From Oscillatoriophycideae cyanobacterium NC_groundwater_1537_Pr4_S-0.65um_50_18 (lineage in GTDB: Bacteria > Cyanobacteriota > Cyanobacteriia > Elainellales > Elainellaceae), in contig JACQYI010000036.1 of NCBI GenBank assembly GCA_016208305.1, positions 62,001 through 126,000 on the forward strand: a DNA stretch of 64,000 nucleotides, in the 5' to 3' direction. The position numbers were made by a program, and so were the translations under genes. Positions 1 to 64,000 of this stretch are shown here, piece after piece. How positions within the stretch are numbered: position 1 is the stretch's first letter; every line of letters starts with the position of its first letter. The notes under the pieces are model-generated. The model was not told the DNA's origin, searched no databases, and saw only the letters and a program-made list of their open reading frames with translations.

Positions 1-87
1 AGTCGTTGTTGTCGTTGGTGCAGCACAGGCTGCTAATGCTGCCACTGAGAGCGACACTGCTAGCAGTGTAGAATTCCACTTACGCAT
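1..87 (-). CDS. Lipoprotein, N-terminal fragment
   Basis: Only the first 29 codons lie in the window. Read on the minus strand from ATG at 87 they give a signal peptide: positive start (MRKW), a hydrophobic stretch (about residues 7-20), then the lipobox L-A-A-C with the cysteine at residue 21, followed by a threonine-rich linker. This predicts a lipid-anchored exported protein. A good ribosome binding site (AAGGAG) sits upstream. The mature domain is outside the window, so the function cannot be told; solute-binding proteins of ABC transporters often start this way. Confidence 0.7.
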   Translation of the reverse strand, partial: MRKWNSTLLAVSLSVAALAACAAPTTTTT

Positions 88-470
88 ATTCTCGTACTTG
101 CTCCTTACAACTGGAAAAATGAATTTGTTATCACAGGCGTAATCTGGCACTTAATCCGTCAGAAATTTTCTTAAGATTAAGTGATAACTTAGCTGATATC
201 CTACTGCCTCACTAGCCACTAGCGCTAAGTTATGTTGAAAAATGCAACTTGGGTTGCTGGACAGCAGCTATTACTTGTGCAGATGAGTTACCTGTGGAAA
301 TGAGTTACCTATGAAATGAGTGAGAGATTCTCTAACTAGGCGGGACTAGTTCCTAAGCATTCCATTGCTAGGGGGAACAGTTTTGTATCAAGCTTCACAT
401 CTCTCGGAAAATTAGGGGTTTGTATACTCATTTTTGGGGTTGAGTCTCGCATCATCCAACCGCCTCGGCC
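88..470. other. Intergenic region, divergent promoter area
   Basis: No gene is visible between the lipoprotein start and the small membrane protein. The region must hold the promoters of both divergent genes. The only structure seen is an imperfect tandem repeat of about 17 bases near 283-325, with ATGAGTTACCT occurring twice. Confidence 0.5.
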
Positions 471-512
471 TTGATTAAGCAAGAAAAATTAGGATTTCAG
501 CCGAAAATCTCT

Positions 513-872
513 ATGAGTCCTCCCGATCGCCTAAAAGAAGAAAATCTTAAACGCCTGCAAATGTTTATTTACCTCGTGCCAGTAGTGGGCTTTTTTCCTG
601 CCCTGTGGACGCTTTATCGAGGCAAGGGCGATCGGGAGCTGCTCAATGCCAGCCGTTTGACCATAACCTTGGCAGGGGGCTGGCTACTGGGATATTTACT
701 TCTGGGAGCCGGAGCCGTCACCTTCGAGAGTGTGAGTCTCCAAATGCTAATTTTGGCCAGTCTGCTGACCTCTGGATATTTTGTCATCAACATTGTGCTG
801 ATGGTGCGCTTGTGGCAGCATAAGGCGCTACGATTGCCGGGGGTGAGCCAATTGGGCGATCGCTTGCCCTAG
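513..872 (+). CDS. Small membrane protein of unknown function
   Basis: About 120 residues with three hydrophobic segments: one around the sequence MFIYLVPVVGFFPALW, one around LAGGWLLGYLLLGAG, and one in the C-terminal third ending in MVRLW. The reading frame is open from a TTG at 471, which would add 14 polar residues; I prefer the ATG at 513, but neither start has a clear ribosome binding site. It lies 150 bases before the LCP-family gene on the same strand, so a role at the cell envelope is possible but unproven. I do not recognise the family. Confidence 0.65.
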   Translation: MSPPDRLKEENLKRLQMFIYLVPVVGFFPALWTLYRGKGDRELLNASRLTITLAGGWLLGYLLLGAGAVTFESVSLQMLILASLLTSGYFVINIVLMVRLWQHKALRLPGVSQLGDRLP

Positions 873-1024
873 TCACCCACGCTATGAGCGCTGACTAGAA
901 CCTGCGAATTGTGAGAAACAGGCAATAAGTTTGTGAGTTTCAGGTTCTAACTTCGCAATTCCAGACTAAACTTGAATCTCGTTTGTTTCTATGCTCCCCC
1001 TACCCCTAGCGTGCGAGGCAGTTT

Positions 1025-2476
1025 GTGGCTCTTAACGTTTCCAATTCCTCTCCTTCTCCTATGAAGCCACCAGAGCAGCATCGCTACCGTCGCTGGCTAT
1101 GGCTAGCGTTAGGAATGGCAGGAATTGCCACAATTTCCGCAACGGCTGGGGCACTACTGGCAGTGTCCATGTCCAGTACGCCGCTGGCACAGCGACAGCT
1201 TACCCCCGAAGAAGCTAAAGTCTTCAACCAAGGTACGATGTCCAACAGTGATCTGAACTTGCCGACGCTGACTCGTCCGGTCAATATTTTGGTTTTGGGC
1301 ACAAAAGTTTTAGCTTCTGACGTGGCGAACCCGCCGAGCGATTCTCAAAATCTGAGTTACGACCCCACGATTAACTCTTTAGAAGGGCTATCCGATACGA
1401 TGCTGCTGCTGCGGTTCGACCCAGCCAATCAGCAGCTCACCGCTCTATCGATTCCGCGTGACACCCGCACTTTGGTTGAAGGCAGGCTGACTAAAATTAA
1501 CGAAGCCAATGCCGTTGGCGGCCCTGCCTCAGCAGCCAAAGCCGTCAGCGATTTGCTGGGCGGCATTGGCATCGATCGCTATGTCCGTATTAATGTTTTG
1601 GGGGTGGGCAAACTGATCGATGCCTTAGGGGGCGTCACGACCTATGTGCCACAAGACATGAACTATCAGGATGACACCCAGCATCTCTACATCAATCTCA
1701 AGCAGGGTGAGCAGCACCTCAACGGCGACCAAGCGCTTCAGCTTCTACGGTTTCGCTACGATCAAAACGGCGATATTGGCAGAATTCAACGCCAACAAAT
1801 GCTGATGCGATCGCTCATGGAACAAACGCTCAAGCCGACAACGATCGCCAATTTGCCTCAAATTCTCTCTATCGTTCAGTCCCACATTGACACAAACCTC
1901 AGCGTTGAAGAGCTGGTTGCCCTAGCCGGATTTGCTGCCAAGACCGATCGCGCCAAAGTTCGGATGCTAATGATTCCTGGCGATTTTAACTCTGATGGTC
2001 AATTTGAAACAAGCTACTGGTTGCCTGATCCTGATCGAATTACGACTTTAGTCAGCCGTTATTTTGGTATCGCTGCGCCTGATTACGCTCCTGACTCTCA
2101 GACAGTCGTCAGAGTGGTGCTACAAGACAGTACAGGAAAACCTGAAATTGCTGAGAAGGCAACGCAAAGACTGGGAGCCAATGGCTACAGCAACGCATTT
2201 GTAGACAATCCCTGGAGTCAGCCCTTAGATAAGACGCGGATTATCGCACAGCAGGGAAATACAGAAGTGGCCGAAGCCATTCATCAAGTTTTGGGCTTTG
2301 GGGAAGTGTTAACCGAAAGTACAGGTAGCTTAGAATCTGATGTCACAATTCGTCTAGGAAAAGATGCATTGCCCATCTTACAACCTGAAGCATCCCCACT
2401 GGCCTCGCCAGCCGTTTCACCTCCTGCTTCTGGCGAAGCGGCCTTACCTTCACCCTTGCCTGCTGATGTCAATTGA
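1025..2476 (+). CDS. LytR-CpsA-Psr (LCP) family cell-wall ligase
   Basis: LCP proteins are membrane-anchored phosphotransferases that attach anionic polymers from lipid carriers to peptidoglycan. The GTG-started protein (483 residues) has a short cytoplasmic N-terminus, one membrane helix (about residues 24-48), then the LCP catalytic domain with its conserved landmarks: DTMLLLRFDP, the SIPRDTR motif with the catalytic arginines, and RFRYDQNGDIGRIQRQQ near the domain end. A LytR C-terminal-type domain follows (VVRVVLQDSTG region), then a Pro/Ala/Ser-rich tail. Length and domain order are normal for cyanobacterial members. It stands alone apart from the small membrane protein upstream. Confidence 0.92.
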   Translation: MALNVSNSSPSPMKPPEQHRYRRWLWLALGMAGIATISATAGALLAVSMSSTPLAQRQLTPEEAKVFNQGTMSNSDLNLPTLTRPVNILVLGTKVLASDVANPPSDSQNLSYDPTINSLEGLSDTMLLLRFDPANQQLTALSIPRDTRTLVEGRLTKINEANAVGGPASAAKAVSDLLGGIGIDRYVRINVLGVGKLIDALGGVTTYVPQDMNYQDDTQHLYINLKQGEQHLNGDQALQLLRFRYDQNGDIGRIQRQQMLMRSLMEQTLKPTTIANLPQILSIVQSHIDTNLSVEELVALAGFAAKTDRAKVRMLMIPGDFNSDGQFETSYWLPDPDRITTLVSRYFGIAAPDYAPDSQTVVRVVLQDSTGKPEIAEKATQRLGANGYSNAFVDNPWSQPLDKTRIIAQQGNTEVAEAIHQVLGFGEVLTESTGSLESDVTIRLGKDALPILQPEASPLASPAVSPPASGEAALPSPLPADVN

Positions 2477-3420
2477 TATCATCGACTACCGGGGGTAAAG
2501 TGGGCACTGCTCACATAAATGCTTCGCTAAAATCATCCTCTCGGCCTTCTCTATCCATTCATCAATTAACCCGATCGCTCGTGGTAGACAGTACTCATCC
2601 TATCTATCTGCGATCCAAACCAAAGACAGCTCAGAGTAGACTCCCAAACAAGTCTTTCGTAGGTAGCTGGTGCAAAAGGCAAGACTTTACAGTTTTTTTA
2701 TGATTCGCCCCAGAGATCGGTAATCCCTCTGAGGGAATTGGGGAGTCAGATGGTACACTACAAGATGTACATGTTGAGAAAGGTTGCAGTGCGTTGAAAC
2801 ACTTTCCCTCAATCGCTTTTCTTTGGATGCCTCTATGGTATCTAGAGACAAAGCTACAGCGTAGGCGGATGACCGACCCAGCGCTGTCTTGGGTAGACCG
2901 CTGTGAAGGACCCAGTATAAGCTGATCGACCTGTAATTACAGTTTGCAGATGGTTGAGTCGTTCTGCTGAAGATTTCGCCCTCAAGAAGCTAGGTATCGA
3001 CATACCCGATATCGGCAAGGCTAGATATTTTATCTTTAGCGTTCTGGCAAACTCGGTCGATCAGATACTTTGCGAAGAGTTTTATTAATTCAATAGCCAA
3101 GCTAAAAGGAATCGGGCTGAAACGCAAAGCCCAGTCTTTGGATGCGTAATGGCGAGTACAGCGCCTAGACAAACAGTTTCTCAAGGGTAACTTCTGGGTA
3201 AGTTAACTTCAAGGGCTAGTTTTAAAGGTTAGTGCTAGGGCTGCACTTGAAAATCAAGCTGCGATCGCCTTCTATGTCTCCAGGTTTCTGGTGCCATAAG
3301 CACTTGTCTGCACCGCATTGCGCCTCTGCAAAAGATTGCCGCGCATGAGCATCGCCCAAATTCCGATTCCTGTCCTTACTCAGATGCTTTTATGCATTTC
3401 AATCTTTTTGGAGTTTCATC
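2477..3420. other. Long intergenic region (about 940 bp)
   Basis: No convincing gene. Short open frames (2473-2703 plus, 2990-3184 minus) have low-complexity or unrecognisable products and no ribosome binding sites. No tRNA, riboswitch or terminator could be identified by eye. The stretch could hold a decayed gene or a non-coding RNA. The last 100 bases are the leader of the SpeY gene. Confidence 0.4.
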
Positions 3421-4638
3421 ATGTCTAAATTGCTCAGCCGCAAAATTGCACCCGCCCCCATGCCTGCCGAAATCAGTGTCGTTGATCTGATTGACGGTTA
3501 CTTTACCGCCTACAATTCAGCGCGCCTGCGAGAAATCTGCCATCTCCTGAGCCAAGAAGTGATGCGCGATGGCGTCACGGTTGGCATGAGCTTGTCCGGT
3601 GCGATGACACCTGCCGGATTTGGGGTTTCGGTTTTGGCTCCTTTGATGCGTCATGGCTTTGTCGATTGGATCATCAGCACAGGTGCCAATCTTTATCACG
3701 ACATGCACTATGGCTTAGGGCTGGATCTGTACTCTAGCAATCCTTTTGTAGATGATGTAAAACTCCGCCAGGAAGGACGGATTCGCATCTATGACATTGT
3801 GTTTGGCTATGATGTGCTGCTGGAAACGGATGCATTCATCCGAGAACTGCTCCGGGCTGAGCCATTTCAGAAGCGCATGGGTACGGCTGAGTTTCATCAC
3901 CTGCTGGGTAAATATGTTCATGAAGTTGAAAAACAGCTTGGGGTCAAGAATCCTTGTTTGCTCTCTACAGCCTATGAGTGCGGCGTTCCCATCTACACCT
4001 CTTCTCCAGGAGATAGCTCGATCGGCATGAACGTTGCAGCGCTGGCGTTAGAAGGCTCCAAGCTAGTGATTGATCCTTCAATTGATGTCAACGAAACGGC
4101 AGCGATCGCCTATGCAGCGCGAGATGTCGATGCTAACGGCGTCGAAGGCAAGAGCGCAGCGCTGATTATTGGCGGCGGTAGCCCTAAGAATTTCCTACTG
4201 CAAACTCAGCCGCAAATTCATGAGGTGCTGGGACTAGAGGAGCGGGGGCATGATTACTTTATTCAGGTGACTGATGCACGCCCCGACACAGGCGGACTCT
4301 CTGGCGCAACACCCGCAGAAGCAGTAAGCTGGGGCAAAATTGATCCCGATGAGTTGCCCAGCACTATTGTCTGCTACACCGACAGCACGATCGCTTTACC
4401 CATCCTCACGGCCTATGTGGTCAACCAATGCCCTCCGCGTTCCTTAAAGCGTCTGTACGATCGCCGGGAAGAACTCCTAGAGCGGTTGCGATCGGATTAT
4501 CTCGCTGCAAAAGCTTCACAGCCTGAGCAGCCTACTGCCGCAGTGGCCAAGACCCTGACGGAACAGCCGACCTGGGAATCTAGACAGCCTATTGCAACCT
4601 ATCCTTGCGGTACACCAATCCACAATGGGCATCGGTAA
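3421..4638 (+). CDS. speY: Deoxyhypusine-synthase-like homospermidine synthase
   Basis: The 405-residue protein belongs to the deoxyhypusine synthase family. Bacteria lack the eukaryotic target eIF5A, and bacterial members are thought to transfer the aminobutyl group of spermidine to putrescine, making homospermidine. Family features seen: the N-terminal [12 protein letters not shown] nucleotide-binding stretch, [10 protein letters not shown], and the active-site motif AVSWGKI, where K306 matches the lysine that forms the covalent enzyme intermediate in human deoxyhypusine synthase. A GGAG-like ribosome binding site precedes the ATG. The C-terminal tail (about 370-405) is variable. Homospermidine activity is inferred from the family; the fold and active-site lysine are clear. 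Confidence 0.88.
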
Positions 4639-4714
4639 GTCTGCCGGAAGTCGAAGCCGTTAGAGCAAACCATTAGCAACGCTTTTGAGATGTAGAAGAA
4701 CCATAAACAATCAG

Positions 4715-4751
4715 CAATAAAAAGAGAGGCTTGAAGCCTCCCTTTTTATTG
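4715..4751. terminator. Bidirectional intrinsic terminator
   Basis: A nearly perfect inverted repeat with GAGGCTT/AAGCCTC in its core, flanked by an A-tract on one side and a T-tract on the other. It sits between the convergent SpeY and infB genes and can end transcription from both sides. Confidence 0.85.
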
Positions 4752-4820
4752 CTGTAATCCCGTTATTTAGGGCGTTTTTGATGGCGCGCGGGGCGCGCCA
4801 CTAAAATGGCTGCTCTAAGA

Positions 4821-7800
4821 TTAAACCGAGAGCGTCCGACGCTTCGAGACTAGACGGAAGGCATCTACAAGATCACCCTCAACCCAATCTTTGAAGTTGT
4901 CTAGACCAATACCGCACTCATAGCCTGAGTTAACTTCCTTCACGTCATCCTTCATCCGTTTCAGGGAGTCTAGATTGCCTTCATGCACAACGACATTCTT
5001 GCGTAAGACTCGGACACGGCAGTTGCGGACAATCTTGCCTGACAGAACATAACACCCTGCCACTGCGCCCCGACCAACTGGGAAGACGGCACGTACTTCG
5101 ATCTGACCCAGTGGCTCTTCCACCATCTCCGGATCGAGCAGACCCTCCATTGCCGCTTGGATATCCTCCAGCAGCTTGTAGATGATGTTGTAGTCACGGA
5201 CATCTACACCTGCGGTGTCTGCCGCTAAGCGCGCACCGCTCGCAAAGGTGGTGTTAAAGCCCACAATCACTGCCGAGCTGGCGGCTGCTAGGTCAACATC
5301 AGTCTCAGTGATTTCTCCAGGCGCAGCCAGCAAGACACGCACCTGAACTTCTTTCTGAGGCAACTGTTGCAGAGCGCCCAAAAGCGCCTCTACCGAACCC
5401 TGAACGTCAGCCTTCAGGATAAGGTTGAGTTCTTTAAGCTCACCTTCTTGAGCCTGAGCCGAGATCGTATTGAGACTGACCCGACGAGAAGCCATAGCCT
5501 GCTGGAGGCGAGACTGACGCTGCTGATCCATTCGACTCGAAGCAACTGCCCGAGCTTCTTTCTCATCAGCATAAACTTCAAACTCATCACCCGCTGCCGG
5601 AACATCGCCCAGCCCTAGCACCTCTACTGCAAAGGAAGGAGAAGCAGCTGTGACGCGCTTGCCGCGATCGTCCACCATTGCCCGCACCTTACCAAATACA
5701 GAGCCAGCTACCAAAATGTTGCCGACCTTGAGAGTACCGTTCTGAATAATCAGCGTCGCTACTGGACCACGAGATTTGTCCAGGTTGGCTTCAATGACCG
5801 TCCCTCTGGCTGAGCGATCGGGGTTAGCACTCAGATCTTCAACTTCTGCCACCAGCAGAATCATTTCCAGCAGCGTATCTAGATTTTCACCATTGATAGC
5901 GCTCACCGGAACCATGATCGTGTCGCCGCCCCATTCTTCAGAGACTAGGCCATACTCGGTCAGCTCTTGCTTAACCCGTTCAGGCTGCGCTCCTTCTTTG
6001 TCGATCTTGTTGATCGCCACAATGAGCGGCACTCCCGCAGCTTTAGCATGGCTAATGGCCTCTATGGTCTGAGGACGAACGCCATCATCAGCGGCTACTA
6101 CAAGAATGGCAATGTCTGTCACCCTCGCACCCCGTGCCCGCATAGCCGTAAAGGCTTCGTGACCCGGAGTATCTAGGAAGACCACTTGCTGAGTCTTGCC
6201 ATCATGCTCTACATCGACATGATAAGCACCGATGTGCTGCGTAATGCCTCCCGCCTCGCCTTGTGCCACCTTGGTTTTGCGGATGGAATCGAGCAGTGTC
6301 GTCTTACCATGATCGACGTGACCCATGATGGTAACAACGGGTGGACGGCGCTGTAGGCTGTCCATGTCAGCGAAGTCCAGCATTTCGGTGACTTTCTTGG
6401 CTTCGGCCTCGGCCTCACCTGTTTCCACCTCAATCTCAAATTCCTTCGCCACCATAGCGGCAGTTGGAATATCAAGAATTTGGTTGATATTGGCAGCAAT
6501 CCCCTTAATAAACAGAACCTTAATTAGCTCAGTTTCAGGCACTACCAACAAGTCGGCTAAATCATGCACAGATAGGCTGTTCGTTAAGACCAAGTGCTCA
6601 GGACGCTGACGCACTTCTTCTTGACGCCGATCGCGCCGGAAGCCTCTAGAAGAAGACTCGCCGCCCGTCGATCGCTTATTTCTCTGAGGCGCAGCAGCCG
6701 TTGGCTTACTCACCTGACCCGGTTTGCCCTTGGGCTTAGGTGGACGCGCTAGAGAGAGACTCACCTGAATCGGGCTAGGCTCATCGCTGTTGCTGTCATC
6801 CTCATCTAAGAGCGCTTCTAGATCGATCTCATCATCGTCTTCGACAACCGCTTGAGTCCGGCTCCGCTTTGCTTTCGGAGCAGCAGCCTTAGCGCTTTCT
6901 GCCTCTTCCTCTTCTTCTTCCCAAGATTTATTTCGCTTAGGCGGACGAGGCGGGGTGGGACGGCGGAGATCATCAGTCCCGTCTGCTCCACCTGAAGGTG
7001 CGCCAGGGGTTACTGCTACCTTGCCGCTGTCGTCCGTGCCGCCGCTGGGGCGAACGGGCTTCAGCCGTAGTTCGATCGCAGGCTTGGGTCTGAGGGCAGT
7101 TTCGCCACCCGCTGTGCGATCGACTCGTCGAGGAGCATCCTTAATCGGAGCAGCAACGCCAGAGCGAACGGGTTCTCGCATGCCTTCACCTTCAGAAGTG
7201 GCCGTCTTGGCGCGCTTTAGTAAAGGACGACTGACTAGGTTGGGCAAAGGCGCATCTGCTCTAGCCGCAGGCCGAGGCGGTGGGGTCAGCTCAACTGGCT
7301 CGACAATCTTGGTGGCGATCGGCTCTGCAACCTGAACTTCAGGAAGCTCAGCGGCAGTTTCTTGCTGCTCTTCTGAGTCGGGCGTTAGCTCATCTAGATC
7401 TTCCTCTTCCACCAGAGACACGACATCTGAAGAGCTGGCCGCAGGCGGAGGTGTAGCAACTGCGGGAGTGCTGTTGGGACTAGCAGCTCTGACAGGGCGA
7501 ACGGGTAGACTAGGCTTAACCACTGCCCGAGGCGGTGAGGTGGGCAAAGCGCTGTCGGAATCTGATTCAGCATCGGGCCGCCGAGGAGGCTCAGCTAGAG
7601 GGCGATTGCGGCGAATCTCTAAAATCTGCTGCTTTTTGACAGGAGGAGGAGAAATCGACTGCCTTGGGGCAGTTGCGGGCGCAGAAGGGGCGGGATTAGG
7701 TCTGGAAGCGGAAGGCGAGTGCACATGCTTTTCGGCAGCAACTCGAATTCGTGCTGCTTCAGATTCTGTAATGGTGCTGCTGTGACTTTTGACCGAAATA

Positions 7801-7889
7801 CTTAGCTGATCACAGACTGCTAAAAGTTCTCTGTTATCCAAATTCAATTCCTTTGACAACTCGTATATTCTCACTTTTCCGTTGTTCAT
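4821..7889 (-). CDS. infB: Translation initiation factor IF-2
   Basis: IF-2 is the GTPase that brings initiator tRNA to the 30S ribosome. This 1022-residue protein has an N-terminal IF2N segment (residues 1-50, [12 protein letters not shown]), a very long Pro/Ala/Glu-rich linker (about 55-410), a second IF2N domain, and the G domain with all motifs: GHVDHGKT (G1), DTPGHEAF (G3), NKID (G4) and SAI (G5). Domains II-IV follow, ending in GDLVDAF. The length fits cyanobacterial IF-2, which has an enlarged N-terminus. It is the last gene of the rimP-nusA-ylxR-infB operon, with a 460-base spacer after ylxR that suggests it may also have its own promoter. Confidence 0.98.
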
Positions 7890-8349
7890 CCACTACTTCC
7901 TCTGCGTCCCGATTGATTCTACATAATGACCTACTGTTTTTGTTAAAACTACGCTCAAGATCCTTAGATTTGAATGCAAATGCTCATGCTCAAGCCGCTA
8001 GTCACACTGTTGTAAAAGCCTGTTCTCGACTGCACTAGATTCAACCTTAAATGGTCTGAGGGAACCGCCATACATAGAAAACTCAATGCTTCTCAACCCG
8101 CTAAGATAGCTTTCTCTCCCATATTGCACGAATTTCCAGAAAAATGGAGGCAGCTTTTGGGCAGGATCCTTCCTCTTCAGAGCCACAACGCTCAGCCAGA
8201 GACTGCATGAATTGGCAGTCTATCCGACCTTGAGCGATCGCCCCATCGTTGTCACTCGACCTCCCGCAACGTCACATCCTTCAAGTTTCTAGTTTCGATG
8301 TCGTTTGTCCTTCCGTTTTACTTGTCTGTTTTGCTGACTTGGCTGCTGT
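7890..8349. other. Spacer between ylxR and infB
   Basis: This 460-base stretch within the operon has no convincing gene. A 62-codon minus-strand frame (7998-8186) has no recognisable product and a weak start. The space may hold an internal promoter or leader for infB. No T-tract hairpin was seen. Confidence 0.4.
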
Positions 8350-8685
8350 TTAAGGACTGCTGTCTGGCTTAGCGCTCTCGGTAATGGCGCTGTCTGTTGC
8401 AGTACTTTCAACCATCGTACTTCCTATCATCCTATCTGAGGCGGATAGGTGTTGCCACAGCGTTTGATAGATCTCTGGGGGAACCACTGCTTTTAGCGAT
8501 CGCCCTAGGCGGTCTTTTTTTTGAGCCAATTGCAGGCAGCTATGCTGTGGACATAGGTAGACCGATCGACCCATACCTTTTTCTAATTGTACCGTCCGAG
8601 ATGGAAACACTCGAACAATTCGCCAAAAATCTGCCTTGGGAGCGATCTTACGGCAGCTCACACAGCGGCGTTGGTTGGGTCGCAT
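8350..8685 (-). CDS. ylxR: YlxR family RNA-binding protein
   Basis: A 111-residue DUF448/YlxR protein. The domain fills residues 1-75 and carries the family motif RRCVSCRK near the start plus GRSVYLCP in the middle, so the four-cysteine pattern is largely visible; a short Ser/Thr-rich tail follows. YlxR proteins lie between nusA and infB in many bacteria; one member (RnpM) was reported to bind and modulate RNase P RNA. Start ATG is nine bases after the nusA stop, which points to translational coupling. Confidence 0.93.
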   Translation of the reverse strand: MRPNQRRCVSCRKIAPKADFWRIVRVFPSRTVQLEKGMGRSVYLCPQHSCLQLAQKKDRLGRSLKAVVPPEIYQTLWQHLSASDRMIGSTMVESTATDSAITESAKPDSSP

Positions 8686-8694
8686 AGGGTGTCC

Positions 8695-10080
8695 TTACGC
8701 CTGAGGGCGTTGGATCGCTTCGCTAGCTTCAACACCGAAACCATCGGCGATAGCTGGACTTCCTGCCTCGCCTGATTCTTCTGGATCTTCCTCCTGCGGT
8801 AGCTCAGGAGTTTCATCTTGCTCTAAGGCATCCAATTCCTCCATTTCTTCTTCTAACTCTTCTTCTAACTCTTCCTCTTCCCACTCAGATTCACGGTATT
8901 GGCGACGCTCTTCGGCTAAAGCCTCGATTTTGCGATCTTCAGCTTCATAGTCGTATTTTGCGGAATCTTTGATGTCAATTTTCCAACCCGTTAGACGAGC
9001 AGCCAATCGCACATTTTGGCCTTCCTTGCCGATCGCCAAGCTGAGCTGATCGTCAGGAACCAGCACATGGGCTTGGCGATCGTCTGGGTTAACCAGCCGC
9101 ACCTCTTCTACACGCGCCGGACTCAGCGCATTGGCAATATAGGTGGCGGGGTCGGGCGACCAACGAATCACATCGATCTTCTCGCCGCGTAGCTCATTGA
9201 CCACAACTTGAATGCGCGATCCGCGTGCACCAATGCAGGCTCCAACCGGATCAACATCCCGCTCTAGCGTATCGACAGCAATTTTAGTCCGAGGCCCAAC
9301 TGAGCGAGAGGGAGGGTTGGCTTCACGGGCAACTGCCACAATCCGAACGATTTCTTCCTCAATTTCTGGAACTTCAGTGGCAAACAGATCCACCACTAAT
9401 CCAGCATCTGCTCTAGAAACCAGCAGCTGTGGGCCACGATGGGAGCCTTCTAGCACCTTTTTGAGAAAGATGCGGAAAGTGGCATTTGCCCGATAGTTGT
9501 CGTTGGGCAATTGGTCACGCTTCAGCAGTTCGGCTTCCACTTCTGGCTGCCCAAAGCCGCTTGTCACAGCCATAATTACAGACTGCCGCTCAAACCGCAG
9601 CACTCTGGCTTGCAGAATGGTGCCTTCCAACTCTTGAAATTCTTCTTGAACCAGTTTGCGCTGCTGATCACGCAGTTTCTGCGCCAACACCTGCTTGGTT
9701 TGAATAGCCGCCATTCGACCAAATTCACCCTGTTCAGGTGTGACATCTAGCACCACCGTATCGCCTAGCTGAGCCTCGGCTGCGACTTCCTGCACTTCAT
9801 CTAAAGCAATTTGATGGTCGGCGTTAGAAACCGCTTCGACAATCGTTTTGGTCGCCAAGACTCGGAAGCCTTCATCTTCAATATCTAGCTCGACTTCAAA
9901 GTTGTTGAAGTACTCTTCGTCAAAGATAGAGCTGTCTGGACGGTGGGTACGACGATAGCGTTCATAGCCTTTGAGCAAGGCTTCTCGCAGGGCAGCCTGA
10001 ACGGCATGTTTGGGCAAGTTACGATCGCGACTGATGCCGTCGATCATGTCTTGTAGCCCTGGTAGAGTGACCATTGACAT
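8695..10080 (-). CDS. nusA: Transcription termination/antitermination factor NusA
   Basis: NusA binds RNA polymerase and nascent RNA and controls pausing, termination and antitermination. The 461-residue protein shows the N-terminal polymerase-binding domain (1-125), an S1 domain (about 130-200), and KH1/KH2 domains (about 225-375) with the signatures VGACIGARGSRIQ and SLAIGKEGQNVRLAARLTGW. The C-terminal tail is strongly acidic (EEEELEEELEEEMEEL) in place of the AR repeats of Escherichia coli NusA, which is usual for cyanobacteria. It lies between rimP and ylxR. Confidence 0.97.
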   Translation of the reverse strand: MSMVTLPGLQDMIDGISRDRNLPKHAVQAALREALLKGYERYRRTHRPDSSIFDEEYFNNFEVELDIEDEGFRVLATKTIVEAVSNADHQIALDEVQEVAAEAQLGDTVVLDVTPEQGEFGRMAAIQTKQVLAQKLRDQQRKLVQEEFQELEGTILQARVLRFERQSVIMAVTSGFGQPEVEAELLKRDQLPNDNYRANATFRIFLKKVLEGSHRGPQLLVSRADAGLVVDLFATEVPEIEEEIVRIVAVAREANPPSRSVGPRTKIAVDTLERDVDPVGACIGARGSRIQVVVNELRGEKIDVIRWSPDPATYIANALSPARVEEVRLVNPDDRQAHVLVPDDQLSLAIGKEGQNVRLAARLTGWKIDIKDSAKYDYEAEDRKIEALAEERRQYRESEWEEEELEEELEEEMEELDALEQDETPELPQEEDPEESGEAGSPAIADGFGVEASEAIQRPQA

Positions 10081-10157
10081 AGGATGAACCTCGTTACGAG
10101 TTTTAGATTATTAAGTTCTGAGCAGTAGAGTTTTGGAGCAAGCGCGGCGATCGCAGA

Positions 10158-10619
10158 TTACGATCGATCAACCAATTGCACTTTACTCACGAGGTGACGG
10201 GGAATGGCGATCCCCCGACCTTTTTGGTTAAGAAAAACCGTCGTATCATCCCGTCCCACCAAGTTGCCTGTCCAGGATACATGCCCCTCATAGGACTCAT
10301 CAGCCGTGACCACAACAGGAAATCCTTTAAAAGAAATAAATTCTCGATCGGTTTCTAGCGATCGAGAAATCCCTGGGCTAGAGACTTCCAGAACGTAAGG
10401 TTCGGGAATGAGATTGACGGCATCTAAAGCAGCCTCTAAAGCATGACTCATGCGTTCACAGTCGCTGAGGCTCGTGTCGTCTTGCCGATTGCGAATATCG
10501 ACCCGGAGCACAGGCGGACTTTGATTGGTCTGAAACACAGCCCCTACCACATCAAGTTCGAGCGTTGCCGCAACTGGAGTGGCTAAGTCGATAACTTTGG
10601 GAATTAAGGGATGAGTCAT
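10158..10619 (-). CDS. rimP: Ribosome maturation factor RimP
   Basis: A 153-residue RimP, needed for 30S subunit maturation. The two-domain pattern is clear: an N-terminal alpha/beta domain with VLRVDIRN and the S-DCERMSHALEAALD helix, the YVLEVSSPGISR signature near residue 102, then a small SH3-like C-terminal domain (GNLVGRDDTTVFLNQKGRGIAIP). It is the first gene of the rimP-nusA-ylxR-infB operon, whose promoter should be in the 200 bases upstream. Confidence 0.95.
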   Translation of the reverse strand: MTHPLIPKVIDLATPVAATLELDVVGAVFQTNQSPPVLRVDIRNRQDDTSLSDCERMSHALEAALDAVNLIPEPYVLEVSSPGISRSLETDREFISFKGFPVVVTADESYEGHVSWTGNLVGRDDTTVFLNQKGRGIAIPRHLVSKVQLVDRS

Positions 10620-10720
10620 GATCAGAGGACAGAAGATTCAATTAAATCTAGAATTGAGCAGGCAGATGCAGTGAGCTTTTAGAGGCTGATTGTGAGATCA
10701 AATGCCTCCAAAACTAAAAA

Positions 10721-10758
10721 AAGTGGGCAATGACCCACTTCCAGACGGAATGACGTCT
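10721..10758 (-). terminator. Intrinsic terminator with second hairpin
   Basis: The inverted repeat AAGTGGG/CCCACTT (10721-10740) is followed, in minus-strand reading, by a run of Ts, the pattern of a Rho-independent terminator for the gene ending at 10832. A second small hairpin (AGACG/CGTCT, 10743-10758) sits directly before it. Confidence 0.75.
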
Positions 10759-10831
10759 CAACAACAAAAAGTAGGGACACGAACCATCCCTGCCCGCTAT
10801 AAGTCTAGCGCAAGGGTTTTAGATAGCGCCA

Positions 10832-12253
10832 TTAATCTTGCTTAACGTAGTTGATCTTAACCTCTTCCAGCAGGGCGATCGCCAAAGACTGAATTTCGGT
10901 GAGCGCAGGGTTGCGCTGAACTTCCGTTTGAAAAGCTGCGCCCAATTGAACAATCAGCCGTTCAAACAATTTCGCGCCCACCTCATCCTCTAGCGCCGAC
11001 TTCAAAGCCCGCTGCGTATTATTTGTGGCTTCGCTAACAATCTGCTGCGTTACTCGACTAGAAATTTCGCTAGCTCCGGGCAAATGTTGCAGTCCAGCGT
11101 AGAGAGGTGACGTATTCAAGACACGCGTCAAGATATGCTGCATCAGCGCATCCAGGTCGGGTCTGATTTGCGGCAACACTTGATCGACCATAACCATCGT
11201 GAGATGTTTGGTGATTGCGGCTCCCTCATCAATGCCGTTCAGATCGATATATTGCCGCCCACCTTGAATCAGCCAACGGGCGATCGCGCCTTGCCGGAGC
11301 AGTTCTTGCACCTGGTCAATCACTTGCAGCACCACGGCCTCAGTAATTTCTGTGGCAAAAGCAGACACAACGCCGTGCGCCACGCTGGCATTGAGCGGAT
11401 TTAAGTTGATGAGCTGAGCTTGGTTGAGGCGAGTCACGACTGGAATGACCCGCAGCCAGCGCCAAAACGGCAGCAGCAGCAGCAAATCATACCAGCGCCA
11501 CACCAGCGTATCGAGCCAAGTGGCGCGCCAGAGAGTCTGCTGATCTTTCTTCTTAGGGCGATGGCTGAGGTAAAACGTGCGAGCCAATAGCTCGACGGCA
11601 AACAAGGCGACAAATCCTAGATCGATCTGCCAAAAGAGATCGATCGGTTCACCATTCTCGCCAATGCCGCGATAGTAGTTGGTGGCCACCAGAGGCGCAA
11701 TGCGCCGATCAAAAAAGCTGATAGAGTCTGTCCAACCCGACTGGCTGAGATACTCTGCGTTCCAAAAGTTGATAAAAGCCTGCTTAGAGGAGACAACCTC
11801 CATCCGATCGCGCATCCGCCGCTTGATTCGCTCTAGGGTGCCTGCTTTCCCAGCTCCCTCAAACGGATTTTCGTCAATCATTTCGGCGCTTTGCGATCGC
11901 AGGTTGGACAACAGTACCTCCGTCTGAGGAGAGCGTAGCCCCGTAGAGGCCACCTGATTTTCTAGCGCTTTGATCGTTCTCAAATAGGTTTCGGTCGAGC
12001 GGTGCGGCTCAATGCCTTTGAACTGTGTCCCATACCATTGCGTAAATTGCGGAAACTGTCGGAGATACAAATCACGCCAGGGAATATAGCTGAGATCAAA
12101 CAGCACCAAAAGGAGATTAATGAGAGCTGCGATCGCCATGATGCGCTCAAACCACAGGCTATTGGAGCGACTTTGCCGGAGCAGAGGCTGTGGGTTTTTA
12201 GAAGATTGGGAGAGCATGGGCAAGGAGAGGTAGAGCGATGAACAAACGCCCAA
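10832..12253 (-). CDS. Conserved membrane protein, possibly channel-like
   Basis: The 473-residue frame has one membrane helix near residues 36-58, a soluble helical segment (about 60-200), then two hydrophobic segments (LFWQIDLGFVALFAVELLA and LVWRWYDLLLLLPFW), and a long amphipathic C-terminal half without membrane segments. The pair of helices followed by RWLRVIPVVTRLNQ resembles the start of voltage-sensor-type ion channels, but no pore signature is visible. An alternative start is the ATG at 12217 (MLSQSSK). Its own terminator follows. I know similar proteins only as hypothetical cyanobacterial proteins; the function is unknown. Confidence 0.75.
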   Translation of the reverse strand: MGVCSSLYLSLPMLSQSSKNPQPLLRQSRSNSLWFERIMAIAALINLLLVLFDLSYIPWRDLYLRQFPQFTQWYGTQFKGIEPHRSTETYLRTIKALENQVASTGLRSPQTEVLLSNLRSQSAEMIDENPFEGAGKAGTLERIKRRMRDRMEVVSSKQAFINFWNAEYLSQSGWTDSISFFDRRIAPLVATNYYRGIGENGEPIDLFWQIDLGFVALFAVELLARTFYLSHRPKKKDQQTLWRATWLDTLVWRWYDLLLLLPFWRWLRVIPVVTRLNQAQLINLNPLNASVAHGVVSAFATEITEAVVLQVIDQVQELLRQGAIARWLIQGGRQYIDLNGIDEGAAITKHLTMVMVDQVLPQIRPDLDALMQHILTRVLNTSPLYAGLQHLPGASEISSRVTQQIVSEATNNTQRALKSALEDEVGAKLFERLIVQLGAAFQTEVQRNPALTEIQSLAIALLEEVKINYVKQD

Positions 12254-12324
12254 AACACTAGCCTAATCGGTTTGCGCTACGATGATGGCTAAGTCACTTA
12301 GCATTACTTTACAAATTTTCGGCT

Positions 12325-13221
12325 ATGCAAACGGCGATCGCACCCGCAACAGGAGTCTTTTGGCAATGGCGTGGACAGGACATTTATTACGTTAAAGCAG
12401 GAGAATCTCGTGACGATCGCCCACCGCTGCTGCTAGTGCATGGGTTTGGCGCTTCTACCGATCACTGGAAGAAAAATATGGCGGGATTGAGCCAGGAGTT
12501 TCAGGTTTGGGCGATCGATCTGTTGGGGTTTGGTCGCTCTACCAAGGCAGATGTTGCGTACAGTGGCGATCTCTGGCGCGATCAGCTTCAGGACTTCATT
12601 ACAGAGGTGATTGGTCAGCCTGTGGTGCTGGCTGGCAATTCCTTAGGGGGCTATGCCTCGCTTTGTCTGTCAGCGCAGCGGCCACAGTTGGCAAAGGGTT
12701 TAATCTTACTCAACTGTGCTGGATCTTTTAGCCCAGCAACGCCACAACCGGAGCCAAATCCGGCTCGTAAGGCGGTCTTTGAGGCAGTGCGATCGCTGAT
12801 TTTGCTGCCGCTGCCTAGCTGGCTGCTGTTTCAGTACGTTCGGCAAAAGTCAATGATTCGCAAAACGCTAGAGCGCGTCTATCTTGATCAGCGTGCCGTC
12901 ACTGATGAGCTAGTCGAGGATATTTACCGTCCCTCATGCGATCCGGGTGCGCCCACCGTATTTGCGTCTGTCTTTAAGTCTCCTCAAGGCGGTGTTAGTA
13001 ACGATCGACTGCTGCAACAAATGGCCTGTCCGTTACTCATGCTGTGGGGCGAAGGCGACCCTTGGATAGATGCGCGATCGCGAGGAGCCATGTTTCGGCA
13101 ATTTTATCCATCGCTGACGGAATATTATCTGCAAGCAGGGCATTGTCCCCATGATGAGGTGCCTGACCAGGTGAATCCCCTAATTCAAGATTGGGTCTTG
13201 TCGCTAGATAGCATTAGCTAG
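12325..13221 (+). CDS. Alpha/beta fold hydrolase
   Basis: A 298-residue alpha/beta hydrolase. The oxyanion region is LLLVHGFGAS (35-44), the nucleophile elbow GNSLGG places the catalytic serine at 106, the acid is probably in GEGDPW, and the histidine in AGHCPHDEVP. A lid segment lies between about 140 and 220. The substrate cannot be read from sequence; plant and cyanobacterial relatives include pheophytinase-like esterases. It is divergent from the membrane-protein gene with only 71 bases between them. Its last codons and stop lie in a short tandem repeat. Confidence 0.88.
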   Translation: MQTAIAPATGVFWQWRGQDIYYVKAGESRDDRPPLLLVHGFGASTDHWKKNMAGLSQEFQVWAIDLLGFGRSTKADVAYSGDLWRDQLQDFITEVIGQPVVLAGNSLGGYASLCLSAQRPQLAKGLILLNCAGSFSPATPQPEPNPARKAVFEAVRSLILLPLPSWLLFQYVRQKSMIRKTLERVYLDQRAVTDELVEDIYRPSCDPGAPTVFASVFKSPQGGVSNDRLLQQMACPLLMLWGEGDPWIDARSRGAMFRQFYPSLTEYYLQAGHCPHDEVPDQVNPLIQDWVLSLDSIS

Positions 13222-13244
13222 ATAGCATTAGCTAGACAGCATTA
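13204..13244. repeat. 14-bp tandem repeat over two gene ends
   Basis: The unit TAGATAGCATTAGC occurs about three times in a row. It contains the stop codon of the alpha/beta hydrolase and also forms the last codons of the convergent DUF1643 gene, so expansion of the repeat has changed both C-termini. Confidence 0.85.
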
Positions 13245-13723
13245 AATGGCATGAGGGGAGAATCGCTTCTGGCATAAAGGGGATGGCGCGGCTGCCCCGA
13301 TCGATTTACACCCAGGCAGTGGGCTGCGCCGATTAACTCTTGGACAGTGCGATCGCGTCCTTTGAGATGACCGCCGTTTCCCCAAGCCACGACCGTACAG
13401 TCTGCTATAGAAACTGCGGCAAGAATATAGCGATCGCACTCCTGACCAATTGGATCACGAACCTGGCGCAATTGCTCTGGATGCGTTGCCCGCAAGGCAA
13501 ACAAGTTGACCACGACCAGCGAGCCATATCCCCAAGTTTGAGCAAATCCTATGCAGCGGCGAAGGGTAGGATCATTACAGTCAGCATCAGCCGTACTGGG
13601 ATTGAGCATAACAAAAGCCACGCGAGGCTTATCGTCATCCCAACTGCGCCATAACGAATAGCGATAGGTTTTTGTGCGATCGAAAATAGCGCCCTGCTTT
13701 TTCTCTTCACACCTGACTTTCAT
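13232..13723 (-). CDS. DUF1643 domain protein
   Basis: A 163-residue protein matching DUF1643: the N-terminal part carries the hallmark VMLNPSTADA..DPTLRRC, followed by YGSLVVVNLFALRAT and VVAWGNGG. The family is found in bacteria and phages with no established biochemical role. It converges with the alpha/beta hydrolase. No operon partner is present. Confidence 0.85.
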   Translation of the reverse strand: MKVRCEEKKQGAIFDRTKTYRYSLWRSWDDDKPRVAFVMLNPSTADADCNDPTLRRCIGFAQTWGYGSLVVVNLFALRATHPEQLRQVRDPIGQECDRYILAAVSIADCTVVAWGNGGHLKGRDRTVQELIGAAHCLGVNRSGQPRHPLYARSDSPLMPFNAV

Positions 13724-14027
13724 GTGGATTCCCCCATGCCCTTTCCCCCCAACTACAATAAAAATGGTGACATCAAAAATAGCGCCATTGCTGCTCCTGC
13801 AAACTTAACCTCTAGTTTCTGGAGTTGGCGCTAGATATGTGTTAATACGTTGACAGGAATCATTTATTGCAGCCAAATCTGGGAGCTGACTCTCTGAGTC
13901 ACAGCCAACCTGCATATTGCCGAAGGTCGGCGGATTCGCTAAATCAGTCTACCTGAACGGGGCAAAGGCTGATTCCTCGAAGTTTCTGGCTACTTACCTT
14001 GTACACGCCGAAAGGAAAAACTGAGTC
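13724..14027. other. Leader region of vipp1
   Basis: No gene. The stretch should hold the promoter and 5' leader of the VIPP1 gene. A short perfect hairpin (TGACTCT/AGTCA type) lies near 13888-13902; no terminator is visible. Confidence 0.4.
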
Positions 14028-14810
14028 ATGGGACTATTTGACCGCGTAAGCCGGGTCGTTCGGGCAAACCTCAATTCTGCCGTTAGCGCTGCTGAAGATC
14101 CGGAAAAGATTCTTGACCAGGCCATCATCGACATGCAGGAAGACCTGGTGCAGTTGCGGCAGGCTGTAGCGACCGCGATCGCCAGTCAGAAGCGGATGCA
14201 GCAGCAGCACAATCAGGCACAGTCTGAAGCCACAAACTGGGAGCAGCGGGCGCGTCTAGCGTTGCAAAAAGGGGATGAAACCCTAGCGCGTGAGGCGTTA
14301 AACCGCAAAAAAGTGCAGGCCGAAACGGCAGGTGCCCTCAAAGGCCAACTGGATCAGCAAAGCGGCACAGTAGATACGCTCAAACGTAACTTGATCGCCC
14401 TAGAAGGCAAAATTTCTGAGGCGAAAACCAAGAAAGACATGCTCAAAGCGAGGGCGCAAGCGGCCAAGGCCAGCGAGCAACTGCAAAAAACCGTGGGCAG
14501 CCTGGGCACCAGTAGCGCTATGTCTGCTTTTGAGCGGATGGAAGATAAAGTGCTGCAAATGGAAGCCCGTTCTCAGGCGGTCGCTGAACTGGCAGGGGCT
14601 GATCTAGAGAGTCAGTTTGCCCAGTTGGAATCTGGCTCAAATGTTGATGATGAGCTGGCTGCGATGAAATCTCAACTTTTGGGTGGAACATCGAGTCAGG
14701 CGCAGCTTCCCGAAGCTCAACAGACTTCTGCTGCACCCACCAATGCACCCAAAGATGCAGCCGTTGATGCCGAGTTAGAAGCCTTGAAAACTCAGCTCGA
14801 TCAGCTTTAA
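14028..14810 (+). CDS. vipp1: VIPP1/IM30, PspA-family membrane protein
   Basis: PspA/IM30 proteins are ESCRT-III-like coiled-coil proteins that form rings on membranes; in cyanobacteria VIPP1 is needed for thylakoid formation and maintenance. The 260 residues begin with the amphipathic membrane-binding helix MGLFDRVSRVVRANLNS, followed by long coiled-coil helices (25-200). The C-terminal helix (AVDAELEALKTQLDQL), separated by an Ala/Pro/Gln-rich linker, is the extension that distinguishes VIPP1 from plain PspA. It is monocistronic, with its own terminator. Confidence 0.93.
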   Translation: MGLFDRVSRVVRANLNSAVSAAEDPEKILDQAIIDMQEDLVQLRQAVATAIASQKRMQQQHNQAQSEATNWEQRARLALQKGDETLAREALNRKKVQAETAGALKGQLDQQSGTVDTLKRNLIALEGKISEAKTKKDMLKARAQAAKASEQLQKTVGSLGTSSAMSAFERMEDKVLQMEARSQAVAELAGADLESQFAQLESGSNVDDELAAMKSQLLGGTSSQAQLPEAQQTSAAPTNAPKDAAVDAELEALKTQLDQL

Positions 14811-14864
14811 GCAGGCTAGTGAAAGCATCTTAGACTGAACCATTTAGCGTCAAAAACAGAGATC

Positions 14865-14899
14865 AAAAGAGGGCGGCATTTTGTGCCGCCCTCTTTTTT
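14865..14899 (+). terminator. Intrinsic terminator of vipp1
   Basis: A perfect GC-rich stem (AGAGGGCGGCA paired with its complement) with a 5-base loop, followed by a run of six Ts. A classic Rho-independent terminator about 55 bases after the vipp1 stop codon. Confidence 0.9.
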
Positions 14900-15107
14900 G
14901 GAGCGCAAATTAAGCTTGGCAACCTGAATTCTTCCAAAAGAACAGCGACGGATTGAGAGGGTTGAAAATTTTTAACGCAGTTCTTGTTCAAGGGGGAATG
15001 CAAAACTGTAAGCTAAGAGTAGGGATTCTTCATGTTTGGTAACAGTTCTACTGTTTAAGTGACGAATCAGTTACATCTTTAGTCACAAACCGAGTCACAA
15101 ATTTGGC

Positions 15108-15443
15108 ATGAGTAGCGTTATTACGATCCAAGATGCAGAGTTTGGGACAGAGGTATTAGAAGCCACCCAACCTGTATTGGTTTATTTTTGGGCTTCCTGG
15201 TGTGGGCCTTGTCGATTGATGTCTCCTGTTGTAGATTGGGCAGCCTCGCAGTACGGCGATCGCCTCAAAATTGTCAAAATGGAAGTTGATCCGAACCCTG
15301 AATCTGTGGCTCAGTATCGGGTAGAGGGCGTTCCAGCCTTGCGCCTCTTTAACGCTGGCGAACTGCTGGAATCGACTGAGGGAGCCATTAATAAGCAAAA
15401 GCTAGAGGGATTTCTCAACACTCATTTGCCGCCAACGCCTTAG
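15108..15443 (+). CDS. Thioredoxin
   Basis: A 111-residue single-domain thioredoxin. The redox motif WCGPC is at residues 31-35 inside VYFWASWCGPCRLMSP, and the cis-proline is in VEGVPALRLF. Such proteins reduce disulfides of target enzymes using ferredoxin- or NADPH-derived electrons. The sequence lacks a signal peptide, so it is cytosolic. Cyanobacteria carry several thioredoxin types (m, x, y, others) and I cannot assign this one. A small gene starts ten bases after its stop, making a two-gene operon. Confidence 0.9.
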   Translation: MSSVITIQDAEFGTEVLEATQPVLVYFWASWCGPCRLMSPVVDWAASQYGDRLKIVKMEVDPNPESVAQYRVEGVPALRLFNAGELLESTEGAINKQKLEGFLNTHLPPTP

Positions 15444-15453
15444 GCCAAGAACC

Positions 15454-15951
15454 ATGAGCGAACGGGTGGAAGCCATTAAGCAAGTCTATGGGCAACAGCT
15501 CAAAGCGCATTATCTGGCGCAGTACAAAGCTTACTGCCAGGAGCAAGAAACAGGCGATCGCTACGATTTAGGTCGAGAAAATCGAGTTTCAGATGAGGCA
15601 GCTTCTGACTTACCCAGTGCAGTGTCAGCGTTGCAGCAGCAAGCGCTAGATCGAGGCGATAGCTACTATGCCAATGTTTATCAATTGCCGGTAGATCAGC
15701 AGCTTACCTACGCGGTACGCATCACCACAGATGGCGATGACGGCTGGTTAGCGGTGTTTGATCCGCAAGGGCAGCTCTTGGCGTTTGCCCAGACTTACCT
15801 GGAGATTGCGGTCTGGGCTGAGGCTCAAAGTTTGCAGCTCGATTGCCTCGATTTTTTTGAGGAGACTTTACCCGGATTTGAAGCGGCAAAAGCTCAGACT
15901 CTCTGGGGGAAACCACTCTCCGAAATAGACCCGCTAACAGACTCCGAGTAG
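15454..15951 (+). CDS. Hypothetical protein in operon with thioredoxin
   Basis: A soluble acidic protein of 165 residues starting with ATG ten bases after the thioredoxin stop. The N-terminal third is helical and Gln-rich (QLKAHYLAQYKAYCQ); the C-terminal half looks alpha/beta (LTYAVRITTDGDDGWLAVFDPQGQLLAFA). No family is recognised. Close linkage suggests it may work with or be a target of the thioredoxin. Confidence 0.7.
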   Translation: MSERVEAIKQVYGQQLKAHYLAQYKAYCQEQETGDRYDLGRENRVSDEAASDLPSAVSALQQQALDRGDSYYANVYQLPVDQQLTYAVRITTDGDDGWLAVFDPQGQLLAFAQTYLEIAVWAEAQSLQLDCLDFFEETLPGFEAAKAQTLWGKPLSEIDPLTDSE

Positions 15952-15984
15952 CCACAAACCTCAGGTCAAAACTTGCGCGCTGCC

Positions 15985-16854
15985 CTACTCAAACAGGCTG
16001 AGCTGAGTTGGGGGTGGCTCCAGCATATTCCAAGGTAGCGGCGGCACAGCAGCCCCTTGTGCCTCCAGAAGGGTCTGCAAGGCGCGGGCATTTCTGGGAG
16101 AATGCACCTCGATCGGGCAATGCACGAAAAAATAGATGTGAATTCCCTGCTGAAGCCACAGGCTAATTTGTTTCGTCCATTCCATGAAATAGCGCTGATT
16201 CCAGTCCAGATCAGGATGGCTAATGTAGCGAATCAGGCTAAAGTTTGCGGTTATGATGGGCTGTAGCGGCACTCGCGGCTTTTTTCGCTCGGAGGCAAGC
16301 TGAGGATCATCTGGGCAATCATAAATGGGACGGGTATCTAGCAAGACGCGCCCCATGCTCAAGTCAGTTAGCAAAGCATTGAGCTGATGCGCGTGAGGCT
16401 CCACAAACCAGTCTCGGTGGCGTACCTCTAGAGCGAATTGAAATTTTTCGTGAGGCAAAGCAGTCAAAAAAGAGCTTAAGTCAGCCCACTGCTCAGGACC
16501 GTAGCTGGGAGGCAGTTGAATAAAGAAAATGCCTAAGCGATCGCCCAATCCCTGCATTTGTTGCAGAAAGGCGATCGCCTGAGAAATGGCTGGCGTTAGC
16601 AACCCCTGATGGGTAATGCTTCGAGGTAGCTTCAGGCAAAACTTGAAGCTTGCAGGAGTCTCGGCTACCCAGCGTTGAACAGTTGGGGCATCCGGGATGG
16701 AATAGAAAGTGGTATTGCCTTCCACCGTCGAGAAACGACGGCTATACAAGTGCAAAAAATCTGGCGCACGACTTCCAGCCGGGAACAGCGACCCACTCTG
16801 CTCTCCCACCCATTCTTTGTATGCCCAGATAGCGCAACCCAAGCGAAAACTCAT
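15985..16854 (-). CDS. DUF72 domain protein
   Basis: A 289-residue DUF72 (YecE-like) protein with a TIM-barrel-type pattern. Visible family features are the opening FRLGCAIWAYKEWVG, the segment VEGNTTFYSIP, KLPRSITH, and FALEVRHRDWF. The biochemical role of DUF72 is not established. It is convergent with the thioredoxin operon and close to the start of the next minus-strand gene region. Confidence 0.88.
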   Translation of the reverse strand: MSFRLGCAIWAYKEWVGEQSGSLFPAGSRAPDFLHLYSRRFSTVEGNTTFYSIPDAPTVQRWVAETPASFKFCLKLPRSITHQGLLTPAISQAIAFLQQMQGLGDRLGIFFIQLPPSYGPEQWADLSSFLTALPHEKFQFALEVRHRDWFVEPHAHQLNALLTDLSMGRVLLDTRPIYDCPDDPQLASERKKPRVPLQPIITANFSLIRYISHPDLDWNQRYFMEWTKQISLWLQQGIHIYFFVHCPIEVHSPRNARALQTLLEAQGAAVPPLPWNMLEPPPTQLSLFE

Positions 16855-16927
16855 GGTTCGATCGTATCGCTTTTATGGCTATAGCTACAGATGTATAAAA
16901 TCAGCAATGCCAAAAAAAGCAGTCAAA

Positions 16928-18580
16928 TCAGTTGGGCAGGATAGAGACTCTCTCTACACTCCCTCCCGCACTCTCTTTCACACTCCCTCCCCCACCGCGC
17001 CGTTGCTCCGCCGGAATCTCAATCCAAAACTCCGTTCCTTCATTCAGTTGTGAATAGCACTGGAGATCGCCACCATGCCGCTCCACCACAATTTGATGGC
17101 TGATAGACAGTCCTAAGCCCGTTCCCTTACCGATGGGCTTTGTCGTAAAGAACGGGTGAAATAGCTTCTCTTGGGAAGATGGCGAGATTCCTAAACCATT
17201 ATCGGCTATTTGAATCACCACTCTTGGAGCACTGCCCTGAGCATTCTCAGGAACCAAGAGCGTGCGAATGCTGATTTGGAGTGACGGCTCGGTTTGAGCT
17301 TCGGACTGCTGCGGGTCTAGGGTCTGAAGCTCTGACTCCAAACCTTCGTAGCGTTTTAACTTTTCCTCAAGCGTATCGATCGCATTGCTGAGCAAATTCA
17401 TAAATACTTGATTGAGCTGGCTAGGATAGCACTCTACAAGCGGCAGATTGCCATACTCTTTAATGACGCTAATCGCAGCCGTCCCGCTTTGGGGCTTCAA
17501 TCGATGCTGCAAGATGAGCAGCGTGCTATCGATGCCATCATGGATATCGACCGACTTCATTTCGGCCTCGTCAAGCCGGGAAAAATTGCGGAGCGACAGC
17601 ACAATCTGGCGGATGCGCTCGGCTCCAAGCTGCATAGAGTCGAGAATTTTAGGGAAATCTGTCAGCAAAAAGTCCAGGTCAGTTTCTTCAATGCGATCGC
17701 GCAAAACCTCGCTAGGCTGGGGATGCTCTTCTTGGTAAAGTGCTACCACATCAATGAGATTTTTGGCATAGCGGCTGACATGGATTAAATTGCCATAGAT
17801 AAAGTTGACGGGATTATTAATTTCATGGGCAACACCTGCCACCAGTTGCCCTAGGCTAGACATCTTCTCGTTTTGGATGAGCTGGCTTTGGCTTTTTTGC
17901 AGCGTTTCTAAGGCTGCGGCCAGCTCTACCGATCGGCGTTGACTCTGCTCTAATAGCTCTACCTGTTGCAGAGCGACGCCAATCTGAACGGCAATCTGCT
18001 GCACAAACTCAACCTCATCGACCTGCCACTGACGTGGGGCGGCGCACTGATGCACGCAGAGCAATCCCCAAAGAGAATTGCCTTGCAGCAGCGGCACCAC
18101 CAGATTGGCTCGAATTTGGAAGCTGTTGAGCACCTCAACGTGGCAAGGGGTTAACGCTCCTGCATGGATATCTGCGATCGCCTGAACTCGCCCTTGATGA
18201 TAGTGAATGGCGTACTGATCACCAAAGCAGTGATCATGGATGCGTGCCGCCAAAGCGGAATTGTACTGAGGCAACACATCCTCTGAGATAAATTCGCCAT
18301 CATTCCAGCCAGAGTCGGGATAGAAGCGAAACATGCCAACGCGATCGGCATTTAAAAGCTGCCGTACTTCGATCGCCGTTGTTTTGAGAATGGTTTCTAG
18401 ATTTAGCGTTTCCCGAATTTTGGCAATAACGCGAAAGAGAGCCTTCTGCTGCTCAATTTTCCGCTCTAGCTGCACAACCGTTGCGGTTGGACGCCCAACT
18501 GCCCAAATTTTCTTCATGCGCTCAAAAGCTTCCTGATCTCGGCAACAGTCTTGCAATTGCTCTAAGTCGTTAAAATTCAT
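16928..18580 (-). CDS. Cyanobacteriochrome-type sensor histidine kinase
   Basis: The 550-residue protein has a short N-terminal helix, one GAF domain (about 50-205), a coiled coil, a HisKA domain with the phospho-acceptor H252 in GVAHEINNP, and an HATPase domain (N box LLSNAID, DNGLGIS, GKGTGLGLSIS). The GAF domain carries both cysteines of DXCF cyanobacteriochromes: D116-H-C118-F and the C146-H147 pair, 28 residues apart, plus the conserved context RANLVVPLLQG and LWGLLCVHQC. This predicts covalent bilin binding and light sensing. No membrane segment is seen, so it is likely cytosolic. No response regulator is adjacent. The last 20 residues (GGGGSVKESAGGSV) derive from a G-rich repeat. Kinase identity is certain; photoreceptor function is strongly inferred. 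Confidence 0.88.
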   Translation of the reverse strand: MNFNDLEQLQDCCRDQEAFERMKKIWAVGRPTATVVQLERKIEQQKALFRVIAKIRETLNLETILKTTAIEVRQLLNADRVGMFRFYPDSGWNDGEFISEDVLPQYNSALAARIHDHCFGDQYAIHYHQGRVQAIADIHAGALTPCHVEVLNSFQIRANLVVPLLQGNSLWGLLCVHQCAAPRQWQVDEVEFVQQIAVQIGVALQQVELLEQSQRRSVELAAALETLQKSQSQLIQNEKMSSLGQLVAGVAHEINNPVNFIYGNLIHVSRYAKNLIDVVALYQEEHPQPSEVLRDRIEETDLDFLLTDFPKILDSMQLGAERIRQIVLSLRNFSRLDEAEMKSVDIHDGIDSTLLILQHRLKPQSGTAAISVIKEYGNLPLVECYPSQLNQVFMNLLSNAIDTLEEKLKRYEGLESELQTLDPQQSEAQTEPSLQISIRTLLVPENAQGSAPRVVIQIADNGLGISPSSQEKLFHPFFTTKPIGKGTGLGLSISHQIVVERHGGDLQCYSQLNEGTEFWIEIPAEQRRGGGGSVKESAGGSVERVSILPN

Positions 18581-18856
18581 GGCTACGGGAAAGCTGTGAG
18601 ATGACCTTGGGCAGAAATCTACAAGGCAGGAAGTTTGAGGCGTTGGCCAATCTTTATCAGCGCTTTATAGACTATGGCACTCTGTAAACTATGGCAAAAG
18701 TTTAAATCTATGGTAATTCGTCAAAACCCCTAAGTTTCTCAATGCAATCCAATTTTAGCTTTCAGTAAAATTTCCGATGTTAATTTTTTTGCTTCTGAAC
18801 GGTCAGAAGACTTAGGCCACAACGTTACAACAGAGCCTAAATCGCAATTCTACTGA

Positions 18857-18900
18857 GGAGATGATGTTGGGTTCACAAAGCAAACGCAACAGCATCTCCT
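18857..18900 (-). terminator. Hairpin at the end of the 18908-19315 gene
   Basis: Arms AGGAGATG..TGTTG and CAACA..CATCTCCT pair with one mismatch around a 16-base loop, directly downstream of the minus-strand stop codon. There is no strong T-tract, so its role as terminator is only likely. Confidence 0.5.
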
Positions 18901-18907
18901 GGCAGGT

Positions 18908-19315
18908 TCAAGATGCGAGCAGTCTAGAAATCTCTCCATGCATCATGGCAATGTCTGGATCACGTTGAATGGCTCGATAGTAGCGTTTCTCTAAAGACGT
19001 TCCATCTTCAGCAGGCTGAAGCATGACCCGCGCCTGCTCTAGCAACCCTTCAACCTGCTGTAGCTCTACAGGTTCTTTGGCATTGATGACGTCATCCATT
19101 TGAATGATGAACTGAGAAATAGGACGCAGCCAGTTAAACCACTCATGATCTACGACCAGTCGAAAAAATTCTCCGCTTGATGAAATCCGTCCGTAAAACT
19201 GCTCATAGGTGATGCGCTCTGACTCCAAAAGCGCCTTGTGCAACCGCAGCAGTTTAAGACGCACCTCGCGAAGCTGTCGGATTGCTGCATCCAGAGAAGA
19301 AGATTCTGAAACCAT
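18908..19315 (-). CDS. Small helical protein of unknown function
   Basis: A 135-residue protein predicted to be almost wholly helical, starting MVSESSSLDAAIRQLREVR. It contains the segment FFRLVVDHEWFNWLRPISQFI and ends in MHGEISRLLAS. I have seen similar proteins only as conserved hypotheticals in proteobacteria and cyanobacteria. It stands alone between the sensor kinase and the tmRNA gene and has its own downstream hairpin. Confidence 0.75.
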   Translation of the reverse strand: MVSESSSLDAAIRQLREVRLKLLRLHKALLESERITYEQFYGRISSSGEFFRLVVDHEWFNWLRPISQFIIQMDDVINAKEPVELQQVEGLLEQARVMLQPAEDGTSLEKRYYRAIQRDPDIAMMHGEISRLLAS

Positions 19316-19447
19316 TGATCGATCGCTTAAGTAAACGCTTTTTCCATCTTGACATACCTATTTGGGTAGCCTGAAGGGATCAATTCACCTCAAAAATTTT
19401 CTGGCGGTGCTGATCTCATGGCCTTAGTCAGGGACTCTCGTAAAGTC

Positions 19448-19479
19448 TTGCACCATGCCCCAAAATATTTAGCTATACT
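19448..19479 (+). promoter_or_regulatory. Possible tmRNA promoter
   Basis: TTGCAC at 19448 and TATACT at 19474 resemble -35 and -10 boxes, though the spacing of 20 bases is long. A start a few bases after the -10 box would give a short leader before position 19498, to be removed by RNase P. Confidence 0.4.
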
Positions 19480-19497
19480 GGTAAGACGATACAACAC

Positions 19498-19882
19498 GGG
19501 GCTGTAACGGTTTCGACGTTTTGGCGAACGCCACTTCGTGATGCAGGTCGAGAGTGAGTCTCCTCTCGCAAATCAAAGGCTCAAAACACGTACATGCGAA
19601 CAACATCGTACCTTTCGCTCGTAAAGCAGCAGCTGTTGCCTAACAAAAACCTCTCATAGGTTCGAGCATCTACGGTTTGACTCCGTTAAGGACTGTAGAT
19701 AAACCCCCAACGGATGCTCCAACTAGCTGCCTCTAGTCAATAGTTGGCTAAGACTTTACTAGAGAATCCCATCGTCCGGGATAAGGGACGATTCCCGCTT
19801 CGAGGATTAGAGAAGCTAAACCTGTGAATGATCGGGGTGCTAATACCCATGGCGGACACGGGTTCGACTCCCGTCAGCTCCA
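19498..19882 (+). ncRNA. ssrA: tmRNA (one-piece)
   Basis: tmRNA rescues stalled ribosomes and tags the incomplete proteins for proteolysis. The 5' end GGGGCTGTAACGGTTTCGAC and the 3' end with GGTTCGACTCCCGTCAGCTC plus encoded CCA form the tRNA-like domain; GGGGCTG pairs with CAGCTCC. The tag frame is at 19596-19643 and reads ANNIVPFARKAAAVA followed by TAA. The gene is not permuted. The resume region and the stretch between the tag and the 3' end (pseudoknots) have the usual cyanobacterial length, about 385 nucleotides in total. Confidence 0.97.
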
Positions 19883-19911
19883 TTGCTTATTAGACCACTG
19901 AACGTTATGTG

Positions 19912-19953
19912 AAGAGGGCAGCATTCCTAGAGATGGGGAGGCTGCTCTTTTTT
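19912..19953 (+). terminator. Terminator downstream of tmRNA
   Basis: AAGAGGGCAGC and GCTGCTCTT pair with a small bulge around an 18-base loop and are followed by six Ts, about 30 bases after the tmRNA 3' end. Confidence 0.65.
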
Positions 19954-20150
19954 AGGGCCAAAGCTAGACTGGGAGCCGATCGCCCGCTCAAGCACTCTGA
20001 TTTCTTGGCCTGTGCAACTGCACTAAAACAGCGGTTTAGGATCGATCGGGCGGGTGAACCGGAGCTGAGAGGAACCTGCTACAACAGGATAGTAATTTGA
20101 ATCGATAGAGGTTTTAACGACTTCAGGTTCAGTCTATCTCAGCGCAATTG

Positions 20151-21962
20151 ATGCAGAAATTTCGACGATTTTGGCAGTGGCTCATCCTCGGTGTCTTGGC
20201 GTTTGGGTTAACCGCCGCTCCTGCCCTGGGTCAACTGGGGCCAATGAGCCAACTGACATTGCCCAGCATACAGCCTAGCGCCATTAAACTGCCGCGAGGT
20301 GTTGAACGCAGTGGAACGATCGAAACGGCTCCGGTAAATTTTGAAAACAAAATTTTGTTTCGGATTGCGGCTCCGACGGTGTTTAACCGAGAGGAACCCA
20401 AGGGTCAAACGCTAGTTGAGGTCAGAGCCGAACAGATCGAAGCCAACTTGCAGCGCATCATTTCAGTTGATCCGGCCTGGAATGCTGGAGCGGCTCGCTC
20501 TTACAATACGCTGTTTGACCCAGAAAGTTTGCAGGTACAGGCTGCAACGCTCAACAAACAGTCCATTTTGCTGGCGATCGATGCCTACCGATCGCAGCCT
20601 CAAGGTCTGCTCACCGTCACCGATGCCGATGCCCGCTACTATCGTCTGACGATCCCTGAACTGACGCAGCGTTGGCAGCAACAGCTCGAAGCCGAATTAA
20701 CCCAGGCGCTAGAGCGGCGACTGCCTTCTGCCTTTGCCCGCCAAACCAACCGGGCAATTCAGATCGGGGTGAGCGGCGTGGTCGCCAGTCTGCTGCTGCT
20801 GCTGCTGCAACACTTTCTGACGCTGCGCGATCGGGCACTACAAGAACGGCAAAAAAACAAACAAACAGACTGGATTACGCGAGCGATCGCCAACCCCAAT
20901 ACAGCCCCCAGCCTGGAAGCCTCTAGCCGTCTCCACTTTTTTGTTACATTGCAGAATCAGTTTACGCTGGAGCGCCGCCGAGGGCTGATCGCCTTCCTAT
21001 CGTGGCTGTCTTTTTGGTTGCAGGTGCTGATCTGGCTAGGGGGGCTGGTGTGGATTTTATATCTGTTTCCCAACACCGCAAGGTGGGCTGAGGCGATTTG
21101 GTCTACTCCAGCAGCGCTGGTGCTGATTTGGTTTGGCATGGGGTTAGCCAACCGCTTAGGGGATTTGTTGGTCACCCGCTTCTCGCAGGCTTGGGAGAAC
21201 AGCGAATTCTTTTTGTTTGAAGACAATCGCCGCCGCGATCTGCGGATCTCGACGATCGTGCGATCGACCAAGGGGCTAAAAACCTTTCTGGTCTATGCTG
21301 TGGGCCTGGGCTGGGCACTCAGCGTGCTGGGCGCACCGACCAGTTCGGTCTTAACCTTTGGTGCCGTTGCAGCTTTGGCCATTTCGCTGGCGGCACAGGG
21401 CTTGATTAAGGATCTGGTCAACGGCTTCTTGATTTTGTGCGAAGACCAATATGCGATCGGAGACTGGATTGCCGTCGGCACTGTTGATGGTTTGGTGGAA
21501 AACATGAACCTGCGGATTACCCAGATTCGCACCACCGAAGGACGGCTGATCACCATTCCCAACAGCCTGATCTCTCAGGTAGAAAACCTGACGCGATCCT
21601 GGTCGCGGGTCGATTTTCGGGTCAGCGTTGCCTACCGTACAGATGTGAAACTGGCGTTGTCTGTGGTGAGGCAAGTCGCGCAACACCTCTATGACGACCC
21701 TGAATGGCAACCGCTGCTGCTAGAGCTACCCAAGGTGTTGGGCATAGAAACCCTATCTCATGAAGGCATGAGCATTCGGGTCTGGATTGACACTAAACCC
21801 TTGCAGCAATGGATCGTGGCGCGAGAATTTCGGTTACGGCTGCGGCTAGCCTTTGAGGAATATGATATTGAGATTGGTGCCCCGCAACAGGTTCTGTGGC
21901 GGGGCAAAACACCGAATGGTGTAGAGGCTGAGGATGGAGTGACAGGCAACGGGCGATCGTGA
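20151..21962 (+). CDS. Mechanosensitive ion channel, MscS family
   Basis: MscS channels open under membrane tension and release solutes during osmotic downshock. The 603-residue protein has a signal peptide (cleavage near ALG-Q, residue 28), a periplasmic region to about 190, then several membrane helices, and the MscS core: pore helix region FGAVAALAISLAAQGLIKDLVNG, the beta domain (YAIGDWIAVGTVDGLVENMNLR, ITIPNSLISQVENLTRSW), and the C-terminal alpha/beta domain. Two start codons lie together (TTG 20148, ATG 20151); I chose the ATG. The long periplasmic N-terminus is typical of larger cyanobacterial MscS proteins. Confidence 0.92.
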   Translation: MQKFRRFWQWLILGVLAFGLTAAPALGQLGPMSQLTLPSIQPSAIKLPRGVERSGTIETAPVNFENKILFRIAAPTVFNREEPKGQTLVEVRAEQIEANLQRIISVDPAWNAGAARSYNTLFDPESLQVQAATLNKQSILLAIDAYRSQPQGLLTVTDADARYYRLTIPELTQRWQQQLEAELTQALERRLPSAFARQTNRAIQIGVSGVVASLLLLLLQHFLTLRDRALQERQKNKQTDWITRAIANPNTAPSLEASSRLHFFVTLQNQFTLERRRGLIAFLSWLSFWLQVLIWLGGLVWILYLFPNTARWAEAIWSTPAALVLIWFGMGLANRLGDLLVTRFSQAWENSEFFLFEDNRRRDLRISTIVRSTKGLKTFLVYAVGLGWALSVLGAPTSSVLTFGAVAALAISLAAQGLIKDLVNGFLILCEDQYAIGDWIAVGTVDGLVENMNLRITQIRTTEGRLITIPNSLISQVENLTRSWSRVDFRVSVAYRTDVKLALSVVRQVAQHLYDDPEWQPLLLELPKVLGIETLSHEGMSIRVWIDTKPLQQWIVAREFRLRLRLAFEEYDIEIGAPQQVLWRGKTPNGVEAEDGVTGNGRS

Positions 21963-22288
21963 GCCTGTCCAATAAATCTCTTGCAAATGAGGGTTGATGG
22001 AGGACTACACCCCACCAACCCTCATCTAAAACTCTAATCTTTAAGAGGCCTACTACAGTGTGGGGTGGTTTGGGGTGGCGGTAATTAGGTATGCCCTTTG
22101 AGAAAGGGCGATGCCTACGGCAATGAAGAGTTGTTGGGGCGATCGCCCCAACGGCAACAGGTTGCAACAACGCTAGGCTTCACAAACCTTCCAGTACATT
22201 AAAGTACCCGTGAGGGAACTTGCGGAGCGCTATTCGCTTCTTTCATGATGGAAGCATATGGCAGCGTAAAACCTAGGGGAAAACTCGC
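21963..22288. other. Intergenic region with three hairpins
   Basis: No gene. Three inverted repeats are visible: ATGAGGGTTG/CAACCCTCAT (21988-22025), a GCCCTTT/AAAGGGC hairpin (about 22087-22117), and a perfect 20-bp palindrome centred on a HIP1 site, GTTGGGGCGATCGCCCCAAC (22133-22152). None has a T-tract. The first may still end mscS transcripts. Confidence 0.6.
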
Positions 22289-23830
22289 ATGGATCAGGAA
22301 ACCGCTAAGCAGGTCAGTCCTTTTGGCGAAGCGGACTGCGAATCTGAAATCAAGCTCTTGAAGCAAGAGTACAGCGAGTATTTCTTTTACGAAACCCGAT
22401 TCAATAGCTTAGCGCTCGATCCCAACGTCTTTCTCATTGTCGGCAGACGCGGCTCCGGCAAGACGGCGCTCTCCCAATTCTTCTCTTTTCAAAAGCAGTT
22501 ACGCAACACGATCGCCATTGATGTCGATGAGCCAGTTGCCTTTGAGCAAATGCTAGAAAAGGTATCTAAGCTGACCATGCAATCGCGGGAAGTTGCCATT
22601 CCTAGAATTGCCAAAATCTGGGACTTTCTCATTTGGTTAATCGTCTTTCGTGAGCTAAAAGACCAGGATTTGCGGATTCGGGCGGCCTGTATTTTTGGCG
22701 ATAAAAACGGCAAAGTCTCCAGCTTTATTCGCCACACCCTCAGCGCCTTGATCGATCACTTTCTCGATACCGAAGGCGATCTGCTGAGTGAATTAGAAGC
22801 CATCCTTGCTGACGAAAGAATCGCCGCAGGCAAGGCGGCTGTCTTGGAGCTGGCGCGTAAAAAGCCTGTAATTGTGGCGATCGATACGCTGGAAAACTAC
22901 GCCATCAATGACGACATCATGATGCGTACCCTGGCGGCATTGATTCAGTGCGGCTCCGAATTCAACCGCGATCATGCGCGAAACGGCGTTCACCTCAAGA
23001 TTTTTTTGATGGCAGAAGTCTTCCCCTACCTAAAGGAAGAAGTGATTCTCAACACGCTGAAATTTGTGCGGCATGAGGTCTATCTGCATTGGCGACCCAA
23101 AGATCTGATGCGCTTGATTAGCTGGCGCTTTCATCACTACCTACGGGCGATCGATCAGCTCTCAGAGGAGTCTGCCAACATCAAATGGGACGACTACAAC
23201 GAAGTCCGCGAGAAGATGTGGAATCCCTATTTTGGCAACAGCTTACGCAACGAAAGAAACCTGTCGGAGCTGTCGTTTCCCTATGTGTTGCGCCATACCC
23301 AAATGCGCCCTCGGCAGTTGATTGTGCTGTGCAATACGATCGCTGCCCGTGCCTTTAGAGACAAGACCTTTCCGACCTTTCAGCCTGAAACGATCGTCAA
23401 AGCAGTTGCCGAAGGAGAATGCGCCCTGGCTGAGGAAGTCTTGAACTCCTACAGCTCGGTTTACCCCAAGGTCGGCAGAATTGTGGAAGCGCTGTCGGGT
23501 TTGCCGATGATCTTTAAGGGAAATGAACTAGACAAACGAGCACCGCTCACCGCCTCAGAGTGGCCGCATGGCGAATATTCGCCGCTGGCGTTTCGGCAGC
23601 TTGTGGCTGAGCTGGGCATCATTGGCCGCGTGCGCCATATTGACCAAAAATCGGGCTTTGTGGAAGCAGATTTTGAATATAGCTCCAAGTCCAGATTGCC
23701 GCTGATGGTGACGGATTATTGCGTCGTGCATCCGATGTTTTATCAGCGGCTCAATGTCAGCCTCAAGCACAATCTACGGGTCTATCCCTTTCCCGAACAT
23801 GAGGAATTTAAAGAGCTGGCCTATCGCTAA
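22289..23830 (+). CDS. P-loop ATPase, Sll1717 type
   Basis: A 513-residue AAA/STAND-like P-loop ATPase. Walker A is GRRGSGKT (52-59) and Walker B is PVIVAIDTLE with D199. The central region is helical and resembles Sll1717-type proteins of cyanobacteria, and the C-terminus has a winged-helix-like segment (FRQLVAELGIIGRVRHID) suggesting DNA or protein binding. No membrane segment. The role of the family is unknown; such ATPases occur in stress and defence contexts. The gene starts with ATG after an A-rich leader and is convergent with the GIY-YIG gene, nine bases away. Confidence 0.75.
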   Translation: MDQETAKQVSPFGEADCESEIKLLKQEYSEYFFYETRFNSLALDPNVFLIVGRRGSGKTALSQFFSFQKQLRNTIAIDVDEPVAFEQMLEKVSKLTMQSREVAIPRIAKIWDFLIWLIVFRELKDQDLRIRAACIFGDKNGKVSSFIRHTLSALIDHFLDTEGDLLSELEAILADERIAAGKAAVLELARKKPVIVAIDTLENYAINDDIMMRTLAALIQCGSEFNRDHARNGVHLKIFLMAEVFPYLKEEVILNTLKFVRHEVYLHWRPKDLMRLISWRFHHYLRAIDQLSEESANIKWDDYNEVREKMWNPYFGNSLRNERNLSELSFPYVLRHTQMRPRQLIVLCNTIAARAFRDKTFPTFQPETIVKAVAEGECALAEEVLNSYSSVYPKVGRIVEALSGLPMIFKGNELDKRAPLTASEWPHGEYSPLAFRQLVAELGIIGRVRHIDQKSGFVEADFEYSSKSRLPLMVTDYCVVHPMFYQRLNVSLKHNLRVYPFPEHEEFKELAYR

Positions 23831-23839
23831 GCGCTGCGC

Positions 23840-24358
23840 CTAAAGGTTCAGTAGCCCTTTTTCTTTGAGTTTGGGGTCAAACCGAATCGGTACTTTGCTG
23901 CCGCGTGCCTCCAGCTTGGCCAAAACCTCAGTCTCGACCCGACGGGCAACTTTTTTCAGAGTTTTAATTCTGTCCATCTCATCTCCGGCAGCATAGGTGG
24001 CTTGCTCCTCCGCCGTCATCGTCAGCTTGGCATCGATCGGCTGATTCCATTCCGCTTCGGCGGCAGCATTGCCCACCGGAGTCTCGCCGTTTTCTGCAAT
24101 CCAGGCGGCACGCATTTCTTCTAGCACCGTACGGCTGGGGCGATCGATCGTCTGCACCTTCATCCAGTAGCAGTTGTGAGGTTGCCGCACCAAATGCTGC
24201 TTCAGGCTGACCGACACATCACGAGAATAGCCAATAAACTGGAGGGTCTTTGCGGAGTCAAAAATGGCGTAGACTCCCACCTTGCCATCAAACTCAGCGG
24301 TCATTTGTCCCTCTGCGTCGAGGTAGGGAAGATAGTCTAGATCGGCAAGGCGAGTCAT
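23840..24358 (-). CDS. GIY-YIG nuclease-fold protein
   Basis: The start ATG at 24358 gives 172 residues; an upstream TTG at 24406 would add 16. Residues 20-110 carry a GIY-YIG-like core: VGVYAIFD (GIY equivalent, about 27-34) and FIGYSRDV (YIG equivalent, 41-48, with the conserved arginine). The remainder is helical, with a basic tail (DPKLKEKGLLNL). GIY-YIG domains cut DNA, but some plant and cyanobacterial members have unknown roles. The gene directly follows the 112-residue gene on the same strand and likely shares its transcript. Confidence 0.75.
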   Translation of the reverse strand: MTRLADLDYLPYLDAEGQMTAEFDGKVGVYAIFDSAKTLQFIGYSRDVSVSLKQHLVRQPHNCYWMKVQTIDRPSRTVLEEMRAAWIAENGETPVGNAAAEAEWNQPIDAKLTMTAEEQATYAAGDEMDRIKTLKKVARRVETEVLAKLEARGSKVPIRFDPKLKEKGLLNL

Positions 24359-24406
24359 GGGCAAGAAACGTGAGGATTGGGCAGTGCTGAAAACTATCCG
24401 AGACAA

Positions 24407-24745
24407 TTAGCGCTTGCGGTAAATGGCGCAGAGGCGGCTGGGCTGAAACACCTTGGCTTTGAACATAAAGTTGGGCGGCACGTTGATAATCACATAGTCT
24501 GGCGAGTTGTGATAAGCCTCATATTCTGCGGGCATGCCTTTTGGGGTGGCCGGGGTGTAAGGAATTGGCTGAAACAGCAGTTCGGTAAACTCTAGCTCAA
24601 TAGGCTCTGGGCGATCGCCTCCCAACTGGGTAGCTACTTGCGCCAAAAATCCGGGGTGGCTGAGCAAGCCAAATAGGGTGGCCTGAGCTTCCGACTCCAG
24701 GGTAAAGCGGCTGTCATACTGATCGACAATTTTGATTTGAGTCAT
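24407..24745 (-). CDS. Hypothetical protein upstream of GIY-YIG gene
   Basis: A soluble 112-residue protein with ATG start at 24745. The sequence MTQIKIVDQYDSRFTLESEAQ, a Pro-rich middle (PYTPATPKGMPAEYEAYHN) and a basic end (SRLCAIYRKR) match nothing I know. It forms a probable operon with the GIY-YIG gene, whose reading frame opens right after its TAA. Confidence 0.6.
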   Translation of the reverse strand: MTQIKIVDQYDSRFTLESEAQATLFGLLSHPGFLAQVATQLGGDRPEPIELEFTELLFQPIPYTPATPKGMPAEYEAYHNSPDYVIINVPPNFMFKAKVFQPSRLCAIYRKR

Positions 24746-24755
24746 GGTTGATGTA

Positions 24756-25008
24756 AGAGGATGGTTGAAAAGTCCAACTATGGGTAACGAAACGTTTCAG
24801 ATCCCCCTAAATCCCCGCGCGATTGCGCCGCTGCGCTGGAAAAAAGGGAGACTTTGAGTCCGGCTCCCCCTTTTTAAGGGCAGTAGGGGGGATCAAACCC
24901 AGCTGGCTCTGCATTAGAGAAATTGTGTGTACCCCGTAGTTTTTAAGGAGGGTAGGGAGGATCAACAGGTGCCTAAAATCGCAGCCGACCCCTTTTCAAC
25001 CATCCTCT
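24756..25008. mobile_element. MITE-like element, copy 1
   Basis: A 253-bp non-coding element bounded by perfect 17-bp inverted repeats, AGAGGATGGTTGAAAAG and its complement. The inside contains the recurring motifs GATCCCCCTAAATCCCC, ACTTTGAGTCCGG and CCCCCTTTTTAAGGG. It is in opposite orientation to the copies at 32847 and 38193 and, compared with copy 2, carries two extra internal modules. No transposase is encoded. Confidence 0.85.
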
Positions 25009-25060
25009 AAAACACAGCTGATTTCAGACCTGAAGAGCGATCCTGATCCTTGGCAATTCT

Positions 25061-26005
25061 CTACAGAAAAAAGTTCAGGACAAAGCCCAGACTAAGGAGC
25101 AAGCCACTCCAAAAATGCAGCGCCACAGCAATGAACTTACAGTCCTTCACCGCATCCGGCTGATCGTGGTTGGCTAGCACATGCCGACAGAGCTTCAGCG
25201 CAGAGGGCAGACTGGCAAAAATCATCAATGTCCAGATGGGGAAATGGCCGATCGCCACGCCGATAACTGTCAACGCATAAAGACTGCCGCAGATCCAGGG
25301 CAAGAGCTGAGCGCCGCGCAGAGTACCCATCCGCACAATGGGCGATCGCTTGCCTGCCTTCAGATCATCCTCAACCTGATGAAAATGAGAGCAGAGCAAA
25401 ATCAGGCTGGTGCTGCACCCCAAAATCACTGAGGCCAGCAGCGCTGTCACCGACCAGGACTGAGCTTGACTGTAGTAAGCCGCAGACACGGCCAAAGGGC
25501 CAAAGCTGAAGAAACAGAGGATTTCGCCTAACCCCTGATAGCCTAACCGAAAAGGCGGCCCCTGGTAGAGGTAGCCCAAGCCGCAGCAGAGCAAAATCAG
25601 CAGCAGGATGGTGGGATCTTGTTGAATGTAGGCGATCGCTACAATTCCAGCAATCCCCGTTACCAGAAAGAGGCTCCCTAACCAAAATACCAGCGTTTTG
25701 TTTCCGGTAAGGTTCACCACAGAGTGATGTTTGTTGTGGTCAATGCCCGTTTCTGAATCAAACAAATCGTTGTGGAGGTTTTCCCAACCCAAAATCAAAA
25801 CAGCTGCAACCAAAAAAATGCCAAAGATGTCCCAGCGCAGTGTCTGCGTTTTGGCATAGGCCACGGCTGTACCCAGCGCAATGGGCATAATGGCAACGCT
25901 ATACATGGGAGGCTTGATGGCCGCCATCCACAGCTTGCGTTTGTCGGGCAAAAGGGCAGGGGAATGAATCGCCGGATCGGAATACTGCACTGAATCGATC
26001 GTCAT
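25061..26005 (-). CDS. menA: 2-carboxy-1,4-naphthoquinone phytyltransferase
   Basis: MenA attaches the phytyl chain in phylloquinone (vitamin K1) synthesis, giving the photosystem I electron carrier. The 314-residue membrane protein belongs to the UbiA prenyltransferase family, with eight or nine hydrophobic segments and the diphosphate-binding motif NDLFD (79-83) in ENLHNDLFDSETGIDH, followed by HHSVVNLTGNK. The second acidic motif appears as HFHQVEDDLKAGKRS. Size and motifs match cyanobacterial MenA. The gene stands alone, just downstream of MITE copy 1 in the map. Confidence 0.92.
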   Translation of the reverse strand: MTIDSVQYSDPAIHSPALLPDKRKLWMAAIKPPMYSVAIMPIALGTAVAYAKTQTLRWDIFGIFLVAAVLILGWENLHNDLFDSETGIDHNKHHSVVNLTGNKTLVFWLGSLFLVTGIAGIVAIAYIQQDPTILLLILLCCGLGYLYQGPPFRLGYQGLGEILCFFSFGPLAVSAAYYSQAQSWSVTALLASVILGCSTSLILLCSHFHQVEDDLKAGKRSPIVRMGTLRGAQLLPWICGSLYALTVIGVAIGHFPIWTLMIFASLPSALKLCRHVLANHDQPDAVKDCKFIAVALHFWSGLLLSLGFVLNFFL

Positions 26006-26250
26006 AGAAATTCCTTAAACGCCTCTCTGGGCTGCGTTTGCAGTTATAGCCGTACTTTGTGCGAGGATAGGGACATTTCGATAGGACACGAAGCGCCCAC
26101 AAAAATGGCCTCAACCTGATAAGCACAGCTATAGAAGACTGCTGAGAATGGCAGCCATCATTATAGAGTGCAGTCGCTACGTTCCGCGCAGCAAAGGGTT
26201 GAAGCGAAATGATCTGTTAAATTTCTGCCAAATTCCCGCTAGATTTCTGC

Positions 26251-26277
26251 TTAGAGAGGCGCAAAGCGCCTCTCTAA
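26251..26277 (-). terminator. Hairpin after the proline catabolism gene
   Basis: Perfect 12-bp stem TTAGAGAGGCGC with loop AAA, six bases after the minus-strand stop at 26284. No long T-run follows on the minus strand, yet position and stability suggest a 3' end signal. Confidence 0.6.
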
Positions 26278-26283
26278 AATGTC

Positions 26284-29200
26284 TTAATCTGCTCCTTCGA
26301 TCGGGGCAAAGCCCTGCCGCTGAATGTTCTCCGTCACCGTGCGGGGTTCAAGGAATTGCAGCAGGTAGTCTGGCCCCCCGGCCTTAGAGCCAACGCCCGA
26401 CAGCTTGAAGCCACCAAACGGCTGCCGAGACACGATCGCCCCCGTCGTGCTGCGGTTGATATACAGATTGCCCACCTCAAACTCATCCTGGGCTTTCTGG
26501 ATGTGGGAAGGGGTGCGGGAGTAGAGTCCACCTGTGAGGGCGTAGTTGGTGCCGTTGGCGATCGTCACAGCCTCATCAAAGTTTTGGGCTTTGATTACCG
26601 CCAGCACAGGGCCAAAGATTTCCTCTTGGGCGAGTTTTGCTGTCGGAGTCACCTCTGTAAAGATCACCGGGCCGACAAAATAGCCGGAGTCGGGCGCAGG
26701 CATTTCCAAGGCCAGGGTCGCTTCTTCCTTGCCTTTGGCGATGTAGGCTTGGATGCGGTTCTGGGCGGCAGCATCGATCACCGGGCCAACCTGCGTACTG
26801 GGGTTTTCGGCAAGGCCGACGTTGAGCGATCGCGTCGCCTCTACCAATCGGGCGACAAAGGCATCATAGATAGGTGCCAGCACAATTACCCGCGAGCAGG
26901 CCGAGCATTTCTGGCCGCTATAGCCAAAGGCAGAATACACCACCCCTTGTACCGCCTGATCTAGGTCAGCACTCTCGTCCACGATGATGGCATTTTTGCC
27001 TCCCATCTCGGCAATCACGCGCTTTAGGTGCTTCTGTCCGGGCTGAACTTCGGCGGCCTCGCGATAGATCTGGCAGCCCACCTCTTGCGAACCCGTAAAG
27101 GTAATCATATGTACCTCCGGATGCTTCACCATATGGGCACCGACGGTAGATCCTTTGCCCGGAACGAACTGGAACACGCCCTGAGGCACTCCCGCCTCCA
27201 CCAAAATTTCCGCCAGCTTGGCGGCAATCACTGAAGACGTTTCAGCAGGCTTGAGCAAGGTACAGTTACCTGCCACCAGAGAAGCGACCGTCATGCCTGT
27301 GGGAATCGCTAAGGGAAAATTCCAGGGAGAGATGATTAGCGAAATGCCTCGCGGCTGGTAATGGTAGCGGTTGGTTTCTCCGGGCACATCGTAATGGACA
27401 CCCTGCTCCAGGCGCTCCATTTCATCGGCGTAGTAGTGGCAAAAGTCGATCGCTTCTGAAATCTCAGGGTCAGCTTGTCCGATCGCCTTCCCGGTTTCCA
27501 GCACCATCCAGGCACAGAGTTCGGCTCGCCGCTGCTCCATCAACTCACCCGCTTTGCGAATAATTCTGGCTCGCTCTTTGGCAGGGGTGCGCTTCCAGCC
27601 CGGAAAGGCCGCTTTGGCAGCCTGGATAGCCTGCTCGGCTTGCTCGACGCTCAGCAGTCCCACTTGACCCACTACCTCACTGGGATTGGAGGGGTTGACT
27701 GAGTTGGTCAGCTTGATGGTATTGACCGACTCGCCATTCACCAGCGGCAGATAGGTTTTGCCGAACTGGGCGCGAACCGATTGCAGTGCCGCAAAGATGC
27801 GATCGCGTTCTTCAACATGGGCGAAGTCGGTGTCGGCGGCATTGAGGAAGGGGGAGTGGGTGGGAGTGGGTGGAAGTGGGGGAGTGGGGGTCTGTGGTGC
27901 TGCGTCTAAGAATTGGGGGGCAGCTAGAAGTTCTTCTACGGGGCGCTCCTCTAGGTTTTGCCGTAGGAAAGAGCTGTTGGCTGTGTTTTCGAGCAGACGA
28001 CGAATCAGGTAGGCCATGCCCGGAATCAGATCGCCATAGGGACAGTAGATCCGCACGCGGAAGCCTTGATCGACTAGGGCTTTGGCTAGCTTATCAGCCA
28101 TGCCGTACAGCACTTGTAGCTCAATGCGACGACGGGGAATATTTAGCTCTTTGGCAATGGCGATCGCATGGGCTTGCGATCTGACGTTATGGCTGCCGAT
28201 CGCCGCATGCAGATAGTCATGGTTTTCCAACAACATCCGCGTCATCTTCTCGAAGGTGACATCGGTAGAGGGCTTATGGGAGAACACGGGCTGCGGCCAG
28301 TCGTGCTGAGCGGCTTTGATGGTTTCCTGATCCCAGTACGCTCCTTTTACTAGACGGATCGTGATCGGGTTGCCGCGACGCTTAGCCCAGTCAATCCAGC
28401 TCTGCAAGTCTTGCTCAGCGTCGCGCAGGTAGGCTTGCAGCGTCACGCCCAGGTCGGTGCGATCGCGAAATTCCTCTTCCAGCAAGATTTTCTGGAGAAT
28501 GGAGATGGTCAAATCCTTATAGGCATACTGCTCCATGTCAAAGTGAACAGCAGCTCCTAATTCTTTGGCGCGGCGCAGGAGGGTGCGGATGCGATCGCTG
28601 ACTTTGGCTTCGCTGCCTGCCGCATCAAGCGGATCAAACTGCGAGTAGAAGGCGGTGAGCTTGACAGAAACCTGGACTTTGGATAGCGGCTGTCCGTCTG
28701 CCACGTCGATTTGCTCCACCGTCGGCCAGCGCTTTGCTGCCTCGGTGAGCTGTTCCATCATCTCTAAGTAGCGATCGAGATAGGACTGCGCCTCAATCTC
28801 AGTAATCACGGCCTCCCCCAGCAAATCTACCGTAAAGGCGGTTTTGTTTTTGCGGAGTTGTTCGATGGTCTTGATCGCCTGCTGGATGGTTTCGCCCGAA
28901 ATATATTTACGGGCTAATGTTTCTACTGCGCCCGATACGGTAGTGGCTGCCACCTGTCCGGGTAGCGATTCAGGGCTGGCAAAGCTGAGCATCCCCTTAA
29001 GCTGGCTGGGCAACTCAACAGTGGGATCGCCCAAATACTCTTGCATATGGCTGGCGATTTCGGCTTTGCTATGCAGCGCGGGCAAACAGTCAATGAAGCG
29101 AAAAAGCTGCACCCGCAAACCCGGATTGCTCATGGCAAAGCCCAATAGCTTGTCATCCCATCGCATCTGGTCGCGCATTTGAGCAAACAGCGATCGATTT

Positions 29201-29295
29201 TCTCGGGTTGCAGACAGGAGCGCACGGGCGATCGCTTGAGTTTGGCTCTCGTATCGAGCCTCAGAATATTGAGTTTCAGAAATCTGTGTCACCAC
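26284..29295 (-). CDS. putA: Bifunctional proline dehydrogenase/P5C dehydrogenase
   Basis: This 1003-residue enzyme oxidises proline to glutamate. The N-terminal half is an FAD-dependent proline dehydrogenase TIM barrel (about 120-470; VKLTAFYSQFDP, VRLVKGAYWD, SHNVRS, IYCPYGDL). A low-complexity Pro/Thr linker (about 480-500) joins it to the P5C dehydrogenase half (about 520-990) with VASLVAGNCTLLKPAE, EMGGKNAIIVDE and the catalytic cysteine in SGQKCSACSRV. No N-terminal DNA-binding ribbon-helix-helix is seen, so it is not an autorepressor. The start is GTG; two GTGs are adjacent. Some databases call this type pruA or rocA. Confidence 0.95.
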   Translation of the reverse strand: MVTQISETQYSEARYESQTQAIARALLSATRENRSLFAQMRDQMRWDDKLLGFAMSNPGLRVQLFRFIDCLPALHSKAEIASHMQEYLGDPTVELPSQLKGMLSFASPESLPGQVAATTVSGAVETLARKYISGETIQQAIKTIEQLRKNKTAFTVDLLGEAVITEIEAQSYLDRYLEMMEQLTEAAKRWPTVEQIDVADGQPLSKVQVSVKLTAFYSQFDPLDAAGSEAKVSDRIRTLLRRAKELGAAVHFDMEQYAYKDLTISILQKILLEEEFRDRTDLGVTLQAYLRDAEQDLQSWIDWAKRRGNPITIRLVKGAYWDQETIKAAQHDWPQPVFSHKPSTDVTFEKMTRMLLENHDYLHAAIGSHNVRSQAHAIAIAKELNIPRRRIELQVLYGMADKLAKALVDQGFRVRIYCPYGDLIPGMAYLIRRLLENTANSSFLRQNLEERPVEELLAAPQFLDAAPQTPTPPLPPTPTHSPFLNAADTDFAHVEERDRIFAALQSVRAQFGKTYLPLVNGESVNTIKLTNSVNPSNPSEVVGQVGLLSVEQAEQAIQAAKAAFPGWKRTPAKERARIIRKAGELMEQRRAELCAWMVLETGKAIGQADPEISEAIDFCHYYADEMERLEQGVHYDVPGETNRYHYQPRGISLIISPWNFPLAIPTGMTVASLVAGNCTLLKPAETSSVIAAKLAEILVEAGVPQGVFQFVPGKGSTVGAHMVKHPEVHMITFTGSQEVGCQIYREAAEVQPGQKHLKRVIAEMGGKNAIIVDESADLDQAVQGVVYSAFGYSGQKCSACSRVIVLAPIYDAFVARLVEATRSLNVGLAENPSTQVGPVIDAAAQNRIQAYIAKGKEEATLALEMPAPDSGYFVGPVIFTEVTPTAKLAQEEIFGPVLAVIKAQNFDEAVTIANGTNYALTGGLYSRTPSHIQKAQDEFEVGNLYINRSTTGAIVSRQPFGGFKLSGVGSKAGGPDYLLQFLEPRTVTENIQRQGFAPIEGAD
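27843..27891. repeat. G-rich heptamer-like repeat inside putA
   Basis: GGAGTGGG-type units repeat about six times. On the coding strand they specify the Pro/Thr-rich linker between the two enzyme domains. The pattern resembles the short tandemly repeated sequences described in cyanobacteria. Confidence 0.65.
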
Positions 29296-29982
29296 GGTTA
29301 GTAGTCCCCTCTGTCAATTGAAGTCAAGGTCAGCAAAAAATTAATGAGGAGCGGCTTATCCTTGCACTCCTCCATTTTGATAGTTCTCGGCTAACTATGC
29401 AGATAAATGCTCGTTATTTACTTTTTTGACAGAAATCCTGCATGGCCTGCTCCCAGCCTGCTGTATGAAACAAAGCCCGAATCGAAGCGCGATCGAACTG
29501 CTATAGCGGGATAGGAAAAGGTTGGCAGGAGAATTTCAAAGGTTTTTGCCGCTCTGAAGAGGGATTGAGCGACTATCTTGATCAAGGGGGAAGGATCAAT
29601 CGCTAGTTAGACTGAACAACGTAACACCCAACAACAGCAAGATTTCGTTGGAAGCAAAATTTCTTGACTCTAGCAAAGCCCCAACTCTGGCAAAGCAAAA
29701 GTAAAGTTGTAGAGATGAATTTTCCCCACCCGGCATGCTCAAGATTAGGGTTTGAGGATATCACCACAGTTGGCAAGCTTGAATTTAGGCTACGAATCGT
29801 CGAGTCTTTTGATTTGGTAACGGGTGACTCAGTTATCTGACTGTTGGGCTTCGCTCGTCAAAGGTTGCACAGGACGGTTAATCTTGTCACCAAGCAAGTT
29901 ATCGCCAAACGAAGTAATTACCAAACGAATTATCGCTCCTGAAGCATCCGCTTGAGTCAACTACTTGAGTCAATTACTTAAG
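29296..29982. other. Intergenic region, mostly featureless
   Basis: About 690 bases without a convincing gene. It must hold the putA promoter (minus strand). Near 29951-29990 there is a short tandem array of about 13-base CTTGAGTCAA units that runs up to the end of the next small gene. No RNA gene was recognised. Confidence 0.4.
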
Positions 29983-30159
29983 TCAACTGTAAGACTGCTT
30001 CTCGCTCATATCTTCTACTCGGCTCCAAGACGACCCTCTGGACTTGTTCTGGCTCTTGGATGCAGAAGTTTCTTTAATCACAATCCATCGACCTGTAGCG
30101 GGATCGCGATAACTACTAAAAGGATTGGTCTTCAAGGGCTTATTGCAGGTCTTCATCAT
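29983..30159 (-). CDS. Small conserved cyanobacterial protein
   Basis: About 58 residues, starting MMKTCNKPLKTNPFSSY. The core NPFSSYRDPATGRWIVIKE matches a family of tiny cyanobacterial proteins of unknown role that share NPF-x-x-YRDP-x-TG-x-W. The basic, Ser-rich tail is poorly conserved. An upstream ATG (30177) would add six residues. The frame on the opposite strand is a shadow. Confidence rests on the recognisable core motif. Confidence 0.6.
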   Translation of the reverse strand: MMKTCNKPLKTNPFSSYRDPATGRWIVIKETSASKSQNKSRGSSWSRVEDMSEKQSYS

Positions 30160-30405
30160 GGCTAAAGCCTTTCGCAAACGAAAGCTGTGAAATGCACTAC
30201 TCAGGTACTCACTATTATCTATTAGATTTTCTGACGTTCCTCCAGAATTTCTACTGATTTTAAGGAGACAAATTTTGAGGCATTGCAGATTGCTGAATTA
30301 GCTCATCAACCGATCGACAACTTTAGCTCAGCCTGACATCGCAGGCGAAAAGCCTTGACCTTACAATTCGATTCAGAACTTCATTTTTTATCTACTTTCT
30401 TCATC

Positions 30406-31113
30406 ATGGCTTTAGACGCGATCGCCAGTCAACTTGAGAAATTTGCTGAACTCCAATATTTCGTTGAGGCTTCTGCTGTAATCGTTTCGGCTCTCTCAGG
30501 CATGATTGCCGCTCGTGAAAAGCAGTTAGACATTGTAGGCACTTATTTCATCGCTTTTGTCACTGCTTTTGGCGGAGGCACCTTAAGAGATCTGTTGCTG
30601 AATCGACGACCCTTATTTTGGGTTAGTCACCAGGAATATCCCATTTTGATCTTTGTCTTGACCATCCTGTTTCTTTCCTGTTCTCAGCACATCACTCCCG
30701 TCAAACCGATGGCCAGAAAGTCGTTTGATTTAATAGATGCTTTAGGTCTGGCGCTGTTTAGCATTTCAGGGACGTCCTATGCCCTGGCCGATCGCATTCC
30801 TGCCTTTATTGCCGTTCTCTTTGGTGTAATTACGGGCGTCTTTGGTGGAGTTCTACGCGACATTACCCTAGTGCAGATTCCCTGCATTTTCCGCCAATCG
30901 ACGCTCTATGCCACCTGCTCCTTCTTGGGGGGATGGGTGTACCTGCTCTTTATGTCGTTCAAGCTACCTCCCTCTTTCGCAGGCGCAACCGGGTTCGCCA
31001 CAGTGGTGGTGATGAGAATGCTGGCTTTGCACTACAACCTAAGGCTTCCGGTTCTCTACGCTAAAGATTCGCCCGATTCATTTTCACCTCTTTCTAGAAA
31101 AGATATCCAATGA
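30406..31113 (+). CDS. Trimeric intracellular cation (TRIC) channel family protein
   Basis: A 235-residue UPF0126/TRIC family membrane protein with seven hydrophobic segments arranged as two repeats. Each repeat has the glycine-rich family motif: FGGGTLRDLLLNRRPLFWV in the first and VFGGVLRDITLVQIPCIF in the second. Bacterial TRIC proteins conduct potassium or other cations. The ATG at 30406 (MALDAIASQLEKF) is preferred over the TTG at 30355. A 21-bp tandem duplication crosses the stop codon. Its position next to the kdp locus fits a link to potassium, but this is only suggestive. Confidence 0.85.
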   Translation: MALDAIASQLEKFAELQYFVEASAVIVSALSGMIAAREKQLDIVGTYFIAFVTAFGGGTLRDLLLNRRPLFWVSHQEYPILIFVLTILFLSCSQHITPVKPMARKSFDLIDALGLALFSISGTSYALADRIPAFIAVLFGVITGVFGGVLRDITLVQIPCIFRQSTLYATCSFLGGWVYLLFMSFKLPPSFAGATGFATVVVMRMLALHYNLRLPVLYAKDSPDSFSPLSRKDIQ

Positions 31114-31135
31114 GCTAGAAAAGATATCCAATAAG
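31094..31135. repeat. 21-bp tandem duplication over a stop codon
   Basis: Two adjacent copies of CTAGAAAAGATATCCAAT plus three bases, differing at one position (TGAG versus TAAG). The TRIC stop codon lies in the first copy. Confidence 0.85.
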
Positions 31136-31143
31136 CAGAGCGC

Positions 31144-31566
31144 CTATAAGTTATCTTCTAAAATTCCTGGGATCAAGACTTGGTCGATCGCATGAATAAC
31201 GCCATTATCAGCCAACAGATCAAGCTGAGTCACCTGAGCCTGGTTGATTTTTATGCCGCCCTGCGATCGCTCCACGGCAACAATTGAACCCTCTTCAGTA
31301 GGGGCTTCATCAATCTGAGCCAGATCATCTGAGCGCACATCGCCCGATAAAATGTGATACATCACAATTCGCTTTAGCAGCGGTCGGTTGTCTAGCAATC
31401 CCTCCAGGGTTCCTGAAGGTAAAGCTGAAAAAGCCTCGTCAGTCGGAGCCAGCACAGTGAAAAAGCCAGGGCTATTCAGCATATCGGCGACCTCTGTAGC
31501 TTCTATAGCCTGAATCAGCGTTTGAAAGGAGCCTGCATTGGCAGCAGTTTCTAGCAAATTAGCCAT
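31144..31566 (-). CDS. Fasciclin (FAS1) domain protein
   Basis: One FAS1 domain fills the 140 residues: MANLLETAANAGSFQTL, FFTVLAPTDEAFSALP (H1 motif), the YH-type motif in IVMYHILSGDV, and the closing GVIHAIDQVLIP (H2). FAS1 proteins mediate adhesion and are usually secreted, but this one has no signal peptide, as in many short cyanobacterial copies. The longer frame from 31599 adds 11 residues; the ATG at 31566 is preceded by an AGAG-rich site. Confidence 0.9.
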   Translation of the reverse strand: MANLLETAANAGSFQTLIQAIEATEVADMLNSPGFFTVLAPTDEAFSALPSGTLEGLLDNRPLLKRIVMYHILSGDVRSDDLAQIDEAPTEEGSIVAVERSQGGIKINQAQVTQLDLLADNGVIHAIDQVLIPGILEDNL

Positions 31567-31694
31567 AGGTTTCACTCTCTGTTGATTAACACCCTCCATG
31601 AAACTCTACAGGGCAGCTTTATACATCTTTCAAAAGTTCAGTCTCAAGCGATCCTACCGCTTCCAAATTTTCACAAAAAATCTGAGTTTTAGTG

Positions 31695-32801
31695 TTAATT
31701 GTCTGTTGCGATGATGTGAATATCCACTGCGTGGAGCGATCGCATTAGTCGTTCAACAAATGATCCCTTGAGCAAAATTTTCCATCTCGATTTTTGGGTT
31801 TTCCCTAATACCACCTGCGTGATTCGTCGCTCTTGAGCAATTTTGGCGATCGCTTCGGCAATATCAACTTGGGTGACGCGCAAAAACTCGCCTTCAAATT
31901 CTTTGCAGAGGCGTTCGCACGTTTCTATATGTAGCGCCTCGGTTTTGGTTAGAAATCGATCTGAAGTGTTAACGAAGAGAACGTAGAGAGGTGCTTTCAT
32001 ATAGTCTGCAATACGGGCACCGCGCCGCAAAAGCTGCAACGCATTGGGATTGGTAGAGACGCAGACCAATACCCGTTCATGAATATTGCAAAACTGACCG
32101 CTAGGAGCGGTATCAATTCCGTTTGCTTCAACATTGTCGGCAATTTCTCGCAGAGCCAACTCTCGCAAGGCAATCAAATTCCCTCGCTGAAAGAAGTTTT
32201 GCAGCGATTGCTCAATTTTTTCGGGGGCATAGATCTTGCCCTCCCGCAGACGCTCCTGTAATGTTTCAGGCGTGACATCTACCACAACAATTTCATCGGC
32301 ACTTTCAATGATGCGATCGGGCACACGCTCCCGGACGACAACACCTGTAATCCGAGCCACCAGATCATTCAAGCTTTCCTGATGTTGAATATTGACTGTG
32401 GAGTAGACATCAATACCCGAATTGAGGATGATCTCAACATCCTGATAGCGTTTCTCTCGCTCTGATCCAGGCACATTGGTGTGCGCTAATTCATCGATTA
32501 GGACGAGCTGCGGATGACGGGTGAGGATAGCCTCTGTATCCATTTCTTCAAGGACAATTCCCGCATGCATCAGATGCTTGCGCGGCAGAATCTCTAAACC
32601 GATCGATTTTTCTGTGGTTTCTTTGCGGCGATGGGTTTCTAGGAGTCCAACAACGACATCAATGCCCTCTCGCTTTAGCCGATGCCCTTCTTCTAGCATT
32701 TTATAGGTTTTGCCCACCCCTGGAGCCATACCAATAAAGATCTTATGCTTACCTTTGCGCGTGATGCCGCTGTAGAGGGTATCGGGAGAAGGATTGTACA
32801 T
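31695..32801 (-). CDS. kdpD: KdpD, truncated sensor (N-terminal form)
   Basis: Full KdpD is a membrane histidine kinase of about 900 residues that controls the Kdp potassium pump. This protein has only 368: the KdpD N-terminal domain with Walker A-like GMAPGVGKT (24-32) and VLIDELAHTNVPG, then a universal-stress-protein domain (from about 240, HERVLVCVSTN). There are no membrane helices, HisKA or ATPase domains. Short KdpD of this kind is known from Anabaena and other cyanobacteria, so it is probably functional, not a pseudogene. It follows kdpC, separated by a MITE-like element. Confidence 0.92.
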   Translation of the reverse strand: MYNPSPDTLYSGITRKGKHKIFIGMAPGVGKTYKMLEEGHRLKREGIDVVVGLLETHRRKETTEKSIGLEILPRKHLMHAGIVLEEMDTEAILTRHPQLVLIDELAHTNVPGSEREKRYQDVEIILNSGIDVYSTVNIQHQESLNDLVARITGVVVRERVPDRIIESADEIVVVDVTPETLQERLREGKIYAPEKIEQSLQNFFQRGNLIALRELALREIADNVEANGIDTAPSGQFCNIHERVLVCVSTNPNALQLLRRGARIADYMKAPLYVLFVNTSDRFLTKTEALHIETCERLCKEFEGEFLRVTQVDIAEAIAKIAQERRITQVVLGKTQKSRWKILLKGSFVERLMRSLHAVDIHIIATDN

Positions 32802-32846
32802 TGTTCTGAAATGGCAAAGTAAACAAGTTTACGAACTGACTCTTAG

Positions 32847-33006
32847 AGGATGTTTGAAAAGGGGTCGGCTGTAATTTTAGGCACCTGTTGATCCCCCCTA
32901 ATCCCCCTTAAAAAGGGGGGCCGGACTCAAAGTCTCCCTCTTTAAGGGGGATTTAGGGGGATCTGAAACGTTTCGCTACCCATAGTTAGACTTTTCAAAC
33001 ATCCTC
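32847..33006. mobile_element. MITE-like element, copy 2
   Basis: A 160-bp element with perfect 16-bp terminal inverted repeats (GAGGATGTTTGAAAAG and complement). It is the shortest copy and shows the basic form: CACCTGTTGATCCCCCC, CTTAAAAAGGGGGG, GACTCAAAGTC, AGGGGGATCTGAAACGTTTC. It lies between kdpC and kdpD, where it could end or start transcripts. Confidence 0.85.
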
Positions 33007-33097
33007 CTAGAGAGCTTTGGAATTATCAAAGGAAGGGAAGCTTCCATATTCATTACTGGAAAGATACTACCCTTGCAACATTAAAAGCATTCCTACC

Positions 33098-33136
33098 AAC
33101 ATTTTGAGAGCATGCTCCGCACACCCTCAAAATGTT
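33098..33136 (-). terminator. Hairpin after kdpC
   Basis: Arms AACATTTTGAG and CTCAAAATGTT (11 perfect pairs) lie 13 bases after the kdpC stop codon. A possible 3' end or processing site of the kdpABFC transcript. Confidence 0.55.
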
Positions 33137-33149
33137 CTAAGCCTAATAA

Positions 33150-33788
33150 TTACGGCTGTAAAGCATCTAGCGCTAAATTGAGCTTAAGGACATTAACGCC
33201 AGGTTCACCAAAAATACCTAAAAAACGCCCATCTGTGTTTTGAGCAATCAGCGGCTCAATTTGGCTAGGCTGAAGGCTTCTAGAGGCTGCGACTCGCGCC
33301 ACCTGGTTACGAGCCGCTTCTGGCGTGATATGAGGGTCAAGACTAGAGCCGGAGGTGTATACCAGATCGGCTGTGGGCGAAATTCCTGCCGATTGCAGAC
33401 GCTCTAAGTCGCCTGTAATGTTTTTGGCAGGATCAGGATCGCTCTTGCCTTGGATGCGTTCCAAAAGCGCAGGGTTGCTGGGTGCTAAATTACTAGCTCC
33501 TGAAACTCCAGTTTTTAGAACGCCTGCCTCATCTTGCTGAGGGTTTGCCGTGCTGTAGTTGGTCGTACTGGGGCGGCTATTGAAATAGCGATCGGATGTG
33601 AAAGGTTGCCCAATTAAAGCAGAGCCGACCACGGTGCCTTGTGCATTCTTTAGGAGACTGCCATTGGCTTGATCAGGTAAAACAAGCTGACCAAAGGCGA
33701 TCATGAGCAGCGGATACAAAATGCCTGTTAGCAGCCACAGGACAAAAGTCGATCGAATGGCTCTACTGGCTTCTCTGGCAAAACTCAT
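33150..33788 (-). CDS. kdpC: Potassium-transporting ATPase subunit C
   Basis: KdpC is the single-helix subunit that stabilises the KdpFABC potassium pump. From the ATG at 33788 the protein has 212 residues: MSFAREASRAIRSTFVLWLLTGILYPLLMIAFGQ (membrane helix), then the periplasmic domain with GSALIGQPF, YFNSRPSTTNYS, SGASNLAPSNPAL, YTSGSSLDPHITPEAA and LGIFGEPGVNVLKLNLAL, all typical of the family. The open frame continues upstream to 33980, but that part overlaps G-rich repeat DNA and is not KdpC-like. Confidence 0.95.
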   Translation of the reverse strand: MSFAREASRAIRSTFVLWLLTGILYPLLMIAFGQLVLPDQANGSLLKNAQGTVVGSALIGQPFTSDRYFNSRPSTTNYSTANPQQDEAGVLKTGVSGASNLAPSNPALLERIQGKSDPDPAKNITGDLERLQSAGISPTADLVYTSGSSLDPHITPEAARNQVARVAASRSLQPSQIEPLIAQNTDGRFLGIFGEPGVNVLKLNLALDALQP

Positions 33789-33895
33789 AGTTGAAAAACT
33801 CACGATGAAGAGTGGAAATGAAAGAGACGGACGATGATTTTTGGATGAGTAGATTGTGGGGAGTGGGAGTGGGGGAGATTGGGAGAGGTGTGTGA

Positions 33896-34189
33896 TTAGA
33901 ATTTTTCGGGTTGGAACATGACTGCGAATAGGTAGGCAGAGAGCGCCACGGTTGCAACACCCAGCAGCGTCAATGCCCATGCCTGGAGGCGATCGAGTTC
34001 TCCCCCGGTAGCTGCTAAAACAGCAGGCGCAAAGAGGGTATTAGAGCAAAGGGCTAAAAACAGGTAGGTAGGCAGCTTTCGTCTATGCCAGACAGTCCTT
34101 ATTTCGCTCCTATGTTGAAGGACTTGAACGGTTGATTGAGCTGAAGTCTGAGGAGCGATAACGTGAGAGGGAGGAAGATGTGATTTCAT
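33896..34189 (-). CDS. KdpF/KdpG-like small subunit
   Basis: A 97-residue protein between kdpB and kdpC, where Anabaena kdp operons carry an extra gene called kdpG. It has two hydrophobic segments; the second, with ending TVALSAYLFAVMFQPEKF, matches KdpF, the small peptide that stabilises the KdpFABC complex. The N-terminal 50 residues are polar and unlike KdpF. An upstream ATG at 34225 is possible. The likely role is a stabilising subunit of the pump. Confidence 0.8.
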   Translation of the reverse strand: MKSHLPPSHVIAPQTSAQSTVQVLQHRSEIRTVWHRRKLPTYLFLALCSNTLFAPAVLAATGGELDRLQAWALTLLGVATVALSAYLFAVMFQPEKF

Positions 34190-34240
34190 AGGTTTGAATC
34201 TAGAAAGAGTAGGCAAGAAGGGCATGGGTTAGCTCAGATC

Positions 34241-36340
34241 TCAAGCGATCGGCAAAATTAAATCAATCAGCTTAATGGCGATAAAGGGAGCAATCACACC
34301 GCCAACTCCATAAATCAAGATATTGCGCTGCAATAGCTGATTGGCTGTGAGCGGACGGAACTGCACGCCTTTGAGCGCCAGGGGAATCAGGGCAAGAATA
34401 ATCAGCGCATTGTAGATTAACGCTGAGATGATGGCCGATTGCGGACTTTTTAGCCCCATGACGTTGAGCGATCCGATGCCTGCCGCCGCAAAGATGGTCG
34501 GGATGATGGCAAAGTACTTGGCGATGTCGTTGGCGATCGAAAACGTAGTTAAAGCCCCTCGCGTAATCAGCAACTGCTTGCCGATCGCCACTAGATCAAT
34601 TAATTTGGTGGGATCAGAGTCCAAATCCACCATGTTTGCCGCTTCTTTGGCGGCCTGGGTGCCGGAGTTCATTGCCACGCCGACATTGGCTTGGGCTAAG
34701 GCTGGCGCATCATTGGTGCCGTCCCCCGTCATGGCAACTAGCTTGCCCTGCGACTGTTCACGGCGGATCACATCAATTTTGTCTTCTGGGGTGGCCTCGG
34801 CAATAAAGTCATCTACGCCTGCTTCTGCGGCGATGACAGAGGCCGTGATGCGGTTGTCGCCTGTCAGCATAATTGTGCGAACGCCCATCCGGCGAAGCTG
34901 GTCAAAGCGCTCGCGTAAACCCGGCTTAACAATATCCTTCAGGTAGATGACCCCGTAAATATCGCTATTTTTGCAAACGGCAAGCGGTGTCCCTCCCAAG
35001 CGAGAAACCCCTTCATAGGCCGTATCTAGATCGGCAGAGAGGGTGCCCCCACGCGATCGCACAAACCCTTTGATGGCATCTACAGCCCCTTTACGAGCTT
35101 CGCCACCGTCCGGCAGATTGGTACCGCTCATGCGCGTCCGCGCCGAGAACTCAATGCCTTCGGCCGCCTGGCGATCGAAATCAATGGCCGCTCCCCATTC
35201 TTCAGCCAGCCGCACGATCGATCGGCCTTCGGGGGTTTCGTCAAAAACGCTGGCTGCCAGAGCCGCCTGGGCAACCGCCTGTTCGGAGTAGCCGTTGACC
35301 GGGATGAATTGGCTTGCCAATCGGTTTCCCAGGGTAATGGTTCCAGTTTTATCCAGCACCAAGGTGTTGATATCGCCACAGGCTTCTACCGCCCGTCCAG
35401 ACGTGGCAATTACATTGAACTGAGCCACCCGATCCATGCCAGCGATACCGATCGCACTTAACAATCCGCCAATCGTTGTGGGAATCAGCGCCACCAGCAG
35501 CGAGATAAGAATGGCGATCGTCGTAGGAGACTGCACATAGTCCGCCAGGGGTGACATTGTGGCAATCACAATCAGGAACACTTGGGTGAGAACCACCAAT
35601 AGCACAGTCAAGGCAATTTCGTTCGGGGTTTTCGTCCGCTCTGCGCCTTCTACAAGGGCAATCATGCGATCGATAAATCCCTTACCGGGATCGGCAGTGA
35701 TCCGCACGACTAGCTCATCGGACAGCAGGCGGGTGCCGCCTGTCACCGAGCTGGCTATATCTGTTCCAGGCTGCTTCAGCACAGGAGCCGATTCTCCGGT
35801 AATGGCAGACTCATCCACAGAGCCAATGCCCTGAATGACATCACCATCCGAAGGAATCATGTCGCCCGCAATCACCTTAACCTGGTCGCCCCGCCGCAGA
35901 TCGGTAGAGCTAACCTCTTGCACAGAGCCATCCGGCAGAATTTTGCGGGCGATCGTGTCGGATCGGGTCGATCGCAGAGAATCTGCCTGTGCTTTGCCTC
36001 GTCCCTCGGCAACCGCCTCGGCAAAGTTGGCAAAAACGAGGGTAAAAAACAGAATAAACGTAATCAGCCCATTAAAAATCTGCTGATTTAAACCTGCATC
36101 TGAAACGTTGCCAAATAGATTCGGGTTAACGGTCACGAGAGCGGTCACAATCGTCCCCACCCAGACGATAAACATCACCGGATTTTTGACGGTAATTCGG
36201 GGATCAAGTTTGACAAACGCCTGCTTGACTGCCCGTTGATAGAGTCCGCTCATATCGGCTTTGGGGGTGTGCCTGCGAGATTGGCGAGGGCCACCCGGAG
36301 CACGCGGCGGAGTTGATGAAAATTGATTGCTGGATTCCAT
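34241..36340 (-). CDS. kdpB: Potassium-transporting ATPase subunit B
   Basis: KdpB is the P-type ATPase subunit of the high-affinity K+ pump. The 699-residue protein has an extended polar N-terminus (1-45), TGES at 181-184 (actuator), the phosphorylation motif DKTGT with D330, the membrane motif in [15 protein letters not shown], the nucleotide-binding segment [11 protein letters not shown], and the hinge [17 protein letters not shown]. All catalytic motifs are intact. It is preceded 38 bases upstream by kdpA and followed by the kdpF/G-like gene. Confidence 0.98.
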
Positions 36341-36378
36341 AATGGACTTGAAGAATGCAGGTTTAGAGAGGGTTGAAT

Positions 36379-38088
36379 TTAGCCGCCTTTGGCCATTTGA
36401 AACGCTTCAGCGATCGGCCCTAAGGCCAGCACTGGGAAGAAAGTGAGGGCACCCAGAATCAGCACGACACCTGCCGTCACCCCTGTAAACAGGAAGGTAT
36501 CCGTGCGCAGCGTGCCGACCGTCATGGGTACAGGCTGTTTGCGAGACAGGCTATCTGCCAGCAGCAGCAGCGCAATGGTGGGAATATAGCGTCCCCCTAA
36601 CAGGCTGAAACAGGTGCTCAGGTTCCACCACAGTCCCGTAGAGGCAGGTTGAGAATCTGCTAATCCTTCAAAACCAGAACCATTGTTAGCGGCAGCCGAA
36701 GCATATTCGTAGATCACCTGGCTAAGACCATGAAATCCAGGATTGCTAATGCCTGCAAGCTGTTCGGGAAAGGCCAGAGCGATCGCACCCGGAATCAAGA
36801 TTGTGATTGGATGAACCAGCAAAATTAAGAAGCTGGCTAGAACAACTTCCCGTTTCTCAATCTTGCGTCCCAAAAATTCAGGTGTCCTTCCCACCATCAG
36901 CCCGGTGACGAAGACCGCTAGGATCAAATAAGCGAATAGATAAGCGGTTCCCGTGCCTTGTCCACCCCAAATAATTTGCAGAAACAGATTGGACAACAGG
37001 ACAAAGCCCCCAAGCGGCATAAATGAATCGTGAAGGCTGTTAACTGCTCCACACATGGTTCCTGTGGTTGTCGTAGCAAACAAAGCAGACTGTGCCCAAC
37101 CGAAACGAACTTCTTTGCCTTCCAGATTGGGCTGCACGTTTCCCAAAAGAGCGTTAACCGCAGGATTTCCCTGGTACTCACTGATTGCCGTTAAAGTGAC
37201 AAACAGAAGATAAATCGTTAGCACCATGCCGTAGATCAGCCAAGCCTGTCTGCGGCTATTGGCGAATACCCCATAGGTATAGATAAAAGCCGAAGGAATC
37301 ACCACCATTGCGACAATCTGAATCAGGTTAGTCGCTGGGTTAGGATTCTCAAACGGATGGGCAGAGTTAATGGCAAAGAAACCGCCGCCGTTCTCTCCCA
37401 ACTGCTTAATGATTTCAAAATGTGCGACTGGCCCCCGCGCGATCGCCTGACTTACAGCCGGATCTTCAAGCGTTGGCACCACCACTGGCCCTGCCAACGT
37501 CTCAGGTACACCCAGCAGCATCAGCGCCACGGCACCTACTATGCTGATAGGCAGCAAAATCCGGGTAATTGATCGAATCAGATCCACATAGAAGTTTCCC
37601 AGAGGTCTACCTGTAAGACCCCGGATAAAGGCAATTCCAACCGCTAAACCTGTCGCAGCCGAAGTAAACATGTGGTACCCTAACCCCAGGATTTGACTGC
37701 CATAGCTGAGGGTTGTTTCACCTGAATAATGCTGCTGGTTGGTGTTGGTAATGAAAGAAATAGTGGTGTGCAGGGCAGTATCCCAAGTTGGAGCACCCAG
37801 ACCTGTGGGATTCAAAGGCAGCCAGCCCTGATTCATAATTAGAAAAAAGATGAGCAGCCCCATAGCCAGATTGCTATACAGGATAGCTCTGGCATACTGC
37901 CAGCCTGTCATTTCTTCTTTTTTCTCTGTGCCTGTGAGCGAGTAAAGCATGCCTTCAACAGGAACCAAAACTGGGTCAAGCAGCGTTTTTTGACCCAAAT
38001 ACACCTGAGCCATATATCCCCCAAATGTGGGAGCCAGCGCAACGAATAGGGCGATCGTTAACGCAATTTGCAACCATCCTTGAAACAT
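36379..38088 (-). CDS. kdpA: Potassium-transporting ATPase subunit A
   Basis: KdpA is the potassium-channel-like subunit that selects K+. It has 569 residues, about ten membrane helices, and the four degenerate filter regions: [52 protein letters not shown] and [15 protein letters not shown], matching family positions. It is the first gene of kdpABFC; its promoter lies in the intergenic area upstream, which also holds a MITE-like element only about 100 bases away. Confidence 0.97.
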
Positions 38089-38192
38089 GAATTGAAAAGA
38101 CTCCCGATAAATTAGGTTAAGCCATTGGAGACAAGTCAGCTAACAGAGATTTTGTTCTGCAAGCAATCTGCTGACAGTTACCACGAGAATTT

Positions 38193-38554
38193 TAGAGAAT
38201 GTTGAAAAAGGGGTTAGCTGTGATTTTAGACACCTTTTGATCCCCCCTGTCCCCTTCAAAAGGGCTACTGTTTACACACAAGTCCTCTGATATAGAGCCA
38301 ACTGGGTTTGATCCCCCCTAACCCCCCTTAAAAAGGGGGACTTTGAGTCCGGATCCCCCCTTTTTAAGGGGGATTTAGGGGGATCTTGCAGCACTTGAAT
38401 ACTTTGTCCGAAATGTGTGTACACGGTAGCTTAAAAAAGGGAGAAATGAATTCAAAGTCTCCTTGTTTCTAGCGCAGCAGCGCGATCGCACGGTGACTTA
38501 GGGGGATCTCAAACGTTGCATTACCAGTAGTTAGACTTTTCAAACACCCTCTTA
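38193..38554. mobile_element. MITE-like element, copy 3
   Basis: About 360 bp in the same orientation as copy 2, with imperfect ends (TTAGAGAATGTTGAAAAAG and CTTTTCAAACACCCTCTTA). It contains the shared core (CCCCTTAAAAAGGGGGACTT, GGGGGATTTAGGGGGATCT) and additional modules also seen in copy 1, including a GCGCAGCAGCGCGATCGC stretch. It sits in the leader or promoter area of kdpA. Confidence 0.8.
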
Positions 38555-38650
38555 GACATGACGTGTGTATTGGCAATTAAGCAAATATCAAGTTAAGAAA
38601 GTGGATGAAGATCTGATTGACTGACAAAACTCCTAAAACCATATTTGTGC

Positions 38651-38723
38651 GTAGGTTAGGTTAGCATCAGCATCACCTAACAAAATGCTATTGTTGGGTT
38701 TCACGTTGTTCAACCCAACCTAC
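38651..38723. repeat. Palindromic repeat of the GTAGGTT..AACCTAC type
   Basis: The ends GTAGGTT and AACCTAC are complementary, with inner parts TTGTTGGGTTTCACGTTGTT and CAACCCAA. Palindromes of this kind, with GGGTTTC and CAACCCAACCTAC, are widespread intergenic repeats in cyanobacterial genomes. Confidence 0.65.
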
Positions 38724-38810
38724 AGAAAAGATCTGGGGTCATTCAGAGTCATCAGAGTCGCTTGTTGAATGGCTTTCGACTTTCATCATCACTTTATTCT
38801 TGAGGAATAA

Positions 38811-38937
38811 CAAGATATAGATTGATATATATTCAGGTTTTATATGTCAAGATATAGTTTTAATTCGCAGGTGTTTAGAGCGTTTAAGCGTAGTCTATAC
38901 TTCTAGATATAGATTCATCTAAACGCATCCAAACACC
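38811..38937. promoter_or_regulatory. Repeat cluster upstream of the histidine kinase
   Basis: CAAGATATAG occurs at 38811 and 38848, and CTAGATATAG at 38903. An inverted repeat with arms GGTGTTTAGAGCGTTTA (38870-38886) and its near-complement (38920-38937) overlaps them. The AT-rich cluster lies about 100 bases before the kinase gene and 720 before kdpA, and may be an operator region. Confidence 0.5.
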
Positions 38938-39038
38938 GCTATCAATTCAATTCAATTTTCTAGTCTTTCATTATTTCAAAGATTGACTACATCAGTCTAT
39001 TTTGCAGTCCATCTATCACCTTCATTACAGTTGATCAG

Positions 39039-40157
39039 ATGCATTTAAAACCTTTCAAGGCAGCCTCAGTGACCAGAGATCCACGAGTTAGCACGCTCTG
39101 GATTGTTCTAGGACTGTTTATTCCTGTCGTTATTTTAGAATTCTCGACTCCGCCGGAATATGTGTTTGGGTATCTCTACATTGGGCCAATTTTGCTGGCC
39201 ACTTCACGCTTCAGTCGAGTGGATGCAGCCAAAATTATATTGGCTGCATCGATTTTGACGATGTTGAATTCTTGGTTTCCAGAAAACAGAGTGGTGAGTA
39301 GTTCAATTGTGGCCAGCCGAGCGATTGCAGTTCTAGCGATGTGGGTGACGGCAGTGCTCAGCGATCGCAACCGCTGCTATGAAGAAGCCCTAGCGCAGCA
39401 GCAGGCAAAGCTTCAGGCGCAGGAAAAGCTGGCCGATGTGCGGGAAGATTTTGTCTCGACGCTGACCCATGATCTGAAGACACCGCTTTTAGGGGCGATC
39501 GAAACCCTTAAAGCCTTTCAACAAGGCATGTTTGGCATTGTCTCAACGACACAGCAAAAAGTTTTGGCCACAATGGTACGCAGCCACCAGACCAGCTTGC
39601 AGCTTGTGGAAACCCTGCTAGATATCTACCGCAACGATACAGAAGGGCTAGTTCTGCAAAACCATCCTGCCGATTTAGTGGCGCTGGTGGAGGAAGTCGC
39701 CAGTAGCTTAACAGAATTGGCAGCCAGTCGGCGCGTCCATCTTTCTTTCAGCTATGGTGAATCTGACTTTCGGAAATTTCTTTGGGTCAATGGAGATGCG
39801 TTGCAGCTCCAGCGGGTGTTTGTCAATTTGATCACCAACGCCATCAACCACTCGCCCAGAGGCGGCAAAGTAGAAATTGTTTTGGAATCTCATGCTTCAA
39901 GCCAGGTGGCAAAAGTCATGGATAGCGGAGCCGGAATTACTGAAGAAGAACTGCCTCATCTGTTTGAGCGATTCTATCAGGGACATAGCGATCGCCATGC
40001 CAAAGGCTCTGGACTGGGACTCTACCTTACCCGCCAAATTATTGAAGCCCACGGAGGCACAATCTGGGCAGAAAATCGTGTTCCCCACGGTGCCAGCTTT
40101 GGCTTTCGCTTGCCTGCCTATCCTTACTCTCCCGCTTCTTCACTTGCAGCAGAGTGA
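39039..40157 (+). CDS. Membrane-bound sensor histidine kinase
   Basis: A 372-residue kinase with three hydrophobic segments (about 18-36, 42-56, 64-105) and short loops, a coiled coil, HisKA with H144 in LTHDLKTPL, and an HATPase domain (FVNLITNAINHSP, DSGAGI, GSGLGLYLT). The N-terminal helices resemble the DUF4118-like membrane unit of KdpD, but this is a weak match. It is divergent from the kdp operon, whose KdpD lacks a kinase, so it may serve potassium signalling. There is no adjacent response regulator. Its 3' end overlaps the convergent ribokinase gene by 34 bases. Confidence 0.85.
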   Translation: MHLKPFKAASVTRDPRVSTLWIVLGLFIPVVILEFSTPPEYVFGYLYIGPILLATSRFSRVDAAKIILAASILTMLNSWFPENRVVSSSIVASRAIAVLAMWVTAVLSDRNRCYEEALAQQQAKLQAQEKLADVREDFVSTLTHDLKTPLLGAIETLKAFQQGMFGIVSTTQQKVLATMVRSHQTSLQLVETLLDIYRNDTEGLVLQNHPADLVALVEEVASSLTELAASRRVHLSFSYGESDFRKFLWVNGDALQLQRVFVNLITNAINHSPRGGKVEIVLESHASSQVAKVMDSGAGITEEELPHLFERFYQGHSDRHAKGSGLGLYLTRQIIEAHGGTIWAENRVPHGASFGFRLPAYPYSPASSLAAE

Positions 40158-41068
40158 TGGGCTAGAAAAGCCGTGAGTTCGGCTTGAGTTGGGAGGGAAG
40201 ACTGCGCCCCTGGTCGGGTTACAGACAGAGCTGCTGCTGCCGCCGCCTGGGTTGTAGCCTGACGGAGAGGCAAACCTACAGCCAAGCCAGCCGCCAGTCC
40301 GCCATTAAAGCAGTCTCCCGCCGCTACCGTATCGATCGCTTTCACAGGAAAGATAGGGATATGAAAAGAGGCCGCTGGGGTAATGCAGTAAGCTCCTTGC
40401 TGACCCAGCTTGGTGATGACGGTAGGAATGCCGCGTTGATGCAGGATAGCAGCAGCCCGGTTAGCACTGTCAGCATCTGTCACGGGGAAACCGACTAACT
40501 GCTCTGTCTCGATTTGATTGGGTGTGATGATATCAACCAAGGGATAGAGTTCATCGGGCAAATCCGATCGCGCCGGAGCCGGGTCAAGAATGACCGTCAC
40601 CCCATTCGCCTTTGCCGCCTGAGCGGCTGCCACGACCATAGGCAGCGGAATTTCGAGCTGAAGCATCAAGATTTTAGCGGTAGGTAAGACCTGCTTTAAC
40701 GACTCCAAATCTGTTTGATCGACCCGTCCGTTGGCTCCAGGAATAATCACAATATTGTTTTCGCCCGCATCATCGACCGTGATCACGGCCACGCCAGAGT
40801 GGGTTGAGGGATCCAGGGTGAGGCGATCGCACCCTACGCCGCTGTCCTGTAATGCCTTTAACAGATCTTGTCCAAACAAGTCATTTCCCACACGCCCAAC
40901 CATCTGAGTCGGCACTCCCAAGCGAGCGACAGCCACCGCCTGATTGGCACCTTTTCCGCCTGGAACCGTTGCAAATGAATGGCCGATCAGCGTCTCTCCC
41001 GCAGCCGGAATTCGCGGAGTTCGAGCCACCAGATCCATGTTGATGCTGCCAAAGACGATAACGCTCAT
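40124..41068 (-). CDS. rbsK: Ribokinase
   Basis: Ribokinase phosphorylates D-ribose to ribose 5-phosphate. The PfkB-family protein has the usual pattern from ATG 41068: MSVIVFGSINMDLVART, PGGKGANQAVAVARLG (first signature), NGRVDQTDL, and the second signature DTVAAGDCFNGGLAAG with the catalytic aspartate. The frame is open to 41119, giving 17 more residues. It lies beside nucleoside-cleaving genes, so the likely substrate is ribose from nucleosides. Confidence 0.92.
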   Translation of the reverse strand: MSVIVFGSINMDLVARTPRIPAAGETLIGHSFATVPGGKGANQAVAVARLGVPTQMVGRVGNDLFGQDLLKALQDSGVGCDRLTLDPSTHSGVAVITVDDAGENNIVIIPGANGRVDQTDLESLKQVLPTAKILMLQLEIPLPMVVAAAQAAKANGVTVILDPAPARSDLPDELYPLVDIITPNQIETEQLVGFPVTDADSANRAAAILHQRGIPTVITKLGQQGAYCITPAASFHIPIFPVKAIDTVAAGDCFNGGLAAGLAVGLPLRQATTQAAAAAALSVTRPGAQSSLPTQAELTAFLAHHSAASEEAGE

Positions 41069-41212
41069 CGGGTCTGCAACATTGGCGATCGCCAGTTTTG
41101 ATGCACCTGATTCAGACAAGATAGCCTGATCAGAATTTCAACCCTGAATCTACCATGATTCTTGCTAGAACAAGCAGTTTCCTTTCGCCCCTCAACAGCT
41201 CTCATGATGGAT

Positions 41213-41285
41213 TTTATCTAGGGGAGTTCGCACCCACAGGGTGCGAACTCCCCTAGATAAAGCCTGCCGCAGGCAGGCTTTATCT
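41213..41285. repeat. Two overlapping perfect hairpins
   Basis: The first has 23-bp perfect arms (41213-41235 and 41239-41261) with a 3-base loop; the second has 14-bp perfect arms (41255-41268 and 41272-41285) with loop GCA. They share AGATAAA, so only one can form at a time. They lie between the ribokinase start and the porin stop. Confidence 0.9.
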
Positions 41286-41395
41286 GGGCTTTGTTTCAAG
41301 AACTGCTGCTTACCCTTACTGGGCAGGGGCAATTTTGAGCGGGTCTAAAGGCGTATCGCTATGAGCTTGATCAGGTGAAACAGTCACCGTCTGAA

Positions 41396-43189
41396 TCAGT
41401 AATTAAATGTCGTTCGAATCACGCCAATGATGGCATCTGAGTTGTCATTGTTGTTGCCTGGATCAGCCACATAAACAACCGCTGGCGTAACTGAAATATT
41501 GTCATTGACGTTAAACCGATAGGAGGCTTCGATGTGCAAAGCTGCATCATCAATTAGTCCACCAATGCGGTCATCTCCAATTTGATAATCTGAGATTCGG
41601 GGAGGTACTGCCGCCACAAAGATAAGCTGATTTCCTGCACCCCCTAAATCATTGAAGGTGATGTATCCCCCATAGGTAATTGCGCGATAGTCTGCCGTTT
41701 GCAGCAGAATGCCATCCTCATAATCAAACCAGCCGCCAATATTGATGCCCGTTCCTAGCGCATAGTCTAACGAAACTGCATACTGATTGCTGATAGTGGG
41801 AGGTAACCCAGTCGTAACGGTATTGTTGTAGGCATTAACGTAGGTTAAGCCCACCGTCAGAGGCCCCGGTGAGAAAGTGAGCTGTCCAAAGGCCACATAG
41901 TTGCCATTAAACAAACCTCTACCCGGAGTGGATTCACCCACCGTGAAATCTGCGGTTAGATAACCCAAACCTAGCTGAATATCATCTGTAAAATTGTGGA
42001 CAAGCCCAACCCCTGCACCGCTGGTTCCCGCATCATAGATGGGGTTGTATGCCAGCAGACCTACTGCACCTGAGCCGCCGCGATCGATCGTGCTTACGGT
42101 TGTCACAATGTCGCTAATGCTAGTCCCCACTAGCCCCAAAACCACGCTGCTGTTATCGCCCACGCTAAAGGCGTAATTTAACTGCGACAGCCGCACCGAG
42201 CTGCCATCATCGCCAAACTGATAGTAAAGAGCCGTTTCACGATCGTAGGAATTGCCGGGAAAGCTGACCATCGGCGTCACTTGGCCGATCGTAAAGCTAT
42301 CGGGCAAGAGGTCATCTGAGCGTTTGAAAGCCCCTGTTCTGCGATACTGCAATCGGGCACGCAAGCGATCGGAGCCAGAAAAGCTCGTATCGAAGTTGAG
42401 GCGAACCCGCGACTGCAATACGGTTTCGTTGAGGCTTTCCACATCGCTACCAAAGATATCCTGAAGCGAGAAGATCACTTCTGCATTCAGCTTGGTGGTG
42501 GTCGAAAACTGGTGCGCTTCTAGAAAAGCGGTACGTGCTTCTAGGTCATCCACCCGACCGCGCAAAGCGGCTAGTTCTGCTGCAAATTCTTCCTGAAGCC
42601 TTTGCAGCGTTGCCAAATCTTCTTGGGTGGCTATATTGGCCGTACTAGCAGCAATTAATTCGCTCACTTGATCGAGGCAGGCATTCAATCCCGCAGCAAA
42701 TTCATAGCGGGACAGCGCACGACTGCCTTTGTAGGTTCCATCCGGATAACCCTCAATGCAGCCGTAGCGTTCGACTAAAGATTGCAGCGCTTGAAACGCC
42801 CAGTCGGTTGGCTGTACGTCTGAAAGTTGCGTGACTGAAGTTACCTGTCCGATGCTGTGAGGGGCGATCGTATCTGGAGCTGCATCTGAAGCTGCATTTG
42901 GCAAGGCAGAATCAGGCGACACCGCATCTACTGTATCGACAGGCTCCTGACTGGAGGAGGCTTCAACTGAGTTGGGTAAATCGGCTAGAGTATCCAACTT
43001 TAAAGGCTGCTGAGTCTCTGCCTGCTCTAAGTCTGACACTGGAGCGATCGGAGCGGTAGTGGTTTCTAACTGCAAGAGGGCAGGAGCTGTATCCTGGGCT
43101 TCAGCAGCGATCGCAGAAGCTGCAAAAATTGTGGCACCCCACAAAGTGGGCATAGTCAACAGGACACCCCAAATGATTTTAGACGACAT
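41396..43189 (-). CDS. SLH-domain OprB-type porin
   Basis: Outer-membrane porin of 597 residues. A signal peptide (residues 1-28, ending near AIAAEA) is followed by an acidic Ser/Asp-rich stretch, an SLH domain (about 132-190: DVQPTDWAFQALQSLVERYGCIEGYPDG, LSRYEFAAGLNACLDQV) that binds the peptidoglycan layer, a coiled coil (about 200-235), and an OprB-like beta barrel ending in F-N-Y. Cyanobacterial members are described as carbohydrate or iron-uptake porins; the substrate cannot be read here. The neighbourhood suggests uptake of nucleosides or sugars. Confidence 0.92.
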   Translation of the reverse strand: MSSKIIWGVLLTMPTLWGATIFAASAIAAEAQDTAPALLQLETTTAPIAPVSDLEQAETQQPLKLDTLADLPNSVEASSSQEPVDTVDAVSPDSALPNAASDAAPDTIAPHSIGQVTSVTQLSDVQPTDWAFQALQSLVERYGCIEGYPDGTYKGSRALSRYEFAAGLNACLDQVSELIAASTANIATQEDLATLQRLQEEFAAELAALRGRVDDLEARTAFLEAHQFSTTTKLNAEVIFSLQDIFGSDVESLNETVLQSRVRLNFDTSFSGSDRLRARLQYRRTGAFKRSDDLLPDSFTIGQVTPMVSFPGNSYDRETALYYQFGDDGSSVRLSQLNYAFSVGDNSSVVLGLVGTSISDIVTTVSTIDRGGSGAVGLLAYNPIYDAGTSGAGVGLVHNFTDDIQLGLGYLTADFTVGESTPGRGLFNGNYVAFGQLTFSPGPLTVGLTYVNAYNNTVTTGLPPTISNQYAVSLDYALGTGINIGGWFDYEDGILLQTADYRAITYGGYITFNDLGGAGNQLIFVAAVPPRISDYQIGDDRIGGLIDDAALHIEASYRFNVNDNISVTPAVVYVADPGNNNDNSDAIIGVIRTTFNY

Positions 43190-43390
43190 ATTACGAAACC
43201 CTTACACCACGCAACTAGTTACTCGTGAGCCACAATACCACTTTGAAGCTAAGGCAAGGTATCGAAGATTACTAACGATGGAACAACGTTAGGAACGGAT
43301 GAGACTTGGTTTCCTGGATCAAATAGTCTAGACTTTGGAACGTTGAGCAGGGATTGCGATCGGCTGAGATGAATTATTGGGAGATAAACA

Positions 43391-43930
43391 ATGAAAATTT
43401 ACTTGGCTGGCCCTGACGTATTTTTGCCCGCCCCACTTCAGGCCGCCGCCGCAAAACAGGCGATTTGTTCGGCCTATGGCTTTGAAGGTTTATTTCCTTT
43501 CGATAATGAACTGGACTTTTCGGGGTTATCGTCTTTTGAAGCAGCGATGGCTATTTACAAAAGCAACATTGCCTTAATGGATCGCTGCGATCTGGTTGTG
43601 GCAAACATGACACCGTTTCGAGGCGCAAGTATGGATGTCGGGACAGCCTTTGAAATGGGCTATATGGCAGCTCAAGGAAAACCCGTTTTTGGCTATAGCA
43701 ATGACGGACGCATCTATGCCGATCGCGTAACCGCCAGCGCACCCGGCATTGATGAGCAGGGACAGTCGATCGAACCGTTTGAAACGCACGACAACCTGAT
43801 GTTGGAAGGAGCAATTGAGACAAGCGGGGGGGTATTTAAATGTGACTCAGTGGGTTTAGAGGATTACTATACAGCGCTCACCACTTTTGAAGCTGTTGTC
43901 AAAGCGGCTGCCGAGCGATTACTTCCTTAA
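43391..43930 (+). CDS. Nucleoside 2-deoxyribosyltransferase
   Basis: The enzyme moves 2-deoxyribose between nucleobases, or hydrolyses deoxynucleosides. The 179-residue protein shows the fold start MKIYLAGPDVF, the substrate region LMDRCDLVVANMTPFRG, and the catalytic motif MDVGTAFEMGYM with E88 matching the nucleophile. The size is normal. It is followed 25 bases later by a nucleoside hydrolase and is probably co-transcribed with it. Confidence 0.9.
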   Translation: MKIYLAGPDVFLPAPLQAAAAKQAICSAYGFEGLFPFDNELDFSGLSSFEAAMAIYKSNIALMDRCDLVVANMTPFRGASMDVGTAFEMGYMAAQGKPVFGYSNDGRIYADRVTASAPGIDEQGQSIEPFETHDNLMLEGAIETSGGVFKCDSVGLEDYYTALTTFEAVVKAAAERLLP

Positions 43931-43955
43931 GCACGTCAATCAAACTCCTTGTGCC

Positions 43956-44945
43956 ATGACTCTTTCAAAACCGAAGATTATTCTGGATACCGACCCCGGT
44001 GGCGACGATTCTTTTGCTTTTTTGTGGCTAATTAGCTTGGTTCAGCAGGGCAAAGCCGATCTTGTTGCAGTCACGAGCGTCGATGGAAATGTCAGCGCTC
44101 GACTGACGTTTGCTGGCTCCTGTAAGCTTTTGCAGCTCTGCGGTTGCGAGGCTATAGAAGTGGGGCGTGGCGTCATTGGCGGCTCAGCAAGCGATCAGGT
44201 CGAAGATGCTGGAGAAATTCATGGTACAGATGGGATGGGGAATTTATCCCACACGTTACCAGATGGGGTACAGGAATATGAGTCAGCTCGATCGTCAGAT
44301 GATCTCTTAATTGAGAAGCTGAAGCAGTTTCCTGAGGAAATTACGATCGTCGCGATCGCTCCTCTCACCAATCTCGCGGCTGCCGAACAGAAGTCTCCTG
44401 GCATTCTGGGTTTAGCGAAAGAAATTGTGATTATGGGAGGTGCTTTTCAGGTACCCGGAAATATCACCTCAGAGGCAGAATTTAATATCGCCTACGATCC
44501 AGAATCGGCTAAATTGATCTTCGATCGATATACCCACCTGGTTGTGTTGCCTTTGGATATCACGCGAAATCTGATTTTTACCGATGAGATGGCGCAGCGG
44601 GTAGCCGACACCCAGGCGGAGAATGCGATCGCTCAGTTTATCGTGTCCCTCTGCAAATTCATGATAGGAACAGCGATGGCCTTCCGGGAAACGGCAGGAA
44701 TCTCCGGCTTCTTAGTCCATGATGCGGCTACACTGGCCTACCTGTTTTATCCAGAAACTCTGATGTTCCGTCGCGCCCAGGTGCAGATCGAAACGCAAGG
44801 CGAATGGACAAGGGGCAAAACGCTATTTGACGATCGCCATAAAACAAAGGGAGGAGCAAATGCCTGGGTGGCGATGCAGGTAGATAGCATTAACCTGCTG
44901 GCGGTCATGGTCGAAGATTTAAAGCTGCTATTGGCAAAAAGCTGA
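43956..44945 (+). CDS. Nucleoside hydrolase (IU-NH family)
   Basis: A calcium-dependent nucleoside hydrolase that splits ribonucleosides into base and ribose. From ATG 43956 it has 329 residues with the metal-binding signature DTDPGGDD at 11-18, EITIVAIAPLTNLA, IVIMGGAF, EFNIAYDPESA, and a late VHDAATLAYL with the active-site histidine and aspartate. The upstream extension of the frame overlaps the deoxyribosyltransferase and is discarded. The last codons belong to a tandem 15-bp repeat. Confidence 0.93.
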   Translation: MTLSKPKIILDTDPGGDDSFAFLWLISLVQQGKADLVAVTSVDGNVSARLTFAGSCKLLQLCGCEAIEVGRGVIGGSASDQVEDAGEIHGTDGMGNLSHTLPDGVQEYESARSSDDLLIEKLKQFPEEITIVAIAPLTNLAAAEQKSPGILGLAKEIVIMGGAFQVPGNITSEAEFNIAYDPESAKLIFDRYTHLVVLPLDITRNLIFTDEMAQRVADTQAENAIAQFIVSLCKFMIGTAMAFRETAGISGFLVHDAATLAYLFYPETLMFRRAQVQIETQGEWTRGKTLFDDRHKTKGGANAWVAMQVDSINLLAVMVEDLKLLLAKS

Positions 44946-44983
44946 TGGATCAAGCCCTGATGGATCAAGCCCTGATGGATCAA
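44942..44983. repeat. 15-bp tandem repeat at the nucleoside hydrolase end
   Basis: CTGATGGATCAAGCC repeats nearly three times; the first copy includes the TGA stop codon of the nucleoside hydrolase. Confidence 0.85.
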
Positions 44984-45032
44984 AAGTAGATAGATAAACG
45001 CCTACAAAAGTAACGTTCTTTAATCCATGATC

Positions 45033-45587
45033 CTAAGCGCCGAGCTGATGGCCGCAGCTAGAACAGAAGCGATCGGTTGGCTGGACGGCAACTCCACATT
45101 GACTACAGAACTGACGAGTACTGGGAGGCGCTGGCGGAGCAGTAGGAATTCCCATCTGCATGGACATATTGCCCATTTTCATTTCCATAGGCTTGAAATT
45201 CATTTGCATGTTGCCCATGTCCATTGGCTGCATCGGCTCCATCGGCTTCATGGGTTCCATTGGCTTCATTGGCTCTGAGGTCGGCGAATTAACCTGCTGC
45301 ATTTGCATCTGCTGGGCGTTGCTAAGGGCAGGGGCACTGCTGAGCACGTTCACGCTACTGCCTTGAACTTGGATAAAGTGTTCGCCTTGGGCAGTTCGCA
45401 ATTTCACAACGATACTTCCTGCCATGCGAAACACCTCAGGTGCAGCAATCCAGCTTCCCGTTTGGATACCTTGGGAGGCTTGCTGCTGCTGTCCGGCACT
45501 GCTGCTAGCCAGCGTTATCAGGGTTTGGTTTCCGGCGTTATCGAGAAAAAGACGCTGCCCGTTGCCTAAATCACATCCGTACACCAT
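45033..45587 (-). CDS. Zinc-ribbon protein with methionine-rich linker
   Basis: A 184-residue soluble protein in three parts: a beta-rich N-terminal domain (1-90, MVYGCDLGNGQRLFLDNAG), a Met/Pro repeat region (about 105-160; EPMKPMEPMKPMEPMQPM then MGNMQMNFKPMEMKMGN), and a C-terminal zinc ribbon with CSQCG and CSSCG, four cysteines in two pairs. The Met-rich stretch could bind copper or act as a flexible linker. Family unknown. Confidence 0.7.
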   Translation of the reverse strand: MVYGCDLGNGQRLFLDNAGNQTLITLASSSAGQQQQASQGIQTGSWIAAPEVFRMAGSIVVKLRTAQGEHFIQVQGSSVNVLSSAPALSNAQQMQMQQVNSPTSEPMKPMEPMKPMEPMQPMDMGNMQMNFKPMEMKMGNMSMQMGIPTAPPAPPSTRQFCSQCGVAVQPTDRFCSSCGHQLGA

Positions 45588-45915
45588 AATTGCCTCGCCC
45601 CATCACCTGCTTTTTGGCTAATACTCTAACGTGAATTTGAACCCTCTTTAAAGAGTTGAGCCACCAATAGAGCGAACCCTTTAGCCTCTCAACTGAAGCC
45701 TCTCAGCTGACAACGATGAGCTAACCTTTCTATGATAGTGACTGCTTATATCTTGACTCGCGACGGCCAGAAGCAACCTGTACGGGCGGGTTTAGCAGAC
45801 CCATCGCAGCCTTGCAATGAATTTGACAGCGAAACCGCCCCTCTCAACCATTGCACTTAAACCATCGCACTTGATTTAATTCTCGTTTCTTAACTATCCT
45901 TTACAAACATTTTTT
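45588..45915. other. Intergenic region between divergent genes
   Basis: No gene. It should hold promoters for the zinc-ribbon gene (minus) and the next gene (plus). It also carries a palindromic repeat: GGGCGGGTTT at 45784 and GAAACCGCCC at 45831, with the segment between them resembling a common cyanobacterial intergenic repeat. Confidence 0.5.
45784..45840. repeat. GGGCGGGTTT palindromic repeat
   Basis: Inverted arms GGGCGGGTTT and GAAACCGCCC enclose about 37 bases with GCAGACCCATCGCAGCC. Repeats opening with ACGGGCGGGTTT are known to me from several filamentous cyanobacteria. Confidence 0.55.
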
Positions 45916-46539
45916 ATGGAGCCTAAACTCACCGAAACTCAGCTTGCCCAGGTGATTGCCGAGATCACCCAGCTATCGCAGCAGCGTGAGGCAGAGTTGT
46001 CTCCGCAGCAGGTGAGAGAAATTTTGCAAGAGTTGAATTTGCCTGACGACCTGCTAGAAGATGCGCTGGTGCAGATACGTCGCCGGGAAACGTTGGCACA
46101 ACGGCAGAAGCGCAACCGCTGGGGGGTGATGGCAACAACAGCGATCGCCATTGTTGCCATCAGTGCGGGCATTCTATTTTGGCAAAACCAGGAGCAGCAA
46201 ACCGCTCAAGTGGTAGCAGGGCAAGATCAAATTGCGCTGTCTGAAACAAGTGATGATAATCTGACTCAAGTGAGCCGTCAGCTTAATCCCCGTGTTTACT
46301 ATCGGGTAACGTTAGAAAAGGCACCGATCGATCGCCAGCTTTCGCTGCAATGTGACTGGATTGATCCCAGTGGTCAAGTCGTGCATCAAGGGCGGTATCA
46401 AACCCGCTCGATCAGCACGCCGATTTGGAATACGTATTGCTTTTATGATCTGGGTGCGGCTGCCCCTCAGGGAAATTGGGAAGTGCGGCTGCGGCTGGAT
46501 GAGCGTGTCCTCAGCACCCAAAATTTCACGGTGCAATAG
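45916..46539 (+). CDS. Membrane-anchored protein, unknown function
   Basis: A 207-residue protein with a cytoplasmic helical domain (1-65; LSPQQVREILQELNLPDDLLEDALVQIRR), one membrane helix (about 69-88, WGVMATTAIAIVAISAGILFW), and an exported beta-rich domain (about 115-207; VYYRVTLEKAPI, LQCDWIDPSGQVVHQGRY, NWEVRLRLD). The exported part looks like a beta-sandwich domain. Similar proteins are known only as cyanobacterial hypotheticals. A large hairpin follows the stop codon. Confidence 0.72.
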   Translation: MEPKLTETQLAQVIAEITQLSQQREAELSPQQVREILQELNLPDDLLEDALVQIRRRETLAQRQKRNRWGVMATTAIAIVAISAGILFWQNQEQQTAQVVAGQDQIALSETSDDNLTQVSRQLNPRVYYRVTLEKAPIDRQLSLQCDWIDPSGQVVHQGRYQTRSISTPIWNTYCFYDLGAAAPQGNWEVRLRLDERVLSTQNFTVQ

Positions 46540-46549
46540 GCTTGGGATA

Positions 46550-46596
46550 AATTTTTGTTGGAGAGGGGCGCTCCGCGCCCCTCTCCAACAAAAATT
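46550..46596 (+). terminator. Large perfect hairpin
   Basis: Perfect arms of 22 bases (46550-46571 and 46575-46596), containing TTGGAGAGGGGCG, with a 3-base loop. The distal side has no extra T-run, but both sides of the stem base are A/T-rich. Likely 3' end of the upstream gene; the same GAGAGGNGCGC core occurs in the hairpin at 26251. Confidence 0.7.
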
Positions 46597-46625
46597 CATG
46601 GATAGGGTGTAGGAGGTGGATGGAG

Positions 46626-48368
46626 ATGGGTGCGAAACCCTCGCAGTTTCTGGGCTACTGGGGTTGGGGCAATCATACAGAAACGCTGCGGAGTTTGGTG
46701 CCTGACTACCTGATCCGGCAGGGCGAGTCGGGCAGCTCAATCGCGTGGGCGATCGCGTCTGCGACAGAACTGACTGCCGATCGCGTCACGCTGAATGCCT
46801 GTGGGCGATCGCAGCTCACCGATTCTGCGGGAGATGCTTGGGCTTGTGTAGAAACGCAAGGGTTGCGGCTGGGGCGCGATCCGTTTGGGCGAGTGCCGCT
46901 GTACTGGATGCAGCTTGGAGAAACAATTTGGTTTGCTACCCGTCTGCAACTGCTGCGACCTCTCATTGCAACACCCCACATTAATCCGATCGCCCTGCAT
47001 GGTTTGGCCTGTTTTTCCTATGTGCCGACTCCTTTAACGCCGATCGAACAAGTGGCAGCCGTGGCAGCAGGCAGTGAGATCGCCTGGTCGATGGCAGATG
47101 CTCAGACGCTGTCACCGCCTCAGACGCGATCGCTTAATCCCCCGTGGCGGGAAGCCCCGCAACTGCTGCGCCATGAGGATCAGGCCGTCGAGCAATTGCA
47201 GGCGCTGCTGCGGCAGGCGATCGAGCGACAGGTGGCAGATTTGCCGCTCGATGAACCCGTTGGCGTGCTGCTGTCAGGCGGCATTGATTCCTCATTGGTG
47301 ACGGCGCTGTTGGTTGAGGCAGGCTTACAGGTGCGAGCTTATGCGCTCGATTTTGGGGTTGAGGGCTATTCCGAATTGGCCTATGCTCAGCAGGTGGCAG
47401 ATTTGTTTCAAATTCCGCTGATCCAGGTTGCTGCAACGGGCGCTCGCCTGCTTTCAGTGCTTCGCGCAACGGCTCAGGCGCTCGATTTGCCCTATGGAGA
47501 TGGCACAACGGCTCCGTTATTCTTACTCAAGCAAGCGGCAGCGCAGGATGTGCGCGTGGTGTTTAATGGCGAAAATGGCGATCAGCTCTTTGCCGGATGG
47601 ACAAACAAACCTGTGATTGCGGGTGGCGTATATCGTCCAGAGCATCCTGTGGCAGTAGAAACTTTTGAGCAACAGTATTTGCGAACGTTTCAGCGTTTTT
47701 TGGGCTATGAGTCGCAAGTTTTTTCCGCCGATCTGCTAGCTCATATTCAAGCTCATGATTTGACGCTTTACCTGCAAGACGCCCTTGATGCCACGGCCTG
47801 CCCTTCTCTGCTGGCGCGGCTGCGGCGGGCTTCGCTCATGCTCAAAGGGGCGCAAAACATCCAGCCCAGAGCCACAGCCTTGGGATTTGCCCATGATTTA
47901 TGGGTGCGATCGCCCTTCTGCGATCCTGACCTCACCACCTGGACTTTTCAGATGCCCGGAGAGCTGATGCTGCAAGGTGCCTGTGAGAAATACATTCTGA
48001 AACGAGCGGCTGAACGCTGGCTGCCGCCTGAAATTGTTTGGCGCGAAAAGCGCGGTATGGGTGTGCCGCTTAAGGTTTGGTACTACCGTGAATTTTGGGG
48101 TGCAATCGGGCAGTGGCTCAACCCCAAGGTGCTGCGGTCAGAAAATCGCTGGCAGCCGCATTTGGCAGATGCGATGTTGTCTGGCAAACTCGGAGTGGCT
48201 ATGCGCGATCGCTATATTGGCAATAATCTCTGGCTGCTGCTGATGTGGCAAGCTTGGCGGACAGAGGTGCTAGGCGAGATTCCGGCTTCGCGATCGCTCG
48301 ATCATGTCTTTTGGCTGCCGCCTGCGATTGGGCAGCGCATCTGGAACTATCGCAAGAGGCTGCAATGA
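46626..48368 (+). CDS. Asparagine-synthetase-like protein 1
   Basis: A member of the asparagine synthetase superfamily (about 580 residues). The N-terminal Ntn-hydrolase domain (to about 190) has no cysteine at position 2, so it cannot release ammonia from glutamine; LGRDPFGRVPLYW is still recognisable. The PP-loop SGGIDSS (about residues 217-223) binds ATP, and NGENGDQLFAGW and EKRGMGVPLKVWYYREFW mark the synthetase half. The usual DE of the synthetase motif is DQ here. The product is unknown; beta-lactam and carbapenam synthetases are relatives that also lost the cysteine. AGGAGG at 46611 favours ATG 46626 over 46620. Its TGA overlaps the next start (ATGA). Confidence 0.85.
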   Translation: MGAKPSQFLGYWGWGNHTETLRSLVPDYLIRQGESGSSIAWAIASATELTADRVTLNACGRSQLTDSAGDAWACVETQGLRLGRDPFGRVPLYWMQLGETIWFATRLQLLRPLIATPHINPIALHGLACFSYVPTPLTPIEQVAAVAAGSEIAWSMADAQTLSPPQTRSLNPPWREAPQLLRHEDQAVEQLQALLRQAIERQVADLPLDEPVGVLLSGGIDSSLVTALLVEAGLQVRAYALDFGVEGYSELAYAQQVADLFQIPLIQVAATGARLLSVLRATAQALDLPYGDGTTAPLFLLKQAAAQDVRVVFNGENGDQLFAGWTNKPVIAGGVYRPEHPVAVETFEQQYLRTFQRFLGYESQVFSADLLAHIQAHDLTLYLQDALDATACPSLLARLRRASLMLKGAQNIQPRATALGFAHDLWVRSPFCDPDLTTWTFQMPGELMLQGACEKYILKRAAERWLPPEIVWREKRGMGVPLKVWYYREFWGAIGQWLNPKVLRSENRWQPHLADAMLSGKLGVAMRDRYIGNNLWLLLMWQAWRTEVLGEIPASRSLDHVFWLPPAIGQRIWNYRKRLQ

Positions 48369-49630
48369 CTCAATCTGAAACTGCTAAGCCTGGAACTGCT
48401 AAGCCTGGAACTGCTAAACCTAGCGAGACTCAAGCTAAACCTGCGGAAATTATTCATGCGCCTCCCTTCTCGCAGGCGCTTATGCAGGAGTTGCTGTCTG
48501 CTTACGGTTCGCCCCTGTATGTGTATCAGGGCGATCGCCTCTGCCAAACGCTTGACCACATTACGCGATCGGTGGACTATCCGCACACGCAGTTTCATTT
48601 TGCCAGCGTCACCAATGGCAATGTTGCGCTGTTGCAAATCATCCGGCAGAAGGGCTGGGGGCTGCATGCCAATACGCCAGGAGATGTGTTTCTGGGGTTG
48701 CAAGCCGGATTTTTGCCAACTCAAATCGTTTACAGCGGCAGCAACCTCAGCCGAGAGGATCTAGAGCAGCTCATCCGCTGGGATATCCATCGCTTTAACT
48801 TGGATAGCCTGTCGCAGCTGCGGCTGTTTGGCGACTGTTCGGTAGCACGATCGCCCACGCCCGCCCTGGGGCTGCGCCTCAATGCTCCGGAACTAACGGG
48901 AGAAAGCCGCATTGGCATCCGTCCTGCCGAATTTGAGGAAGCCTGCGCCATTGCCCAGCAGTATGGGCTGACCCTTACAGGACTGCACTTTTACCGGGGT
49001 ACCGGAACCAATGCCACAGCAGCCTTCACGCAGGTGATTGATCAGGTGATTGCGATCGCTCAGCGCCTACCCCACTGGCAAATGCTCGATTTTGGCGGGG
49101 GCTTTGGCTATCCCTATCGATCGGGAGCAGCGTTTGACTGGCCTGAGTTTGGGGCAGCCATGCGGCAAAAGCTAGCGGCTCTGTCGCGCCCTATAGAGCT
49201 AGTGATTGAACCCGGGCGCGCGGTGATTGCCGGATGTGGGGTCTTGCTGGCTCAAGTGGTGGCTGTGAAATGGCAGGGCGATCGCCAAATTGTCGGGGTC
49301 GATACAACAGTGGCCAATTTATCGGTGCCTGCGGTGCATGGAGGCTACCGAGCCATCACGACTTGGGTTTCTGGGTCGTCGAGACATCCCACAGATATTT
49401 GCGGCAACACGACCTATTCACGAGATTATTTAGGGCGAGGCTGTGAGTTGCCGATGCTCAAAGTTGGCGATGTCGTTGCCATCTTAGACAGCGGAGCCTA
49501 TGGCTATGCGATGTCGTCCCATTTTCTGCATCGGCCTCGTCCGGCTGAGGTGCTGGTTGCAGCCAACGACCACCGATTAATTCGGGAGCGAGAAGATTAT
49601 TCCATCTTGTTAAACGGACAAAAATTTTAG
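48365..49630 (+). CDS. Decarboxylase-like PLP-fold protein lacking the lysine
   Basis: A 421-residue protein of fold-type III (ornithine/diaminopimelate decarboxylase, alanine racemase) family. The start is ATG 48365 in an ATGA overlap with the upstream stop. The first 30 residues contain a TAKPG repeat. In the usual A-x-K-A-N motif the protein reads ASVTNGN (80-86), so the Schiff-base lysine is V82. The phosphate-binding GGGFG and EPGR are kept, but the CxSxD active-site cysteine is T (CGNTTYSRD), and the family H-I/V-G-S reads YRGT. It probably does not act as a normal decarboxylase. Translational coupling links it to the asparagine-synthetase-like gene. Confidence 0.8.
   Translation: MTQSETAKPGTAKPGTAKPSETQAKPAEIIHAPPFSQALMQELLSAYGSPLYVYQGDRLCQTLDHITRSVDYPHTQFHFASVTNGNVALLQIIRQKGWGLHANTPGDVFLGLQAGFLPTQIVYSGSNLSREDLEQLIRWDIHRFNLDSLSQLRLFGDCSVARSPTPALGLRLNAPELTGESRIGIRPAEFEEACAIAQQYGLTLTGLHFYRGTGTNATAAFTQVIDQVIAIAQRLPHWQMLDFGGGFGYPYRSGAAFDWPEFGAAMRQKLAALSRPIELVIEPGRAVIAGCGVLLAQVVAVKWQGDRQIVGVDTTVANLSVPAVHGGYRAITTWVSGSSRHPTDICGNTTYSRDYLGRGCELPMLKVGDVVAILDSGAYGYAMSSHFLHRPRPAEVLVAANDHRLIREREDYSILLNGQKF
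48381..48425. repeat. 15-bp in-frame tandem repeat
   Basis: CTGCTAAGCCTGGAA is repeated three times (the third is imperfect), encoding the TAKPG repeats at the N-terminus of the PLP-fold protein. Confidence 0.85.
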
Positions 49631-49653
49631 AGCGAACATCGGGAGCAATGGGA

Positions 49654-50964
49654 ATGAAATGTGTTGCATGTGGAACTGATAATGTTTTGAAAGATCGCAC
49701 CCGAAATTCAGGTCGCTGCAAGCGGTGTAACCATACGTTTGTCTTTGAGCCTGCTGGGATGTCTGATAAAAAATTGGCCTTCACCGATCCGTTTTTCCAG
49801 AAGGCGATCGACGATATTTCCAACCATAATCTTCTCTCTTTTACCCCAAAACAATTCTTGTACTTTATCGACAGGCGGCTCAAGGCTAGGGCTTCTAAAG
49901 GCAGATGGAGTTGGGTAATTTTCTATTTATTCCTTAACTTTGTGGTGGCGGCCTTTTTTGCCCAAGATATTGCCTATCTAGTTGGTTCTTCTATTTACAA
50001 TCTGCTTTGGATTGCGGCGTTCTTTAACGGCAGCAAGTCTCTGCAACTAGGGACGAGAGGGAGGAAAGACAACGCTAATAAGCTCCAGATTTTAGGGGTG
50101 CTCATCTTAGTCATCGGCATAATCCATAGCCTGTCAAAGAACCTGCTCATCGGGTATGGGGTGACGACTGTATTGGGGCTATCTGCTATCTGGCTCGGTA
50201 TTTTACAAAAGCGTCGTCACGGAAGCATCGGGGAAGTCTTTCTGGTCGAAGCTGCGCTGAGTGAGGAGTGGCTGCGACGCTGGCAGGCAGTGAACGGGAG
50301 ATTAGACAAACTGCTGCCTCAGCCTCGCCAAAACACGCTGCCCATCAACCCTGATGCAGCCAATGTTGATCCTGAGGTGAGCGCCTACAGTTTCGATCGC
50401 GCCATTGTTTGTGAGAGTGATGCGATCGCGCAATTCCTGATTGCCAACAACGTTCATTTTGAAAATAACTGCGCGATTCTCAGCATCAACGGCTATCCTC
50501 AAAGCATTTTTGATACCGTGATGGAAATGCTGCGGCGCAATGCCGATCTCAAAGTTTATGTGCTGCATGATGCCAGCCCTGCGGGGGTTAGTCTGGTGCA
50601 TCAACTGCGATCGAGTCCCGATTGGTTTGCCAATCAACCCGCAACAATTTTTGATTTGGGTCTTTCTCCTCGACAAATCTTGGCAGGTCGGGATTTCTTT
50701 CTGCAAAAGTCTGACGCGATCGCCCGTTCGGCAGGTCAGCTACCGGATGCTGTGCGGCAAAGCCTCACGGATCAGGAGCAGGCGTGGCTGGATGCAGGCT
50801 ATTTTGTAGAACTAGAATCGTTTGCGCCACAGCGGCTGTTGCGTGTGGTCAACTATGGCTTGGCTCAGAGTGGCGATCCGCAGAGCAATGACGGTTTAAT
50901 CGTGATGGATGATGGCATGAGCTATGGAGGCGGTTATGTGTTTGCCTCCGATAGTTTCGGCTAG
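49654..50964 (+). CDS. Zinc-ribbon membrane protein with Toprim-like domain
   Basis: A 436-residue protein. The N-terminus is a zinc ribbon (CVACG..CKRC, residues 3-25), followed by a linker, two to four hydrophobic segments (about 85-180), and a soluble C-terminal region (240-430). The segment RAIVCESDAIAQFLI, then VYVLHDASPAGVSLVHQL, recalls a Toprim fold (DxD-PxG pattern), as in topoisomerases and OLD-type nucleases, but this is a weak resemblance. GGGAG eight bases before ATG 49654 supports that start. It follows the PLP-fold gene by 23 bases and its end overlaps the convergent asparagine-synthetase-like gene by four bases. Confidence 0.7.
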   Translation: MKCVACGTDNVLKDRTRNSGRCKRCNHTFVFEPAGMSDKKLAFTDPFFQKAIDDISNHNLLSFTPKQFLYFIDRRLKARASKGRWSWVIFYLFLNFVVAAFFAQDIAYLVGSSIYNLLWIAAFFNGSKSLQLGTRGRKDNANKLQILGVLILVIGIIHSLSKNLLIGYGVTTVLGLSAIWLGILQKRRHGSIGEVFLVEAALSEEWLRRWQAVNGRLDKLLPQPRQNTLPINPDAANVDPEVSAYSFDRAIVCESDAIAQFLIANNVHFENNCAILSINGYPQSIFDTVMEMLRRNADLKVYVLHDASPAGVSLVHQLRSSPDWFANQPATIFDLGLSPRQILAGRDFFLQKSDAIARSAGQLPDAVRQSLTDQEQAWLDAGYFVELESFAPQRLLRVVNYGLAQSGDPQSNDGLIVMDDGMSYGGGYVFASDSFG

Positions 50965-52706
50965 CGGCGATTTTCCTGAAGCCAGATTTCTAACGTCACC
51001 AGCAGCCACAGCTTTAGGCCGTAGCGAGGAAAAACCTCGCCGCGATAGTTGAGCCAGTCGCGAATGAGTGTCTGATTCAGGTAGGGTGCAATGGCGGCTC
51101 TTGGATTAAGCAAGAGCGATCGCGCCTGCTGCCGCCAATGGGTCAAAAACCACTGCTGCATCGACATCACCATGCCGCTTTTGGGACGGTTCACAATCAC
51201 ATCGGGCAAGAGGTCAGCCACAGCCGCTTTGAGGACGGCTTTTTCTTGCGCCCCTGACAGCTTGTATGCGGGTGGAATTTGCAAACTCAGCGCCACCATA
51301 CGTGGATCAAACAGGGGCGATCGCCCTTCTAGTCCGGCAGCGGCAGTGAGATTGTTCACCTTCGTCAAAATGTAGTCCGCGCCTTTAAACTCAATGTTGA
51401 GCAGCATCAGCCGATTCAAAAATGTGGTGTCCTGCTGCTGCAATCCGGCGGCAAAGACAGAAGGCACCTCTTTGACGACCTCCCAGAGTTCAGGTTTGAG
51501 TAAGCGCGGCAAATCGACAAAACACTTCTGAAAAGAAGTCAGATAGGCGGATGCCGGATCGGCTGTGCCCTGAATTGAGCCATCCTGAATTGAGCCATAT
51601 AGACTGTTGAGCAACATCGGCTTGTTTTTCGGGCCTGCAAAGCAGGGATCGCCCCCTTCACCATTGAGCGCCACCCCCACTATTTGCTTGGCCGATCGCG
51701 CCAGCAGCAAATTTGGCACCGTCAGTCCTTCCCCTACTGGATCATCCAGAGCCGCAAGCGTTTCGGGTAAAAGCTGCCAAATCTGCTGCGGCGAAACTTC
51801 TAGGACATGATGCTGCGTGCCGCAATGTGCCGCAACAAGGTTGGCAAATTCAAGCTCGCTAGGATACTGAGCGCCAAAGTGCATTGAAAACGTGTGTACG
51901 GGGTGATCATGCAGCCGCGATGCGATCGCCGTTACACAGCTAGAGTCAATGCCGCCCGAAAGGTAGGCTCCTACAGGTTCGCCTACGGGCAGCGCTTGCT
52001 GCACCAGCTGCTCTAAGAGAACGCGCACCTGCTGAGCATGCCAATTCATTGAGCGATCGGCATGGCTAATGTGCTCTTGGGGCTGCCAGTAGCGCTGCGG
52101 CTGACCGTCTGGAAAGCCGAGGCTGGTGCCCGGTCGCAACTCTCGCACCCCCTGCCAAAGCGTTTGCGCTCCGGGCACAAATGCACAGCTGAGATAGTCA
52201 CGTAGGGCGATCGGGTCAAGATCTTGGGCGTGATAGGAATTGAGCGATCGCAGCCGAGGTGCAGCCCAGCCTGCCGCACTGGTTTTGTTCAGGACATAGT
52301 AGAGCGTTTTGGCTCCGACCGGATCGCGCCCCAAACACAAGGTTTGCTGCTCTTGATCCCACACCGCTAGCGCAAACGATCCGGTCAGCAAGTTCAGCGT
52401 TTGGGTGCCCCACTGCTCCCAAATCTGCCCCACGATCGCCAGATCGCTCAGGCTTTCGGCTTTCTCTACGTAATCCTTGATGTGCTTCAGCAACAGGGAG
52501 CGATCGAAACAGCAGTCACCCACCAGCACGAATCGCTGACTGGGGCTAAAGGTGGGCTGCGCGCCAATCATGGCAAAATTAGACGTTGCCCAAGTTGCCC
52601 GACGCAAGGGCGGTGCGGTCACATTAGCCGATTGAGCTGCGGCTCCCCAGGCTATGACCCAATGGGGATGAATGGCTCTCTGAGAGATAGGGCGCAAGGT
52701 TAGCAC
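50961..52706 (-). CDS. Asparagine-synthetase-like protein 2
   Basis: A 581-residue asparagine-synthetase-superfamily protein. It has a GTG start, no cysteine 2, and an N-terminal Ntn-like domain with LLTGSFALAVWDQE and LGRDPVGAKTLYY. The PP-loop is SGGIDSS (250-256), and the synthetase motif is NGEGGDPCFAGPKNKP (DE replaced by DP). Residues FAGPKNKPMLL resemble WTNKPVIAG of protein 1, so the two are paralogues of one subfamily. The arrangement is convergent: this gene faces the zinc-ribbon gene. Residues 374-385 contain a 5-residue duplication (GSIQD/GSIQG). Confidence 0.85.
   Translation of the reverse strand: MLTLRPISQRAIHPHWVIAWGAAAQSANVTAPPLRRATWATSNFAMIGAQPTFSPSQRFVLVGDCCFDRSLLLKHIKDYVEKAESLSDLAIVGQIWEQWGTQTLNLLTGSFALAVWDQEQQTLCLGRDPVGAKTLYYVLNKTSAAGWAAPRLRSLNSYHAQDLDPIALRDYLSCAFVPGAQTLWQGVRELRPGTSLGFPDGQPQRYWQPQEHISHADRSMNWHAQQVRVLLEQLVQQALPVGEPVGAYLSGGIDSSCVTAIASRLHDHPVHTFSMHFGAQYPSELEFANLVAAHCGTQHHVLEVSPQQIWQLLPETLAALDDPVGEGLTVPNLLLARSAKQIVGVALNGEGGDPCFAGPKNKPMLLNSLYGSIQDGSIQGTADPASAYLTSFQKCFVDLPRLLKPELWEVVKEVPSVFAAGLQQQDTTFLNRLMLLNIEFKGADYILTKVNNLTAAAGLEGRSPLFDPRMVALSLQIPPAYKLSGAQEKAVLKAAVADLLPDVIVNRPKSGMVMSMQQWFLTHWRQQARSLLLNPRAAIAPYLNQTLIRDWLNYRGEVFPRYGLKLWLLVTLEIWLQENRR
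51569..51598. repeat. 15-bp in-frame duplication
   Basis: CCTGAATTGAGCCAT occurs twice in tandem inside the second asparagine-synthetase-like gene, duplicating five residues. Confidence 0.8.
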
Positions 52707-52860
52707 AGAAGCAACAACAAGACATGACTCAAGGGATGTTAGAAAAGTTTTGCGCTACACTTGTCCCCCATCAATTCTGAGAAATTTCAACAGAAATCGA
52801 GCACGATTGACTTTTTAACTTTATCAGAACTTATGTCTTGAGATGAAAGAGCTGCAGCAG

Positions 52861-52972
52861 TGATGAGGGAGTGGGATGGCGGGAGAGTGAACAACGGCGA
52901 TCGCATCATCCCTCCCTCCCACTCTTGTAACATTGAGAGGCTCCCCCAACTGCTAGGTGCGCTCCAGAGCTA
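52861..52972. repeat. Dispersed repeat, copy A
   Basis: A 110-bp sequence starting TGATGAGGGAGTGGGATG and containing GGGAGAGTGAACAA, a HIP1 site with GCGATCGCATCATC, then TAACATTGAGAGGCT and TGCTAGGTGCGC. It recurs in the same orientation at 59981-60092 with most positions identical. The G-rich start and C-rich middle (GAGGGAGTGGG, CCTCCCACTC) can pair. Confidence 0.85.
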
Positions 52973-52995
52973 GCCAGAAATCTGACCTGCTGGGA

Positions 52996-53529
52996 TTACT
53001 TCCGCCAATAATTCACCGTCATAAACGAATGCCACTGTCCGTCATCATTCAACATATGGGAGGTCATGACCCGGTGATTGTCACTCTTAAACTCCATGAC
53101 ATCCTTGTACTGAGCCATTGTGCCCTTACCTGTCATTGCTGGGCCAGTAGAGTTGAGCGTCAGCATTTTCTCAGCTGCATCTAGTTCACCGTCAGACAGC
53201 CAGAGGTAGGTCATGATCGATCCGATCCAAGTGCCTACATAGCGCTGTTTTTGCGGGTCATAGCCAAGCGTCACCATTGTGGTTACCTCTCCACAACCGG
53301 GCATCTCGCCCTGCCCTTCTGCGACGATCCAGAGTCCGCCTGATGCACTGGACTGTGACCCAAGATAGCGAACGGTTTCGGTGCCTGTGGCCTTTTCAGC
53401 AGGCTGATCCGGTTTCATCGAGACTTCGGTTTCATATGTCCATTCCCCAATTAGCTTCTGTAACCACTGGTGTTCTTTCTGTGGTTTTTCAGGCGTGGTT
53501 GATTCATGTTGTATCGTGGTTGTTTCCAT
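52996..53529 (-). CDS. DUF1579 domain protein
   Basis: A 177-residue protein with the DUF1579 pattern: EHQWLQKLIGEWTYETEVSM, GLWIVAEGQGEMPG, VTLGYDPQKQRYVGTWIGS, and a late MVTSHML-type beta strand region. The fold is a lipocalin-like beta barrel; the role is unknown. It opens a small minus-strand cassette with AHSA1, DUF1772 and azoreductase genes of similar type, often seen near each other in accessory DNA. Confidence 0.85.
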   Translation of the reverse strand: METTTIQHESTTPEKPQKEHQWLQKLIGEWTYETEVSMKPDQPAEKATGTETVRYLGSQSSASGGLWIVAEGQGEMPGCGEVTTMVTLGYDPQKQRYVGTWIGSIMTYLWLSDGELDAAEKMLTLNSTGPAMTGKGTMAQYKDVMEFKSDNHRVMTSHMLNDDGQWHSFMTVNYWRK

Positions 53530-53651
53530 GGTTCATCTCCTTTCCATTTCTTTGAATGACTTCGGGGTAAGATGGTAATGTTCAGAACAGGATTTGTTGT
53601 CTAGATAATTTCACAGTCTGAATTTCACATCATGAGGAGCATCGGTGAGTG

Positions 53652-54164
53652 TTATTTCACCTCTGCCATTGCTGCTAAGTATTCATCTAGGCAATCAAAA
53701 CTAGAATTCCATCCATCGATAACCCCCATTGCCTCATGCTTACGCCGATCGTCTACTGTAGCGTGCATGATCCGAAGAATGAGGCGGGTCTGGTTGCTCA
53801 GATCTTCAAACAAGGCTGTGACTACCATCGCGCCGCTGGGTAGATCTATAGTTGTAACTTGTTCAAATTCCTCGTCAAACGCATCTGTGGTGACGATGCG
53901 TTCGGGCGGGACGATCTCGCGAAAGACACCACTGCCAGGATACTCGGCGCCATCTGGCCCACACATCACATATCGCCATTTGCCGCCAGATCTGAGATCC
54001 ATGGCTTCGACGCGGGTAGTAAAACCTTTTGGTCCCCACCACTGCTCAATATGTTTTGGCTCTGTCCACACCCTGAATACTAGATCCCTCGGTGCATTGA
54101 AGACACGAGTAATTACGAGTTCACGATCTGTTTGAGTATCCGTGGCTGAATTTTGTTTCACCAT
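53652..54164 (-). CDS. AHSA1/SRPBCC domain protein
   Basis: A 170-residue START-like/SRPBCC protein of the activator-of-Hsp90-ATPase (AHSA1) type. The signature is RVFNAPRDLVFRVWTEPKHIEQWWGPKGF, followed by the GGKWRYVMCGPDG strand and IVTTDAFDEE. Such proteins bind small hydrophobic ligands. In many bacteria they are preceded by an ArsR regulator; here only unclear DNA lies upstream. Confidence 0.87.
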   Translation of the reverse strand: MVKQNSATDTQTDRELVITRVFNAPRDLVFRVWTEPKHIEQWWGPKGFTTRVEAMDLRSGGKWRYVMCGPDGAEYPGSGVFREIVPPERIVTTDAFDEEFEQVTTIDLPSGAMVVTALFEDLSNQTRLILRIMHATVDDRRKHEAMGVIDGWNSSFDCLDEYLAAMAEVK

Positions 54165-54464
54165 TTTGTTTCTCCTGGGAGTAGGGCGATCGCAATTTAC
54201 AGCGTTCTATAATTTGCGATCGCGTGTGTTGATCTTCTGCTCACAACGTTCGTAGAGAGTTATCTGGGCAATCGAGTTTCTTGCACAGCTGGGGGAGACT
54301 GCGGGCAAACTGCTCTCAAAAAGTTGAGCGAACTTGTCATCGAGTCGGCAAAGGTAGCAAAAAAGATGATGCTCAACCGATTTAGCAGCCATTTAACATA
54401 GCAGTATTTAACCATCCGGTTAATTAATGACTAGTTTAAATGTACTACTCTGAAATGTCAATGG
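54165..54464. other. Upstream region of the AHSA1 gene
   Basis: No certain gene. A 61-codon minus-strand frame (54207-54392; MAAKSVEHHLFCYLC) could be the remnant of a lost gene, perhaps an ArsR-type regulator, but I see no helix-turn-helix. Two HIP1 sites form an inverted repeat (54186-54224), with AATT at the inner ends. Confidence 0.35.
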
Positions 54465-54962
54465 CTAACGGGCAGAAATATTGATCGCCAGAGTCAGCAA
54501 TGCCGTTGCCGCCACAGCCGCTACCGTCCGAACGTGATTCCAGAATGTCCAGTTCACCAAGTATGTTGCCCACAGATTTGCACCTTCAGGACTGTCGGGT
54601 TTGACGATCGCCAACGCATCATTGAGCGGCACATTCAACGCGATCGTTACCAGCACCGTACCCACGAGATAAAGTAGGCTGCCGACGATTAAGTAGGCTG
54701 CACCCGGCTGATGCCACTTTAGCCCTGAAGCCACAGCTAAAAAAAGGCAAGCCGCACCCGTCCCCAGAAATGCTGTCATAAACCAAGGATTGATCACCGT
54801 AATGTTGATCGATTGCATGGTGGCAATGCCTTGAGCGGGTGGTTGTTGAGCCAGCGCTTTCATCACAAAGGTTGAGAAGGCAAAGAAGACCCCTGCGACT
54901 AGCCCACAACCGATCACCGCAAACAGCTTCAATGCGAAAAACAAGGGGTTAGCCGTTGTCAT
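54465..54962 (-). CDS. DUF1772 (anthrone oxygenase-like) membrane protein
   Basis: A 165-residue protein with four membrane helices: FALKLFAVIGCGLVAGVFFAFSTFVM, PWFMTAFLGTGAACLFLAVA, GAAYLIVGSLLYLVGTVLVTI and the C-terminal VRTVAAVAATALLTLAI. The conserved polar residues (N-V-P-L-N, WxxYLxNWTFWNHVRT) match DUF1772, related to fungal anthrone oxygenases. In bacteria its substrate is unknown. Confidence 0.87.
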   Translation of the reverse strand: MTTANPLFFALKLFAVIGCGLVAGVFFAFSTFVMKALAQQPPAQGIATMQSINITVINPWFMTAFLGTGAACLFLAVASGLKWHQPGAAYLIVGSLLYLVGTVLVTIALNVPLNDALAIVKPDSPEGANLWATYLVNWTFWNHVRTVAAVAATALLTLAINISAR

Positions 54963-55022
54963 GCCGTTGTCATAAAGCCTCCGCAGATGGTGGTCTCATC
55001 CCATTCTTTTGCCGCAAGCAAA

Positions 55023-55655
55023 TTAGGCTGCGGTCAATTCGGCAATTTGAGTCCGAGCTTTCGCGATCGACTCTGCCAACTTTTGTCCCCCATACTCATC
55101 ATTTTCAACATGAATAAAGGTGATATCTGTGATACCAAGAAATCCAAAAACGGTGATGAGATAGGGGTCATGGTAGTTCATCTTTTCGTACCGCCCACCC
55201 GGTTGAAAGCCAGAATCGCCTCTTGACTCAACGATAAACATTTTCTTGCCCAACACCAATGGCTTAAAGGCATTGGCAGCATCGTTCGGTTCAAAAGCAA
55301 CTGTGCGTCCCACCCGAACAATCTGATCAATGTAAGCTTTGAATACACTGGGAACACTGAAATTGTACATGGGAACGCCGATCACATAAACATCGGCTGA
55401 CAAAAGTTCATCCACAAGCTGATCGCTAAGACGAATCGCTTCTTGTAGCTCGGCTGTATGTTGCTCAGGTGGCGTAAATGCAGCCGCTATCCAAGCTTCA
55501 TCCACATGTGGAATAGGATTGTGTCCTATATCTCGGTATGTAACAGTGTCATTTGGGTAAACTTTTTGCCATTGCTCAACAAACTCTTGAGTCATGCGAC
55601 GAGAGTGCGATCGATCACCACGCGGACTCGAATCAATGTGCAATAAATGTGTCAT
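55023..55655 (-). CDS. azoR: FMN-dependent NADH-azoreductase
   Basis: A 210-residue flavodoxin-fold NAD(P)H:quinone/azo reductase. The FMN-binding start is LLHIDSSPRGDRSHSRR, and PMYNFSVPSVFKAYIDQIVRVGRTV is the central family motif; the C-terminus has the SRGDSGFQPGG loop and FLGITDITFIHVEN. It reduces quinones and azo dyes and protects against electrophiles. ATG start at 55655. Confidence 0.92.
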   Translation of the reverse strand: MTHLLHIDSSPRGDRSHSRRMTQEFVEQWQKVYPNDTVTYRDIGHNPIPHVDEAWIAAAFTPPEQHTAELQEAIRLSDQLVDELLSADVYVIGVPMYNFSVPSVFKAYIDQIVRVGRTVAFEPNDAANAFKPLVLGKKMFIVESRGDSGFQPGGRYEKMNYHDPYLITVFGFLGITDITFIHVENDEYGGQKLAESIAKARTQIAELTAA

Positions 55656-56457
55656 GATTTCTCCAGATGCGTCACTTTTTTAGCTTAAAGAAATACGCAG
55701 AGCTGGGCTATCTCATTCTTGCTGCACTATCAAGATCTTGCGATCGATCGTTCGTAGCATCCTGTAAAAGCTATGAGCGTGGGAATACAACCAAAGCTCA
55801 GTCGTTCGGACTGACCGGGCGTTCAGGTTAATCAGGCTGTGGTGCAAACCCGTTGCAGTGATAGAGCGATCGTATCAACGCACAGATGTCTTGAGTTCGC
55901 CCCATCATATCGCCCTCAAAAATGTCCTCGTCCTAACCGTTATGAATACAGCTCCGTTATGAATACAGCTATAGAGGGTTGAGTCGTCCCACCCTCATGT
56001 AGTATATGTAGTATAACTAAAAAAGCTGATTGTTTTGCTGATCTACATACCGGTCTGTAAAATGCTGGTCTATAAAATTCCTAATGAGTTTATAGTCATC
56101 TCTAAGGCTCTTTCTGGCCTTACTCATAGGTGTCAGCAAAAAAAGGAGGAACGACTATAGGCTACATACCGTATAGCTTTCGTCGTCCCACCTGCCGATC
56201 CTTTGAGAGGAGAACACTTCAAATACTATATCTATTATTGAGAATTAGTGTCAATACAATTGAGAATTTTTTCAGCAAGGAACTCCTAGTCTGAGGGAAG
56301 TGACACTCTATTACAGTTGGGTAAGGCCTGAAAAGTTTAGGCTAGTGCTTTTGCCTCCGCTGTTTAACTTGTCACGAATGCGCAAGGCTAGTTTCAATCA
56401 AGTTAATCTCAATACTGTTTCAGAGCCTCTATATTTACCAGTTTCATCTTCTAATCC
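55656..56457. other. Long intergenic region (about 800 bp)
   Basis: No gene or RNA recognised. A 17-bp tandem duplication of CCGTTATGAATACAGCT lies at 55937-55970. The stretch near 55975-56215 contains complementary patches around AGTCGTCCCACC and GGAACGACT, but no clean hairpin. The MATE gene's promoter is presumably near the right end. Confidence 0.4.
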
Positions 56458-57834
56458 ATGCAATCTACCCTGACCCGATCGCAATTTGTTAGAGAATCCA
56501 AAGCCCTGCTGCATTTAGCGATTCCTCTGGCAGGTGCCCAATTAACTCAAGCCGCTACAGGGTTTGTCGATACCGTAATGATGGGCATTTTAGGTCAGCA
56601 GGTGCTGGCCGCAGGGGCGCTCGGCTCAGTTCTTTTTACCTGTCTGTTACTGATCGGAACGGGCGTTTTGGCAGCCGTAAGCCCTTTGGTTGCTGCCGCA
56701 TATGGGGCAGGCAAAACCCCAGAAGTCAGTCATGTAGTACGCCAAGGGCTGTGGCTAGCCACTCTTATCGCTGTACTGAGTATGTTACTGCTGTTGCAAG
56801 GGGGAACCCTGATGCGGATACTGGGTCAAGAAGAGCAAAACATTCGACTCGCGAGTGCTTATTTGGGGGCGATCGCCTGGGGACTGCTACCTGCCTTGGG
56901 CTTTGCCGTTTTGCGAAACTTTGTCTCAGCCCTCTCCCGCCCCCGCCCGGTCATTGTCATTATGATCGGCGGTACGCTGTTCAACGGGGTTGGCAGCTAT
57001 GTGCTGATGCTGGGCAAACTGGGGCTGCCGACCCTAGGCATTGTGGGGATTGGCTTAGCCAGCACTCTATCGCTATGGGGCATGTTTCTATCGCTGGCCT
57101 TCTATAGTGTTTGGCAGACTCAGTTACGAACTTACAAAGTTTTTCATCACCTGCATCGATTTGAAAAACGTGTGTTTTGGGATTTAGTCCAGATTGGATT
57201 GCCCATTGGCATTTTGGCAGCCGTAGAAACTGGGCTGTTTACCCTCACCACCTTTTTGATGGGGCAACTCGGCACCGTGACCCTAGCGGCGCACCAAATT
57301 GTGCTTCAAACAGCCGCACTGACGTTCATGATTCCATTAGGCATCTCTTCTGCTACAACTGTCCGAGTCGGTCAGCAAATGGGGCAGCAAGATCCAGAAG
57401 GAGCCAAGCTGTCTGGCTATCTTGGCATTGGCGGTGGCGCAGTGTTCATGATGGCTATGGCGATCGTATTTTGGATAATTCCAGAGCCCATTATTTCTCT
57501 TTATCTAGATGTGCATGATCCTGAGAATTATGCAGTCGTAGACTTAGCAAAAACGCTGCTCGGCATTGCGGCAGTCTTTCAGCTCGTAGATGGCATTCAG
57601 GTGACAGCTGCCGGAGCCTTACGGGGCATCCAAGATACCCGCGTTCCCATGCTGATTGGCATTTTTGCTTACTGGTGCGTAGGGTTAACCAGCGGCTATG
57701 TTCTGGGCTTTCAGCTCCGCTGGGGAGGTGTGGGGCTATGGTGGGGGTTGGCGATCGGGTTGGCGATCGCAGCGGTTATCCTCACTTGGCGGTTCAGTAA
57801 AGCACACCTGCGGTCTGATGTAGATTTACGATAG
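56458..57834 (+). CDS. MATE family multidrug efflux transporter
   Basis: MATE transporters export organic cations in exchange for Na+ or H+. The 458-residue protein has twelve membrane helices in two halves. The first half starts LLHLAIPLAGAQLTQAATGFVDTVMMG (family signature), and the second half repeats the pattern with LPIGILAAVETGLFTLTTFLMGQLG and AAHQIVLQTAAL. No extra domains. ATG at 56458 with a weak ribosome binding site. Confidence 0.94.
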   Translation: MQSTLTRSQFVRESKALLHLAIPLAGAQLTQAATGFVDTVMMGILGQQVLAAGALGSVLFTCLLLIGTGVLAAVSPLVAAAYGAGKTPEVSHVVRQGLWLATLIAVLSMLLLLQGGTLMRILGQEEQNIRLASAYLGAIAWGLLPALGFAVLRNFVSALSRPRPVIVIMIGGTLFNGVGSYVLMLGKLGLPTLGIVGIGLASTLSLWGMFLSLAFYSVWQTQLRTYKVFHHLHRFEKRVFWDLVQIGLPIGILAAVETGLFTLTTFLMGQLGTVTLAAHQIVLQTAALTFMIPLGISSATTVRVGQQMGQQDPEGAKLSGYLGIGGGAVFMMAMAIVFWIIPEPIISLYLDVHDPENYAVVDLAKTLLGIAAVFQLVDGIQVTAAGALRGIQDTRVPMLIGIFAYWCVGLTSGYVLGFQLRWGGVGLWWGLAIGLAIAAVILTWRFSKAHLRSDVDLR

Positions 57835-57909
57835 TGTGGGAGGGCGGAACGGTTAGTTCTGCTTTAGCGCACCCCCTAGAAATCTAGAGCTTGAGGTAGT
57901 GGCTCAGTC

Positions 57910-59373
57910 ATGTCATCACTAAAGTCTTTTGCCTTGTGGATGGGTCTTGTGACCTGTGGACTCTTGCCTCTGGGAGCCTGTACCAATACCCCTTGGGCGG
58001 CCAACCTAGAACGATCGCTAGCGGCAGACCCGCTGCTAAAGGAAAGTCCTGGGTTAGTTGAGCCATCTGCTACGCCGATCGCCAGCCCTGGTGATGCAGT
58101 CGTACAGATCCCTGCCGGATTCCCAGGCGAAATTCCTCGCTACCCCAATGCCACGCTGGTCGCGGCTCCGCAGTCTAGCGCTGAGCAGGCTCAGCCGACT
58201 CAAACCCAGTGGGCAACGGCTGACTCTAGCGCTCAGGTGCGCCAGTTTTACCAAGACAAGCTCAAAACCGACGGCTGGCAGTTGGGTTCAGCTAACGCTG
58301 ATTCTGGGGCGATCGTGGCTTCACGAGACAATTTGCAGGTCACGGTAGAGACTCCTGCCAATCCCTCAACTACCGCAAATGCCCCTGCTGATGCGTTGGG
58401 TCAAACAGGTACATCGGGTAAAACAGAGTTTACCTTGAGCTATCAATTTACCGACAGCTCGGCTCAATTGCCCAACCCAACCTCCAGCAGCCCAGCCTCT
58501 AGCCCCTCCCCTCAAACCAGCGCCAGTTCTCTACCACAACCAGGCGATGCCAATTTCGTTGGGCCATTACCCCCTGCGACTTGGGCCGCCTCATCACCTC
58601 AGGCTCAGCCCAATGCAGAGCAGTCGCCTCGCTCAACGACGCCCGAAACCTTTAGTGACTTGAATCAGGCTCCTCCAGAAATTCAACCTTACATTGTCGA
58701 TCTGGCCAAGTTGGGAGCATTGCCTTTGCGATCGCCTAGCTCTTCTGGCAACTCAACTTCTGGCAACTCAACTTCTGGCAACTCAGCGTTTAAGCCCAAT
58801 CAAGCTATTACCCGTCGCGAATATGCCCGCTGGTTGGTTACAGCCAATAACCAAATTTATGCCAATCAAACCAGTCGTCAGGTGCGCTTAGGCACTACCA
58901 CCGATCGCCCTGCTTTTTCAGATATCTCCAGTAGCGATCAGGATTTTGGCGTGATTCAAGGGTTAGCCAATGCGGGGCTGATCACGAGCGCTTTATCCGG
59001 CGACGGTTCCCCTGTAAAATTCCGTCCTGACGCACCGCTCACCCGTGAAGAGATGATTCTCTGGAAAGTGCCCGTCGATATCCGGCGATCGCTTCCCAAC
59101 GCCAACCTAGAAGCGCTTCAGCAAACTTGGGGCTTCCAAGATGCTGCCAAAATCGACCCCAAAGCTCAGCGTGCCGTCATTGCCGATTACCAAAATGGGG
59201 ATCTGGCGAACATTCGTCGTGCCTTTGGCTACACCACATTATTCCAGCCCAAGAAGACTGTTACGCGCGCTGAGGCTGCCGCTGCCCTGTGGTTTTTTGG
59301 ATCTCAGGACGATGGCTTGTCGGCAAAAGATGCATTAGAAACAGCTGCCCCTGAACAGCCGATCGGGGGTTAG
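57910..59373 (+). CDS. SLH-domain lipoprotein
   Basis: A 487-residue protein with a lipoprotein signal peptide: membrane stretch LWMGLVTCGLLPLGAC, lipobox LGAC with C24. The middle (about 60-250) is a soluble domain (PAGFPGEIPRYPNATLV, ATADSSAQVRQFYQDKLKTDGW) followed by a Ser/Pro/Gln-rich linker. S-layer homology repeats occupy the C-terminal half (about 240-330 and 345-405; PLTREEMILWKV), implying peptidoglycan binding. A tandem GNSTS repeat (58744-58788) lies inside. Its role at the cell envelope is inferred. Confidence 0.88.
   Translation: MSSLKSFALWMGLVTCGLLPLGACTNTPWAANLERSLAADPLLKESPGLVEPSATPIASPGDAVVQIPAGFPGEIPRYPNATLVAAPQSSAEQAQPTQTQWATADSSAQVRQFYQDKLKTDGWQLGSANADSGAIVASRDNLQVTVETPANPSTTANAPADALGQTGTSGKTEFTLSYQFTDSSAQLPNPTSSSPASSPSPQTSASSLPQPGDANFVGPLPPATWAASSPQAQPNAEQSPRSTTPETFSDLNQAPPEIQPYIVDLAKLGALPLRSPSSSGNSTSGNSTSGNSAFKPNQAITRREYARWLVTANNQIYANQTSRQVRLGTTTDRPAFSDISSSDQDFGVIQGLANAGLITSALSGDGSPVKFRPDAPLTREEMILWKVPVDIRRSLPNANLEALQQTWGFQDAAKIDPKAQRAVIADYQNGDLANIRRAFGYTTLFQPKKTVTRAEAAAALWFFGSQDDGLSAKDALETAAPEQPIGG
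58744..58788. repeat. 15-bp in-frame tandem repeat
   Basis: TCTGGCAACTCAACT three times (third imperfect), encoding SGNST repeats between the linker and the first SLH repeat. Confidence 0.85.
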
Positions 59374-59411
59374 GGAAGGGCGATAAGAGGCGTGTAAGCG
59401 CAAGCTTCATA

Positions 59412-59816
59412 CTATTGGCCAAAGGCTCGCTTCACCTCCGATCGCAGCAGATAGTAGAGCAACACCACACTAATCACCAACTGAAAGACTGCAACACCTC
59501 GACTGCCTACACCCGTGGCAACGGTCGATAGGTTGCTCAAGGTTTTCAAGGCTTCTAGCACGAGTGTCGCCATCCAAGCCCAGGCTTGCAGCATAAACAG
59601 CCCATAGGCCAGCAGTAAGCCTAGAAATCCCAAAACAAGCAGAAACACACCGAAGCCCATCACAAAATTGCTGTTTGGGGTCGCTCCTGGCACGTCAGAA
59701 AACTCCTGAGCGATCGCATCTTTAAACCACAGAATTCCTAAGCTCCCCATCAAAATTAGAACAGCTCCCATCAGTTGCAGTGCTGCAACAATAGTGACCC
59801 CGACTGGACGATTCAT
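59412..59816 (-). CDS. Small four-helix membrane protein
   Basis: About 134 residues from ATG 59816 (MNRPVGVTIV); an upstream ATG at 59831 adds five. Four hydrophobic segments: VTIVAALQLMGAVLILMGSLGILW, FGVFLLVLGFLGLLLAYGLFML, AWAWMATLVLEAL and AVFQLVISVVLLYYLL. The pattern P-x-G-V-T-x-V-A-x-L-Q is common in DUF2127-like and other small membrane proteins of unknown role. It converges with the SLH lipoprotein gene. Confidence 0.75.
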   Translation of the reverse strand: MNRPVGVTIVAALQLMGAVLILMGSLGILWFKDAIAQEFSDVPGATPNSNFVMGFGVFLLVLGFLGLLLAYGLFMLQAWAWMATLVLEALKTLSNLSTVATGVGSRGVAVFQLVISVVLLYYLLRSEVKRAFGQ

Positions 59817-59980
59817 CGTTAGCGCCTGCAAGACAACGACTAGAGAATAGTACCTCTATTTGTAAATCGTGAATGCTGCCTACTTTGAACTGCCTCAATC
59901 CGTAAGGCAGTTGCTTTGAGGACGGGCGGGTGCATCTCGTCGTTAGGGGAGCAGATATTTTGAGTGATGGGAGAGGGAGA

Positions 59981-60092
59981 TGATGAGAGGGTGGGATGAT
60001 GGGAGAGTGAACAAGGGCGATCGCATCATCTCACTTTCCCGCTCTCATAACATTGAGAGGCTTCCCCACCTGCTAGATGCGCCTAGGGCGGG
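59981..60092. repeat. Dispersed repeat, copy B
   Basis: Second copy of the repeat at 52861-52972, same orientation and length (TGATGAGAGGGTGGGATG, GGGAGAGTGAACAA, HIP1 site, TAACATTGAGAGGCT). It lies in the spacer before the DUF3598 gene end. Confidence 0.85.
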
Positions 60093-60176
60093 CTAATTTA
60101 GTGCATGAAACCAGTGGAAATCACCTTGCGGTCTACAAGTATAGCCGGACTTGCTCAGTATAAAATTTTGCTGATT

Positions 60177-60238
60177 AATAAAAATCCCTGACCAGAAGCC
60201 AGGGATTTATCAGGGTGCATCTACCATTCCCTTATACC
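60177..60238 (-). terminator. Duplicated terminator-like unit, copy 1
   Basis: AAATCCCTG and CAGGGATTT form a hairpin which, read on the minus strand, ends in GGGATTTTTATT. The unit continues with CAGGGTGCATCTACC to TTATACC. The same 62-bp unit recurs 119 bases away. On the minus strand it lies downstream of the DUF3598 gene. Confidence 0.7.
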
Positions 60239-60295
60239 CAACGATGCGGATGGAATCAGGAAGAAAATTGGTGAAAGTCAAGAATTCTGGAAGAA

Positions 60296-60357
60296 AATAA
60301 AAATCCCCGACCGGAAGCCAGGGATTTATCAGGGTGCATCTACCACTTCTTTATACC
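60296..60357 (-). terminator. Duplicated terminator-like unit, copy 2
   Basis: The copy nearer the DUF3598 stop. Stem AAATCCC(C/T)G/CAGGGATTT with minus-strand T-rich end, followed by the same conserved GGTGCATCTACC segment. The unit probably terminates the DUF3598 transcript; the conserved flank beyond the hairpin is unexplained. Confidence 0.7.
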
Positions 60358-60437
60358 TAAGGGTTTTTACTTGATCAGGAGAGTTCTGCGCAATTTTGAT
60401 CACTAAAATTTCAGAGGAGCTATCGGGCGCGCTAACT

Positions 60438-61292
60438 TCAAGGAGATTTTTGTTCTGTAACCAGCGTTAGGCTGCTCCATCCGCCTTGAGCATCATAACT
60501 ACGAATCATGCGCTTCCGCAGGTTTGGGGCGATCAGCCACCCGGCCTCTAAAAAGAAAGGCTGCCTTCTAGGAATCTGGACGGGGGTATTGGAAGACGCA
60601 CCCCCTGGCAAAAGCAACACCTGAATGGGGTACTTGCCCTGTTCAAACCGTAGAATAGAGCCTTCAATGGCTGCTACAGAGTTGAAATTCATCTCAGGTG
60701 TCGTCAAGTGCTGCACCAATCGATCGCCCTCCACCTGAACTGATAGCCTTGTGTCATAGCGATGGGGCGATCGCCAGTCTGGGTAGAGGGTAACAGCCTC
60801 CCCCTGCCAATTTCCCACCAGTTGCTCCACTCTCAAAAGCGCTGCATCAAACGGTGTTTCGGAGGGCATTTCTGCCTGCTGACGCTGTTCTCGGATTAGC
60901 GTCAGGCTAGATAAAGCGCTGTTTTTATCAAACATTTGCACCAAACGCAGACGACGATCGCCCTGAATGAAGCCCAGTTCAGCGCCAAATTCAGAAAACG
61001 GCGCAGATTGCATCGATCCTTGGGAGAAATCTCCAGCCTTGAACAGTAAAATGCTGCGACCCAGAGTGCTGTACTCCAAAACCTTCTGATAGTTCACTTC
61101 GCCTGTCTGAGGCGAGAACTGCTCGATCGTCTGCCGTACAGTTTGCTTTTCGTTGATGCCTTCTAAGGTCACGCGACTAAGAATATCGTCTTTTAATCGC
61201 CCCTCTGGTGAAAAGTAACTAAAGGAGCCTTGCCATGCTCCTAAGTTGCAGAGCAAGCTGTCCCATTGCGAAACTGGATTGGAGTCAGGCAT
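60438..61292 (-). CDS. DUF3598 family protein
   Basis: A 284-residue cytosolic protein matching DUF3598, a lipocalin-like beta-barrel family found mainly in cyanobacteria. Both barrel halves are visible: WDSLLCNLGAWQGSFSYFSPEGRL, VLEYSTLGRSILLFKAGDFSQGS, and the second half from VEQLVGNWQGEAVTLYPDW to GGWSSLTLVTEQ. The W-G-x repeats at the start of each half are the key feature. A relation to pigment or isoprenoid binding has been proposed for related lipocalins; the role here is unknown. Confidence 0.85.
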   Translation of the reverse strand: MPDSNPVSQWDSLLCNLGAWQGSFSYFSPEGRLKDDILSRVTLEGINEKQTVRQTIEQFSPQTGEVNYQKVLEYSTLGRSILLFKAGDFSQGSMQSAPFSEFGAELGFIQGDRRLRLVQMFDKNSALSSLTLIREQRQQAEMPSETPFDAALLRVEQLVGNWQGEAVTLYPDWRSPHRYDTRLSVQVEGDRLVQHLTTPEMNFNSVAAIEGSILRFEQGKYPIQVLLLPGGASSNTPVQIPRRQPFFLEAGWLIAPNLRKRMIRSYDAQGGWSSLTLVTEQKSP

Positions 61293-61663
61293 GATTGCTT
61301 CTCTGTATGGCGTTGAGTCTGTAAGCTTTGAGCAAGATGGGCGATCGGTTGAAGGATAAGTGGATTAGGGAAGGCATCGCAAAATCAGAGTAGGTTTCCG
61401 GAATCCATCGCGATCGAACTGTAGTAATCTGCATATCTCAAAATTTGCAGAGTTTCCATACAGTTTAAAGCTCCTTTATCGAAATATCTTTTTCTTTAAT
61501 TCTCGATGAAGTTTTCTCCTTCAGTCCAGTATGCTTGAGTTATTCCTGTAGCATTAGCGGCAGAAGAGGCTGGCAAAGTTCAGCCACAAGCCGTAGGGCT
61601 TTAGCATGTCCAGGCAGTTGACATTAGCCATTTCATCAGGGTTCTCTCAAAAAAGCTTTGCTT
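61293..61663. other. Divergent intergenic region
   Basis: No gene. It should contain the promoters of the DUF3598 gene (minus) and the RlpA-like gene (plus). A stop codon at 61625 lies in the RlpA frame, so no upstream signal-peptide extension is possible in that frame. AT-rich around 61440-61510. Confidence 0.4.
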
Positions 61664-62989
61664 ATGATCAGCGTCGTAGATATACCGTCTGACTACAGCA
61701 ACTCAACCTATGCGTTAGTCGCCTTTGCAGAGTCTTCTAGCGATATCCTTGACTCTGGATTACCCCAGGAATTGCAGACCCAAAAGCAGCAAACAGCCCC
61801 CGATTTATTGGCTGAACCGCTGCTTGAGCCTTCCGGTGCAGAACCTGACGGCATAGTTTCAAACACAGCTTCAATCCATCAGGTGGCAGCCTCTGGTCTT
61901 GAGGCAACCCCGCCTTCAGAATCCTCTAGCGCTAATGGCGCTGCACCCTCTGATTCTGGTTCTGTAGGCACAAAAGCTTCGCCCACAGAACCCAAGGCTT
62001 CTTCTAGCCCTAACCCTCTAACTTCAGTTCCTAGCCCATCTTTGCAGTTTGTCCAAGCAATTTCTAGCTGGTCTTCTGGCATTAGCGATGCCTTGAAGTT
62101 TGATGCGCCTTTGATCGCAGTTGTTCAGATCCAGAATCCCCGATCGCTCATTTCCGTTACAGCAGAGGCGATCGATTCTAAGACTATGACCAGCGTTAAA
62201 GGGGGTGGAACCTTAAAGATCCATCCTGATCATCAGCGTCAGGACTGTCTGGCGGCTGACGAAATGATGCCCAAGCCAGCCTTTGGCACTGTGTATCAGG
62301 TTCAGGTAAAAGGGCAAACCATTGCCAACTTGCCTAGCCAGACTCAGGCGAAAGCACTGGCTCAGCAGATAGAGCAAACCCTACAGAGTTCTGGATTTGA
62401 CCCAGAAGCCTTACAGGCAGCGATCGAAAATCTTGTTCCTCTGGGCAAAGTGGGTGAAACAACTTTGTTTCAAATTGACTCAGCGCTAGCCGCTCAGTTC
62501 GATCGCAACCCAGAGCTGCTGGCCATTTCTTGGATCAACAATTTGCGTTTGGCTTTAGAAGTTTCTCCCATCCCGATCGCAGAAGCACAGATTCAAATGC
62601 ATGCCCTAACGTTGACCCCAAAACAGCTAAAGGGAAACGCCTCTTGGTATGACCCTCTATTTGCTGGTAGCCTCACGGCTACGGGCGAAACTTTTGACCC
62701 TGTTAAGATGACGGCAGCGCACCCAACGTTGCCCTTCGATACCTACCTTAAAGTCACTAATCAGCAGACTCAAGATTCAGTCATTGTCCGCATCAACGAT
62801 CGCGGGCCTTATTTGCAAGATCGCTCACTCGATCTTTCGAATGAGGCGGCTCGTTGCTTAAATAGCGAGATGTCTGGCGTTGTGCCTTACGAGGCCGTAG
62901 TGCTAGAAAACCCTCAAGCTCAGGCACAGGCAGCAGAGGCTCCATCAACCGCAGAAGATTCTCTCTCTGAAGAATCTCATACCTATTAA
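61664..62989 (+). CDS. RlpA-like double-psi beta-barrel protein
   Basis: RlpA-type proteins act on peptidoglycan strands without stem peptides. In this 441-residue protein the DPBB domain lies at the C-terminus (about 320-420): GNASWYDPLFAGSLTATGETFDP, MTAAHPTLPFDTYLKVTN, SVIVRINDRGPY, RSLDLSNEAA. The N-terminal 140 residues are Ser/Ala/Pro-rich and disordered, followed by an alpha/beta region (VYQVQVKGQTIANLP) shared with cyanobacterial RlpA proteins. No signal peptide is visible from ATG 61664 (MISVVDIPSD), which is odd for an envelope protein. TTG at 61658 is an alternative. Confidence 0.85.
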   Translation: MISVVDIPSDYSNSTYALVAFAESSSDILDSGLPQELQTQKQQTAPDLLAEPLLEPSGAEPDGIVSNTASIHQVAASGLEATPPSESSSANGAAPSDSGSVGTKASPTEPKASSSPNPLTSVPSPSLQFVQAISSWSSGISDALKFDAPLIAVVQIQNPRSLISVTAEAIDSKTMTSVKGGGTLKIHPDHQRQDCLAADEMMPKPAFGTVYQVQVKGQTIANLPSQTQAKALAQQIEQTLQSSGFDPEALQAAIENLVPLGKVGETTLFQIDSALAAQFDRNPELLAISWINNLRLALEVSPIPIAEAQIQMHALTLTPKQLKGNASWYDPLFAGSLTATGETFDPVKMTAAHPTLPFDTYLKVTNQQTQDSVIVRINDRGPYLQDRSLDLSNEAARCLNSEMSGVVPYEAVVLENPQAQAQAAEAPSTAEDSLSEESHTY

Positions 62990-63055
62990 CAGAAGCTCAG
63001 GCGATCGCAAATAGGATTTTGTGGCGCGGAGGGTCTTTGAAATCCATCTGCTGCA

Positions 63056-63385
63056 TTAATGCTCCATCCGTTTTACATGCTTCTGTCCCCACTCACAAAG
63101 CAGGTTAAACACAGGCATCAGACTTTCTCCATATGCTGTGAACGAGTATTCAACTCTTAGCGGTACATCAGATTGAACATTGCGATCGACAATTTCATCT
63201 CTCTCTAGTTCTCGAAGCTGTTGGATTAGCATCTTCTCAGTCACTTCAGGAATGAGTCGCTTAAGTTCACTAAATCGTTTTTTTCCATCTTTTAGGTGCC
63301 ACAAAATCAGGAGTTTCCATTTGCCACCGATGATCTTCAATGTGGTTTGAACAAATCTTGTGCCTTCTGTATGGTCTGCTGTCAC
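63056..63385 (-). CDS. HxlR family transcription regulator
   Basis: A 109-residue winged-helix regulator of the HxlR type. The signature is TLKIIGGKWKLLILWHLKDGKKRFSELKRLIPEVTEKMLIQQLRELERD, followed by the wing VPLRVEYSFTAYGESLMPVF and CEWG. HxlR proteins sense redox or electrophile stress and often regulate neighbouring oxidoreductases. No such gene is adjacent on the left; the next genes to the right (minus strand) belong to an ABC transporter. Confidence 0.92.
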   Translation of the reverse strand: MTADHTEGTRFVQTTLKIIGGKWKLLILWHLKDGKKRFSELKRLIPEVTEKMLIQQLRELERDEIVDRNVQSDVPLRVEYSFTAYGESLMPVFNLLCEWGQKHVKRMEH

Positions 63386-63747
63386 TGGTTCGCCATCCTT
63401 ATGGACTTCTTTCGTTCACCAATAAAGTAAGTTTTTCTCAAAAATCATGTGAAGTCTTACTCTACTGTAAAGGCATAGTCGCCATGAAGGAACCCAAAAG
63501 ACAGCTTGAACAGGGGTCTGTCATAGGGGAGAAAGAAGATGGATCAAGCGGCAATAGGCTGAATTCCATTGATGAGAGCGATCGTTTGGCAGCATCACTT
63601 TTGTCTAAAGGTCGCTGATACTTCGCCCCTAGATTTTTGTTCGCGCAACTCATGGGCTGCCCTACACGCAGCTTAAAACCCTAGGCAGCTAATTTTCAAA
63701 AGTGCAACGTGTTTTACATCTGATGGTGATGTCAAAGACTGGCAGTT
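63386..63747. other. Intergenic region before ABC transporter gene end
   Basis: No certain gene. A plus-strand frame from ATG 63484 to 63618 (MKEPKRQLEQGS..SLLSKGR, 44 residues) is polar and unlike a known protein. The region should hold the HxlR promoter. Confidence 0.35.
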
Positions 63748-64000
63748 TTAAACCTTAGCAAAATTCATCCGGTTCAAAAATGCCTTGAGCCGCTCACTCT
63801 TGGGATGATCCAACACCTGCCGCGCAGCACCTTCTTCCTCAACCTGACCCTGATTGAGAAACATCACTCGGTGAGCCACCTCCCGAGCAAACTGCATTTC
63901 ATGGGTGACGATCGCCATTGTCATCCCTTCTTCGGCCAACTGCTGCATGACCGTCAGCACTTCCCCCACCAGTTCTGGATCAAGAGCGCTCGTTGGCTCA
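63748..64000 (-). CDS. Polar amino-acid ABC transporter ATPase, C-terminal part
   Basis: The frame stays open to the window edge, giving about 83 C-terminal residues. It starts in the Walker B/D-loop region ([15 protein letters not shown]), continues with the H-loop histidine in [26 protein letters not shown], and ends [14 protein letters not shown]. The D-loop context and end match GlnQ/HisP-type ATPases of polar amino-acid uptake systems. The N-terminal part with Walker A lies outside the window. Confidence 0.9.

Follow-up and report, generated by a model that had tools for sequence, protein, structure and literature searches.

Two proteins with the asparagine synthetase fold, one with the fold of a PLP-dependent decarboxylase and a zinc-ribbon membrane protein are encoded side by side in the window analysed here, a stretch of 64,000 nucleotides from an Oscillatoriophycideae cyanobacterium, and it has to be asked whether they act together and in which process. 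An earlier note on this DNA had described two asparagine-synthetase homologues without glutaminase cysteine (here designated A1 and A2), a lysine-less PLP-fold gene that is ATGA-coupled to A1 (designated PLP) and a zinc-ribbon membrane gene (designated ZNR). The PF00733 matches and the N-terminal alignments of A1 and A2, the ATGA overlap at 48365-48368, the Thr at the lysine position of PLP and, in ZNR, the zinc ribbon of the C4 type together with the four long hydrophobic helices agree with this description (Table 1). However, a fifth gene, TMP, the Toprim domain of ZNR and the fixed ZNR tail had been overlooked. Moreover, the start assigned to A1 at 46626 is indeed an ATG, but the first ATG of the frame lies 6 nt further upstream. 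Besides A1 and A2, the genome of the window contains no full-length PF00733 match and two short ones only. A scan for promoters and terminators yielded nothing dependable.

Table 1 Features of the five-gene locus (positions refer to the window)
Feature	Position	Strand	Remarks
TMP	45916..46539	+	207 aa; N-terminal helices, one hydrophobic segment, C-terminal beta-sandwich (Ig-like) domain
A1	46620..48368	+	Asparagine-synthetase fold, without glutaminase Cys; PF00733 E 5.4e-54
A1 PP-loop SGGIDS	47274..47291	+	Residues 219-224
A1 Q322-W327, replaces Glu/Tyr dyad	47583..47600	+	Alignment to 1ct9
PLP, lysine-less diaminopimelate-decarboxylase fold	48365..49630	+	PF02784, PF00278
PLP T83 codon, replaces Schiff-base lysine	48611..48613	+	Alignment to 2p3e, 3n2b
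ZNR: zinc ribbon, four hydrophobic helices, Toprim-like domain, disordered tail	49648..50964	+	
ZNR Toprim-like domain	50395..50868	+	Residues 250-407; metal motif DxD replaced
ZNR tail	50878..50961	+	Residues 411-438; pLDDT < 50; last residues D-S-F-G
A2, convergent second asparagine-synthetase-fold protein without glutaminase Cys	50961..52706	-	PF00733 E 2.4e-71
A2 PP-loop SGGIDS	51942..51959	-	Residues 250-255
A2 P354-P359, replaces Glu/Tyr dyad	51630..51647	-	

The earlier note had made co-conservation in other genomes the test of its proposal, and the genes do co-occur, mostly in the same order. PLP was detected in 48 of 388 cyanobacterial genomes, a count that leaves out four distant hits, and is spread over 11 family-level groups, ten of which contain the complete five-gene set. 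ZNR is present in all 48 PLP-positive genomes, and A1, A2 and TMP are each present in 47 of them; in 21 of these 47 genomes with A2, this gene does not lie within 15 kb of PLP. In total, ZNR occurs in 49/388 genomes (one copy being a fragment), A2 in 52 and TMP in 54, leaving five orphan occurrences of A2 and seven of TMP in PLP-negative genomes. The TMP family was found at 106 of 128 loci, which are redundant between the collections. The co-occurrence holds even when the genes are not neighbours, and in our reading the five genes constitute one membrane-associated system. The distribution is patchy and one copy is plasmid-borne; a phage origin was rejected, no PLP relative having turned up in viral contigs.

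The genes surrounding the set are variable, and the commonest neighbour family outside the five genes was observed at no more than 32 of the 128 loci. The representatives of the ten commonest neighbour families are a signalling kinase, a glyoxalase-like protein, a DUF7219 protein, a short-chain dehydrogenase, an LD-carboxypeptidase, a subtilase, a HAD protein, an ABC ATPase, a TPR-CHAT protein and one protein without any match. A survey of the distant A2 genes covered 21 places, six A2 regions in five PLP-negative genomes, two lone ZNR genes and the G326 relic; in these regions, there was neither a recurrent neighbour beyond small lineage groups nor a tail gene adjoining A2. Likewise, A1, PLP, ZNR and A2 are absent from the vicinity of TMP in all six inspected of the seven PLP-negative genomes with TMP.

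To what extent A1 and A2 resemble active synthetases was judged from 101 A1 and 66 A2 sequences, all of them distinct and nearly full-length. Like E. coli AsnB (1ct9; PP-loop SGGxDS), both proteins have the synthetase fold and a PP-loop of the form SGG[IL]DS, in which S219 and D223 of A1 (101/101) and S250 and D254 of A2 (66/66) are invariant. The equivalents of E348 and D351 of AsnB are also retained in every A1 and A2 sequence, and that of K449 in 100/101 and 65/66 sequences, respectively. In contrast to AsnB, both proteins are devoid of the N-terminal Cys. In 97 of the A1 sequences, I, L, V or M occupies the glutaminase-Cys position, which precedes an invariant Gly, and the other four have a gap there; a 20-row alignment revealed no Cys at the N-terminal motif of A2. 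Moreover, the positions of the AsnB dyad E352/Y357 are Q and W in 101/101 A1 and Pro and Pro in 66/66 A2 sequences. The synthetase motif accordingly reads DQ and DP instead of DE, with the PP-loop intact, just as the earlier note had read it. The ATP-side residues are kept in A1 and A2 and the Glu/Tyr dyad is lost from both. The substrate Arg is missing from 12 of the 66 A2 sequences.

One of the homologues might have turned out to be an ordinary asparagine synthetase. This is ruled out by the fixed replacements and by the TIGR01536 scores of 157.9 (A1) and 237.3 (A2), which are below the cut-off of 267.1. Scores and residues also rule out membership in the lasso peptide isopeptide cyclases (NF033535; 51.9 and 162, cut-off 525), and the scores for the NAGGN amidotransferase TIGR03104 are 126.9 (A1) and 212 (A2), the cut-off being 570.1. 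In a phylogenetic tree, A1 and A2, which may have a joint origin, each form one clade (100/100 each), but long branches meet. Among the PHROGs, A1 and A2 share a match to an uncharacterised family of synthetase length; weak matches link A1 to two further families, one of them QueC-like, and A2 to the QueC-like one.

The third enzyme-like protein, PLP, gives a profile match of 1.1e-62 to 2p3e. It shares with LysA (2p3e, 3n2b) the fold, the phosphate loop GGGxG and the EPGR and GAYG motifs, and the residues for the cofactor phosphate and the pyridine nitrogen are kept: E282, R285, G244, G246 and T213 are present in all of the 113 distinct near-full-length sequences and Y379 in 112 of them. However, the position of the Schiff-base lysine is Thr (Thr83) in 113/113 sequences, the stacking His is replaced by Tyr210 and the Cys-Glu of the C-terminal motif by Thr350-Tyr351. 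The missing lysine and a TIGR01048 score of 237.1 (cut-off 297.9) rule out that PLP is a lysA-encoded diaminopimelate decarboxylase. In the carrier genomes, labels like "decarboxylase" or "asparagine synthase-related protein" may be misleading. Judged from the sequences, the replacements in A1, A2 and PLP are far above chance.

An asparagine-synthetase-fold and a PLP-decarboxylase-fold protein are also both assigned to the XrtA/PEP-CTERM system (TIGR03108 and TIGR03099). However, the scores of A1 (146.2) and A2 (237.4) for TIGR03108 and that of PLP for the exosortase-associated decarboxylase TIGR03099 (108.5) are far under the respective cut-offs of 816.9 and 478.45 and, together with the residues, rule out membership in this pair. 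In Gloeothece, a PEP-CTERM gene is located directly upstream of the set.

ZNR combines its zinc ribbon and helices (AF2 model, pLDDT 83.1) with a Toprim domain (PF21180, 29.8 bits, cut-off 24.1) of the topoisomerase-VI type (Foldseek 4.2e-4; Z 11.5 to 1d3y_A, Z 7.2 to JetD 7til_A). Unlike in TopoVI-A, Spo11 and JetD, the metal motif is decayed: the second Asp of the DxD, as placed by motif alignment, is retained in 2 of 122 ZNR sequences and the Toprim Glu is mostly Asp. Moreover, hydrophobic helices precede the Toprim domain, and the topoisomerase N-terminal domain was not detected in a Pfam scan. At least two ZNR ORFs of more than 300 aa are present at 14 of 118 loci. In Okeania, the 3' end of ZNR is repeated in tandem in units of about 130 bp, which look like a local DNA duplication. 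The best fold match of the TMP model (pLDDT 76.7) is 3n6y, an Ig-like protein.

The C-terminal tail of ZNR, which has the near-fixed form -[DEQ][STN]FG, ends with FG in 126 of 137 distinct ORFs. The 11 exceptions comprise nine fragments, contig ends or N-masked sequences and two long divergent second copies. In the 121 FG-ending ORFs of more than 300 aa, which were chosen by that ending, the tail sits within a net-acidic stretch; it is predicted to be disordered (AF2), and its codons and stop codon are variable. Other genes with such a tail were searched for with a DNA pattern (aromatic at -7 and [DEQH]xFG-stop) and its reversed form as a control; the pattern is blind to other tail forms and misses, for instance, the ZNR of genome G380. 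The pattern gave 83 matches versus 31 for the control in PLP-positive genomes (25 of the 48) and 44 versus 40 in 25 PLP-negative ones. By position, 21 of the 83 matches belong to ZNR genes, and the other 62 are twice as many as those of their own control. The 40 of these 62 that were inspected had been picked mainly for an S or T preceding FG and a genuine stop codon; most of them terminate very short frames, an ORF of at least 80 aa being present in three cases. Since this search and inspection uncovered no convincing second gene with a ZNR-like tail, it is unlikely that the tail serves as a general shared tag.

The proteins of the set do not share all the defining features of any known family. 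A published description of the set was not found in a literature search of titles, among the matches listed, and this is consistent with the "undescribed system" of the earlier note. The A1 and A2 profiles match the folds of beta-lactam synthetase (1jgt) and the carbapenam synthetase CarA (1q15). Neither of these enzymes is known to carry the glutaminase Cys, and both form lactams in antibiotic clusters; a Tyr/Glu catalytic dyad of their own and a small-molecule substrate characterise them. Another asparagine-synthetase-like enzyme, PesC, adenylates and amidates the C-terminus of a peptide; it uses glutamine and requires Tyr368 of the dyad Glu363-Tyr368 (PMC13060819). Like PesC, A1 and A2 have the asparagine synthetase fold with a retained ATP side, but the Cys and the dyad are missing from both, and ZNR is a membrane protein of 438 aa rather than a short precursor peptide.

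We tentatively favour a mechanism in which A1 and A2 modify the ZNR tail in an ATP-dependent manner. A1, possibly together with A2, would bind ATP and adenylate a carboxylate, most likely in the ZNR tail, where both the C-terminal Gly and the acidic residue at position -4 are candidates. An amine, rather than glutamine-derived ammonia, would be held or presented by the lysine-less PLP protein and joined to the activated carboxylate, and TMP and the ZNR helices would anchor the reaction at the membrane. The co-occurrence of the set across genomes, the retained ATP-side residues, the cofactor residues kept in PLP and the FG end, which is near-fixed in an acidic and probably disordered tail while codons and stop vary, argue for this mechanism, for which PesC offers a precedent (PMC13060819). 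However, A1 and A2 have lost the dyad, the Tyr of which PesC cannot do without (PMC13060819), the substrate Arg is not universal in A2, A2 and TMP also occur as orphans and no second tail-bearing gene was found with the DNA pattern. Contact of A1 and A2 with the tail is putative, and a fixed tail would fit a docking motif equally well. It is improbable that the set is a protein-tail ligation system unrelated to ubiquitin and Pup, in which A1 and A2 would activate the C-terminal Gly of ZNR and join it to a PLP-borne amine, the lysine-less cofactor pocket having been turned into an amine carrier site.

Nearly as likely as tail modification, and likewise doubtful, is a complex of repurposed enzymes that has lost catalysis in most of its parts and senses ATP non-catalytically. 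A1 and A2 would sense ATP and PLP a phosphorylated metabolite (a form of vitamin B6 or an amino-acid adduct), ZNR and TMP would relay the signal at the membrane and the ZNR tail, near-fixed and predicted to be disordered, would be a docking motif. Indeed, few if any of the sequences examined for these four proteins of three enzyme folds (A1, A2, PLP and the Toprim domain of ZNR) retain the catalytic residues. However, the PP-loop and the E348 and K449 equivalents seem to be retained beyond what ATP binding alone would need, and the PLP pocket is not relaxed but rebuilt with fixed polar residues.

Less likely is a small-molecule pathway along the lines of the earlier note, in which A1 and A2 would convert a small carboxylate to an amide or lactam by attack of an internal or external amine and PLP would be a novel enzyme, with or without PLP/PMP as its cofactor. 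The remodelled acceptor site would suit a new substrate, and the profile matches to the Cys-less lactam formers point in this direction. However, the ten commonest neighbour families have no common theme, which suggests that they share no pathway, and a membrane protein with a Toprim domain and a zinc ribbon would be an odd pathway member. A nucleic-acid-directed or defence system, with the ZNR Toprim domain and zinc ribbon acting on DNA or RNA and A1 and A2 making or sensing a nucleotide signal, would accord with the Toprim type, the patchy and once plasmid-borne distribution and the multiple ZNR ORFs, but is very improbable, given the degenerate metal residues, the lack of matches to the defence families of PADLOC-DB 2.0.0 except a weak QueC match to A1, and the absence of PLP relatives from the viral contigs searched.

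In every recognised enzyme fold of the set, the textbook catalytic residues have been swapped for near-fixed others. This leaves two options, enzymes whose three old folds support a novel chemistry or a sensory machine that evolved from enzymes, and it points to an undescribed membrane-bound process.

The four genes that the earlier note had proposed as an undescribed system are confirmed in the window: A1 and A2, two asparagine-synthetase-fold proteins without the glutaminase cysteine; PLP, a lysine-less protein of the diaminopimelate decarboxylase fold; and ZNR, a zinc-ribbon membrane protein of 438 aa. A1 and PLP overlap by ATGA, PLP is separated from the start of ZNR by 17 bases, and the convergent genes ZNR and A2 share 4 bases at their 3' ends. 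None of the NCBIfam families listed for these four proteins reaches its cut-off score. Moreover, clustering of ORFs (minimum length 80 aa) in 128 loci, which are redundant because the source collections overlap, revealed a fifth gene, TMP, whose family stands out beside the other four in 106 of these redundant loci; the next commonest family occurs in 32. For the ten commonest families after TMP, the representatives have unrelated functions. The TMP protein has N-terminal helices, one hydrophobic segment and a C-terminal beta-sandwich.

Coordinates of features in the window and in fetched loci
Feature	Stretch	Coordinates	Strand	Remarks
TMP, 207 aa	window	45916-46539		upstream of the other genes; recurrent ORF family across loci
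A1	window	46620-48368	+	Pfam Asn_synthase
PLP	window	48365-49630	+	both decarboxylase domains (Pfam)
ZNR	window	49648-50964	+	topoisomerase-VI-A/Spo11 Toprim domain (Pfam)
A2	window	50961-52706	-	Pfam Asn_synthase
184-aa protein	window	45033-45587	-	directly upstream of TMP; Met/Pro-rich repeat stretch (MEPMKPMEPM...), C-terminal zinc ribbon
NsiR1 (nitrogen-stress RNA), two copies	window	60178-60226; 60296-60345	-	47.4 bits each, gathering score 39
ORF of at least 150 aa	window	60438-61292	-	near NsiR1
ORF of at least 150 aa	window	61658-62989	+	near NsiR1
tmRNA gene	window	19498-19885	+	tag ANNIVPFARKAAAVA
ZNR, long second copy without FG end	L167	3169-4467		ends ESLV
ZNR, long second copy without FG end	L088	12526-15033		YVFVSDSFG then in a different frame, no stop
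Tandem repeats of about 131 bp	L165, L120 (Okeania)	17725-18344; 14817-15174		ZNR 3' end and spacer; several copies still code for ...SDSFG-stop
106-aa ORF	L138	12629-12946		only the zinc-ribbon end of ZNR and a ...VESFG tail

One collection of 388 cyanobacterial genomes was searched for PLP, ZNR, A2 and TMP, whereas the search for A1 covered only 53 genomes. PLP was found in 48 of the 388 (four distant matches set aside), ZNR in 49 (in one of them as a 46-residue fragment), A2 in 52 and TMP in 54. ZNR is present in all 48 PLP genomes, and A2, TMP and A1 in 47 each; by the presence lists, 46 of the 48 hold all five genes, the exceptions being G330 without A2 and TMP and G325 without A1. A1 was absent from all five genomes searched that lack PLP and hold A2 or a ZNR relic. 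The A2 genes of five PLP-negative genomes comprise two with in-frame stops, one partial and two open, and three A2 matches in PLP-positive genomes carry a stop (G226, G279, G286), as does A1 of G279. TMP occurs in seven PLP-negative genomes, once as a fragment and once with a stop. In L261-L266, where it is broken in L266, TMP has none of the other four genes nearby and may be a remnant or a gene with its own function. In the 47 genomes with both genes, A2 lies less than 15 kb from PLP in 26, on the same contig at a distance of 0.56 to 4.4 Mb in seven, and on a different contig in 14, where linkage is unproven for draft genomes. Fisher tests gave 7e-61 for PLP-ZNR and 1e-53 for PLP-A2, values that are overstated because genomes were treated as independent; the case is carried by those A2 genes that lie at a distance from PLP and by the spread of PLP over 11 family-level groups, ten of which contain the full set.

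Among the 47 loci L038-L084, A1 adjoins PLP in 43 and ZNR does so in 45, and A2 is inside the fetched stretch in 25; in L065, PLP is at the contig start. TMP and A1 stand side by side, away from the rest, in two genomes, and 14 of 118 loci contain at least two ZNR ORFs of >300 aa. In Gloeothece verrucosa PCC 7822 the cluster is located on a plasmid, directly downstream of a PEP-CTERM gene, and is annotated as hypothetical protein, asparagine synthetase B family protein, decarboxylase, hypothetical protein and asparagine synthase-related protein. The best 80 of 176 named PLP relatives all have cyanobacterial names. PLP was not found in the three other genomes of the window's genus, two of them only 68-72% complete.

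Alignment with E. coli AsnB (1ct9) places Q322 and W327 of A1, and P354 and P359 of A2, at E352 and Y357, and these pairs are invariant (Q/W in 101/101 distinct A1, P/P in 66/66 A2). By their five-residue spacing, the AsnB positions are taken to be the Glu363/Tyr368 dyad of PesC, an asparagine-synthetase-like enzyme recently described to act on a peptide C-terminus; in PesC, Y368F abolishes and E363A lowers activity (PMC13060819). With positions placed by motif, the PP-loop Ser and Asp, E348 and D351 are kept in all A1 and A2, and K449 in 100/101 and 65/66, whereas the substrate Arg is kept in 100/101 A1 and only 54/66 A2. A1 is more diverged overall (branch length 3.09 versus 1.49), while A2 shows more acceptor-site loss.

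In PLP, the lysine is replaced by Thr83 and the stacking histidine by Tyr210, and H101 and D107 occupy positions that are Asp and Glu in relatives (all four 113/113); the catalytic Cys-Glu is replaced by Thr350-Tyr351. The blocks HANTPGD, HFYRGTGTN and CGNTTYSRDYL are almost letter-perfect, so the replaced positions are not relaxed. The protein is unable to form an internal aldimine of the usual kind. Residues on the phosphate and pyridine sides are kept, and the phosphate site suggests that a phosphate ligand is held non-covalently.

The ZNR model, built on 28 sequences (mean pLDDT 83.1), predicts a ribbon, four long helices and a Toprim-like domain (250-407), followed by a tail (411-438) with pLDDT <50. 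Its closest structures are TopoVI-A chains (Z 11.5, 4.2 A over 172 residues). In 122 sequences the Toprim Glu column comprises 107 D, 6 Q and 5 E, the window copy having E, and 2/122 retain the second Asp of DxD. FG ends 126 of 137 distinct ZNR ORFs; nine of the other 11 are short fragments, at contig ends or N-masked, and two are long second copies. In 121 ORFs of >300 aa picked for this ending, S occupies position -3 in 107, and position -4 carries D, E or Q in 118. Since F and G are each encoded by several codons and the stops are mixed (TAA 56, TAG 35, TGA 30), the constraint appears to act at the protein level. An FG end was seen in four of 1,122 other distinct neighbouring ORFs (at least 80 aa), and an [STN]FG end in none of them.

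The kept ATP-side residues, the lost glutaminase and the rebuilt acceptor site suggest that ATP binding persists in A1, which may act by adenylating a carboxylate, the acceptor being an amine other than glutamine-derived ammonia. The ZNR tail is the most constant exposed carboxylate-bearing element of the set and is a candidate for this carboxylate, with PesC as a precedent for action on a peptide C-terminus. However, PesC needs the Tyr (PMC13060819), and both A1 and A2 lack it; this counts against modification of the tail, which is a low-confidence proposal with a putative contact between the tail and A1 or A2. A complex without catalysis has almost the same likelihood as tail modification.

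The proteins lack at least one defining feature of each known family compared by score or residue: glutamine-hydrolysing asparagine synthetase, lasso peptide isopeptide cyclase, XrtA and NAGGN amidotransferases, diaminopimelate decarboxylase, exosortase-associated decarboxylase, topoisomerase VI A/Spo11 and PesC-type amidation enzymes. A description of the five-gene set was not found in the literature searched, which includes a minority of subscription papers. We rate the combination of five genes as categorically new as a set, every recognised fold in it being already known.
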